A stretch of DNA of 64,000 bases from Mya arenaria. Taxonomy: Eukaryota > Mollusca > Bivalvia > Myida > Myidae. The translations under genes were made by a program, and so were the position numbers. Position 1 is the first letter of the stretch; each line of letters begins with the position of its first letter. Location of the stretch: contig NC_069124.1 of assembly GCF_026914265.1 (NCBI RefSeq), positions 74,710,765 to 74,774,764 of the forward strand, in the 5' to 3' direction. The notes below the pieces were generated by a model, which ran no database searches, had not been told where the DNA came from, and saw nothing but the letters and a program-made list of their open reading frames with translations. Of this stretch, positions 1-64,000 are shown piece after piece.

Positions 1-737
1 TCTTGATTCGGACACTGTTCTTGAATATATTAATTATATGAACCTTTCCATGGTTTGTTCTAAAGAGAAAGGTAAAAACTTAAAAAAGACAAAAATTGTT
101 TTTGGTTGCAACTGGGACTTTTCACAAATCCTAATCCCAGGTTGCAATGTAGTCCAAATAATTGTACGTTGACAGATCTTTTTTACAATTTTGGATATGG
201 CAAATCATTCAAGTACAAATTGTTTTGTACAAAGAGTGGGAATTTATACCGATCAAGATTCTGGATTAAAGCATATTGGGTCAATAAAATATCATAAAAA
301 CAAGAAATATTACCAGATAATGATATTTTATATTAGTTCCGTACTCAAAAAAATAAATATCCGATAACTTAGTATGAGTTTGATGTGTTTTTCTTCATTT
401 CATACTGTCAAATCATAATAATATGTACATGAAGGGCACCTGCAAGGCTGTGGTTCACAGTTTTACAGCAATCAAAACACTTCGGCCATGGCTGAGTTGT
501 TACAATTGTATATATTAGGTCTATCTCGAAGTTGCTGGAGATGGTCGAGTTGTTACGATTTGCATAATCGTTGTCTGTGTCTGTCAAGTTTTGTTTTATT
601 GGAAAGGTAAATCCTGTGTTTTAAAGCATTTAATGCTTGTTTTGTGCAAACTATCTTTGCACTTGCATGGTTAAATATGAATATTAACCTTTATCATCTA
701 TCTCAAACATAAAATACTTCTCTAAATACAATTGGGT
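1..737. other. Intergenic left flank with a fragment of a repeat shared with the Shisa-like introns
   Basis: No gene seen. Positions 149-206 match, at about 90% by eye, a stretch found in intron 1 of both Shisa-like genes (near 33,757 and 46,880). The sequence that directly follows it there reappears here only at 2545-2576, so about 2.3 kb seems to have been inserted between the two halves. Positions 516-560 match 49,328-49,372, which lies inside another inserted element. The fragment could be a relic of a third gene copy or simply a dispersed repeat. Confidence 0.45.
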
Positions 738-2472
738 CACGGACACTACGGACCAGACATTACGGACCAGATTTAGGGACACTACGGACCAGATTTAGGG
801 ACATTACGGACCATCTTCAGAAACTTACGGACCATCATTTATAATGTTTTTAAACATTTTTTTTTTTTAATTTATTCACTCAGTGGTCTTAAATTTGTTA
901 ATAAATACTTGAATATTAGTGCTCAGTATGAAAATTATCTTTAATGTAACTGAAAAATCCAGGAAATTCCAATGTTAAACATCAATGTATTTTTAATAAA
1001 ATATTATAATAATTTGAATAATAATGAACGAAATATGTGTTTATCCTATAATTGTAAATGTGAATATTAATGTTTTCATATGTGATCGATTGCATTCTGA
1101 AATAAACTTTGAATTGTCATATTTGTTTGTTTTCCGTTTCAACTGTTTTAATTGAAAGGTTCAGTCAAGGCGGCGAATCCACGTGACCAAATGGTTGGTT
1201 TCAATGCAAGATGGCGTCACCAAAACGCTCGACTCGAGCCGAAAATCAACGTTATATCTATAATTATGATAGTTTCTTGGAATTTAAACATAGCCTATCA
1301 TATGCCTACCTACCTAGTGTGTATTTACATATCCATATTTTCCTTGAATTTGTTACTGTTTTCGAGAACACTTTTGCAATGTTTCCAACATGTACACAAT
1401 CCGACTGGAAGGTTACAGTTCCATTTATCATTTTGGCTCAGATTTAGTAGAAAATGAGATAAAAGTTCGGGAAAACCGCATAAAACACTTAAGTTTTGTT
1501 TAAATATAACAGGTACAGGTATTTGTGAACAAATATATTAATGATTTTAAAAGATATGAGAACGAAATGAAAATGATAGATTGCAGCTCCGATTTTTACA
1601 AAGATAGGTTGCAGTTGCATATATAGGCTTCCGTCTTGACTGCGAATTCTTTGACTTATTTTTAGTCTCCAAAACAAAAGTATAACCTTTTTTACTTACG
1701 TTTGAACAAGATCAACGAATTACACTCGATTGGTTTGTAATGTCAACATGCCATAATCTCATTTTCCGCTAAATCTGAGCCAAAATGATAAATGGCAATG
1801 TAACTTACCAGTCGGATTGTGTATTGAGCCGTGGGTTCAGTGAAAGTGCGCCGTTACAATGGGTTTTCACACTTTTATGATTGCCAATTAAAGGTTGTCA
1901 GTATAATGTTTGTTTCTTTTGTTATATACCGCCGATAATTGCGGGTACAATTATAACTAATAAACACTAATTAAGGCAACAGAAATCGCCAGTTTTAAAC
2001 ATCAGTTTGCAAGAATTGCAACAAACACACATCGTTTATTTAATATATGCTCGATTTATTTTGGTAAATAAACTGTTTTGGAAAATATTTCTGCTCGATT
2101 TATTTTGGGAAATAAACTGTTTTGGAAAATATTTCTTCTGTTGCTTTTAACTGATTTAACTGCCGATCTTTCAAAATTTCGTTCATTATTGTTCACATAA
2201 TTGTTATAAATGCATAGGTCTTTAACACCTTTTGGAATTTCACAAGATTTTATATTGAGATCTATTCGAACTTCACGGGATTTTTCAGTTTTATGGAAGA
2301 TATAACGTCATACTGAACACTCATATTCAAGTATTTATTAACAAATTATAAACTAATGAGTGATTAATTTAAAAAAAAAATATGTTTAAATCATGGTCCG
2401 TAAGATTTCCAAGATGGTCCGTAATGTCCCTAAATCTGGTCCGTAATGTCCATGGTCCGTTGTGTCCGTAAT
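738..2472. mobile_element. Foldback (long inverted-repeat) element, no coding capacity seen
   Basis: The ends are long imperfect inverted repeats. Both arms contain several copies of a TTACGGACC-type motif and stay alignable inward for about 300 bp, through the shared stretch TTGTTAATAAATACTTGAAT. A second, inner inverted pair lies at about 1394-1460 and 1757-1835, so the whole unit could fold into a nested hairpin. I found no transposase. This is a non-autonomous foldback or MITE-like element; its superfamily is unknown because no clear target duplication is visible. Confidence 0.75.
2048..2135. repeat. Two-copy 44-bp tandem repeat
   Basis: Two near-identical direct copies lie head to tail inside the right half of the foldback element. 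Each begins TGCTCGATTTATTTTGG. It appears to be a local slippage duplication. Confidence 0.8.
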
Positions 2473-2644
2473 TCATACAATTTCAATATTTTTCAAAAAA
2501 ACCCTGTTTTTTGCACAAACCCGTTAAGACCTCACGCATTGGAAGAATCCCCTATTACACGTCTATTATATTAGAATAGGTTGCAATGATGAACTAGTAA
2601 CATAAATAAATTTAAGTATGTTGTGTTTTATCGCCGTGGGTTAC

Positions 2645-3035
2645 GAAGGACCAGTCACCCAGTTAGCTCAGTTGGTTAGAGCATCATGCTATTGTTCCGG
2701 CAGTCGTGGGTTTGAACTGGGTGCACTGTTACTCCCAGGTTTTCATTATTGCGACAACCATAAGCTTTATAAATGTATACTCATAATGTGCTCCACTCAG
2801 AGATTAACAAATAGCAACTATTGTGGAAATTATTTTGTGATAAAACAGGAGTTACTGAAAGCTTAAATAATGCTGAAAAAGTCTAAAAAAGCAAAATAAG
2901 ATTTTATCTTTAAGCTACTTTCTTATTTATAATAGTAATGGGATTTGGATAACATTATGGAGCAGGCAATAAACCCAGGACCCTGTGATACAGTCTGTTA
3001 TGCTTGCCACTAGACCAGCACCACTGAAAGCATTT
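2645..3035. repeat. tRNA-derived SINE-like segments
   Basis: At 2655-2730 the plus strand carries an A-box-like TTAGCTCAGTTGG and a B-box-like GGGTTTGAACTGG at tRNA spacing. At about 2962-3026 the minus strand carries a second tRNA-like stretch with TGGTCTAGTGGC. Neither folds as a convincing functional tRNA: the acceptor arm is poor and there is no clean cloverleaf. They are better read as SINE heads or tRNA pseudogenes. Confidence 0.5.
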
Positions 3036-4234
3036 TCAATGGAAAGAAAATATTTTTATTTTAAAAACATGAAATCATATTTTATTGTTAAAGGAAAACC
3101 AGACACCTAGAGAGTGTTTGCTCAGAGGACACAACATGCCAGAGGAATGCAAATGCCACCGAATAGACCTTTACAAATGTAAACGCTCACAGGTAAACCA
3201 ATGACTTTTCTTGATATCTCTGTGCTTAAGCAAGACCATCAAAAGATTAAGAACATTATATAGCGCACATTTCACATTAATTTCTATGGCAGAAATCTGT
3301 GCAAGAAGAAATTGATAATCAGATGAAAGGCAAGTTGGGTAAGACTGGCCCATTAAAATAATATGTATACCTTACTTCAATTTTTCACTACCTACATCAT
3401 TCATTTCACTTGATTCTTCACACAATTGTTCATGGCCATCATACAATAAGGTTACATAACTACATATTCTTCTATATACGAATTATGATCCTTGATTGTT
3501 TTAGAAAGTTTTGTAGTTTTTGAGCAAGTTGGGATTTTCATTAAAAGTGCCAAAACTTTGTTCGAAGCAGATGTTGCATGGGCTGTACAATTACACCACA
3601 TCCTTGATGTAGAATGGCATTGTCTTCATTCTACATTAAAATGATGGTGATTAAAAGGGGGTTCTCAGTTTATTTGTAAACAGAAGTGTATAATATATGT
3701 TGTATTTTCTATCCTGAAAAATTATTTTGTTTTCAGGTTGATGCCAGAACAAGGTTTCGAGGAAAACATGATTTGTGATCAGTTTGTCACTTCTGTAAAT
3801 AATATTTGTATTGTTTGTATAAATTTTGAATGGAAATAAACATGTGTGTGGAATAAGTTGTTACTTTAGTTGGTTACAAACTTTACTTTCGAAATTGTCA
3901 GGGACTGGTAAAACCAGGTGATAAATTTGTTGTATTTTAGTGAATATATATGTAAGTGTAAATTTACTTACCTTGAGTTGGCAGTACATAATATTCTTCA
4001 ATACAAATTTCTCAAATGCAATTTATATACCATGGTTTTACTTGGATGCTGTAAATGATGCCCAACTTATATACATTCATTTTAATTGGACACTGGAAAT
4101 GAATGTATGTATTTTTTTCTGTAATTTCTTTTGTACTTGCTGAAGGGACAGCACGCTGAAGAGACAGTGGTGGGATACAAGGATGTCCCTGTGCTATACC
4201 CTAGCTCATTTTGGAAGAGACCCCTTGGTTCTTT
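3036..4234. other. Intergenic, nothing recognised
   Basis: AT-rich sequence with only short spurious reading frames. I saw no domain, RNA gene or repeat here. Confidence 0.5.
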
Positions 4235-4462
4235 CATTTGATCGGTGCAAAGCACCGATACAACCGAGTACAACTTTCCTGGCTTAAACTAGTACTGAGT
4301 ACACTACTTTTCCAAGCACTACCCTGTAAATGCCGAGCACCAGACAAGGGAGCTACTTGTACCAACTTTTAACATCTTTTGGTATGACGCAGCTAGGGAT
4401 CAAACCCACTACCTCCCACTCCGTAGGTGGGGGCTTATCTACTAGGCCACAGAGACCCATGA
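4235..4462 (-). mobile_element. tRNA-derived SINE with hairpin tail
   Basis: Read on the minus strand, the head has TGGCCTAGTAGATAAGC (A box) and GTGGGTTTGATCCC (B box). A conserved-looking body follows that includes AGCTCCCTTGTCTGG. The distal end has a perfect 8-bp stem with a three-base loop (ATCGGTGC, then GCACCGAT) near 4241-4259. The layout of tRNA head, body and structured tail is typical of metazoan SINEs. I did not assign a named family. Confidence 0.7.
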
Positions 4463-4568
4463 ACATTAATTGTAAACAATTAGAAGTGAACTTCTTGAGA
4501 ATACAAGCTTGTAAATCTATCCAGATAGAGCTTTATTACTTTTAAATGTAACCTTAACCTTTATATAA

Positions 4569-6795
4569 GGACCTTGATCTTGTTGCAAACACATTTGAAT
4601 ATTTAAATTATGCTCCCAGGACCTTGATCTTGTTGCAAGCACATTCGTATATTTAAATTATGCTCCCAGGACCTTGATCTTGTTGCAGACAAATCATTTG
4701 AATATTTAAATTATGCTCCCAGGACCTTGATCTTGTTGCAAACACATTTGAATATTTAAATTATGCTCCAGGACCTTGATCTTGTTGCAGACACATCATT
4801 CGAATATGAATATTTAAATTATGCTCTCAGGACCTTGATCTTGTTGCAGACACATCATTCGAATATTTAAATTATGCTTCCAGGACCATGATCTTGTTGC
4901 AGACACATCATTTGAATATTTAAATTATGCTCCCAGGACCTTGATCTTGTTGCAGACACATTATTTGAATATTTAAATTATGCTTCCAGGACCATGATCT
5001 TGTTGCAGATGCATCATTTGAATATTTAAATTATGCTCCCAGGACCTTGATCTTGTTGCAGACACATCATTTGAATATTTAAATTATGCTCCCAGGACCT
5101 TGATCTTGTTGCAGACACATCATTCGAATATTTAAATTATGCTACCAGGACCTTGATCTTGTTGCAGACACATCATTCGAATATTTAAATTATGCTCCCA
5201 GGACCTTGATCTTGTTGCAGACACATCATTTAAATTATGCTCCAAGGACATTGATCTTGTTGCAGACACATCATTTAAATTATGCTCCAAGGACATTGAT
5301 CTTGTTGCAGACACATCATTTAAATTATGCTCCCAGGACCTTGATCTTGTTGCAGACACATCATTTAAATTATGCTCCCAGGACCTTGATCTTGTTGCAG
5401 ACACATTATTCGAATATTTAAATTATGCTCCCAGGACATTGATCTTGTTGCAGACGCATCATTTGAATATTTAAATTATGCTCCCAGGACATTGATCTTG
5501 TTGCAGACGCATCATTTGAATATTCAAATTATGCTCCCAGGTCCTTGATCTTGTTGCAGACACATCATTTAAATTATGCTCCCAGGACCTTGATCTTGTT
5601 GCAGACACATCATTTAAATTATGCTCCAAGGACATTGATCTTGTTGCAGACACATCATTTAAATTATGCTCCCAGGACCTTGATCTTGTTGCAGACACAT
5701 CATTTAAATTATGCTCCCAGGACCTTGATCTTGTTGCAGACACATCATTTAAATTATGCTCCAAGGACCTTGATCTTGTTGCAGACACATCATTTAAATT
5801 ATGCTCCAAGGACCTTGATCTTGTTGCAGACACATCATTTAAATTATGCTCCAAGGACCTTGATCTTGTTGCAGACACATCATTTAAATTATGCTCCCAG
5901 GACCTTGATCTTGTTGCAGACACATCATTTAAATTATGCTCCCAGGACCTTGATCTTGTTGCAGACACATCATTTAAATTATGCTCCAAGGACATTGATC
6001 TTGTTGCAGACACATCATTTAAATTATGCTCCAAGGACCTTGATCTTGTTGCAGACACATCATTTAAATTATGCTCCAAGGACATTGATCTTGTTGCAGA
6101 CACATCATTTAAATTATGCTCCCAGGACCTTGATCTTGTTGCAGACACATCATTTAAATTATGCTCCCAGGACCTTGATCTTGTTGCAGACACATCATTT
6201 AAATTATGCTCCAAAGACCTTGATCTTGTTGCAGACACATCATTTAAATTATGCTCCCAGGACCTTGATCTTGTTGCAGACACATCATTTAAATTATGCT
6301 CCAAGGACATTGATCTTGTTGCAGACACATCATTTAAATTATGCTCCAAGGACCTTGATCTTGTTGCAGACACATCATTTAAATTATGCTCCAAGGACAT
6401 TGATCTTGTTGCAGACACATCATTTAAATTATGCTCCCAGGACCTTGATCTTGTTGCAGACACATCATTTAAATTATGCTCCCAGGACCTTGATCTTGTT
6501 GCAGACACATCATTTAAATTATGCTCCAAAGACCTTGATCTTGTTGCAGACACATCATTTAAATTATGCTCCCAGGACCTTGATCTTGTTGCAGACACAT
6601 CATTTAAATTATGCTCCCAGGACCTTGATCTTGTTGCAGACACATCATTTAAATTATGCTCCCAGGACCTTGATCTTGTTGCAGACACATCATTTAAATT
6701 ATGCTCCCAGGACCTTGATCTTGTTGCAGACACATCATTTAAATTATGCTCCAAGGACCTTGATCTTGTTGCAGACACATCATTTAAACTATGCT
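4569..6795. repeat. Large minisatellite, 45-bp and 53-bp unit variants
   Basis: About 47 tandem copies of a unit built around CAGGACCTTGATCTTGTTGC. Copies from 4569 to about 5220, and a few near 5400-5535, are about 53 bp and contain an extra CGAATATT. Copies at about 5221-5400 and 5540-6790 are exactly 45 bp. Because 45 is divisible by three, the later block stays open in a frame on each strand for over 420 codons. This is a by-product of the period and I do not call a gene. Units differ at a few fixed positions (CCCAGG or CCAAGG; ACCTT or ACATT), which makes sub-blocks traceable. Confidence 0.95.
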
Positions 6796-7150
6796 CCCCA
6801 TAATTATTGCTGAGCATATATGTGTAGTTGATGCTGTTTCAATCCTTCTGTTGCAATCACTTGTCGGGTCCATAGATCCTTAACTGATGAAAGGATAACA
6901 AAGTTACATTGCACAAATATTCACACCTACCTTCAAGGTCACGGTTATATATTATTAACCATTCAGCCCCATAAAGTTGGAGAGAAACATTATAAGCTCT
7001 GCTTTCATTTTAATCTGTTCAATATATAATCGTTTAACATATAGGTAATGTTGCAATCTGATGATTGATATATTTGTAATAAATATGTTTCAACTTAAGC
7101 TCTTTATCTGTAAAAGGGATGGAACACTTTCAAAAAACTTGTCACAACTG
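6796..7150. other. Intergenic, nothing recognised
   Basis: Spacer between the minisatellite and the next MITE. No gene or repeat was recognised. Confidence 0.5.
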
Positions 7151-7404
7151 TTAACGCTGCACTCTCACAGATAGAACGTTTTGACCACTTTTTTTATTTT
7201 TTGTCTTTGAATGAGCCAATTTTTGTGAAAATCCATGGGAACCAGTGATATAAGATAGCTGATTTATTTTTTATATATTTAAAGATGCACTATTACTCCC
7301 AAATGAGATTTAACACATTTAATACAATTGTTTAAATATACCAAAAAGGATGAAAAAATGTCTACAGTAAAACAATGGTTCTTATGAAGGATACCGAGTT
7401 TAAC

Positions 7405-8119
7405 TTAGGCCTAAAAAAATAATTGTGTGGTTCGGGTAACATGGTCCCCAAGAATAGGTAGGGTAGGTCGGGATTTTTTTTTTTTTTTTTTTTAGTTTGG
7501 TAAAGGTTTGTTTGCTTTGTTTTTGTCCTTTTTCAGCAGAATTTCAGTTATTTCTAAGGACATTGCTGAGCATTGCTGCAGTTAGGTGGTGTGTCATTGC
7601 TAGTTTTGTTGCCATTCGTCACACACCTTTCGAAAGCAAAACATATTAATAATTAATTGTGACAACACTGACCTGCTTCAGCATCTCAAAAACATTTCTC
7701 TGCCATTCTCCAAGAAGTAAAGTTAGGAATAATTTATAAACTGTACAAATGGCAACAGACCAAGGTTTCAGTCCTAAGAAGTAAAGTTAGGAATAATTTA
7801 TAAACTGTACAAATGGCAACAGACCAAGGTTTCAGTCCCAGTTTAAAAGAATGTCAGAACTCCCCAGTATTTTATCATTCCTTTCTATATAGATACTAGT
7901 AGTATGTTTGCCCTGTTGACATGTCAATCTCGGATACAGATCCCGGCTCGAACAAAAAACATTATCTCTACATCTTCGAAACTAATCTTGGGTGTTATGA
8001 ACTCCCGACGTTCTGGAGTGTTTTTTTTCACAAGTCGCACCAAAAAAACAGTAGGGTTGGCGATATTTTCCAGGTAGGGTCGGGTGACCCGAACCACACA
8101 ATTTTTTTTTTAGGCCTTA
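7405..8119. mobile_element. Nested MITE with GGTTCGGGT inverted ends
   Basis: Left end TAGGCCTAAAAAAATAATTG followed by TGTGGTTCGGGT; the right end is the reverse complement of the same, giving arms of about 35 bp. GGTAGGGT-type motifs lie just inside each arm. The same family supplies the copies near 45,700 and 47,340-50,207 and the fragments near 37,270 and 53,450. It sits inside the element at 7151-8519, so it is the younger of the two. Confidence 0.75.
7712..7839. repeat. Two-copy 64-bp tandem duplication
   Basis: Two essentially identical direct copies, each containing AAGTAAAGTTAGGAATAATT and ending in AAGGTTTCAGTCC, inside the nested MITE. Confidence 0.9.
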
Positions 8120-10637
8120 TAAGAAATGTGCAGAAAACACGGTATTGTTGCCTTATGAGACCAAAATAAATCGCAGTAAATTCACCAATCATTTAATATT
8201 TTTGCGTTTCCAGCTTTTAAATACACTGTTATAATATTGTTTTTAGTAATTAATATTTTCCATAAATGCATTATTTAGTAAGCAGTTGAGGGTGTATCAC
8301 TCAAAATGTATGTTTGTTATACATGTGTATGTATTGATTTTGAATAAGAGAGCCACTAAAACATTAATTTTCGATCGGAAATATGTAAATCTGTGCTCTG
8401 GTCTTTTGTTAGCAATCTTTTATCACTGGTGTGCAGATATTTACACAAAAATTTGCTCTTTCCAAGACAAAAAAAAAAAGTTGTAGAAACGGTTAATATC
8501 TGTGAGAGTGCAACTTTAACCACTGATGCTGAGTGTAAGTTCTTGATATCTATCTTCAAGGTCAAGCAAGGTCACTCTATAGCCATTTTCCTTGTCTGCT
8601 CCATAATTCTTTTACCAAGGATTTCAAAATAACTTTGCACAAAATTTCAAAATTCCTAAACACAGCTCCTGAGACACAGGCTGTGATCATTTATTCTGGA
8701 TAAAAACAAACCTACAATTGGCACTACCTCACAATCATTATTATAATTCTCATCCTGCAACATAAAAAAAGACAAAAAGTGTTTTATTTTATTTTTTTAT
8801 TCTAGCAAATAACAAAAAAAAACAATGCCAAAACATTGCAAAGAATCGTGTTTGCCAGTTTCATGGCACTTACTCACTAAAATGGTAAACCCAAAATGAA
8901 ACAAAAATAACAAAGATCTTTGGTAAAAGTAAGATCTATACACTAACAAAGATATTAACCGGACGGATGATTACAATACAAAACTTAAAAACCGACATCA
9001 AATTCAAAATCAATCTACAATAGTTGTTAGAGATTCAACACTTTTTTTAACAGAAAAGGAACAATTCGATATAAACTACTTGGCATGTTGTTAATTTTCT
9101 TTTTTTATAGCTTACTTCAAATAATTAAATACTTTATTTCTTTTATAGACAGTTGTCATTTATATCATTAATTGAATAGGTTCAATAATGATTTTTTAGA
9201 ATAATTTTATCAAAACCTTGGCTCTTTTAGTGCAAGGTGATATTTTATGCATTGTAAGCTTTTAGTCAGTCCGATGATTGAAATCTTCAAGAAGCATATA
9301 AAATAAACATGAGAATTTACTAGCATGAACACAAAATGTGCTTTCTTCAACTAGTGCATGAATCTGTTGGTCAGCATGCAGAAGTGGTGTAACTGTCAAC
9401 ATGCATTCGTCAGAAAACAAACAAAATCAAAATAGTATTAAAGTAAAATTCACAAAGAAAAAGTTTGTGAAACAGAAAATATTCATGTGTAAAAAATAAA
9501 AGTCGAATAAGTTTTAAACTGAAATGCTGTAAAGCATGTACAAAATTACTTTAATCAGCAATAAAAATAGAAATCATGTAAGAAAACAAAATTCTTTAGT
9601 TAAGTTCTGGTAGGTGAAAAGGCCTGAAAGAATGAAAATGGAATGGCAGTACAATCTTATCTGTCTAAACATCAGGTGGAGGATTTCTGTGAAGTGGAGT
9701 ATTTCTATGAAGATATAAAGAGAATAAATCACAACAAATATAAGTTATATAAATATATACCAAGTGAGAAAAGATTAATAATAGAACACATGTAAAACTA
9801 AACACCACACATTTTAGTAGTCATATGACCATAACGAATGTGACTGAGTAAACACCCATGCTCACTTCTTGTTCCATTTTTGAGTCGAACAACTGGGGCA
9901 TAACTTGACAATTATTAAGTGCAAGTTATGCATGTGCACAGCGCATCTGCAAACATTTGTACCAAGTTGCATTTAAATATCTAACATTTTTATTGAGTTA
10001 TTGCCAAGGTTTTTTAGGAGTTTTTAGACCACAACCCTGACAAGGTCCACACCCGGGCTAGGATAATACTTGGGTCTTTTTTTCTTCAAAAACAGACAAG
10101 TTCAAAATATTCTATAAATAGGATAACAGAGAACCTGAAAAGCTATCAGTTGCTCATACCACAGGTACTTAGTGGAAAGGTAACATTGTTTTGATATTAC
10201 ATGTATTGGACTGATATGTAATGTTGATATACATGGCATGAAGGAGGTAGCAACAGAACTAGCTCTAATTATATGTGCAGATCTATAATACTTACAATAA
10301 AAGCAATTGTAGTTTCTACATGAGTATGAGAACGTAAGTAGTTTAATATCTTGTTCAATTTAACTATGCAAGTTAAAACTGCAATAAATAACTAAATACT
10401 TTAAAGAAAAAACAAAACAGAAAAATACTACAGCAAATACATAACCCAGAAAATTGCTACAAATAAGAACGAGAGATGTTTGTCAAACATTATACCCCCT
10501 AGAGCTTTGTCAGAAATTTGTGGAAGATCGAATACGGTTGTTAAAGATGTAACACATTGAATATTAATGGTTGCCAAAAAATTTAAGAATTTAAAGACAC
10601 ACAATGCAAACTTCAAAAAAACTGCCAACAAAATTTT

Positions 10638-10747
10638 TAGCTAAAGAACTTCAGCGAACACGTTATATATTACCTTTTTGGACGTGTTAATGTGTTGTAA
10701 ACATCAAAAAAATAAATATCAACATTAAAGTTATGGAAGCCAGAACT
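10638..10747. repeat. Short dispersed repeat, copy 1
   Basis: Runs from TAGCTAAAGAACTTCAGCGA to GGAAGCCAGAACT and is nearly identical to 57,536-57,637, where it sits inside a MITE flanked by a roughly 10-bp target duplication. That marks it as mobile. No terminal inverted repeat or coding capacity. Confidence 0.7.
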
Positions 10748-11880
10748 AGACTTGTTTTTGAGCAACTGACCCTGCCCACCAAAATAATAAAGAAATAATA
10801 AGGGTCATTAACTGGTCAGGGCAACCTATCACTGAAATTGCATGGTCCCAAGTCAAAGGGCTCTTGAGTCAAAATGCAGACAAGACTTAGTCTACCGACT
10901 GATCAAGCTACAGACAATCTGACCAACCTACTGACATTTGCAAATCTATATGCCCCATCTTCTAGGGGGGCATGACAATAAGAACCATTTTTAAAAATGA
11001 AAGACATCTACATACATACATAATTCTGTTAAGAAAGTTAAAACATAAACCAATTTAATTACCATAACACTTAAATTGATTCGATAATTAAAACACAGTG
11101 GTCGAAATAAACACAAGCCCACTAGCCTTGCACTGGTAAAATATGTCTTGCTCAAGTTCTGAATTTCAGGGCTTGTTCAAAAATTTGATGCCAAGCAAAA
11201 GTATAAGAATTTGGGCATGTTCATCCAAAAGTCTAATTTCAATGACTGAAAACACATATATATATATATATATTACAAGTGAAAAAGTTCATATAAATAA
11301 ATATTAAAGGTACAATTAAATAAATACTAGAGGTACAATATACATGGCAAGTGCAGATTTATAAAGGTAAGGTATATCCCATTTTCTATAAGATTTTCAT
11401 TTTATCATGCCATTGGCTGTAATGTTAAATTTTGATGCCAGGTCACCCCATATGTTTTGGGTTTCATTTGAAATGGTAGTATGTACTGCTTATTGATAAC
11501 ATATATATATGAAAAAAAAGACTAAAATAATTTACAAACAAGTTATGGCAGTTCGTAATTTTCAATTGAAATCAGAAGTGTAATGCCCGATTTTCGAAAT
11601 ATTGGGGTCTAAAAACAGAGTTTCTGCAATATAATATTTACATAATCTTCCTCTAAGAATTAAATCCTTTCATATGATACCAAAATAATTGTGGGTCACC
11701 AGGCATCAAATCCAGATGAATGTTGCATGGATACCTTCAACCGACCTAAATTAATTGAATAGTACATATATATTATATAATCAGTTTTCATTCAAATGTA
11801 TTGATCAAGCACAAAAACTTGTTTTAGTGATAGAAAAACATTCAATATCATTCTTACATAAATATAATTTTTATAAATAG

Positions 11881-11881
<1 letters not shown>

Positions 11882-11939
<58 letters not shown>
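11882..11939. repeat. TA dinucleotide microsatellite
   Basis: About 28 uninterrupted TA units, preceded by shorter TA runs. Confidence 0.95.
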
Positions 11940-11941
<2 letters not shown>

Positions 11942-12283
11942 GCACGTAACAAATATTAGACTTAAGATATACTGTTTTGTTTTATCTTGACATAGACTAA
12001 CATACAGACTTTGAAATGAATCATAGCAGTTTAAGTAAATTATAAATTTACATCCATGTTCATAGTCAGGGAATGCACATATGTAAAGATATTTTATTCT
12101 TAAATTTTACAACAGTGATAAATAATATAATATATATCTTGTGGAATGTTGAAGATGTCAATATAAAATGTGCAGCCATTAACACAAATGTTTTTGTGTA
12201 TTGATGGACTAATCAGTGGTGGTTAGCTGTATGCCAGCTATAGGTTGATGGACCATCACTATGCCAGGGTAGCTGTTAGCAGA

Positions 12284-12379
12284 CTAAGCGTCAATTGACC
12301 ATCCAGTAGCAGCAGACTCCATGCTTTGTGATACACTGTCGCCATCCTCTCCCATAGCTAGGCGACGGTTCAACACAGC
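12284..12379 (-). CDS. SAM-kinase gene, last coding exon
   Basis: A good acceptor (CATTTCCCACAG) precedes 32 codons, stop included, that read AVLNRRLAMGEDGDS at the start and GWSIDA at the end, followed by TAG. The phase fits the donor at 12701. If translation stops at the TGA in the previous exon, this exon would be untranslated. Confidence 0.65.
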   Translation of the reverse strand, partial: AVLNRRLAMGEDGDSVSQSMESAATGWSIDA

Positions 12380-15300
12380 CTGTGGGAAATGGTGAATGAT
12401 ATGTTTTACCAATAATACTGAACATGGAATTTAAAGATTTGAAAAAGGACAGATGATTATAAACAATTTTACTTAATAAGGTTAAAGGCTTGTATCATTA
12501 TCATAGAATGACATGGTCCAAACAAACCTATACATTTAGTGAGGGGTGAATGCTATGGTTTTAGTTTACTTTCAAAATTGAAAAATTTGATTCAAATCAA
12601 TTCTTATACAGAAACAGAAACCAGTCTTAAAATTAATAACATCAAGTGTTGATAACTAATATGTTACATTTGATGAATGCAATTTACACAAACTTTCCTA
12701 CCTTTCTAAGTATTTCTGCTATGGATGAGAGTTGTTCCTGGCTGGCCCCACTCAGGTCATCCAACTGATGTGGGTGGGGCTTTGAGATGGACCTCAACTG
12801 ATCCTTCTGGCCCTTCAGCTCCAGGGACTGGAGTACAAATGAAGGCAAACCCTCTGACTGCTGGGGGGTCAGTGTCTCACTCATCTCGTTGATCTCACCT
12901 AACTGGTCTTCTTGTCGTAAGCTTGTGTTAGGTTTAGGAATATGCAAGCTCTGACTTGTGAGAGGTTGTTTCCTGATAACCTTTGATGCTCAACCATGTG
13001 TTTTGTTTTTGTCCAATAGATCTAAAATAACACCCTCAGAGATGCTTTCCCTGCTGGCTAACCGTGACTTCAGCTCATCAGCCATGCTGCTCCTGGGGGC
13101 CTGGACACTCTTGGACACAATAGCTATCGGCCCCGAGGCACTCTCCCTAATGGGTGGGGGTGGAGGCGGGGGAGGAGGAACTGGGGAGGCAACCAGGTGT
13201 GAAGACTGTAAACTCTTGCTCTCAGCTGGCATTGTCTCATTTGTTTGGGCAAGCGGATCTTTTCTAAGCTTTACTCTTATTGTGGCTTTCTTTGGACTAG
13301 GAAAGGATTCAGTCCTTTTATTTGGTTTCTGTTGTTGATCCATATTCTCCTTGCTGATAGATTTTGGAGTATCACAATTGTTACTCTTCTGTTTAGTAGA
13401 AGCTGAAGTGTGGGCATGTATGGTTTCCATATTTTCATGGCTTTGTTCTCCTTTATCTGCTGAATTCAGAGTTGTAGTTTCAATTGAATCTCTTTTGTTT
13501 TCAGACTTTTGCAAAACATTATCAACAGCTCTACTTTCAACTTTTGATACAAATTTACTTCTTCTTGGTGTTATTGATGGCTTCTTTTTCATTTCAACTT
13601 CTTCCATTGACAACTTCACTCTTATATCTTCATTCAAATTATCTCTCTTTTTGTTTTTCTCAGACCCTTTGTTGACCTCAATAGCATTTTCTAACTGATA
13701 TTTGTCATTGTTTTCATTATTGGATAAAACATCACTGGGTTTCTCCATGTTTCTCAATACTACTCTAATATTGTCGGGCTCAATCTCAGTAGCAGCCTCT
13801 TCTTTAAGGTTTTCATGTACTTCATACTTGTCTTTTGAAACAGATGTTTTGTCTCTTAACCTGCTTGTTTCTTCATTTATTCTCTTTTGAAGATCAATGC
13901 TTTCCCTCTTGAATGAATCATTGTCTGTTTTCAAGTAAGAATTTCTTTTACGAGGAGATACTGACTTCCTACTTACTGCTGTTCTCTTTGGTTGAGCTTT
14001 GCTCTCCATACTTTCTCTGTATGCTTTATGGTCCTCTTCTGCCTTAGCAATGTCACACTCGGTCAACTTCTGTCTGGAGGAAATGTTACTATCTACTACA
14101 AATGGTTTACCATGGGTACTATCTTTTTCCAGCTGTAGAATGGCCCTTTCACTTTCTTTTCTTGATGTGTTGGATCTAGAGCTCACTCTTCCAGACAACT
14201 TGCCAGCCTGGTCATTTTCAAGATCTTCAACCCTCATGGTATCATCTGCAATCGAGCTTCTTTTAGCACCTAAGGAGACTTTGGTGAAAGATTGAGCAAG
14301 GTCAAGTTCAGTACTCTTCCTTACAAATGCTGTATTTGTGTCTTTAGTTTTTGGTGTTGCTGGATTAGTTTTTGGTTCAACACATGACTGTGAAACAGAA
14401 CTTAGTCTTGGCCTAACAGTAGATTTACTGAGGTCTTCACTCTTTACCGCTCCCTGCACAATGGCTGGTCTGCCAGATGAGCTTTCCATCAGTTTTTGTG
14501 ACAGTGATAGTTTCTTGTGTGGGGATGGAGGTCTTCTGTTATCAAATGACTCCCTACGTAGATAATCCTCTGAGTACAAGGTGAGGTCCTTAACTTTCTC
14601 TCTCCGTCGGCTTCTGGCAGATTCATTCACCTGAGCTATTTCTAGATCTTCCCCTGATGGCGCTTCACTCACGCTACTCCTGGTGCTCACTGCAGAAGAC
14701 AGCCTGATCTGTGTATCCATGTTAGTGTTACTAATCTCTTTATTAGTAAAATTCTGACTAGATTGGTTACTTCTATATGACTTTGAATCCAAACTGATGG
14801 AGGTCCAGTCTGACTCTTGACTGATTCGATGTCTTTCTGCTTTGAACTTTTCCCTAGCAGATTGAAGAGATAGCTCTAGGTTTGGAATGACAACATTCAA
14901 AGTTTGTTTTGGTTGGTTTGTTCGGTAGGCAGAGTTTAATATTACACTGTCCTCATATGAGGAGTCTGAACTGTCAGAGCTCTCTCTCTCCTCGCTACTG
15001 GATTCTCTTAGGTTTTTCAGGGTGAATTCAGACTTCAGAGTGAATTCAGATTCATCCGAGGACAGTTGCTGACTGACTGAGGTGACAGTGTCACTGTCTG
15101 AAGTCTCCCCACCTCTACTTGCGCCCTTACTCCTTGCAGACGCACTATGTGATTCACTTCTCCCACTTGATTGTTTTTTGTGACCCTCCTTGCTGTGATT
15201 TAACTGGCGATCATCAGCATTCTGTCCGACCATGAAACTATTAAAGACTGCAGCACTAGGCTTGTCCAGTGTCCCAGTGACCAGCCTTATAATGGTGCGG

Positions 15301-18300
15301 GTTGACTGAATGTCCTGAAGGGCAGAGTCTGGCACCCCTGCTTCCTGGAACAGTTTCCTCCATGCCGGCGGAAATGCAAGGTTCTCCAGAATCTGCAGTA
15401 TCTCCTGAAATGACAAACAATAATGCTGTCAGAATAACATTCTGGTATTCTCACAAAAATAATCAATTATAAATGATTATAAAACAACAAATCACAATGC
15501 ATTCCAATCTTTTTTAATCAATATGAAATCAAATAATCGTTTGGTATTTGCGATGATTAATAGCATGAAACACATAAAACCATTAAAGCATAAGACACCT
15601 AAAGCTGCGCAGACTGACAATGAACACCTAGTCTACCTTAAATTGTGGCCTCTTGGCTGGGTTTGGGTCCCAACAGAGGGAGATAAGATGTTGTAGACCC
15701 TCTGGTGTGGCTTCAGGAATGACTGGCCGCTTGTTCTTTCTAACCATCTCGAGCACCTAGCAAATGAAAATGAATGGTTAAAACCAACATACATTTTATA
15801 TGGACTGCTGAACCGTGTGCATCCCTGTTGTTTTGAAGAAAATTTTTGCAATGTTGGCAATAAACTATACTACAAATTGACGTCATTATTCAGCATTGTG
15901 AATAAATATGTATTGAATTTTGAATTAAAATATGAAAAGAAATGTTTTGACATACTCAATGTTTGAATTTGTTAAACTACAGAGAATAATAAATAATCAA
16001 TACAACATACCTGGAAGACACTGGCTCCCTCGTACGGTGTTTTCCTAGTAAGCATCTCCCAGAGAATGATCGCGAAGCTGTACACATCAGCCTTACAGCT
16101 CAAGCGGCCCTTGTCAATGAGCTCTGGGGACATCCACACGGGTGTGCCACCTGTTGGACGACTCTTACCACGCCTACCAGACTTCATGCCCGCATCATGC
16201 CTGAAAAAGAAATGTATCATTCAACAAGTTCAAATTCATATTCAACATTTGCATCATGGGAAATCATAGTAATGTGTAATGAATTTTATGTTGTCTTGAA
16301 GGGATCTACATTATTTCAATCTGAAATAGTAACTGTAACTATAAATACATGCATGTTGGATTGTATTCATTTTTTAAGGTAGAAACTAAAGGTATTCAAA
16401 AGTGCATTACATTTTCTATATGAAGTCTACATTAAGTATACAAATGTAACTATAACCTATTTTATAACTATCATGTCAAGGCATAGAGCTAAATGTTAAA
16501 GTAAACCTCCATGTATAAAATAAATCATGTTGATATTTCATAATGTACCTGAGTTTGGAAAATCCAAAATCTGCAATTTTTGCCCTGAGGCCCTGACATA
16601 GGAGAACGTTTCCAGACTTGAGGTCTAAATGCAGCACCTCGGGACGGTGAGAGTGCAGGTAGTTCACGCCAGATGCCATGTCCTTTGCTATCTGGTAGAA
16701 CAGGGCATGGTCCAGGGACTCACTGTGGCAAGAGAGTTTTTAAATTACCTGAGCAGGGAATAAAACAACTAATTTTTGACCCGAAATACTTCACAAAAGA
16801 GTACCTAATTCAAACTATTGATTGTGAAAAAAATCTTTACAAGTAATAACATCTGATATACGAACTTTTTGTACATAAGACAATTTAACTCTGCATGATA
16901 AATTAAAAAAAGAGAGTAAAAACTCACCATTCAGGGTTATGTAGATAGTTGTACAAACTTCCCCCTGACATGAGTTCAAGCACCATCATGGGGAGCTTGC
17001 CAGATGTACACACACCCATGAGCATCACCACCCGAGGGTGGCGAACCTCCTTCATCAGGCTCACCTACACAAGGGTAAACATGGTTTACAAGTTGTATAC
17101 TAACAGGTATTAGATGGATGTAACTTATGAAATCTTTCTGTCATTAAATGCAGCTTGTCATGTTTTTTCAATGTAAAGTATAAATATGAATTTCTGCAAA
17201 AAAATAAAATAAAACATTTTGATAAAATACAATGTGTTGAAAAATATTTAACTGATTTCTGATTCTGACAGTTAAAAACTTGGGTTAAGTCTTATATTTG
17301 ATCCCTGTTTCCCTTAGTGTTAACTAACTCTTGTTTTAGTTTGTATTTGTTTCAATTTTATATTGCCCCTTTATTTACCTCCGCTGCAAAGTAGTTCCTG
17401 TCATGTGCTTTAAGTGCTGACTTGAGCTGCTTGATAGCAACCTCCGAACGCTGGTACTCTCCTTTATACACTCGTGAAAATGTGCCTTCACCTAGCTTGT
17501 CTGGAGTTTGAGGAAAAAAATCTCAAATACATGTACAGTGTAAATTATTATAAATCTTAAGCTGTGTGTTTATTGCTGATATAATTTGTAATACCTTCAG
17601 CTAAAAGAGGTCTGTGGAGTCACATTATCGAGACAAACCATGCAAAAGTTGAATTAGTGATAATTTTCAAATCCATCTTAAAGTAAAGGCTTTAGGAGCA
17701 CATTACCTAGGAAATATCATTTTCTGTCCAAAAGTCCCTTTTTCACAGCCTTTGGATTTTTTTTAATAACCACAGGTGTTATTCACTTTCTTCTATTTAA
17801 TTTAACATGTACATGCATTAATGTATTTGAAGACAATTAAAAGCCCAGCCTACCTTCCTCCCTGTATGAGATGTCATTACTGTCCACCTCCAGGCTGGTC
17901 AGTGGGTCCGTCTGTCTAATCCTCTCTAACTCAGTCTCCAGCTGCCTGTTAACATGTGTAATTAATACATCATATATTTTTCTGCTGTATTCTATACAAA
18001 CCTAATGGAAGCTACTGACTTGAAATGTAAGCCTTATGAAAGCATTTTCTTTAAATACAGATAAATATTTGAATTTCAGAATTAAGTTATTCAAATAAAA
18101 CCATTTTACAAATGAACTCTCATAACTTTCCACACTGCTGTTACATCTGTATTTTTCTATCCCTTCTTTCTATCCCTTTGAATGATACCCCTCCCAATAC
18201 TGCCCTGTACCTGATCTGCCTATGATGCTGGTGTTTCTCCCGTCTCATCTCCTCCATGAGATCCCGGCGACTCTGCCTCACTCCTCCCCCCTCGGTGTGG

Positions 18301-21300
18301 CTCAATCCCACCACATCCTGCCCATACTCCCCACCACCGTACAGCTCCCGGCTTGCATCTTGGGGAGGGGATCTGTCAGGAGATTGAAGGTATTCATCCA
18401 GGAGGCTTCTCAAAGCAGAGTTTTGTGATCTAGCAGATGCATGGCTGGATCTAGCAGACATTACTCTCTCTGAAACAAAAAACAACAAATTGAATATCAA
18501 TATCTGAAATAGCAAATTTCATGTTTTTAAAGCAGACCTGAATAAGACAAATTTAGCACAATAGCCTGCCAGAACAACTAGCTGATAACTGGTTAAATCA
18601 TTTCTTCATTTCAGCCCAAGACCCATCCACTAAAGACAATGATAATTCAAAGAAGTAATTAATAAACTGACGGAAGAGTTGTGACAGCAAACAATGTACA
18701 GTAAAACTGTGGTCCATGCACAAAACCTTATGGCTCCCTCGAGGTAATAATTTCACACTTTTTCCCCGAACGCTTGTTCCAAAATAAACAAACATTGCAA
18801 GGTGTTACAATTTTCGCAAATTGTAAAAATTGCAATAACAGTTGAAAGGCAATTTGATAAGGTGTGACACTGTTTATGCATGACCAAGAGTAGTTGATAA
18901 GGGAATTTGAGAAGATAATTATGAGAAGTTAATTGTGAGAAATGCAAATGAGTAAACACTACCATATCGTTCTAACATCGAAATCTATGAAAAGAATTCC
19001 TTCTTGTCAAAGGAATATGTAAATTTTGTAAAAATAAACATTTCTATTTATTCATTTATTGATATTTCTTTTACATTTAGTATACGAGAGCCTGAAAATA
19101 TGAGAGATTTCCAGAACACAACACATAATCGGTTTCTTAGTAAACAGTCAGTTTGACGACTTCAAACTTAAAATACACTGAAAGATATTTCATAACAGAC
19201 TGGAAAATTGAAATTTGGGTCGTTCGAAACATCGTTTCACTGGAGGTTTTGGCTCGGTCCCCGGTGTCCTCAAGCAATCGCAGTTTTACTGTATTATCAA
19301 AGAATTTAGGACTATCCCTTTACTACATTAAATCCCTACCATTCTCATTGTCGGACCTGGAACCTGGGCGCCGCCTATCTCTCTCTATCAGCTGTCTCTC
19401 AAAGTGCTGGAGTTGCTCCTGTAACCCACGCACCAGCGTCAGCGTCATCTCGTCACCACTCCCTGCTCGAGCCTTCAGTTGTTTTATCTAAAGTATCCGA
19501 ATTGATAATTCAACAAACATGAACTTTTCTCGTAAAAGTATTCAAGCACAACAGGAAAAGGCTTATTTTAGTAATAAAAGAAAACTTAATTAATTCATTT
19601 ACAACAACAACTATATATGGAGTATATGGGGTATTGAGATATCTTATATTCCTAAAATATATTATTCGTACAAGTGTTTAAACAAAAAGAGCAACGTTGA
19701 CAAAATATATATTTAAGAAATGTGAGACCTTAGCCTGTATTGATGAGACCCTGTCTTCAATCTGTGAGTATGTAGCACTGGTGTCTGTCCGGTACCCACT
19801 CTCTGGCTCAGAGTGACTGCGATCTCGCTCACTGGTTCCCAGCTTGTACGTTGATAGCAAGGGGCGCTCTAAAAACATAATCATTATATGTAATGATTTT
19901 AAGTTCCAAACTGTTTTCATGTTTAGCCATTACATACAAGACTAAAAAAGGAAAGACCCTGGATGAAAATTCACAATTATATTTCAACCAACAGAAGCAT
20001 TCATAATAATGCCCTGCCAACTGAATCATGTGGACTTCATAGATATGTTTGTAATAGCCCCTTTAAAAGCAGCCAATTAGGCATCTTGCATTTAATGTCT
20101 GTGTGGTAATTTGAGGTTATGACCAACATCCCATCAAAGTGTTAGGATAGAAGGTATAGTTGTTGCCAAGTTGTAAATGTTGTTATAAGTTGATATGTAA
20201 TAGTTTCTGGTAAAATATGTATGTGACCTTCCTACAGAAGTAAATAAGTTGCTGCTTAAAAGTCAATTAAAGTGGTATATATATATATAAGTAATATAAT
20301 AACTGAAATGTTTTGCCACTGTCGTATTATGAACATATATGTTCATAATACGACAGTGGCAAAACATTTCAGTTATTATTCATTGTATTTATTTTTTAAT
20401 TACTGTTCTAAAGATGACCATGACTGGTCTATCTGGTGACTGTTGATCTAAAAATGTCTACAACAGGAATCTTCAGGTCATGACCAACCTCCCAGTCACA
20501 TTTGAGCACAAAGTGTTCTCTTTCTTCTCTTTAGCTTTAATAGACAAGGGTTTTTTTTGTGTTCAAGGTCACTCGAACCATCTTGACAAATGCTGACTTC
20601 AAAATCAATGAAGCTCATCTGCTCTCTACATTGTGCCAAGTTTGATGACCTTAACCCCAAGCATTTTCCAGTTATCAATCGGACAATGTTTAGTCTGACT
20701 AGCCCCAGACTGACATTTGCAAAGCAATATATCCTTTCTTATTTGAAGAGGACATAATTATGTCTGACAACTTTTTCAAGGGGTGTTAATGTTGCACATG
20801 GCTGAAGACTAAAAAGTAAAGGATACATTAATATCATACTAACAAGACTGCCACTTCATCAATTGAACTTTATAGTTTAAAATATATACTCTCGCAATAT
20901 ACACCCACCTATGTTTGCCTGCATGTCTGACCCGAGAGATTTCCTGGTCTCGCGTCTGTGGGACCTGCGGACCTCGGTCCGCGGAGCCAGCACCTGGGTC
21001 CGGTTCTGGGCTGACACAAGCGAGCCTCCACGTGGATCTGTCATGTGGAGGACAGAAACATGATCAGTGATCAATAAATGTGCTTAAATTATCATAATGT
21101 ACCTCAGACTTCTGAAGAAAAAAAGAGATACACATTGAAGTTTTTTCTATAAGTTAATCTCATGTATATCTTGTAACAAATATTCAATGAAATATTATAC
21201 TGCCATAAATACAAACAACTTTAAAAATGTCTGAATAATATTTACGGTAAATATTATATTTTTTGTGATAAGTTCATGAAAATAATCTAGCACTATCCAA

Positions 21301-24300
21301 CATTTTTGATATTTGAAATGAAGTCCCATTCTGCCAAATAACTAGTGGTACTAGGATCTGAGACTTCCAGATTTAGGTCTGACTTGTATTTTTTTTTCCA
21401 ATTTTGGAAGCCCCAGACTTTTAAATAATTCTGTACATACCATCCATGTTTTGATTTCATATAGTTGAATCTCAAAATAACATTATAAACAAGAAATTGG
21501 AGTGAGACTGCAAGTAATTGATTCAAACGCCAATATGATTATGGTTCGAGTAATTGATTCAATTGTCGCTATCCCTTTAGTTGTCTATTAACATTTATTT
21601 CCGTAGTCACAAACCATGATTGGTTCATATGTTAATTTGTAAATGTATTCGCTGTGAGCATGAATAATCTGTGAACACACACCCTTGAAGCTAGATCTTG
21701 ATTGCAGCATGCACACAAGTAATATTTATGTTTTTCGTATGGGTAGATGACAAATGTCCATGTTGAGATACACATCTTGTGCCCAGACCAGAACACCAAT
21801 AAAGCCTAATAAAAAAATTCTTTTTGAAATTGCAACCCACAAACTTATCTGTAGTAAAAAAATTTGAAAAAATTGTTAAAAAAATTAACTCGCAGACTGA
21901 AGTCAAAGTGTCAAATATTGATCTCCCATGCAATCAAAAGTAACCTTGTGTTTACAATAACCAAGCAATATAAATATATCAATTATATCAATTCCTGGCC
22001 AAATGAAAAAATATCTCATCTAAGCATGTTCAAACACATATGGTCACATTTATTATCTTATACTAGTTGCAAACCAACCAAATTTAAAAACATGTCTTAA
22101 CAAAATGCATGTTTCGATAATTTCCATGCAAAACACTATATCTAGACTAGCCATATGGCTTACTTATTGGTGGTAAAACATAAATGACTGTTGGTAAAGC
22201 CCTAGATTCACTGCACACTGAAATCAAAGGAACATATGGTAACACAGTTTCATAAAGTAACTTAAGTCATGCAAACTGGATGTCAACAAACTTCTATAAT
22301 GACTTTTCTATGTACCTACACATTTAAGTTACGTGTTGATTACTCTGTATGAGTCATATACATAATTAGATTTTAATTTCCACCATTCATTTAAATGCCT
22401 ACAGTTCATATGTAAGAGCAGGGTTACAAGCCAAGAGTATAACAAGGATGTGTTTTCTCATCAGCTTTAACCCAAGCCATATTTCAAAGATTTCTGCCGT
22501 AGATGTACATTCATTTTTAATACTATACACTTCTTTACATGTATGTACATATTGACCAGACAAGTGAAATTGTTCAACTTCATTATACAAAATTTAATAT
22601 TCATGTAAAATGGTTGTATACCTGAGTTGTCCGGATTGGACATGATGTTAACTGTGACCAGACTCTCAAGCCCATCGTCACGGTGACTGTGGATGACCTC
22701 GGACCTTGGGGTCTCCTCTCCCTCACTCTCCCCTTCCCCAACAGACTGCTGCCAATTCAGATAACAATGGTGTAGGAATAAAACTATCATTGCTCTAATA
22801 TCTGATTCTCAGGCATTACTTGGATATATAAGCTGATTGATAATTAATACTGCTTTAAAGGAACTCAAATTTAAGTTGACAGCTATCTTAAGACTTATTA
22901 CAGCAAAGATAACACTGAAGATATAACTCATTTATCCAACACACACAATGAAACTAAACTTACATCCTTTTCCCGTTCCCTCTGGAGGTGCCTGGCAGCC
23001 ATCTTGTCACGGCGCTGTTTCAGCCGATCACCCTGGGGGGCAAGTGGCTCACCCTGAGCCTGACTGCGCACACTTTTCTCCTCATACCGCTTTGCAGCTG
23101 CCTGCACACCTGTAAGTTTGTTTAAGTGTTTTAATTAATAATCAACTGTGGAATTTATGATTTCCGTTTAAAAGACTGGTGTGACAAAATGTTAAAATTG
23201 TTATTACTTAAGTGCAAGAAAGATGTTTTTCATTGCAAAACATAACATGTACATGCACAGTACAAATCTAGGAAAGCAGATATTCAAAATCAGATATCAT
23301 GCTTCTTTAATTTATATTTGAGTCTATTGCAAACATGTAGTGTCAGACTATATCCCTGTATGCAGAAACATTATAATGAGAACTGAAATGAAAACCAAAA
23401 CTGACCTTCTAAAGCTTTTCTCTTGACAGCATCAGCAGAGCGGCTCCTGGCTCTTATAGTTCTTACTTCTTTCTTCCCCTCAGTCTTCTTCACGATAGTC
23501 TCCTTGTTCACCTTGGCTGGTTCTCTGGTCAGTGATGCACTGCGTGGACGCAGCAAAACCCCTCGACTTGGTTTTGACTCAAGGTTAACCCTTGAAGATC
23601 GCTCTGAGGCAAAGGAATTGCTTCTTTTTAGTCCTCCTTGATTGCTTGGTTTGTTAACTTGACTTGTAGGTTTATTTACATTCTGTCCTGGTTTAGAGGC
23701 AGCTTTAGCTGAAGGAGGTTTTTTTTCTATAAATTTGGCACTACTGGACCGAGTACTAGCCGCAAATGATGGAGTACTGGCCCTCACATTTCCCATGCTA
23801 TCCTGGCTGGAAAGCTGGCTTTGGATGAGGCTAGGAGTGCTCACCCTTCTCTGTACACTGATTTCCACACTACTAGAAACATTCGACATTCTACTACTGC
23901 TTCTTACAGGCTCATTGCCTAGATCAGTCTTTAAGTTTTCTGCACTTCTTTTTACAAAAGTTTGGTTTTTATGGCAAGAATTATCACTACAAGCTTTACT
24001 GGCACTGGATTTTTTATTTTTTGTAATAGAATTTCTAATTTCTACACTGTCATCTGTACTTTCCCACTTGACGGAGTCAACATTCAAATGTTTTTTTCTT
24101 TCTGCACGTTGTTCTGACACTTGAGCAGGTTGTGTCTTCAAATCTTTTATACCTTTCAGGATCCTGTCTAGGACACCAAATGCTGTAATGCCCATTTCGT
24201 GAAGCTGGGAGGCTGACATGAACTCCAAGTCCAACAAATCTAACCCATTTTCTGCAAATATCTGCACATATTTTTCCACATCAGGAACTCCAAGACCTCG

Positions 24301-26663
24301 CAGCCAGAATTCTACTTCCGTGTTACACTGTTTGGCTGATGCAAAGGGACTATTATTACTATAAAAGCGGTCTTTTATACCATTATTTGTATCACAATGG
24401 CCATTAAAATCAGAAAATCCAAACACATCTCTGATAGGAATGTTAGAACTAGTATCATGGTTTGAATCAATAACAGCACAAGATAGTTTTTGTCCATTCA
24501 CACTTTTATCAAGACTTACTCTCTCTATTAAAACCCGTGTTCCCTCTAAGTCTAATGATCTACCATTATATTTACTTCCTGATCCTATTTTAACTTGACC
24601 ACTTTTAGGATCAATGTATATCTCACTTGGCTCCTTAAGCTGAGTTTCAAATACACCAGCATTAGGATTTCTTTGTTCAGAGTCCACTTCTCTTATACCT
24701 TCTGATAACTCTCTTGGAGTGTATGTCACACACATCGTATTTGGACTTACTTTGCCTGTCAAGTTTTTCGACTGAGCCTTCTGTTTATCAACTATTTGGT
24801 CACCTTTTTTAGATGCGTAATTACCCTCATTACTTTTCAATGCAACATTAGAATTTGCACACTTTAAATTCCTACTTGAATCAAATTCATCCATTCTAGA
24901 TTTTCTGTGTACATCAGTTTTATGATTTGATCCAGACCTGACCCTGTTGACACTTTTACCTTCTCTAACACTATCAAGTTTAATTGTCTCATTTTTCACT
25001 CTGTTTGCTAGATCATTCCTGTCCTTTTTTACGGATATTTTTCTTTTTGCACTGTCAGCTGGTTCTTCACTTGTAGGCCGACGTGGTGCGTCAACAACTT
25101 TTGTTACAAGAGGAACATCTTCCTTCCTGTCATTGTGTTCTGTTCTATTCTTTATTTCTCCTGCCCATGACTCCCTTCTGATCACCTTTGAACTTGCTTT
25201 CTTCAAAACCTTTGTTTTCAGGTCTGTCAGTCTGTCCTGATTCACATCACTACCTATGAGTTCTAAATTTGTACCTACATGGGCATCATCATTTGGTACT
25301 GGCCCTCTGTTATGTCCATTTTGTTGTGTTTTGTCTTTATCAACAAGATCCCGACTGGATTTGTAGGTTGTGAGCTTGCCCGCTCCACCATGCTTCCATC
25401 TTGAACTTTCATTTCCTTTCCTTAAACAAAAGTCACATTTATGTATTCTTTTATTCAAGCTTTAATCAACATATTCTTTAAATCTAACATTTGTTTAGTT
25501 GAATTCTAAAAGAGGGGTGCACATACATGCCATATTTTTGAAAGGCTTCCCGGGAGATTTTGATAAGAATTCCAGGGAATTTGGGTCATATTCCAGGGGA
25601 TTTTCATCATCGCCATTTTGCGCTTTGGCGTGGGTACCATTTGACTTTTTTTTTGAAACATTCAGAAAGATTTCTTTACTCTTGATTTACATTTTTATAA
25701 AACAAGTGTCACCATGCACTACTTCAATAAACATTCTAAAGCAGTTTCAAATCTTGTGAAATTCCTTTAATTATCCATTGTTATTATTTCTAAACACTGC
25801 TGGATTTTACTTTCACAGCATGTACTGAAATTGCCAAACTACATGTGTCCCATGTAACTAATGTAATAACCTGTTAGTCAGCTGCATAGTGAAAAATTTG
25901 TCAAACAACTGCATACTTATGTTTTTACCTGTTAGTTGCTGGGTCAGCTGCATAGTGAGAAATTTGCCTAACTGCTGCATACATTTTACTTATGTATTTA
26001 CCTGTTAGTTGCTGCGTCAGCTGCATAGTGAGAAATTTGCCAAACTACTGCATACTTATGTATTTACCTGTTAGTTGCTGGGTCAGCTGCATAGTGAGAA
26101 ATTTGCCAAAATACTGCATGTTACTTATGTATTTACCTGCTAGTGGCTGGGTCAGCTGCATAGTGTGTGTGTAGCAGGTAGGCCGTCTCCAGCTCTGCAA
26201 TATCTCGCTGTAACTTGCTACTCCCCTCAACCAGTCTATCATAACTGCAGTATGCAACACAAGTGACTTGTATAGTGTTCATTATTTACTTTATATGATG
26301 AACAACAAAGCAAAGATTTTTATTGTTTTATAATCGTACCTTGCTGGATTAAAATTATCAACTTAAATTCTTGTTTTTGTGCTGTATTAATAAAAAAAGC
26401 TCTTGTTCTATTATCAGATGTAGTTTTCAAGTTAACTTTATACAATTCACATAAATATAGTTTTCTTATTTAGAGAATATAGCTAAAATCATATATTTCA
26501 ATGCATAATTTAATGAATGTATTTTAGCCAAAATAATGGCAAGTGCAAGTAACAGTAGAGCAGTACACACAGTGAGTTTGAGTTGATAAATGTAAAACTT
26601 TATCAAAAAGAAGTAATGTTCATACTGCCTGTCTTTTTGCCTGGGTCTCGCTGCTGATGTCAT
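12284..26663 (-). CDS. Large SAM-domain, TKL-like protein kinase (17 proposed coding exons)
   Basis: Exons in transcript order: 26663-26626, 26244-26137, 25420-23406, 23109-22964, 22748-22622, 21037-20909, 19868-19729, 19487-19340, 18469-18211, 17945-17854, 17500-17379, 17064-16928, 16722-16549, 16200-16011, 15756-15637, 15404-12702, 12379-12284. Every proposed intron is GT-AG and all phases agree; the total is 6,744 nt (2,247 residues plus stop). Approximate order in the protein: short coiled-coil-like N terminus, SAM domain (414-476), charged and coiled linker, kinase (1068-1325), long Ser-rich tail with polyproline near 2055. A protein of this type should phosphorylate Ser/Thr targets in the cytoplasm, with SAM mediating assembly; that is inference from the families. 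One in-frame TGA lies at codon 2120. I do not recognise a named orthologue; MLK/ZAK, KSR and Mos share parts but not the layout. The first exon is the least certain. Confidence 0.8.
12702..15404 (-). CDS. SAM-kinase gene, long tail exon with in-frame TGA
   Basis: This exon begins with the end of the kinase fold (EILQILENLAF) and continues into PPAWRKLFQEAGV. That resembles the P-x-x-W...GI segment that follows the CRIB motif in PAK-type proteins, although I see no CRIB motif itself. Next come about 750 residues rich in Ser, Lys, Glu and Arg, a nine-proline run with PVP ahead of it, and SMADELKSRLASRES. A TGA interrupts the frame at 12990-12992. Beyond it the same frame stays open for 288 nt to a GTAGGA donor at 12701 that is in phase with the last exon. 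This suggests coding sequence on both sides of the stop. Confidence 0.8.
15637..17500 (-). CDS. SAM-kinase gene, kinase catalytic exons
   Basis: Exons 17500-17379, 17064-16928, 16722-16549, 16200-16011 and 15756-15637 carry nearly the whole kinase fold. Visible motifs: Gly loop GEGTFSRV, catalytic lysine in VAIKQL (about 1091), hinge MMVLELMSGGSLYNYL, catalytic loop HLDLKSGNVLL (Asp about 1187), ADFGFSKL (Asp about 1205), activation end GTPVWMSPEL, subdomain IX ADVYSFAIILWEML, and subdomain XI LCWDPNPAKRPQF. All catalytic residues are present, so an active enzyme is expected. The Arg of HRD is Leu, making this a non-RD kinase; HLDLK also occurs in Mos. The overall motif style is that of TKL kinases. 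Confidence 0.9.
17854..23109 (-). CDS. SAM-kinase gene, linker exons between SAM and kinase
   Basis: Seven small exons (23109-22964, 22748-22622, 21037-20909, 19868-19729, 19487-19340, 18469-18211, 17945-17854) join in frame. They encode charged, helix-prone segments such as DRLKQRRDKMAARHLQRERE, LQEQLQHFERQLIERDRRR and QLETELERIRQTD, so part of the linker is probably coiled coil between SAM and kinase. Others are acidic or Ser-rich. The acceptor of the exon ending at 22748 is a tandem NAGNAG (GGCAGCAG), which often gives one-codon splice variants. Confidence 0.75.
20296..20379. repeat. 84-bp perfect palindrome in a kinase-gene intron
   Basis: Two 42-bp arms, exact reverse complements with no spacer, centred between 20,337 and 20,338 in GAACATATATGTTC. 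A short TA run precedes the left arm. The DNA could form a cruciform and the intronic RNA a perfect hairpin. Confidence 0.95.
20380..20765. repeat. Old dispersed repeat in an intron
   Basis: Resembles about 10,790-10,980, with shared AGACTGACATTTGCAAA-like text and a GAGGACATAATTATG-like end. I recognise it as a type common in bivalve genomes but cannot name the family. Confidence 0.4.
23406..25420 (-). CDS. SAM-kinase gene, large exon with SAM domain
   Basis: A single 2,015-nt open exon. The first two thirds are basic and polar, rich in Lys, Ser, Asp and Asn, without a recognised fold. A SAM domain follows at about 24,140-24,325: EFWLRGLGVPDVEKYV, then LDLEFMSASQLHEMGITAFG and VLDRILKGIKDL, the five-helix pattern of the family. 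SAM domains make homo- or hetero-oligomers and often bring kinases together. The end of the exon is Ser/Arg-rich (RSRSADAVKRKALEG) and is spliced at GTCAGT. Confidence 0.85.
25905..26136 (-). repeat. Tandem copies of an exon end and its splice donor
   Basis: Directly downstream, on the minus strand, of the exon ending at 26137 there are three further copies of a unit of about 65 bp. Each unit contains the last roughly 25 nt of that exon and its GTAAATACATAAG-like donor. The copies are near-identical to one another and slightly diverged from the real exon end. Confidence 0.85.
26137..26663 (-). CDS. SAM-kinase gene, proposed first two coding exons
   Basis: The exon at 26137-26244 follows an acceptor ending CTGCAG, codes for residues including YDRLVEGSSKLQRD and AELETAYLLH, and ends at a GTAAAT donor. 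It looks like a short coiled coil. The exon 26626-26663 would supply an ATG at 26663 and 12 codons plus 2 nt, which is exactly the phase the next exon needs. Its donor (GTATGA) is weak, so a different upstream start remains possible. A leader exon ending at a GTAATG donor near 28,628 on the minus strand is conceivable but unsupported. Confidence 0.5.
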
Positions 26664-26765
26664 TATTAATTGTTGTAGTTCACCTCAAGTATAAAGTAAC
26701 ATTCATTTTGTATTGGTTTAAACATCCTGAAAAGATAGTACATTTCACTTTTAAAACACTAAAAA

Positions 26766-26804
<39 letters not shown>

Positions 26805-27106
26805 CAACTTGATAATGGTGTATACAATATGTAATTAGTAACCTAATAAGTAAGGTACATTCATTAAATAAAGAGCTCAACAGTCTTAATTATTTCACTT
26901 AATTAATGAAGAACATACTACCGTAATGCAAGTCTTAAATGAGAAAGATTGACCAGTTGCCTCTTTTAGTACTGTGGCATTGTTCACATGATTTAGAATT
27001 TAAAAGGCTACAAAATAAAAGCAATGTTTTCCTGGAGGCAGCGGGAATATCCTATTGCTTGAATGATATACAGCATTGCACTCTTCAGACAGGGCTATTT
27101 AACTAA
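26664..27106. other. Upstream of the proposed kinase start
   Basis: No exon recognised. It contains a TA microsatellite at about 26,770-26,799. Any promoter would lie here or further right, but I see no clear core elements. Confidence 0.4.
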
Positions 27107-27383
27107 TGCACCAGTCAATTGTAACCACTGCCCCCCAAGGTCCGGGAAATAGCGGGGACTATGACTTTCTGTCCAGCCAAGCCCGGGTAAAATCCCCCCC
27201 CCCCCTGCGGGGAGGAACTGCCAAATGCCCCCACACCCAGGGACTCAAGGTAAGGCCCATTTCCTTCTATATTTGGCGCGAAGACAAAACCACTGCATTT
27301 ACCTGGCACACCAGCCCATTTCGCCGGCTATCCCAGTATACTCCCGAACCTGGGGGGGGGCTAGGTTACAATTGACTGGTGCA
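27107..27383. mobile_element. Harbinger-like MITE, copy 1
   Basis: The terminal inverted repeat TGCACCAGTCAATTGTAAC is matched at the right end, flanked by TAA on both sides. The interior is GC-rich with poly-C and poly-G runs, unlike the AT-rich surroundings. A TWA target duplication is the signature of PIF/Harbinger elements, hence the provisional assignment. No transposase. Confidence 0.8.
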
Positions 27384-27954
27384 TAACAGCCAGGCTGATA
27401 ATTGTATGTTTTTTATCTTTTCAAGGACGACAAAGATCAAAAGAAAATAAGCGTGAAACACATTTCTACCAACATAATGTATGATTGAACAGTCTATCGA
27501 CATTTCATAATATATCATATAAGAATTCAACTAATACTAACCTTAATCAGAAGTAGAAATTCAGACAGCAGATTATTTTAAATAGAAACAGACAGGAATT
27601 TTTGAAACGGAAACAGTGTCAGACAAACACCAGAAGAAAAAACTGTTCTAGTGGTAAGGTTAAACTTCTTAAAATTTGGAACATCTGTCAAATGATTTTG
27701 AGAAAAAATGAAACGATAAAATGTGTGGATAGCCTAAATCCAGTGTGTGTGCATGCTTCCTCAAATACTCACATTTGAAATTTATGGAAGAAATGTTAAA
27801 CATTATCAGCATAATGCTATCAGCTTTATGTATGTAGTGTTGTAACCAGCTGATTTTGTGACTGCGCTGAAGTAACCAGATTCACATTATTTTCATCATA
27901 ATTCTAAGTTTTAACTCGAGACCAACTGTGACTTGTTTATATCTATAGTCCGTG
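27384..27954. other. Spacer, nothing recognised
   Basis: AT-rich, without reading frames of note or a recognised repeat. Confidence 0.5.
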
Positions 27955-28405
27955 TTCATGACCCTCCCTGACTTTTGTATATAGACACATCTGTCTAGGC
28001 CCTCCCTGACTTGTGTATATAGTCACAGCGCTCGAGGCCCTCCCTGACTTGTGTATATAGTCACAGCGCTCGAGGCCCTCCCTGACTTGTGTATATAGTC
28101 ACAGCGCTCGAGGCCCTCCCTGACTTGTGTATATAGTCACAGCGCTCGAGGCCCTCCCTGACTTTTGTATATAGTCACAGTGCTTGAGGCCCTCCCTGAC
28201 TAGTGTATATAGTCACAGCGCTCGAGGCCCTCCCTGACTTGTGTATAGTCACAGCGCTCGAGGCCCTCCCTGACTTGTGTATAGTCACAGCGCTCGAGGC
28301 CCTCCCTGACTTTTGTATATAGTCACAGCGCTCGAGGCCCTCCCTGACTTATGTATATAGTCACAGCGCTCGAGGCCCTCCCTGACTTATGTATGTATAA
28401 TCACA
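27955..28405. repeat. 38-bp minisatellite, about 12 copies
   Basis: The unit contains GCCCTCCCTGACTTGTGTAT and CACAGCGCTCGAG. Most units are 38 bp; two lack one TA step (36 bp). The first unit is the most diverged. Confidence 0.95.
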
Positions 28406-29179
28406 GCGATGCAGTGATGTCAAAAACGTGCTCTGCAGCGATAATGAAAAAAGAAAAATGAAAAATCACGGAGCCTGTTCCAATTAGCCACCAGCTTACA
28501 AAACAAGAATCTAAACAATGCATACTTAACATAATTTGCTGTACAGTCAAATATTAAACACGCCGTTTTGTAGCGAAACCTTATCGTGCTCTTTTGAGAT
28601 CTAAAACAATAACAACATCATTACCTGCAAGTATCGACAGGAAGTGTTGTTATCATCAACAATGTCACTTTCGAAAAGCCACTGCCGTAAGGATTATATG
28701 ATTTAGTCATAACGGACTGAATGGCGATAAAATCGGGTTTTACGGACTTAACTATTTGGCCACAAATAAACTTGGATACGTTAAAAATTATGCTCAACTT
28801 TCATGCATTTTTAGGCAGACTCCTATAGTAGTTTAAACTTTTCCGTGTTTTTGCTCGTAATCTGAATCTGAATGATACATGTCACCAAATTTGTTCCAGT
28901 CAATAATTTGTGTGACAAGGAATTAGTTTTTATACAAGTCACATTAAGTATAATAGGCACAAATTGCATTTTGTGGTGTTATGCGTTGAAATCTCACAAA
29001 TGCGTGTATTTACGTAGTCTTCCGATTGTTTAGCTCTTAAAGTGCTATTAGGTCTTTGAGTTTTAAGAAATAGGTCAATCTTAATGGCTGATACGTGCCC
29101 GTCCACCACCTTGTACAAGAACGTCAACCTCAAGTGCATGCACCTCTCCTGGAGGCTCTGTAAGTCAAGGTCTGGAAGC
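28406..29179. other. Spacer before the retroelement fossil
   Basis: No gene seen. A minus-strand TTGCAG followed by GTAATG near 28,628 is compatible with the end of an untranslated leader exon for the kinase gene, but nothing else supports it. Confidence 0.35.
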
Positions 29180-31340
29180 ATGTTGGAGACGCAGCTCTCT
29201 TGCTGTTCTGTTCTGAAACAGACTATAGATGCTGGACTTCACTTGTAGAAAAAACTTAGTAGCAGACTCACGTCTTGTGTTTGTCTTTCACAACTATAGA
29301 TTGAATACTTAATTGTCAACCAAAACATATAACATGGTGTCAGAAACTATTGAATTCACGTCATCTTATATGGATCTTTTAAAATAACAGTTCCAATAAG
29401 TGACCATTAATCAGCAAAATGGCTCTCTCTGGAATATCTCCACCTGTGATGAATTGGGACAGTTCAAACTTGCCGACCGAGTGGGAATATTTTGAAAGGC
29501 ACATTAAACTGATGTTCGCAGGACCTTTAAAAGACAAGACCGAAGAAGAAAACGTAGCATTCTTACTTATTTGGGTCGGAGAAAATGGACAAGATGTTTC
29601 ACAATCATGGATATTAACCAGTGAAGAACAGAAAAAAGAAAAGAAAAACTTGAAACATACTTCATCAAATTCAAGAAACATGTACAGCCAAAACTAAACC
29701 CAGTATTCGCCAGATTCGAATTTAACAACGAAAGGCAAGGAGAAGACAGCATTGAACAATTCGTCACCAGACTTAAATTAAAAATAATGGAGTGCAACAA
29801 GAAAATACTGTGGACGAAATGATCCGAGATAAAATTGTATTTGGCATAAGTAATCAATAACTAAGAGAGAAACTAATCGATGAGGGTGAAGGACTAACCT
29901 CAGAAAGGGCCAATCAACTATCTTAAAATTTTGAATATTGTAAACAACAGATGAATATTCTTAATGCAAGATCATCCCAAGATGTCAACTTCGTCAACAG
30001 CCGTGATCGTGGACGTGGACATGGACGCAGACTTCAGATACCAAGAGTGCAAAATCCGCCGCAGAATAGGAGGAAAGAACCGACTTGTGGAAAATGTGGG
30101 ACAATACACAACTAATCAGACAAAAGGAGGTGTCCATCACATGGAAAACAATGCATACTGTGCAACAAATACAATCACTGGAAATTTGTATGCCGGTCGA
30201 AGAAAGATGTGCACCAAGTGACAAATAGCGTGTCACAGATGAGTGTACATGCCAATTCGGATGAGGATGATTTGTGGATGGACAATTACTTCTTAGGTAC
30301 GGCAAGTCACACACAATCGTCCGCTCCAGATCGCACATTTGTCATGCCAAGAAATTCTATTATTATATCCAATTTTCGATTAAGAAGGAAACCCTTGTTT
30401 TCAGGGGTTATGCCTGCATATGCAGGATTTTCCAGTCAATGGTTTTGTGATTATCTAGGCAGCTATTATCAATTATCTGCTAATTGCTAAATCATCGAAA
30501 TTATGCTCAGAATGAATTGCATGGGAGCAATGACTCTGGTCAGTTTTTGAAGTAGTGCATGATTCTGAATCTCAATTTTTATACTTCGATACTTGTCAAA
30601 CATAACACAAACATTTCAATAATGGTTTATTACTGATTATAGACATTATTTTCTGAACTATGATTAACTAAGTATTAAAACTTCTCATTGACAACGGAAT
30701 CTAACTCTCTAAACCAAGCATTTGAGTTTTGTTTAAAAATTGAAAACATCAAGTACAGACAGTTGCGCGTAGCTACATATAGGGCTTGTAGGCTCGGGCC
30801 TGCAACTTTTTTGGAAATTTTGAATAACTCAAAAATGCAGCAAAAACTACTGCAAGTATCGTTCCGAAACAGTGAACACAACGTTCTATATTGTAAGCAG
30901 CGAGGCACCACCGTTAATTGGGCTACAGACATCTGTAGATCTAGGATTAATTAATACAACTCACTTACGCAATTGACCGAGACCCGGAAAAAACAAACTG
31001 CATTTGCGTGAAGACGCTATACCGGTCATAACGCCACCAAGACGCGTACCTGAAGCTTTAAAATCGCGCTTAAAAACCAAACTTGATCAAATGGTCAAAG
31101 ACGAAATCATATCGCCAGTTACGGAACCTACCGACTGGATTCACCCAATTGTAGTGGTTGAAAAACAGAAAGGAAAGCTACGGATCTGCCTGGATCCAAA
31201 ACCTCTCAGTGACGCGATACAGTCCTACAGTTTATGCCAGGTTTCTGGATTTTGGTCCATTTTAGAAGCCTCACTTCACAGCTGGGTGTTTATTATGAAT
31301 GGATCTATTAGATGGATTTCAGATAGCCTAAAATAGATTC
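29180..31340 (+). mobile_element. Ty3/gypsy-type LTR retrotransposon fossil, broken
   Basis: A likely primer-binding site (TGGTGTCAGAAAC) at about 29,335 marks the end of a probable left LTR. Gag-like coding remnants follow at about 29,419-29,930, then a zinc-knuckle region at about 30,070-30,220. The beginning of a reverse transcriptase (KSRLKTKLDQMVKDEII; GKLRICLDPK) lies at about 31,010-31,210. A stretch at about 30,330-30,980 has no recognisable element coding and may be a later insertion. The rest of pol and the right LTR are missing. The element is clearly broken, with several interruptions, and looks moderately old. Confidence 0.75.
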
Positions 31341-32040
31341 TGCATATCATTCACTGACAACGTGTACTAGCTGGGGGCAAAACATTGCTGATAAGCCCCT
31401 CCAGGTTAATACATTATATAGTACAATATAGTTCAATGGTCTAGTTTACATGATAGAACGTAATGGTTTGAGTTATTTAAACAAGTTGATTTATCAGATT
31501 ATGCAAGGGAATTATCCTCCAGTAATGTAGCAATATATATTCTGTTGGAGCAGGAGCTTTGCCTGATCCTTACAAAATAAGTATTTAGGAGTAAATCAAA
31601 CAGTTTAGCAGTTCATGTTCAGAGAGACAATGACTTTCTTGAAAGATTAACAATAAAACTACTGAAAGTGTTTGTGTCAGATATTATCCCAAAGATAATA
31701 AAGAAAATTAAGTCAAACTTAAACTATTTTCAGTATATGTATTTTCATACAGTATATAAACAGAAAAGAGTGAAAATAAAAAATCGTGATACATGATTAA
31801 ACATTATACACATTGCATTTAAGCTTTCTCTATATATTTATATAGACATTGCTACCTTATTTCAATATATATAAAATGCAGCGTAAACAACAATTATAAA
31901 TGAACTGCTTTTAATAACAGAACATTGTAACACTCTGTACATATGAACAGGTAATAAATGACCACACCGAATTAAAGCCTTATCACTTATAAATCTTCCA
32001 AATACCCTTTGAGATTTTAAACAAGGTATTCTCTCCTAAA
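31341..32040. other. Intergenic, nothing recognised
   Basis: AT-rich, without recognised genes or repeats. Confidence 0.5.
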
Positions 32041-32715
32041 GCCTCAGTCGCATTTCCCGACCGGTGGCCGTAGACCGGTGGTAATCGGTGGTGTGAGCGA
32101 TGCCCCAACATCGGTCCTCATCGGCCAAGTAACACATCTGTCACAGCAACAGGCATCGTACTGAGGCCGTGCATACCCCCGCAGATGATCGTTCGGCGAG
32201 TGACTCCAGAGGGAAACATTTTTTGACTAGCGTGGCACCGATTTCCGGCCGGACATCGGAAAGTCTTCACCGATCATCCTACAATGCTCGGCCGGTGACC
32301 GGACTGTGAATCGGACATCGCTCATATATTGGTGAACATCGTTCGTGCATCGGTCGTACATCGGTCGACTATGGGCCAATGTTTGGTCGAACATCGACCG
32401 ATGATCGGCCGATGTCTGTTCCCCCCCCCGATGACCTCAGATTCAACGGACACTGGACGATGTTCGGCCATACATCGACCGATCCTTGAAAGATGTGTTA
32501 ATGATGGGTTGCCGATGAGGAGCGATGTGGGGCATCGGTGGAGACATCGCTGAATTTTAACTACAACTTATTTTCTCCCGATGACCCCCACCGATTCGCC
32601 TGATGGCCTCAGTCACCGTCCGATAACTATGGGTGTCCGGCCGGCAACCACCCCATTTTGATAAAAACGCATCGGTTGCCCATCGTATACCCCATCGCTT
32701 GATAATGTGACTGGT
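32041..32715. repeat. GC-rich CATCGG-rich island, possible MITE
   Basis: Dozens of degenerate ATCGG / CCGAT motifs on both strands give a self-complementary, GC-rich block. The ends carry a short inverted match (CAGTCGCATT at 32,046; reverse of AATGTGACTG near 32,706), so it may be one non-autonomous element. No coding sequence. Confidence 0.5.
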
Positions 32716-32819
32716 ACATAACTGACCTCTTAATGTTCTAGCCTTCTTCAGCTACTGTAGGAGTATCAGAAATACAAATAAACAAATCCAGGTAATGACT
32801 CAAGATAGGAAAACAACAA

Positions 32820-33555
32820 AGTCCGTGGGCCCGTCCCATGAGCCCAGCCCATAAGCCCAGCTCACGGGCATGTTCTAAAACCTGGCCTGGCCTGCTGACT
32901 CATCATTTTGTGTCAGGCCAGGCCGGGCCAGGCCAGGCCATGCCAAATTTTATACATAATGAGAGTACACGCTCTAAATACACTGAAACACAATAATTTA
33001 CCTTTATTTAGAAACTAAACTGCATGTTTGATATAATATTTATTTTAAGTTTTATTTTGATAAAGAATGATTAATTCATTTACTTATACAAAACCCAGGT
33101 TTTCAATTGAAGTATGCATGTAGTTTTGAAAAACTTGATGTTCAACTATTATATGAACTATAAGATAGAATTTCTTAAATTTAAATACAAAATAAAGCAT
33201 AAAAATCGTCACATATAAAATACATATGTATGTAAAATATGAAATATATATGTATGTAAAAGTTGAGTCTGAACACATTTTAGGATTCGATTTGTAAACC
33301 CAGACCTGTCAACTTGAATTAAAAAAATTCCCATGCATTAAATTAAACATGCAGTTTCGTTTTTGAGGAAACGTTAATCATTGTGTTCCAGTATATTCAA
33401 TGTTTTACTCACAGTATGTATAAAATATGGCCTGTCCTGGCCTGGCCTGGCCCGACACAAATTGCTGAGTCAGCAGGCTAGGCCAGGTTTTAGAACATGC
33501 CCAGCCCACGAGCCTAGCCCAGGTTTTTCAGTATGCCCAGGGAAAGGGTCAAGTG
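32820..33555. mobile_element. Foldback element with GGCCTGGCCTGG arms
   Basis: The left arm (about 32,820-33,035) and right arm (about 33,345-33,553) are imperfect reverse complements. Both contain repeated GGCCTGGCCTGG-type text, a TTCTAAAACCTGG block, and inner matches including AAACTGCATGTTT. The loop of about 300 bp is AT-rich. No coding capacity. Confidence 0.75.
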
Positions 33556-34279
33556 GTCAGTTTACAGCTATGGTAGATCAGGTCCACTGATAAGCCAGAT
33601 CATCAGTTAAGCATCATGGGAGGGATTATAGTGCTGTGTTCATCTTTGTGTAATTTGATGTCATGTAAGTATCTTTGACTTTGTGTTAAAGTGTCAGTTT
33701 ATTAGTATATTAATTAGTTAATTTAATTTCAAGTTATCATGGGGGGGGGGGGTTGTAGTCCAAATAATTGTACGTTGACGGATTTTTGTACGATTTTGGA
33801 TATGGCAAATAATCCCGTATACATAACACGTCTATTATTTTAGACTGGGGGGAACTGAAATTAATGAAAACTTAAAAAAAAGCCCAGGCAACCCATTGTA
33901 CATAACTCTTCCGAGCTCTTAATTTTGTATAATGAATCATTCTCATCTCATTTTCCGTACACTGTATAGTTTATTTAGCGAACATTCTTTCTATCTATAC
34001 TATAGGAGGTGTTGTTTCTTCCATAAGTATTGAGCTTAAAAAGTTATAAAAGTCATGCAAAACAAGAATTTGCCCTTCAGCCTGGTTCAACTATAAGTGT
34101 ATATGTAATTGTATTATATTAATATAAACGCACAGCGTGTTCTATGTATTAATACACACGTACTTTATAAATCTCTCATTGTCAAAACTGTCATTAAATT
34201 TGAATGATATTATGTTGATTTTTGTCTCGAAGGACAAAAAAAGGTAGGTTTGATGAAAAGTTAAATCAACAACATTTTA

Positions 34280-34500
34280 TTCGAATTAGCCATACATACG
34301 AAATTTGCCCCGACTCTACCATTTTTATAGTCAGTTGGATTTATATAATCCATATATGTGTATATTTATGTGTTTAAATATGATTAGTTTTAAACCTTCA
34401 AAGCTTTTTAAATAATAGTAAATACACAGAAGCCAACGAGATTTCTTAATATACTGTGAATACTTGTTTAACAATCGTTGTAAAATAAATAAGTGTAAAT
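34280..34500. repeat. Part of the GGTTCGGGT MITE family in copy A intron 1
   Basis: Contains CCGACTCTACCATTTTTATA, the inner text of the family, and runs through the site that in copy B is split by a 2.56 kb insertion. The right-end text of the family (AAAAGGATGTAACCCTAAAC) lies at about 36,030-36,075. Confidence 0.55.
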
Positions 34501-34848
34501 TTTGAATCAGTCTGATAATTCAGTTGGGTAACAATTTTCAGAATCCGGATTTAAAGTATTGCTACCAACGCTTCAAGTATAAATTAGAATGGTATTGCTA
34601 TTAAATCTCACAATCGATGAGTTAGTTGGCCGCATATTCAGCACACATTGATCATGGGGCCAGTCTAATTATGTTGCATTGCATGTGTAGTAAACCATTT
34701 CAATATCAGGGTAACGGTACACGTACAACAAAATTGTAACTGATTAAGATGATTTTGAGTCTGACCTCCAAGATGGCGAGAAACAATCAAAACAAATAGG
34801 TATTTTGGAACCTGTTTACGCCTTGTAAGTAGTATAAAGTATTTATTT

Positions 34849-35794
34849 TAGGGGTGCAAACGAATGGCAAAATTGATATTCGAATATTCGGTAATTCTTT
34901 TGATCGAATATTCGAATATTCGATCACAGGCAAGATTGTCTAAAAACTTCTATATTGCATCGATCATTTGCGTTCCAAATAATGACTTTCGGTATGACAT
35001 TTGCCGAATAATTTTATTGATGTCGGATTGTATGACGTCGTCTGTAATACGTGTAGTGGCTTTATTGTGCAATTTCAAAATAACTTTGCATATGTTATCT
35101 AGAATTATACTAGCATGTCATATTGTTTCATTACAAAAACTACGTCGATATATCAAAAGTCAAGGTCATGGCATCTTCACCGTTGCAAACGGTCTGGTTT
35201 CCGTCGACTTGTTATTATTTTGTACCCGTCTTTCGTTTGTTACTTGTTTTTATACCAGTAAAATTATTTTGTTTACGTGTATTTGTTATATTTATTTCCG
35301 AACAGTTCGAGAGAGCTTATTCACAAGGAATGATGGACATCAAATTTTATGCGCATTATATTCAGTGCGATTTTAGCTACATTGCTCAGTTTAATTGACA
35401 TACAAAAGAAATATTTTGTGTTATTGCTGACATGACGAACCCTTAATTGGCATCGTTTAAAATAGGTTCCCCATTGCCGCTAATTGGCAGGGGACGGCAC
35501 ACGTAAAATTATTTGTTTATTTCGCCATGATGATGGGCCTTAATTGACACTTGACGCGCCACTGTGTATTGTCTAGATGCTCGCGCCTCGATAATTGGTG
35601 ACATGCGTGGGTGTATTGACGAAACGAGGGTAAATTAGAGCGTTTTAATCTTTAAATATAAATGTTAAATAAATGTTCAAGATGGAAAAAATTTTAGAAA
35701 AAAAAGTAAAAAATAAACGAATATTCAAATACCGATTTTAATATTCGAATACCATTCTTTTGATCGAATATTCGAATATTCGTTTGCATCCCTA
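34849..35794. mobile_element. hAT-type non-autonomous transposon, 946 bp
   Basis: The ends are inverted (TAGGGGTGCAAACGAAT at the left, matched at the right with one or two changes) and packed with ATTCGAATATTCG motifs. It is flanked by a perfect 8-bp target duplication, ATTTATTT (34841-34848 and 35795-35802), as hAT elements make. Copy B has the unoccupied site (reverse strand near 53,045). A 170-codon open stretch inside shows no transposase motif, so the element is non-autonomous. Confidence 0.9.
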
Positions 35795-36738
35795 ATTTAT
35801 TTTCAAAAAATTATGACGCCCATTGGGCTATACAATTTCAGTGCTTCCATCTGCTTTACATTTCAAGTAATTTACATTAAGTAATAGAGTAAAAAAGTTA
35901 TTGAAGGAAAGCCTTCGACAAAACTTCGAACATTACTATAACACCATTCTTCAATGATGACAATAACGTTCTTACATAAAGCCTTTTAAAAAATAAAATG
36001 GAAGAAAACTACCTACCCTACTTGTTTTTTAAAAGGATGTAACCCTAAACCAACCACTTTATTTTTGGCCTAATGGACAGGGAGCTTGAAAACATTCTAG
36101 AACAATAAAGTGTAGTACTTAACACAGGCATATGCCGTTCCATTGACTGAACAGGGACAAACGTTTTATTATACACCGTGCCGAACCCCCGAACAATTTT
36201 CGGAAAATCAACATTTGATCCCGATTCTTCGAAATTGAGGCCAAGGTAATTCGGCCGAAATAAAGGGTGAGAGTCAAATACAAATAAAGATATTCTTAAA
36301 CACGGAAGCGTATGAAAGGCGAAACAATTGTGTTCCTGTATTTTGGGGAATTTATACTTTTAATCCTGAACAATCACTTATTCGTTCTCACGGTTCACCC
36401 TCACTCATCGTACGTATTAGGAAAGTTCCAACACAGAAAAATAACATGTTTCAGCGTTGCTTAATGTGTGCATTTTTTTCTTCTACTTATTGAGTGGAGA
36501 ATCCAGTAAAAGAATATTCTGTTTTATTTTCTGAAAAACAAGTGCGGTAAATCCGTCGAACAAATCAACTTTGCGCGGCCTAACACGCCAGATGTTGCAC
36601 ACGAAGACCTTACACGGCCATGAAATGCATGCGGGAATGGTTATTCAATCTGTACACATTGTAAATAATTTAAACGATGTTCAGATCATATAGTAAGATA
36701 TTAATTATGATAAATTTATTATAAAAAAACACTCGACC

Positions 36739-37062
36739 ATTATGTACCAGTCAATTGTAAACACGCCCCCCCCCCCTCCCCAGGTCCGGGGAATAGCGGG
36801 GACTTGGCTTTAAGTTCAGCCAAGCCCGGTTAAAATCCCCGTCCTGCGGGGACGAACTGCTTTTAAACCCTCGCCAAATGCTCCTGCACCCCAGGGACCC
36901 TAGGTAAGGCCCAGGCCCCGCTATATTTGGCACGAAGACAAAACCACTGAATTCACCCGGCACTGCGGGGCCACCTGGGAGGTAAAAACACGGCCCATTT
37001 CCCCGGCTATCCCCGGTACGACCCCGGACCGGGGGGGGGGGAGTTTTAATTGACTGGTGCAT
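36739..37062. mobile_element. Harbinger-like MITE, copy 2
   Basis: Ends ACCAGTCAATTGTAA and TTAATTGACTGGTGCA, GC-rich interior with long C and G runs, same internal text as copy 1. Copy B lacks it at the matching place (near 53,215), so it arrived after the duplication or was lost from B. Confidence 0.8.
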
Positions 37063-38130
37063 CACTGGCTGTATGCAGCTCTAGTGGTCGCATGTTAAGC
37101 GATAAAAGTTTACAGTGACTTTCCCATTTAGTTGGTAGTTTACACAAGGAAATGGGGACCGCCATTAAAAGTTAAAGGTTGTTAGTATGTACTTATAATA
37201 TTAAAACGAAATGTAACTGTATAGCATCAAACCATTTGTGTGTTAAGTACATACTACGGCCTTAAAAACATTCGGTTCGGGTAACCGAAATAGGCACCGA
37301 CCCTACGGTTTCATAGTCAGTTTGTGTTTATATGTATATTAAAACCTTTAGATCGGTTTAGTCACTGGCATTTGAATAAAATAAATATTGCTCATCAACA
37401 TGTGAAACTGGGCCAGACAATACTTTAATTTGACGAGAATAAAAATGGACTGATTTTACGGAGTGTGTTAATACAACAAATCTGAATATTCTGTTCGTAT
37501 GAAGTCTCTTCTATCAGTCCAGTCATTTGCTGTTAAATATGCTATTTAAAACTGACGTTACTGAGTCTGTTTCATATGAAAGTGTTTCACGAAATCCGGT
37601 CACGTGTTTTGATGTGGTTAATGTTAGTCCGTTTTTGTTTTACAGGCTGGGCCGTGTTTGGTTCCGACTGTTGCTCGAGTTACACGGACCCGAGCGGCAC
37701 GTAGCACGCATCCCAGCTGTGTCAGGATTACTGCTGTTGGAACCTTGACCTCACCAATTATAAGGTGTGCTGCAGCAACCCCATTCGACAGGTCCCCTCT
37801 TCTGCCCGTGACCAAGAGGCCTGCGCCGAGAGCTGGATCGCCGAACACATGTTAGTATAATGCACTGAATACATAATTACATCGATGTTTTAGAACTGAT
37901 CAAGGCCTTCCACCGTAGCGTTTGGTACGCATCAAACAATTTGGAAAGTGTACGTATTTGTGAAAACATAAAATTGTGTTTTTAAAAAAACAATAAAGAA
38001 CATTGAAGGCTTTATGTTACATAATTGTTCGGGTTTCTACTTAAAAAACATTGTCAGGGAACTGTTTAATTATTATCATGTGTATTGATCGTCCCTTCAA
38101 AATAGAAATGCAAATAAAATAATAGTTTTT

Positions 38131-38618
38131 AGCTCGACTATTCGAAGAATAAGGAGAGCTATACTACTCACCCAAGCGTCGGCGTCGGCGTGGGCGTCAC
38201 ACCTTAGTTAAGGTTTTGCATGTAAGCATCTTTAAGTCATTATCTCAGTATATACATAATGTATTGCATTGAAACTCGAGATATGTATTCCCAACTATCT
38301 AACCTACTAAATTAATTAAGTTAGATAACACTTTTTCAAATAAAATGCAAATTATGGGCCTTTTTATTTGACTTAGAAATTCTGGTTAAGGTTTTTGCGT
38401 GTAAGCACACATAGGTTAATATCTCAGCAACTTCTTCATGTATTGCATTGAGACTTTAAACAATGGTACTCAACCACCCAACCTACTTGAATGACCAAGT
38501 TAGATAACTGAATTTTGCAAATAATGACCCTAGTGATCCATGTTTCGCAAAAACGTTTCAATCCTTACACTGAAAAGCGGCGGAATAGTCGAGCGCGCTG
38601 TCTCTGTGACAGCTCTTG
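38131..38618. mobile_element. Inverted-repeat element in intron 2 of copy A
   Basis: Begins AGCTCGACTATTCGAAGAAT and ends with the inverted AATAGTCGAGC followed by a short tail. Inside is a GTCGGCGTCGGCGTGGGCGTC-like simple run. I recognise this as a repeat type widespread in bivalves. Copy B has the uninterrupted site at about 54,293, where AGTTTTT runs straight into AACCAC. Confidence 0.75.
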
Positions 38619-40021
38619 TTAACCACTTAAATCATGGATTTTTTTTATCGATACATACTAGCAGGGTGCCGTTATCATCTTTGTTCATTGGGTCGTTGTT
38701 TTGTTGAATATAAATTTTGCTTGCATTCAAATAACATAATTTAAACTGTAGCTGGGTGCCAATCGTGTCCGGGTTTGTGTTGTTGGGCCTGATTGTTTTG
38801 TGCTGCTGCTGCTGCTGTTGTGGCTGCTGCTGTCGGAGGGATCGCAACGTAATTGTGCAATCCCCGGGAGGCCCTCGTGAGTACATTGCTGTAGTGGATC
38901 ATAGACAAATGACCATTCTGGCTCTTAGGACAAAGCTATTTAATAAAGATAGGCCATAATGTTTATATTATTTAATATCAGGGCAATAATAAATATCAAA
39001 AATCGCCGCACTTGGTTGACCCACTAGCTCCGCCCTTTGTACCTGTTGACAAGTGGTTATTTTGGCGCGAAAATGAAAACTCCCAGGCGTAAGCTTCATT
39101 AAATGAGTGTCGTGCGATTGTCAATTGTCGCGACTTTGTGAATATGTTATAAAATAAAATAAAATTAATTGACGTTTGTACAAAACTTTAAAAGTACCGA
39201 AACTTTAATAATTTCCGTCATAAAATCAAGGATGTTTACTTGTAAAGATATGTCCGTGTTGCAAATAATAGCACAAAGAACACCGCATTCCTGTTATTCA
39301 ATATCCCTCATTTAAAACCTTTCTACTGTATTATGTACACTATTATTTCATTGGTACAAATAAGCGACTCAGAGCCAAGTTGTTCGTGCAACGTATTTCA
39401 TTTCTGAGGCCTTGTAACTGAAACGGTTCATTAAAAGGTTACACGAGTTTCAACAACAAACAATGAATCGCTGACAGTGAATATATGACAAATAATTCTT
39501 ACCATGTGAAATCTTTTAATGTGTAATACATAGTGTATTGTACAATCACATGTACGTAGTGGTCGTTTGTTACTGAATCACCATGTTGAAATTGAATACA
39601 GCTCAAGAATAAGTACGTTTTATCATGCAGAAACGAGCGTTGTGATGGCCAGCCAGACCAATATGATGCACGCCGGATATAACCAGTAGAACCACTTCCG
39701 GTCAGAACACGCCATAACCATCTTCACAAGCGCCTTATATGAAGCATTTCGACAATTGGTAGGATAGGAACATGTACATACTGATAACAATAATTATGTG
39801 TGTGAGGACAATTTTGTATTTCTTTGTGTTCTCAATGTTGGGTTTGTAAGAACAGTTTTCTTATCAGTTGGGACATTTAGGTGAGGTCAGTCAAGTTGTA
39901 AATTTAAGTGATTCGTTCGTTTTTATGGGGCTGTTATCATCTCAATGATATCATGGTATTGTGTTAAATGGAACAACATCGTAATATTACCCTTATTCAT
40001 GACATATTATCACAATGCTTT

Positions 40022-40325
40022 CGTATGACAAGGAAACTAGCCGTTCGTTTTACAAGGAAACTAGCCGTTCGTTTGTGACAATGAAACTAACTCTTATTGT
40101 CACAATGAAACAACACTTTATTGTGACAAAGAAACTACACTTTATTGTGACAAAGAAACTACCCTTTATTGTGACAAAGAAACTACACTTTATTGTGACA
40201 TTGTGGCAATGAAACTACCCTTTATTGTGACAAAGAAACTACCCTTTATTGTGACAAAGAAACTACCCTTTATTGTGACAAAGAAACTACCCTTTATTGT
40301 GACAAAGAAACGAGCCTTCATTGTC
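40022..40325. repeat. 24-bp minisatellite after copy A, about 12 units
   Basis: Units of the form TTTATTGTGACAAAGAAACTACCC follow two units with AAGGAAACTAGCC; there is one irregular spacing near 40,200. Copy B has about 6 units at 55,690-55,850, mostly the AAGGAAACTAGCC type. Confidence 0.9.
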
Positions 40326-41234
40326 GTTGTTGTTTTGAATTCTATACTTTTTATGTTCAGTTTCAAGCAATTAAGAGTATATATATATAAGAATTAATAT
40401 CACTGCTACGACTTTGTCTTTTTGTAATTTTGTGAACACATGACCACTTTTTAATTATAAATGAATTAAACGCACTGTTGCATATTTTATATGTAGTTTA
40501 ATGAAACAACTTAATTATTCATTAAACCTTTCATAAATGAACATAGGTTAATGAAGTGAAACACTAATCTACATAACCTGAATTGTTTAAACATCATCAT
40601 GTCATAGTGACTAACAGGTTAGGAATTTCTCAAAAAACTATGCATCCTTCATGACTGTATAACACTTAAAATTAATAATGTTATTTAAACCTCTTCAATT
40701 TTGTAAGTTTTCTCTGAAATAAGGAAGGTTAATCTCACGGACAGTAAACAATTTCTGAATTATTTACATGTATTGCTATTCTGATAAAACAACTAAGATA
40801 ATTTTATAACTCCACAAAAGAATACATCTTTTTATATTCAAAAAGTTGCCACAAAGTTGACATTTGGTATTTTGCATTTTGAAACCTTTGTCCCAAATTA
40901 GTTAACAGGTTCATGCAACGTAGTTATATAACACGACCGTTAGGATTTTTTTAATTAAAAGTACTGTTCCCATATTTGAATCAACAAAATATCTCGAGAA
41001 AAGCCTTTGTTGAATTACGCGTATATACAAACTATCATTGCCAACTTTGGAGCTTATCAGGGTAAGGCGGTCTCTATCGACTTCTCCTCTCAATGCAATA
41101 GTAGCGTTAAGATACCCTACTTTAGCAATTATTAATCTATTGAACGCATTGCTCAGATAAGAAAAAAAAGAATTTATGAGGGTCATAAAGTTGACACGTC
41201 CTTTTATTACAAATTTCGATAGAAAACTTCAGTT
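40326..41234. other. Spacer between copy A and the LINE
   Basis: The homology to copy B fades at about 40,380. Beyond it I see no gene or repeat. Confidence 0.45.
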
Positions 41235-43255
41235 TTGGGCGATTTTAGGTTTAGCCATAATTTAGTATTTTTTAATAGACTTTTTAAGAACGGAGAATAC
41301 CCAAACTCTTGGTGTGAGTCAATAATTGTAACAATCCATAAAAAGGGTGAAATAAATAACGCTGATAATTACAGAGGAATCTCCTTACAAAATGTATTGA
41401 GTAAAATATACTGTGGTATATTAGTCTCTCGTCTAAACTTCAGTATTGCAAGTCTTTTGTAAAATTTCTGAAAACCAAGCTGGATTTAAAGCCAGTTATA
41501 GCACCGTGGATAATGCGTTTATATTAAATTCTATTATAGAACGCATGCTTTATAAAAAGAAAGGCAAATTGTATGTTACTTTTGTTGACTTTCAAAAATG
41601 TTTTGATACTATTGATAGAAACTATCTATGGCAGGTTCTAAATAGGAAAGGAGTTAAAGGAAAATTACTTAAGTCTTTACTTAGTATGTATAATTCTGTA
41701 AAATCATGTATAAGATGTAATGGATGTCGTAGTAACTATATTCAAAGCTCTGTTGGTTTAAAACAGGGCTGTTTAGCAAGTCCAATATTATTTTCTTTTT
41801 TTATTGATGAATTAGTTACTTTTCTAGAAAGTAATAATGTCCATGGAATACAGTTGCATCCAGGGACTGTTAATCTGTTTTTACTTATGTCTGCCGATGA
41901 TATAGCGTTATTGTCAGATACTGTGTACGGTTTGCAAAAACAGTTAAATTTACTTTCAGAATTTTATGTCACATACAAGTTAAAGGTTAACGAAACTAAA
42001 ACCAAAATTGTTGTCTTTAAAAAAGGTGGAAGACTCTCAAGAACTGAGAAATGGTTCTACAACACTACTCCTTTAGAAGTGGTCAATAAATTTTGTTATG
42101 TAGGACTTACGTTTACACCACAACTTTCATTTAATTGTATGGTACATGAACTTTGCATAAAGGGTAAACGTGTGCTGGTATCATTGTTATGTTCTTTATA
42201 TAAATGTGGTCAAATGTCAAATGGAGTATTCTTCAAACTTTTTGATGCAAAAATATGCTCACAACTCCTATATGGAGCAGAAGTATGGGGTCTCGGAAAA
42301 TATGATGATCTCGAAAGGGTTCATATTTATGCATGTAAAAGGTTTATGTGTGCTAAGTTACATACAACAAATGACACTGTTTTAGGGGATTGTGGTAGAT
42401 ACCCAATGTTTATAGAATCTTATAAACGTTGTGTTAAATATTGGCTTAAAATACTAAAAATGCCTGATCATAGATTTGTTAAGAAATGCTATATCATGAT
42501 GTGTAATGGTGACCTACATGGTAGAAATAACTGGGTAACAAAATTACGTGTATGTCTACAATCAATAGGTTTTGGTTACATTTGGGACAACCAAAACGTT
42601 TGTTCGGAAATATTTTTTATTAAGTCGTTTACAAATAGATTATATGACATGTTTAAACAAGATTGGCATAGTAAAGTTAGTAATAGTAGAAAATTATGCT
42701 CATATTTCGGGTTCAAGTCATCATTTGGATACGAAAAATATTTAGATGTTTTAAATATCAGAAGATTTAGATTTATATATGTATCTTTTAGAACTAGTTC
42801 TCACGATTTAGAAATTGAAAATTCGTTATACTGATATCCCAAGGGAACGAAGATTATGCAAAGTATGCCACTTTGAATGTATTGAAAATGAATACCACTT
42901 TCTACTTGTTTGTGATTTCTACGAGGATCTGCGATCCCAATATATACCACAGAAATATTATGTTAATCCTAGCATTAACAAGTTTAGAATACTCATGGCA
43001 TCATCTAATGTTAATATAGTTAAAAGTGTATCTACGTATTTGTATCATGCGTTTAATAAAAGAAAAGTTCGACTTGAAGAATGAAATTCTAAAAATCAAT
43101 ACCTATATAAAAACAATATTACTGTATAGTTGTTTCAATGTGTTTCATTGTACTGTTGCACAACATTGTAAATATATACTGTATGTCTGTATATTGTAAT
43201 GGGCCGGTGGCCTTATAGCAAATAAACTTTGTCATTGTCATTGTCATAGTAGAGC
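41235..43255 (+). mobile_element. 5'-truncated LINE (non-LTR retrotransposon) with RT domain
   Basis: Reverse transcriptase motifs in order: IHKKGEINNADNYRGISL (about 41,340), TFVDFQKCFDTIDR (about 41,580), SVGLKQGCLASPILF (about 41,750), then SADDIAL in place of the usual F/YADD box (about 41,890). A C-terminal zinc-finger-like CKVCHFE...EYHFLLVC lies at about 42,855-42,915. The coding region is cut by two frameshifts (near 41,445 and 42,820) but has few other lesions, so it is fairly recent. No endonuclease is visible upstream, which means 5' truncation. The 3' end carries AATAAA and a TTGTCA-type microsatellite tail. Confidence 0.85.
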
Positions 43256-43891
43256 TGTTTTATATACTATAGGCTAAACGTTAGTTGATAAAGAACTAAA
43301 ATCTAAAATCATATCCGGTATACTTACTTCTTTTACATATTATATTCCGTGTCTTTTTGTTGAAGTCTATAATTGATCGTTTATCAAGATATATAGTTGA
43401 GGCCATTTCCACACCTATATTTTGACAGTTTGGTATTTTTTCTCATTTCTAAATTTTTTCAAAATTGGGCGTGAAAGTTTTGAAAGGGACAGGTAAAAAG
43501 AAATATTAACTGCTGTTGCTATCATTTATAACCGGACATTAACGATACAAGTTAAAATGCCATTAATGTTGTATTGACAATTAGACAGGTATATCCTGGT
43601 TATTTTATAACAACACGTTGATTAAATTACATTTTTAAACGTTATGAACACCTAGTGCACTCGTTACTAAAAACATGCGGAGAAACACATTTCTTACGGC
43701 ACATGATGAACGTGGGAACGATGTTGAATTTGCGAAGATTGTATTTTAGATGTAATGTAAATATTCAAGTTATTCAAAATAAAGAATGTCAAATATTTGA
43801 TCACATGCAGAAAACAATTTATTGGACGCACCTCAAAATAAATCTAATTTGTCATTATATGGAAAAGTCATATTGATAGTGGCCGAAGTTC
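43256..43891. other. Spacer, nothing recognised
   Basis: AT-rich without supported features. Confidence 0.5.
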
Positions 43892-44598
43892 TAAAGCTCA
43901 CTCTCCGACAGATTGGCAGTTTTGACTTTTTTTGTTTTGTCTCAGAATCAGCTGATTTTGGTATCAATTCCTTCAATTAAGTCATATAAGATTACTCACG
44001 ATAAAACAAATCTCAATTGCTTTGAAAACTGCCGAAAGACTCATTTTTCTTAAAGCAGTATTAAAGGCCTAGTTTAAGTCTTCTATAAGTGACCCCCTCC
44101 CCCCCCCCCCCCAAAAAAAATGTGTTCATTACACCATGTACACAACCTCTGTTTATTGATCTTAATTTGCTTGCCTTAATTGATCCCTCTTATCAGATCT
44201 CCGATCTGAGTATCGTGCTGTGCAGTTTTGGAAGTCAGTTTATAATAAAAATGGACCCTAAATGGCCCTGAGCCAATAAACGAATACACGGGAAATTGGC
44301 CCCTACTGTGACACCAGTGCAATTGGCAAGATATGCACAGCAGGGGATTATCATGGCATCATGGCAAAGATTCCTTAAACTAGGCCTTAAACGCTTTTAG
44401 ACACAAAATAGCAATATTCGAACGTAAATATGAATAACTGCGATCTGATATTTTGTCAAAAGTCTTGTATCACTGGTCTCAAGACGTTAACGCAAACTTT
44501 GGCGTAATCCAGGACAAAAAAACAAAAACAAACCGAAACAAACAACAAAACAACTTGTCTAAACCGGCGGTCAATCAAAAATGAAAGTGCAGCTTTAA
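43892..44598. mobile_element. MITE of the CTGCACTCTCACAGAT family, diverged and interrupted
   Basis: Left end AAAGCTCACTCTCCGACAGA and right end GAAAGTGCAGCTTTAA. The inner text (ATTCGAACGTAAATATGAAT; TCTGATATTTTGTC) matches the full copy at 46,071-46,431. The middle is occupied by another element. Confidence 0.7.
44064..44393. mobile_element. Nested MITE with AAGGCCTAGTTTAAG ends
   Basis: The inverted ends AAGGCCTAGTTTAAG and CTTAAACTAGGCCTT are flanked by TTAA-like sequence, inside the older MITE. A TTAA target would suit a piggyBac-type element, but this rests on one copy. Confidence 0.6.
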
Positions 44599-45706
44599 TC
44601 GGGTCGGAAATGAATTGCAGTGATAAACGATATCAAGGGTTCACAGGAAATAAACGGGGGTGGAAAAATCCTAGTTTAAACATTATATTGGAACAGTGAT
44701 AACGAAATTTTTAAGTATCCGCTGTACAAACAGACGCCTTTCATTTTGGTGTGCCAATGGCCATCATATCAAATTTGTTAACTGGTGACACCATCTAAGT
44801 TTTGTATTATTCGAACAGGTATTTCTGGCCGATTAAAATATGTTAAACAATTGGCTAACATCCATTATAGATAATGCTATATATGGTATAACGCTCGGCA
44901 AACATGAGAAAAAAAATAAACAGATGAAATCGTTAACTTACTAACGATTATAGTCATCTGTAAACAAAGCAAATATTTGTATCTTTAACGGTTCCTTCCA
45001 AGTGCATTCAAGAAATTTATAATAGATTGCTGTGGGATAAAATGATTAAATTGAATTATGAGATCAATATAGCTCAATGTAAAATTCAATAAGTGAATTA
45101 TTGTGTGACTAGAAAGGTAAATTCACATAGAGAGTTTTCCCTCTAAAGTTCGCAAATGCATAAACTGGCCATAGTGAGTTTTCTTATACATGTATAAATA
45201 ATTCACATGCCGCGTAGAACATAAGTATGGTTTCTACGGAGTCCCCAAAGCGACATGAATCACACCGTGATGTTTAAGAGCCTTTGAATATATATCACCA
45301 AACTACGAAACGGATTCGTACGATGGTTTAAGTTTATATAAATTATGATTTCTTTCATTTCATTGTTTTTCCGTTTTGGAACAGATTTATTCTAAAGAGA
45401 GACAAGACTGTGATAAAGGACGACCAAAATGAATAAAATTATATTAAATTATAAACTAGAAATTGTTTTCTAGGGAACGCATACGACCCTCGACCATCAT
45501 GACTTGTATCCCCCACCCCGACTATTATGCCAAAATGTACTGGAACTTATCAACACTTACAGTCACCAGTAAGAACAAAATAGTATACTTGTATTATATG
45601 AAAATAAATCGATGGGCCATTTGAATAAAACGAAAAGGTTTCTAAAGTGGAGGTGACGATTATATAACAGCTACATTTGTAACAATAACTGGTGAAAGTT
45701 TCAATA
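44599..45706. other. Spacer, nothing recognised
   Basis: No supported gene or repeat. Confidence 0.5.
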
Positions 45707-45985
45707 GAACCCGACCGTACCTATGAAATAGGCGACGACCCTATTGTTTTTCTAGTCAGTTGTTCAAAAAAATGAAAAACTAAAACTGTTGTAAGTGTGT
45801 TTTAATATGCAGTTTAAAACCGTGAATGCTTTATACAGAAGATAGCTTTAACACCATTCTCCAATGATGAAACTAACGATCTTATACAAAGCCTAATAAA
45901 AAAATAAAGATAAAAAGCCTACCTACCCTACCTATTTTTTAAAAGGATGTAACCCTAACCAAACCATTTTTTGGCCTTATGATCA
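45707..45985. mobile_element. Complete GGTTCGGGT-family MITE
   Basis: Left end GAACCCGACCGTACC-like text and right end AAAAGGATGTAACCCTAACC, then AAACCATTTTTTGGCC. It contains the family's TCTAGTCAGTTG and CTACCTACCCTACC blocks in the usual order. Confidence 0.6.
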
Positions 45986-46070
45986 ATCAAAGGGCCATTA
46001 CTCAGGGAAACATTACTCGACTAGGCCAAGTTCCTGTGATGTTTCAGCAACTTAAAATCCCTCCAGCAAT

Positions 46071-46431
46071 TTAAAGCAACACTCTTACAGTTGAACGTTT
46101 TGACAACTTTTTTATTTTTTGTCTTGGAACAAGCCATTTTTTTTTGCGAAAACCCATGGAAACCAGTTATATAAGACTGCTGACAAAAAATTAGAACGCA
46201 GATTTTTATAAGTTCAAAAATTGATGTTTTATGCATTTTTCTTAAACCTTTAGTAACGGTTTAAGCCTTAAAACATTAATTTTCGAACGGAAATATGAAA
46301 ATCTACGATCTGATTTTTTGTCAGCAATCTTATATCATTGGTTTGCAGATATTTACGCAAAAATTTGCTCTTTCCAAGACAAAAAATAAAAAAGTTGTAA
46401 AAGTGGTAAATCTGTGAGAGTGCAGCTTTAA
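46071..46431. mobile_element. Complete CTGCACTCTCACAGAT-family MITE
   Basis: Starts TTTAAAGCAACACTCTTACA and ends GAGAGTGCAGCTTTAA. The arms of about 80 bp are inverted repeats that include AAACTTTTTTATTTTTTGTC-like text. This is the reference uninterrupted copy in the window. Confidence 0.8.
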
Positions 46432-46770
46432 GAGGTAACGCACATACATATTGTGACAACCGTATACATACGAACACACAGACAGACCTGTAGGTGAAAA
46501 ATGCAACTTCAAAATGTCTCATTTAACTTATCATAAGAGAGTTAAATATTATTGTAATTAAATAATTGTATTCATATCTGAATTTATAACCCTTTTGGAT
46601 CACCATACTAAATTTACAAGTCGACGGATTCTATTTTTAGAAAATACAGCGTTTTCAGAAATTTGCATCGTGCCCTCGATTGAATAAACACAAAGAGCGT
46701 CACACAAAGTGTTAACACTACAGCGAAGAATTGAGGTTTTGTATTAAACGCACTTCATAACTTAAGCATC

Positions 46771-49700
46771 ATGGGAGGGATTAGAGTGTTGTGTTCATCT
46801 TTGTGTATTTTGATGTCATGTAAGTATCTTTGACTTTTTGTCCATGTGTCAGTACAGTATATTAATTAGTTATTCTAATGGTTGTAGTCCAAATAATTGT
46901 ACGTTGTTTTATACGATTTTTGATATTGCAAATAATCCCGTATAACACGTCTATTATTTTAGACTGGGGGCGGGGGACTGAAATCTATGAATAAAAGCCC
47001 AGACATTGTACATAACTCTTCCGAGCTCTTAATTTTGTATGATGAATCATTCTCATCTCATTCTCCGTTTATAGTTTATTTAATGAACACTCTATCTATC
47101 CTGTAGGATATGTTGTTTCTTCCATAATGTATAATTGTATTGAGCTTTAAAAAGTTATAAATGTCATGCAAAACAAGAATTGACTCTACAGCCTGGTTCA
47201 ACTATAAGTGTATGTGTATCTGTATTATATTATAAATGTCTCATTGTCAAAACTGTCATTAAATATGAATTATGCTGATTTTTGCCTGTCTCTGAGAACA
47301 AAAAAGGTAGCTTTGGTGAAAAGTTAAAACAGCAACAACATTTTGTTCGGATTAGCCGACCATACATACGAAATTGACGCCGACCCTACCATTTTTATAG
47401 TCAGTTGGATTTATATATGTATATAAATTGAGCCATAATATGGAGTCCGGGAATTTGCGTTACATCACAAACACTGTGGTGTCCTCTTTTTTAATATTTG
47501 CGTTTGTCAAATTTTATGCTGTATTAGGATAGAACAATATCTAAAGCAATTATATTTGAAATGGCATAACACTTCTAGCTTTAAATACAAAGTAATGTGG
47601 ATTTTAAGTTTTATTGTTAGTAACACTGGACACCATATTACAAAGCATTCTTATGAAGTCCAGTTGATTGTTTTCACTTATTTAGACCACTTACATCAAT
47701 CAATAGCTTTATTTGAATTGCTTTAAATACAGAATCATGTATTTAGTTAAATATTTAGCAGTTTGTTACCTAGTTGAAGATTGATGTAACAAGACACAAA
47801 GTGAGATGTAACTGGACACAATTTGTGTAACAGGACACCAAAAACTGCACAAATTGTGTAACAGGACACCAAAAACTGCACAAATTGTGTAACAGGACAC
47901 CAAAATCCACACTGGTGTCTTTGTTATGCACAAACAAAGTTGGAGTAATCACAATGCATCTCTATTTTGGAAATAAAAGAGTCATTTGGTGAAGAGTGAT
48001 CTAAAGGCTAATTATTCAAAATAGATTAAGTATTATTGAAAAAAGTCTGGTATACATTGCTGAAAAGCTTAGTAACCTGGCTAAATATTTGTTTATGGCT
48101 TTTATTTACAAAAAAATAAATCGGTTGAGTATCTTATCAGCTACTCATTTGGTGTTGGTTTTAATAAAAAATGACAATTTACTCAAGGATATTGAGACTA
48201 ATAATTATAGATTAAGACAAAGATAATGTGTAAGGAAACTTCTAATGAGTGGGTTTTATCCACAGCCTAGGAGGTAAAGTGAAGCATGATCTGCCTTGAA
48301 CAAATACAATTTTAAGACAAGTACTGTCAACTTGGTGCACCAGTCAATTGTTCCCCCCCCCAGGTTTAGGGGAATACTGGGGTTAACCCGGGGAAATGGG
48401 CCGTGTTTTACCTATCAGGTGGCCCTGCAGTGCTGGGTGAATGCGGTGGTTTTATCATCGCTTAAAATATAGAGGGGAATGGACCTTACCTAGAGTCCCT
48501 GGGGTGTGGGGGCATTTGGCAGGGATTTTGCCATTGGATCGTCCGCGCAGGGTGGGGATTTTAGCCGGGGTTGCATACTGAAAGTCAAAGTCCCCACTAT
48601 TCGCCAGACCTGGGTGGGCCGTGGTTACAATTGTCCGGTGCATATCCACATGAACGTTGTACTGGTACTCTAACAATTGAGCTTACTGCGTGGATAGTCA
48701 CCGCCCCACCCCAACCCCACAGAACTGTTTACACAAAAAAAATCTGCAGCCCAAACCCAATAATGCTGAAGTAAAGGCATGCATAGATTTCAGCTGGTAA
48801 AGCTGACTCGGTGCCAAGCTCACACCCATCCTACCACGACCCACAAAACTCTGCACAAGGCAATCAATGATTTTACAGAATAGTAATGTTGTTTTAATGG
48901 CAAGGGATGGTGTGAAAAATAACACGGCAAAGTATGAATTAAAACTTACATTTCATAGGGTACTCTTATAACTGTTGAGAAAATGTTGACATTTAGTCCA
49001 TGCATGCATTTAATCCGATGTAATGATTCATGCATGCCATGAACCGTATGATCATTTCAATGACTGTCAAGTACATTTTCTGTGTGCTCACGATTTTTCT
49101 AGAGGAAATAGAGTGCTTCAACTATAAGGAAACATCTAAATATTCATAAAACGAACATTCTTTGAGGTTACAATAAATATTTTCTCTTAAACAAGCACAT
49201 TTAATTTAACACAATCCATTTCCTTGTTGTTACAATGAGCCTTCTTTACGCGGATTGAAACGGTGTTAATCGCCGGCAGCCGCATCGCACTTTCGTATAT
49301 CCTTACTACTATTTACGAGGTCTATCTCGAAGCTTGCCGGAGATGGCCGAGTTGTTACGATTGGTTACTAATATAAAAATAATGCGACGTAACAAAAAAG
49401 ACACAACTTTCGCACCCGATAGTTGACTTCCCTGTCATTATAATCCGACGTTTTCCAGAACCACCTGTTTACGACATTATCAAAGTTCACGATCGATCAC
49501 GTTGTTATCATGCTGCGCGAAGATGCATCGATGTCAAGGTCATGAGTTATAATGCTTTTTTCTGTGACGTAACAAGGTGGACACATTTGGTTACGTCGCA
49601 TTACATGGTTTTATTTTGGAAAATAATAGTATTACCGCTGCTGAAATAAAACTGAAATTAGTAAATACAAATAAAATGTCCACGTTTTTATTTCACACAA

Positions 49701-52700
49701 ATAAGCCTACAAGGATTACATAAAAAGAAATCACATTTAGTTTGTATTTTGAACAACCCCTCCTGAAAATGTCCGCACAGGACACCTGGAAAATGGATGA
49801 TAAATGTATGATTTAAATGAAGTAACAGTTGCTTGAAAGGTCAACATCATATCAATAAAGACAGTTATTTGTCTTGAAAATTTTCTTTAATTTTACAAAT
49901 CTGTATATCACATGTATTTCTCCAGATACATACGATTAAACTGAAATTTCTGTGATGTAACGCAAAATCCCGGACTCCATATTATGGCTCATTTATGTGT
50001 CTAAATATGTAGTTTAAAACCTTCAAAACTTTTTAAATAATAGTAAATACACAGAAGCTTACTTTACCACAAATCTCCAAGGATGGGAATGACGTTCTTG
50101 CCTAAAGCCTAATACAAAAAAATGAATTAAAAAAATGAAAATCCTGCCTACCCTACCTATTTTTGAAAAAGATGTTACCCTAACTAAACCATTTTTTGAG
50201 GCCTGATGGACTGATCCAATAATAAACGATATACAAGACTAGGAGCTTTGTGTTTGCGATCGTTCAATCGAATAATGAACGGTCTTACATTACAATCACA
50301 GAGCTTGCCTTCGTCAACGTGTGTGTTAAATATGTATAGGATAGATCACGAGTATGATATGGATTTTATCAGCGAGCGTAGCGTACCGATACCATACATT
50401 TGTATGAGAAAAATGTCAGGAAAGCACAGGAAACAAACATTTCTGTAGTATTAAGATCGTCCTTGTAACATAAGTAGGTGAACGATTTGCACGAGATTTA
50501 CCAGTTGAAATATCCGAAAGAAAAACAGTTGTGTGTGAGATTTATCAAACACTTTTGCAGGCCTATGATTGGCCGGCTGGAGGTAACTGTGGTCTAATGT
50601 TTTGATCTTGTATTTAAATTTCCCGTCATTCATTGTCATAGCGTGATTGCCAGATAATGATTAGCGTGAAGTGGCCCGTCTTTTGGCGCATGTGAGTTTG
50701 GTGTGTGGTCACCAAGCCGTACTAGTGTGTTTATACCGTTCCGGTTACTCAGGCCAATTCTCCCCTCAACACAAGACACTCTCACGCCAACAATCGTTTT
50801 AAAATAAATATTAAAGTGTAAAAGTTGTTTCAGTTTGACAACACAGGACAATTCTCATAATCCAGATATAAACTATTGCTACCAACGCTTCTAGTATTAA
50901 TTAGAATCGTGATGATAATAAATCTCACTATCGATAAAGTCAGGCCTTAATACATGATCTGAACATCGTATAAATCATTTACAACAGACAGTATGTGTAC
51001 AGATTGAATATCCATTTCCGCATGCATTTCATGGCCGTGTAAGGTCTTTGTGTGCAACATCTTGCGTGTTAGGCCGCGCCAAGTTGATTCGTTCGAAGAA
51101 TTTACCGCACTTGTTTTTCAGAAAATGAAACTGAATATTTTAACTTTTTTAACGATCTCACTGGATTCTCCGCTCAATAAGACTAAGTAGAAGAAAAAAA
51201 TACCGCCAAATGACGCTTTCGTAACACATATAAAACAATGCTAAAACATGTTATTTTTTCTGTGTGGTAACTTCCTTTAAGCCTTACTTTCCTTTTACGT
51301 ACGATGAGTGAGGGTGAACGCATACTCTAGTTGTTTTTTTCAGGATTAACAGTATTAATTCCAAAAAATACAGGAACACAGTTATTTCGCCTTCCACATG
51401 CTACCGTGTTGAAAAACGCCTTTATTTGTATTTACTCTCTCACTCTTTATTTCGACCGTATCTAGAGACGACTTTGATCCGGTGAATGTGGTCGAGGTTG
51501 TATCATAAAAGAATTACCTGCGCCTCAATTTCAGAAAATCGGGATCAAATGTTGATTTTCCGAAAATTGTTCGAGGTGAGGCAGTGTATGATAAAACCTT
51601 TTGTACATGTTCAGCCAATGGAACGGCATATGACTGTGTTAAGTACTACACTTTATTGTTCTAGAATGTTTTCAGGCTCCCTGTCCATTAGGCCAAAAAT
51701 AAAGTGGTTGGTTTAGGGTTACATCCTTTAAAAAAAAACAAGTAGGGTAGGTATTTTTTTTCCATTTTATTTTTAGACTATCTGCGCATGCGCGCAGGTA
51801 GTCTTAAGACCGCAAACACCAAAGAACTACTTCTATTCATGTCGTTTTAACCCATTTTTTGTCTCAATGCGCTATGTTTAGCAGGATGACGTCGAAACCA
51901 TAAAAATAGATTAGTTGTATTGCAGTCCGAGTAAGAGTTCTTGCTTGTTCGGCTATTTCCGCGCTGTATTTCTGTATCCCGGCGTTTTATCTTTAGCAGA
52001 ATATAACTATTTTTAGATCGCTATATTTATCAGATTAATGTGGGTCAAAATAATGGAGGCTCTGGTAGGAAGGCTACATAATGATATTCACTCTGCGTTT
52101 AGCCCAAGATGTTCCAGATATTACAGATATTATTACCGACCGCAAGTGTCCAATCGCCTGCAGGGTTTGTTATTTTAACCTGACGTGACCCAGAAGCACG
52201 CTTATTTGTAATGGTGCATTTCTTATATTACTTTTATGAGATAAGAAACAAAAATGATCGTCTGAGTGTCAAAATAGTTGTATCTCAGGTTTCGCGTTGC
52301 TAATGCTTCAAATACTATGATTTGCCTGCTAAACAATAACAAAATACTATTCATTCTATGATGTTTAGGCGTTTATATTATTAATATGATGTTTTATTTT
52401 TTTGCATAAAAGCTTTGTTCCGGTGTATTCTTGGCATAGCTTTAGACATTAGGCTTTCGATTTATATTAGCACACATGCCCTGATACGACAGTGAGTTAT
52501 GCATACGTTTGGTGAAGCAAAGTAGTTCGGAAAAAAAACCTGTAAAACATCCAAAGAGTGCGACGCATTCATAACAGCACTAGTACTATTTCTTCAAAGA
52601 TACTGACATAAAACAAAAATAACAATCATACTCTCATTTTTAGAACAGACAATTTCCGATAATCTAAAAATAGTTTCAACTACATTAACTGACCTATATT

Positions 52701-55359
52701 CTGAACATAGTTTCTACATACATTTACTGGCCACATGTTTGTCCTCACCGCGGGAAAACGACCATCTGATAAGCTCTGCATTTTGAAAGGAATTATTGCT
52801 AAAATTGTTCGTAAAATAAAATCATTTTCCAAACAATTAAAACGTTTATGTTCATAAAACTTGCCTAACGTATGATTTCTAATAAAAGTACCGAAAAAAA
52901 ACTTTAGAAGCGATTGAAAGAGGGATGCATTGTAACTTTTAATACATGAGGATTGGGGATACGTTGACTGAAGTGATAAGCTATGCACTTTGAATGGAAT
53001 TATTGCTGAAGTTGATTTTAAACAAATGGTCATAAATTTTTAGAAATAAATACTTTTTACCAGGCGAAAACAGGTTCCAAAACACCTATTTTTTCTGATT
53101 TTTGGCCGCCATCTTGCAGCTCAGACGCTGATATCGAAACGGTTTACTACATATGCAGTGCAACATAATTAGACTGGCCCTATGACCAAGGTTGTGCGCT
53201 GAATACACGACCATCTATAATTATAATGAATTAATTAATTACTGGCTATATACAGCTTAAGTGGTCACCAGGTTAAGCGATAAATATAAAAAAATGACTT
53301 GCCCATTTAGAAGTTAGTATACACAAGGAAAAGGGGACCTTTAAAAGTTAAAGGTTGTTAGTAAGTACTTATAATAATAATAAAACGTTATGCGACTGTG
53401 TAGCATCAAACCATTCGTGTGTTAAGTACATACTACGGCCTTAAAAACATTCGGTTCGGGTAACCGAAATAGGCACCGACTCTACCGTTTCATAGTCAGT
53501 TTGTGTTTATATGTATATTAAAACCTTTAGATCTGTTTAGTCACTGGCATTTGAATAAAATAAATATTGCTCATCAACATGTGAAACTGGGCCAGACAAT
53601 ACTGAAATTTGACAAGAATAAAAATAGACGGAAGTGAACTTGTGTTAAACAACAAATGTGAATATTCTGTTCGTATGAAGTCTCTTCTATCAGTCCAGTC
53701 ATTTACTGTTAAATATGCCAATTAAATCACACTGAGTCTGTTTCATATGAAAGTGTTTCACGAAATCCGATCACGTGTTTTGATGTGGTTAATGATAGTC
53801 CGTTGTTGTACAGGCTGGGGCGTGTTTGGTTACCAATGTTGCAAGAGTTACACGGACCTGAGCGGCACGTACCACTCCTCCATGCTGTGCGAGGACTACT
53901 GCTGTATGGACATCGCCCTCCAGTATAGGGTGTGCTGCAGCGAATCCTGGCGCCAGGTCCCCTCCTCTCAACGTGACCAAGAGTCCTGCACGGAGAACTG
54001 GATCGCCGAACACATGTAAGTATACTGCACTGAATACATAATTACATCGATGTTTTAAAATACTGATAAAGTGCTTCATTAAAAAACGTTTGGTATGCAT
54101 CAAACAATTGGGAAAAGTGTACGTATTTGTGAAAACATTAAATTGTGTGTTAAAAAAACATAAAGAACATTGAATGCTTTATTTGTAAATGTTCGGGTTT
54201 CTACTTAAAAAACATTGTTAGAGAACTGTATAATGATTATCATGTGTAGTGATCGTCCATTCCAAATAGAAATGCAATTAAAATATTAGTTTTTAACCAC
54301 TTATATCATGGATTTTTATCGATACATACTAGCAGGGTGGCTTTATCACCTTTGTTCATTGGGTCGTTGTTTTCATGAATATAAATTTTGCTTGCATACA
54401 AATAACATAATTTAAACTGAACATTTGTAGCTGGGTGCCGATCGTGTCCGGGTTGGTGTTGCTGGGCCTGATTGTGTTGTGCTGCTGCTGCTGTTGTGGC
54501 TGGTGCTGCTGTCGGAGGGATCGCACCGTAATTGTGCAATCCCCGGGAGCCCCTCGTGAGTACATTGCTGTAGTCGATCATAGAAAAATGACCAGTCTGG
54601 CTCTTAGGACAAAGCTATTTAATAAAGATAGGCCATTATGTTTATATTATTTGAAATCCGTGTAATAATAAATTGAAATATCAAAATACGCCGCACTTAG
54701 TTGACCCACTAGCTCCGCCCTTTGTTCGTGTAGGCAAGTGGTTATTTTGGCGCGAAAATGAAAACGCCCAGGCGTAAGCTTAATTAAATGAGTGTCGGGC
54801 AATGGTAAATTGTCGCGAGTTGTGAAATTGTTATAAAATAAAATAAAATCGATTGACGTTTGTACAAAACTTTAGAAGTACCGAAACATCAACTTTTGTT
54901 TAATATTTTCCGTGTAAACATCAATAAAGGATGTTTACTTTTAAAGATATGTCCGTGTTGCATTTAATAGCACAAAGAACACCGCATTCCTGTAATTCAA
55001 TACCCCTCTATTAGAACCCCTCTACTGTATTATGTACACTATTATTTCATGCACCGTATTTCATTTTTAAGGCCTTGTAACTGAAGCGGTTTATGAATAG
55101 CTTACCTGACTTTCAACAATAAACAATGAATCGCTGACAGTGAATATATGACAAATAAAACATTCTTAACATGTGAAATATTTTAACAAGTAATACATAG
55201 TGTATTGTACGATAACATGTACGTTATGGTCGTTTGTCACTGAATCACCATGTTGTAGTTCAATACAGCTGCTCAATAATAAGTACGTTTTATCATGCAG
55301 AAACGAGCGTTGTGATGGCCAGCCAGACCAATATGATGCACGCCGGATATAACCAGTAG
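46771..55359 (+). CDS. Shisa/CYYR1-like single-pass membrane protein, copy B (intact, 144 aa)
   Basis: Exons 46771-46819, 53814-54015, 54431-54555 and 55301-55359; every intron is GT-AG and the phases join to 145 codons with the stop. A signal peptide (MGGIRVLCSSLCILMS) precedes a nine-cysteine ectodomain (CWGVFGYQCCKSYTD; EDYCCMD; YRVCCSE; one more Cys before NWIAEH). Then come a membrane helix (VPIVSGLVLLGLIVL) and a dense Cys cluster with CCCRRDR, as in palmitoylated membrane proteins, and a short tail ending HAGYNQ. The order signal, Cys-rich ectodomain with paired cysteines, membrane helix and short cytosolic tail is that of the Shisa-like superfamily, which act as membrane adaptors. Paired with the neighbouring copy A. 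The family call is by pattern; the ligand or partner is unknown. Confidence 0.8.
47819..47912. repeat. 31-bp tandem repeat, three copies
   Basis: Three near-identical units containing GTGTAACAGGACACC, inside the 2.56 kb element. Confidence 0.85.
48336..48642. mobile_element. Harbinger-like MITE, copy 3
   Basis: Starts TGCACCAGTCAATTGTTCCC and ends GTTACAATTGTCCGGTGCA. It shares the internal text (AATGCGGTGGTTTT; ACTGAAAGTCAAAGTCCC) with the copies near 57.5 and 58.3 kb. Inserted within the 2.56 kb element. Confidence 0.8.
51775..52990. other. Copy B-specific segment within intron 1
   Basis: This stretch interrupts the homology to copy A. It begins with a near-palindrome, GACTATCTGCGCATGCGCGC followed by AGGTAGTC, and TTTTTAGA-type text recurs in inverted form near 52,660. 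It could be another non-autonomous insertion, but the right boundary is unclear. Confidence 0.35.
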
Positions 55360-55689
55360 AACCACTTCCGGTCAGAACACGCGATAACCATCTTCACAAG
55401 CGCCTTATATGAAGCATTCCGACAATTGGTTGGATAGGAACATGTACATACTGATAACAATAATTATGTGTGTGAGGACTTGACAATTTCGTATTTCTTT
55501 GTGTTCTCGATGTTGGCTTTGTAAGAACAGTTTTCTTATCAGCTGGGACATTTAGGTGAGGACAGTCAAGTTGTAACTTTAATTGATTCGTTCGTTTTTA
55601 TGGGGCTGTTATCATCTCAATGTTATCATGGTTTGGTGTTTAATGGAACGACATCGTAATATTAACCTTACACATTGCATATCATCACA

Positions 55690-55850
55690 ATGTTTTCGTA
55701 TGACAAGGAAACTAGCCGTCCGTTTTACAAAGAAACTAGCCGTTCGTTTTACAAGGAAACTAGCCGTTCGTTTTACAAGGAAACTAGCCGTTCGTTTATG
55801 ACAAAGAAACTACCCTTTAATGTGACAAAGAAACAATCCTTCAGTGTATT
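55690..55850. repeat. 24-bp minisatellite after copy B, about 6 units
   Basis: Units of the form CGTTTTACAAGGAAACTAGC with a short remainder; the homologue of the 12-unit array behind copy A. Confidence 0.9.
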
Positions 55851-55910
55851 GTTGTTGTTTTTGTCGGCAGTTTACTTTTATTATTTTGCCTTTAATATGC
55901 TCCGCTGAAT

Positions 55911-57454
55911 ATTGTCCACTTAGAAATTCTCACTGGAGGTTTTTCAAAGACTGCTTATGGGTGCTTACGAAAAAAATCAATTGAATATCGTCACGGGTAG
56001 ACGGAGTGTACTTTGTTTTTACCAACAAGCATTGATGTTATTATGCCATTGTCTCTTATTACTTAAATAATTATCAACACTTAAGTATCATCTCAATAAT
56101 ACATTAATTTTGGAGAGTGTGTGCGCGTGTGTGTGCGATGAAATAATCCTGTATGTACGTGTATGTCATAAATATCAAGCGGCAATAACTTTGCCTAACC
56201 CATTACAATGTAAACTATCTGTAGTTACTTCTCTTATGAAGTCAATAAACCGTCTTGAATATATCAGAGTTGTTACTATTTATGTCCAATAATGCTTTTT
56301 GGACTAGGGCACTTGTGGCCTAGTTCATAGCCATAACCGCGATGTCTGCATTTTCAAGCCGCATCTGAGGGTTCACTGACGTAATGTATTCCTACGCTGT
56401 ATTTTGATTGGATTGCCGTTAGCGAATTTGAATAATCAAAGTAGTACCAGAACTGATTACAATCACAACATCCAATAAAAATAGTTCTCCTAACAATTCA
56501 AGCTAACTGTATGTTCTTTTAATGAAGCACAATAAATGCATACGTAGCGAGTGAGTTAATCGGGTTAACCACATGAATTTTCTTGCATCAGCTAACCGTG
56601 GTGCCCATCGCGCATTCGAAATGTCTTGTGAATTCATACGTATTAAAAGCGAATAAAGCGTGCGGTCTAAGTAGAAAACAACCAGGAAAGTTGGTTTAAA
56701 AAAAGTAGTGTTATCCTTTGTATACAATGTTGGTATTCCGAAGTCGGCCACTGATCTTTTTTTTCGACATAATTTGCATGTTTCCGTGATATTTTCATTT
56801 CGATACAAAGTTTTTTAACTAATCATCGCATGGCGCTTAACAATTTTTTAAATACAACATGATTTTTGGTATTTATTGTTCAAATACAATTAATGTTAAC
56901 TAAACACCATATGCCGCGTACCTGTATATATTTTTGAGGAAAAGTAAATCAGGTTACCAGTCTACTTATTGACCTCAAAATTTACTCTGATCAGAGCGGC
57001 CGAATGATTCAGACATGTATGTTATCACTACTTCCGGATGTTGATGATGTGAATTTCATAGTGTTTTACTGAGGAAATTTATCAATAAAGCCGCCATTGA
57101 ATGATAACCACCATCAAACGGATTTATTTTCATCTTACCGTGGGTAGCATTTTTAATTTGACACGTTAATTTTCAAGCAATACAAGTTCGTTTGAAAAAA
57201 AATCATGTGATTTCAATTTTGCAAAATGGAGATAAAAAATATCAAATATGCGCATACTTATTTATGAAGTTTCATTCTAAATGAAGCCAAATGTATGGAT
57301 ATGTGCACAGCATCTGTGAATAAGATGATTGTTTACCTATGTGCATAGAAAAATCTTGGAGCCACTCTCAGTGTAAGTACATGACATTGTGATAAACCAT
57401 CGCCATTGATAAAACAATCTTGCATGCTCAATTTTGATTTCCTCTCTTATATAA
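55911..57454. other. Intergenic, nothing recognised
   Basis: The homology to copy A ends at the left border. Only short spurious frames beyond. Confidence 0.5.
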
Positions 57455-57841
57455 TGCACCAGTCAATTGTTACCACAGCCCCCTCGGGGATATACCAGGG
57501 AAAAGGGCTGTGTTTTTACCTTTCAGGTGCCCTCGTAGCTAAAGAACTTCAGCGAACACATTATATATTACCTTTTTGGACGTGTTGTAAACATCAAAAA
57601 AATAAATATCAACATTACAGTTATGGAAGCCAGAACTGGTGTCCTCGCAATGCTGGGTGATTGCGGTGGTTTTGTCTTCCCTCAAAATATATCAGGAAAT
57701 TGCTCTTACCTTAGATCCCCGGGGTGTGGGGTTATTCACGGGATTTACCACCAGTTCGTTCTCGCAGGGCAGGGATTTTACCGGAGATTTGCTGGATGGA
57801 AATCCGGGGGGGGGGGAGGGGGGTTACAATTGTCTGGTGCA
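57455..57841. mobile_element. Harbinger-like MITE, copy 4, carrying a younger insertion
   Basis: Starts TGCACCAGTCAATTGTTACC and ends GGTTACAATTGTCTGGTGCA. It is longer than the other copies because a 102-bp repeat sits inside it. Confidence 0.8.
57536..57637. repeat. Short dispersed repeat, copy 2, nested
   Basis: Nearly identical to 10,638-10,747. Flanked by GGTGCCCTCG and GGTGTCCTCG, a 10-bp target duplication with one mismatch. This fixes its exact ends. Confidence 0.8.
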
Positions 57842-58292
57842 TACTTTACAAGTTTTTTTTCTGAAGACGCTTTGTGCTCACTTTTTGTTTTCTAGCCAAG
57901 AATGAAAATCAAAAATCAGTCAGAGATACAGTATGGTGATGCATTGTTGTTGATAGATCAATATAAATTTGTGAAATATTTGAGGGAAAGGTATTTGGTT
58001 AAATAATTTACAAGTGTAACTTTTGAGTTTTATTTAACAATGCAGTGTCGAAAATTGTGGAGATATAATTGAATTTGTATTAATTAATCAGTTGACTTGT
58101 GGCGTTTAGGGAACAAAATCAAAATATTCAATAAAGATCCCTTATGTTGTGGAATAGTAAAGTAATGAAGATTTAATCTCACAACAGTCTTTCTCAAATG
58201 CTGTCAAGGCTTTTTTTCCTTAGGAATATCTAACCTCGCGATGTCAGAATAGAAATCATCTTGGCATGAGCTTGGATCACTATGTATCATTA
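57842..58292. other. Spacer, nothing recognised
   Basis: No supported feature. Confidence 0.5.
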
Positions 58293-58588
58293 TCCACCAG
58301 TCAATTGTTACCACGGCTCTCACATCCGGGGGTATACCGGGGATAGCCGGCGAAATGGGCCATGTTTTTACCTTTCAGGTGGCCCCGAAGTGCAAGGTCT
58401 TCCCGGAAAATACAGTGACCAGTGTGGATGGGGCTTAACCTAATGTCCCTTGGGTTCGGGGCATTTGGTGGGGACTTTACCATCAGATTATCTGCGCAGG
58501 TCGGGGATTTTAGCTGGGGTTGGCTGGACCGAAAGTAAAAGTCCCCGCTATTCCGGGGGCGGGGCCATGGTTACAATTGACTGATGCA
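58293..58588. mobile_element. Harbinger-like MITE, copy 5
   Basis: Ends CCACCAGTCAATTGTTACC and GTTACAATTGACTGATGCA, flanked by TTA on both sides. GC-rich interior shared with copies 3 and 4. Confidence 0.8.
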
Positions 58589-60610
58589 TTAGCTTGTGTA
58601 TTCAGATAAAGTTAAGAATAAATATTTATTTATATAACTTATACTTTGTAATCTAATTCAAAGATTTGAAAAGGGTATCCTTTATCAATAAATGCAAATA
58701 AACATAAATGACTGTGCGATTCTTTTTGTATCATCCAAATATGAGTACCTTGCAGGGTGAATGTTATTTGTAAAAATTATACTAAGTGAGCTTTCAAGAT
58801 TACTTTTCCAATCGCATACACAATGCAGTTTGAAACCTGAATAATAAAAACTAATCTTGGTTGCAGACCATTACTATTAAATATTTGATAAGTCACAGAC
58901 ATTATAAGGTACAGTTTAAAGGGGCTGTACTAAATTAATGATGAAAAAGCAAAAATTTAAAGAAAATTGTAGAAAATTGACATAAACTTGGTATCGATGT
59001 GTACAATTAATGCATTTAAACTTACTACTGATGATCCCCATAGTTTACAAATGATTTATTAATAGCAGTTATTTCGTGTTTTTCCATTAAAAATGATTAC
59101 TAGGTATTGTCGTTCCAAGACAAAAATTAAAAAAGTTGTCAAAATGAGAGTGCAGCTTTAAACTCATAATAAAATGTCAATGCATTTCATTTGACATAAT
59201 TTTAAACAGATGAAAAAAATGTTATTTTTAAAAAGCACAATATATATTTTATGTGACCTTACATTATAATGAATTTATTCAGTTCAGTGACTTTTCTTCA
59301 CTTAAATGTGAACAAGAAAGCTTGGGATTGAACACTAAATGAAACAGGAATGAAATTAAATGAATCACAAAATATCATCAAATTTATACCCACAAATGTT
59401 CTTTGATATACCAAATAATGAAACTTTTTAGACATACAAAAAATTAACATTTACTAAATACGGTTATAAAAATGATGAATACATTTGTAGGATTTGATAT
59501 CCTACTAGATGTAACTCGGCTTCGTTCATTTTTGAGACATAAATTCTATTCACTGCAGTTGTGTTTTTGGTAGGCATGATTAGCATGAATGTTAATTTTA
59601 ACCATCATTTATGAATGTTTACACAATCATTGAACATTGAAATAACAAGCGAAATGTTAGTTTGAATGATGAAAGCCATGAAATATGTGAAGTGTTCAAA
59701 AAGAGACCATTTTTTCAGCTTGTGTAAAAAATGAGAAAATTGTTAAGTAAAATTATTGATTGTTTATCAGGAAAATGTTGAAATCTCATGTTTAGGCCTA
59801 TAGTGATCATACTTGATTGCTATGTTATTGGCACTTATTGCAATATGTTTTATTCATTGCAATATTTATGTAAAACATCAATTATTATGTTGACTTAAGT
59901 TTGTAGATAAGAACTAATGGTATAGGTGATGTGAGAATGATCTCATAAGTCTTTAAAACCCCTTTTGGTATTGTGAGTTTTTTTGCTCAAGTCTTGTTCA
60001 GTTAGCTTTTGAAGATTTTCAAAGTAACTGCAAAACAAGTCCAACTGTCTAGAAAGACTATGTCAAACCCTGACCAGATATAATTTCTTGTCTTTTCAAA
60101 TTACCAACTTGGCAATGGTTTTATAATAACATAGGATATTGGTTTGAACATGTTAGTGTTTTTGTATGTGGAATGAAATAGCATAAGTGGCACTAAATTA
60201 AACATAATTTATAGTTCTCATTGATATTACACATGGCCCCAAGTACATGTTGATCTAAGATTTAAGGCTTGGATGGAGCCAGGGCAAGAAAAATGCATGT
60301 TAATACATTGTACTTTCCAACACAAGAACTGTTTGTTTATTCAAGTAAATAAAGCAATCCCAACACCAAGGAACTGCAGTATTGCATAACCAGCTTAATT
60401 GACATTATGAGTTGGAGTTCAAATTGCTGCAATTAAAGGCGCATCTAGTTTTCAGAATTATTCAAACTCTGATTTAGCAACCTTAATTTAGTTATATGAA
60501 CTTCTTTTGCGAAATGAAAGCTTTTTTAGATTTACAAGGACGGGTGAAAAGTATTTGCCAAATGTACTGCAACACCTGATACCTGTTGCCTAGGAATCGA
60601 ACAAATTCTT
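58589..60610. other. Intergenic
   Basis: No gene seen. About 59,070-59,161 is the right half of a CTGCACTCTCACAGAT-family MITE (it ends GAGAGTGCAGCTTTAA). The rest is AT-rich without recognised features. Confidence 0.5.
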
Positions 60611-60650
60611 GGCACTCCAAATGTTACAGTACTATTCAATTTGGAGTGCC
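60611..60650. repeat. Perfect 12-bp stem hairpin
   Basis: GGCACTCCAAAT and ATTTGGAGTGCC enclose 16 bases. Confidence 0.85.
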
Positions 60651-60825
60651 TGAAAAGAAAGCTTCTTGATTCTACATTCAACATCTTCTTTCTGTATGAC
60701 ATATTGGACCAGGGAATCATGAACCTACAACCTTTTGCATCTATTGAGATAGGGAGCTATCAGGACAGTGACAGAGGACAATATAAGAATGGCCAACTGC
60801 TGCATTTATTGAGTTATCTAATGCA

Positions 60826-62045
60826 TACAAATTAAGACGGATAAAATAATTCTAAATTTTTCCAAACTACTTCCTTAAGCATCTTGTACATGTATGTAGT
60901 TGTCTTTTACAATGATTGTTCAAAGCTACAATGGCCCTGTAGGTTAAAGATGCTCTGTCCACGGGGTAACAGGTTTTGTACATAATAGGGTTATAAGTAC
61001 TGCGTTTTGATCCAGGAGGTTGTATTCGACTCAAGTAGATTTTTGCAGATTCGGACACCACAAGGCTTAAGCCGAGTAAAATCAAAATCTACAAAAAACT
61101 ACCAGAATCAAATATGACTTTTCGCCATATCCGGATCAAAACGCAGTTACCACATTTTAGCCTAAAATGTTATAATTATGGGAACTACTTTCATGCGCAG
61201 TCACCCATAGGTGTTAATCCGATCTGGTCATTGTTCAGTTTAATTTCGTCCCGTCCAGACGTCCAGTATTTGACTTAAAAAAAATGGCGGCATCAGAAAA
61301 TGGCGCTCGACCGAAGACAAAGGCTTCGCGAAAAGTTCAAGAGGCCATTGAGTCTCTAGTGGAAGAGAACAAGGAAATACAAGAGGAGCTTGTGAATTTG
61401 ACTCAGAAGAAGGAGACCTCTTACGACTCTCTGGATGCTTTACGTCGTGAACGCTCGGTTCTACAACAGCACATAGAAGAGCGGCGTACGACGTCACAAG
61501 AGTGGTATATGGCCGTATTGCACTGGAGCGGAATATGGGTTAAAGTATTTTGTGATATGTATTGCATGTGGATTGATGATGGGTATAAAATAAAGAATAA
61601 AATTATGTTTGGTATTCCATACTCACTAGCAGTGTGATGAACTGCTGATACCATGTTATGAAATTTGATGGTCAAAGTATTTAAAAAACATTTCAATATT
61701 TCATACTTTAAAAACAATATTAATCTCATCTTAGTCTACTCAACTTGCTTTGCTACGTACAAAAGTCTGCAGCAGTTATATGAATAGCATAAGACAGAAG
61801 GCAGTGCCTAATATTTATCAACAGCACTAAGTTATCATGGTAACATGTTATATGAATTGAATACCAAGCACAAATTAAGAGGGAGAAAATAATTCTTCAC
61901 TTTTTAAATAAAAACTACTTCCTAATAGCATTGTGTACATGCAGTATGACATAGGTGTACAATGTAGATGTATTTTACAAAGATTGTTTAAAGTATTGGC
62001 CTGTGGTTTAAAGTTCCCCTGAAAAAGAGACGACAGGTTTTCTAT
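60826..62045 (+). repeat. Diverged direct repeat flanking the coiled-coil exon
   Basis: About 60,826-60,985 and about 61,872-62,045 align in the same orientation. Shared text includes ACAAATTAAGA, AAAATAATTCT, AACTACTTCCT, TTTTACAA and GACAGGTTTT-like stretches, at roughly 70-75% by eye. The exon beginning at 61,284 lies between them. Confidence 0.5.
61284..61504 (+). CDS. Probable first coding exon of a coiled-coil protein (partial gene)
   Basis: An ATG in a good context (AAAAAATGGCGGC) starts about 73 residues that begin MAASENGARPKTKASRK. The sequence then has a strong heptad-like, charged pattern (ESLVEENKEIQEELVNL; LDALRRERSVLQQHIEERR). The composition changes sharply after GAGTG at 61,504, where a weak GTATAT donor lies; CGGC followed by GTACGA a few bases earlier is an alternative. 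No following exon is recognisable before 64,000, so the gene should continue to the right. The MAASENGA start and GC-richer codons against AT-rich surroundings support a real exon. Function not recognised. Confidence 0.6.
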
Positions 62046-62829
62046 ATAGTATATAATTACATCATTGAAAATCTTCTCTGAAACTGCAAATAACAGTCCT
62101 TTGATATAAAAGGAATTGATCAAATTAAAGAAGTATGTGTGCCAACCACGTAAATTAATTTGTACAAGTCTGATTTAACGACTTTGAGAAATTCAAAAGA
62201 ACTATGACTTTATCTGATTTAACGCTTTAGCCCCCTCCCCCCTCACTCTACACACACTTAACTAAATATTTCAAATTTCCTTTGCAGCTTGCAAGCAGTT
62301 TTAGTCTAAAGTTTAAGCTAGCCCATTAAACAGTCACCCCTTGTGATGTGAGCCGATTTTTTCAATGCTTAGAACAAAAAAAAAACAGGAGTTGTCACCG
62401 GAATGCCACAGGTGCCCCTGACTGTGCCGTGTCAGGCGGATAATGTCTTAGATACTCGTGTTGGATAAGCGGATTGATTTCATAATCGATAATCGAATCA
62501 AATTATATGTCCATAAATATCGATATAAAACATATCAAATATGTTCATTTCAACCTCAAATTGTTTTAGCCCAACATATTGAATGTCAGAAGAACAAGAG
62601 AATTAGTTTGTGTACGTCCATAGCACCAACTCGGATATGTGAAACGCCTCAACAAATGGTATTGTGCAAGCGTATGTCAGATATAGGAGCTTCGATGCAA
62701 ATGGACTATTGATGATCATTATGTCGCCCATGTTGGATGCCCGTCGACGATTACTCGATTATATTCGATAATCGCGCCGCGTCATTACTATATATGATGA
62801 ACAATTTGAGTCTGACATGAATTTTGGCA
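62046..62829. other. Spacer or first intron of the coiled-coil gene
   Basis: An ATCGATAATCGA-rich stretch at about 62,485-62,775 is loosely inverted and may be a decayed MITE. No exon seen. Confidence 0.4.
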
Positions 62830-62985
62830 CATCGTAGTCTAGTGGTAACACACTTGACTGTCAATCCAGGGATCGCAGGTTCGATTCCCCGCCTCATCAC
62901 TAAAAAGTACAAACCGTCTTCCAGGAGGGACGTTAAATGGGGCCCCGTGTGACAGTGCTATACACTGGTACACGTTAAAACAACC
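62830..62985 (+). mobile_element. tRNA-derived SINE with conserved core
   Basis: The head has TAGTCTAGTGGTAACAC (A box) and GCAGGTTCGATTCCCC (B box), similar to a tRNA-Asp-like gene but without a sound acceptor stem. The body GGGACGTTAAATGGGGCCCC, then TGTGACAGTGCTATAC and ACACGTTAAA, resembles a core shared by several metazoan SINE superfamilies. I do not assign a name. Confidence 0.7.
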
Positions 62986-62989
62986 AGGG

Positions 62990-63100
62990 AAGCTCATACC
63001 TGGGTCCCTGGGGTGCGGAAACATTTGGCGGGGATTTTACCCGGGCCTGGACCGAAAGTCAGAGTCCCTGCTATTTCCCGGGGGGGGGGGGGGCGTTACT
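62990..63100. mobile_element. Harbinger-like MITE fragment
   Basis: Contains GGTCCCTGGGGTGCGG, ATTTGGCGGGGATTTTACC and ACCGAAAGTCAGAGTCCC, the right-half text of the family, ending in a G run. The terminal repeat is lost. Confidence 0.7.
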
Positions 63101-63432
63101 CTCATCACAGGATGAAAGTTCACCTACCAGTGTTATTCTGCAAAAGTGGTTGACAACAAAGATAGACTCGTTGAGTTTAAGTTGAAATATCTTCAGGGGC
63201 TACGTTTATCATGTAGATGTACAACATTACTTGTATACTGCTTGATGAACGGGACACAATGACATGCAGAATTAATTCGTGACGATCGTTTTCATAGTAT
63301 TTTGACTTGAACGTGTTTTGGCTACCGAAGAGGGAACTTCCTAACGCTTCTCTCCCACACGCACTAATAATAGCGACCTTTACCAAGCTTCGCGCATGAT
63401 TTCATTCCACCTCCGCCGTCACCGCGTGTAGC

Positions 63433-63600
63433 CATATACCTAGCTGATTGAATATATTACGGAATGCCGTAAGGGCCATCGCCTATGATCGTAGTTTCGT
63501 GATTTCGCGTTTTCATCATCATACTATCGAGTTTCGCGTTTCAGATCAACTGATTCATAGGCGATGGCCCTTGCGGCATTCCGTTATATATATAGGTATG
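63433..63600. mobile_element. Compact hairpin element
   Basis: Arms of about 38 bp (with ACGGAATGCCGTAAGGGCC and the inverted GGCCCTTGCGGCATTCCGT) enclose about 70 bp. The terminal text ATACCTA recurs inverted at the right. The size and form are those of a small MITE; as RNA it would form a long stem. Confidence 0.7.
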
Positions 63601-64000
63601 ACGTCACCATTGCGTCATATGTACTTCGTTGTGTGGAAAATTCTCAATAAAAAAAATGTTTTTATGACTGATAGACATGTTTTCACATGCTCAATACACT
63701 GCAAATCAAAAATATCATTATTCCTGAAACTTTTATACCTTGAGTATCTATTATTGCTTGATTTATCATTTAGAATAGAGATTTAAGCATAACTGCTGCC
63801 CTATAGTTCAAAGGTCATTTTTGAAGAACTGACATTGCGGACTGTGCAATTTTTAGAGTTTGTTTTTCAAGTGGAGGGAGTTTTCTTAGGAATAACTTGA
63901 CCCCCCCCCCCCTTTTTATTGGCTTAAAAGGTAATTTAAAGATTGCACTTTAAGAATATATATGTTTATCATAGTCTGTATTCGCTCGAAATGCCTTTAA
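63601..64000. other. Right edge, nothing recognised
   Basis: AT-rich, with a poly-C run at about 63,901-63,912. It may be intronic to the coiled-coil gene. Confidence 0.4.

Follow-up and report, generated by a model that had tools for sequence, protein, structure and literature searches.

A mosaic ectodomain exon in a tandem array of Shisa-like genes of Mya arenaria, probably shaped by gene conversion

A tandem array of Shisa-like genes

The stretch of DNA analysed here, referred to as the window, covers 64,000 nucleotides of the Mya arenaria genome (C3:74710765-74774764). It contains two genes, A and B, which are members of a tandem array whose four-exon genes all lie on the + strand and encode small membrane proteins carrying a Shisa_N ectodomain. 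The copies of the array follow one another on the + strand of a single contig in the order A, B, C, G, E, D, F. Copy C starts at C3:74776721, just beyond the window, and is followed near C3:74821716 by copy G, of which exon 3/4 fragments are present and exon 2 was not found. Copy E, starting at C3:74831077, has a TGA in exon 1 (codon 7), and copy D, 106 kb downstream with its start at C3:74853314, has an open spliced frame. Copy F lies near C3:74904650, and its exon 2 appears broken by eye. The region of this last copy (C3:74904501-74907900) is itself mosaic-looking, with an E-like 5' part (80-84%) and a D-like 3' part of 1.4 kb (88.5%). In silico splicing was achieved for the five copies A, B, C, E and D, and the rate and match tests were carried out without F, given its broken exon 2, and without G.

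In gene A, exon 1 (33616..33664) provides the start ATG and a leader that looks hydrophobic by eye, exon 2 (37646..37850) encodes the Shisa_N-type ectodomain, exon 3 (38752..38876) encodes a hydrophobic stretch and a poly-Cys run, and the coding part of exon 4 with the stop occupies 39631..39689. The spliced model of B consists of exon 1 (46771..46819), exon 2 (53814..54015), exon 3 (54431..54555), again with a hydrophobic stretch and a poly-Cys run, and the coding part of exon 4 with the stop (55301..55359). All these exons lie on the + strand, and every exon junction of A and B is of the GT/AG type. The spliced frame of B is open, as is that of D, and exon 2 of A contains an in-frame TAG (37702..37704, + strand), which is codon 36 of the spliced frame. 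The splice donor of exon 2 reads GTTCGT in D, GTTAGT in A and C, and GTAAGT in B. Upstream of 37061, intron 1 is rearranged between A and B, and intron 2 of A contains approximately 485 extra bases (38131-38616) that have no counterpart in B and C. Between the two genes, a LINE-like reverse-transcriptase reading frame is visible by eye (41300-43090). Tandem repeats of approximately 24 bases, seen by eye and as BLAST self-matches, lie downstream of A (40030-40320), and a shorter version of them occurs in B at approximately 55700-55840.

Exon 2 alone, together with its junction residues, scores 24.7 bits (B), 25.5 bits (D) and 22.8 bits (E) against Shisa_N (Pfam PF13908), for which the curated gathering cut-off of 22 bits served as threshold. 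Full-length D reaches 22 bits, just at the cut-off, and the Pfam profile search returned no Shisa_N row for full-length B. The array proteins resemble Shisa_N proteins in having, by eye, a leader-like start and a Cys-rich ectodomain followed by one hydrophobic stretch, which is seen in the translations of exon 3, but differ from them in the poly-cysteine run that comes after this stretch. The tails of Shisa proteins carry PPxY motifs. No PPxY was seen by eye in the five translated tails, which sets the array apart from vertebrate-type Shisa proteins. Shisa has been described as having a proline-rich tail (PMC10531659). The structure predicted for B exon 2 from its single sequence was of poor quality, with a mean pLDDT of 52.7, and was left unused. 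Further Shisa_N matches above the cut-off are found in the genome at C3:58350496, C7:24983718, C7:26353131 and C1:18648013, the last of these only with its neighbours in frame. In addition, a distant relative of the exon-2 domain is located at C3:14496139, with 38% and 42% identity and a long repetitive stretch after it.

Divergence of exon 2 among copies A, B and C

The first-pass annotation of the window had drawn attention to the divergence of exon 2 between A and B, which it considered to be far greater than that of the flanking introns, and this contrast is real. Exon 2 differs at 39/202 aligned bases, with one codon missing in B, in agreement with the approximately 40 differences and one codon counted initially, and the changes mostly affect amino acids, as had been noted (30.5 non-synonymous versus 7.5 synonymous by the Nei-Gojobori method, with the TAG codon of A omitted). 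The introns had been put at about 5% divergence. This figure reflects a conserved stretch (37360-37440 versus 53539-53619, 3/81 differing), and the alignable introns differ by 9-10% (52/571 in the 3' part of intron 1, 37061-37645, followed by 39/398 and 69/717). The difference between exon 2 and the introns is significant (Fisher p 8e-5), and the highest A-B divergence outside exon 2, among 1880 scored 200-column windows, is 14.7%. Exon 4 was described as identical, which is borne out by 0/60 coding differences between A and B; both A and B differ from C at 2/60. The nine cysteines reported for A and B are recovered in the junction codon and exon 2 of both copies, and nine are likewise present in each of the five spliced copies.

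Copies A and C have a near-identical exon 2. They differ at 3/205 bases in this exon compared to 164/1712 (9.6%) in the introns (p 1e-5), which are therefore about six times more divergent, and both carry the TAG at codon 36. In an alignment of A, B and C, A equals C at 38/41 variable sites in exon 2 versus 71/265 elsewhere (p 3e-16). The longest run of such sites comprises 26 sites at 37664..37780 (+ strand), is flanked by mismatches at 37658 and 37783, and was matched in 0/20000 shuffles. Within exon 2 (37646-37854 in the three-way alignment), the odd copy is B at 39/41 two-state sites and A at 0, whereas A is most often the odd copy in intron 2 (27/45), exon 3 (9/11), intron 3 (47/91) and the 3' flank (16/31). 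The three-way alignment is a mosaic. No odd copy stands out in intron 1 (C at 31 sites, B at 28, A at 21), and in the five-copy alignment the A-C run of 39 sites was reached in 117/5000 shuffles; both observations count against the exchange of exon 2 proposed below.

Other runs emerged from the shuffle tests as well. An A-B run of 10 sites in intron 1 was reached in 0/20000 shuffles and an A-B run of 42 sites over exon 4 in 0/5000; the latter is not taken as conversion, since divergence is low in all three pairs there. A B-C run of 30 sites over exon 4 (18/5000) and a B-E run of 9 sites in exon 3 (36/5000) were also recorded.

Kinship with copy D and the case for gene conversion

Apart from each other, the nearest exon 2 to those of A and C is found in copy D. 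Between A and D, 12/205 bases differ in exon 2, compared to 37/106 over the preceding 120 bases and 33/68 over the following 70, so that the touching introns are 35% and 49% divergent. The 5' edge of the exon is blurred, the bases just before the acceptor being common to nearly all copies. Matches to D at variable sites were compared between exon 2 and the other exons (exons 1, 3 and 4 with short flanks). Copy A matches D at 52/62 sites in exon 2 and 42/137 in the other exons (p 1.3e-12), and copy C at 51/62 and 52/137 (p 6e-9). No significant shift was observed for B (25/62 and 45/137, p 0.34) or for E (33/62 and 57/137, p 0.17). Over the same partitions, the match between A and B falls from 110/137 in the other exons to 23/62 in exon 2. 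Furthermore, among the 10 pairs compared, the longest match runs of A-D and C-D lie inside exon 2 (30 and 27 sites, 0/5000 shuffles each). Synonymous differences between A and D amount to 4/39.8 sites (0.10) in exon 2 and 13.5/29.2 (0.46) in exon 3 (p 0.0006, with exon 3 rounded to 14/29). The corresponding values for C and D are 4/40 (0.10) and 9/30 (0.30), with p 0.06 at these small counts.

A search of the genome (1.216 Gb, 18 contigs) at the DNA level with exon 2 of A gave 5 matches among the scored candidates, in the order A, C, D, E, B. With exon 2 of B, the DNA search gave 5 matches and the protein search of the same genome 7, in both cases with none nearer than 80% among the scored candidates. 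As one of its two explanations, the first-pass annotation had envisaged an exon 2 swapped by recombination, for which a near-identical exon 2 elsewhere in the genome would speak. Such an exon is present in copy C (3/205), D being next nearest, and the variable-site shifts of A and C lend the idea of a swap additional support. However, D, the nearest of the 5 matches apart from A and C themselves, differs from A by 5.9%. A relative of D may therefore have acted as donor, and since the genome searches score the best candidates only, the donor may also be an unscored sequence.

For A-D, C-D and A-C alike, exon 2 forms a tract that is closer than its flanks allow, as is expected of gene conversion. 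The preferred reading, to which a probability of about 0.85 is assigned, is that A and C received a D-type exon 2 by gene conversion, the native type persisting in B. Exon 2 of A and C would have been replaced by the D-type through interlocus gene conversion over a tract of approximately exon length, and a later exchange between A and C would have made both copies alike, nonsense codon included. Exon 2 of A would accordingly be a D-type import, and B, with its open exon 2, would retain the native type of the A/B/C group. The mosaic pattern, the nearest exon type and the shared stop are seen directly in the sequences, the recipients, the molecular route and the order of these events are inferred, and A and C may both have lost function. 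As a D-type exon 2 was probably swapped into A and C, the A-B contrast would mainly reflect B-type and D-type exons that diverged earlier than the introns around them. The direction of transfer is indicated by the variable-site matches: the B-D match is unchanged while the A-B match falls, so A and C are the likely recipients. A foreign exon 2 received by B was rejected, given the unchanged B-D match and the lack of an exon 2 nearer than 80% among the scored candidates. Receipt by D from A or C was rejected as well, since this would have left the A-B match in exon 2 unchanged.

Exon-scale interlocus gene conversion is known in duplicated genes, as in MHC class II exon 2 and CYP21A2/CYP21A1P. 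The present case resembles these systems in its exon-length tract, its flanks of different age and the nonsense codon common to the converted copies, and differs in concerning a Shisa-like array in the genome of a clam. At the level of abstracts, a literature search found neither this array nor a bivalve parallel, which is no proof of absence, and the available part of PMC10663159 gave 0 matches for 'shisa'.

Selection on exon 2 and other explanations

The other explanation offered at first was diversifying selection, to be recognised by a dN/dS above 1. The exon-2 ratios are 0.99 for A-B, 0.80 for B-D and 0.52 for D-E, and A carries a nonsense codon, so selection does not hold up as the main explanation of the A-B contrast. 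As a sole cause it was rejected on the A-B ratio, on a B-branch omega that is not above 1 and on a branch-site signal that is lost upon masking. A narrower version, in which the B ectodomain changed rapidly around an unchanged cysteine frame and the older form persisted in the other copies, is a tentative possibility and may add to conversion. With B as foreground and all five copies included, the branch-site test gives an omega2 of approximately 11 at approximately 21% of codons and p 0.003; with only B, D and E, p is 0.008. Non-synonymous differences are more numerous for B-E (38) and B-D (29.5) than for D-E (20.2), all five spliced copies retain their nine Cys, and the variable-site match between B and E drops to 14/62 in exon 2, compared to 53/137 across the other exons (p 0.035). 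Moreover, A-B non-synonymous divergence (30 or 31/157) exceeds the intron rate (160/1686) with p below 0.001. However, A-B synonymous divergence is also above that of the introns (7 or 8/38 versus 160/1686, p 0.09 or 0.03), which points weakly to an older exon. The omega of the whole B branch is 0.57-0.75 (0.74 with five copies, 0.57 with three) and differs neither from 1 nor from the background. In addition, masking of eight B codons with at least 2 changes from both D and E brings the branch-site p to 1 in both data sets; several papers deal with multinucleotide mutations. As masking would erase a true signal too, selection on B exon 2 is left as suggestive. Selection on B would, in any case, not account for a match of A and C to D that is confined to exon 2.

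Considerably less probable is a history without any exchange with D, in which strong constraint preserved exon 2 in A, C, D and E, and relaxed constraint let B alone drift. All 15 trees were compared by AU tests. Neither exon 2 (p 0.34) nor the other exons (p 0.094) reject ((A,C),B,(D,E)), and ((A,B),C,(D,E)), which fits the other exons best, reaches p 0.068 in exon 2, so tree shape alone does not force an exchange. The synonymous differences in exon 2 between A and D (4/40) and between B and D (8 or 9/38) likewise do not differ significantly (p 0.13-0.22). Against constraint speak the low A-C divergence of an exon 2 that bears a stop in both copies, compared to that of their introns, the drop in the synonymous fraction from exon 3 to exon 2 in A-D and C-D, and the restriction of the shift in matches to A and C. 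Least probable of all is an assembly artefact or duplicated haplotypes: B and C are only about 5.5% apart downstream of exon 2, but the copies are arranged one after another on a single contig and carry distinct insertions, such as that in intron 2 of A, and a duplicated haplotype would not be expected to yield a mosaic of exon size whose neighbours differ on either side.

Taken together, the array, with a D-type exon 2 probably imported by A and C, illustrates how paralogue conversion may mimic fast exon evolution: a plain exon/intron comparison of A and B hints at selection, even though the exon would mostly have been swapped and bears a stop in A. A bolder and rather unlikely extension is that exon 2 is an exchangeable ectodomain cassette, for which donor and dead copies would supply conversion tracts of exon size and selection would diversify the live copies, so that a Shisa-like family of an invertebrate would gain recognition diversity from cassettes. 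If true, this small membrane-protein family would join the invertebrate systems with exon-scale diversification.
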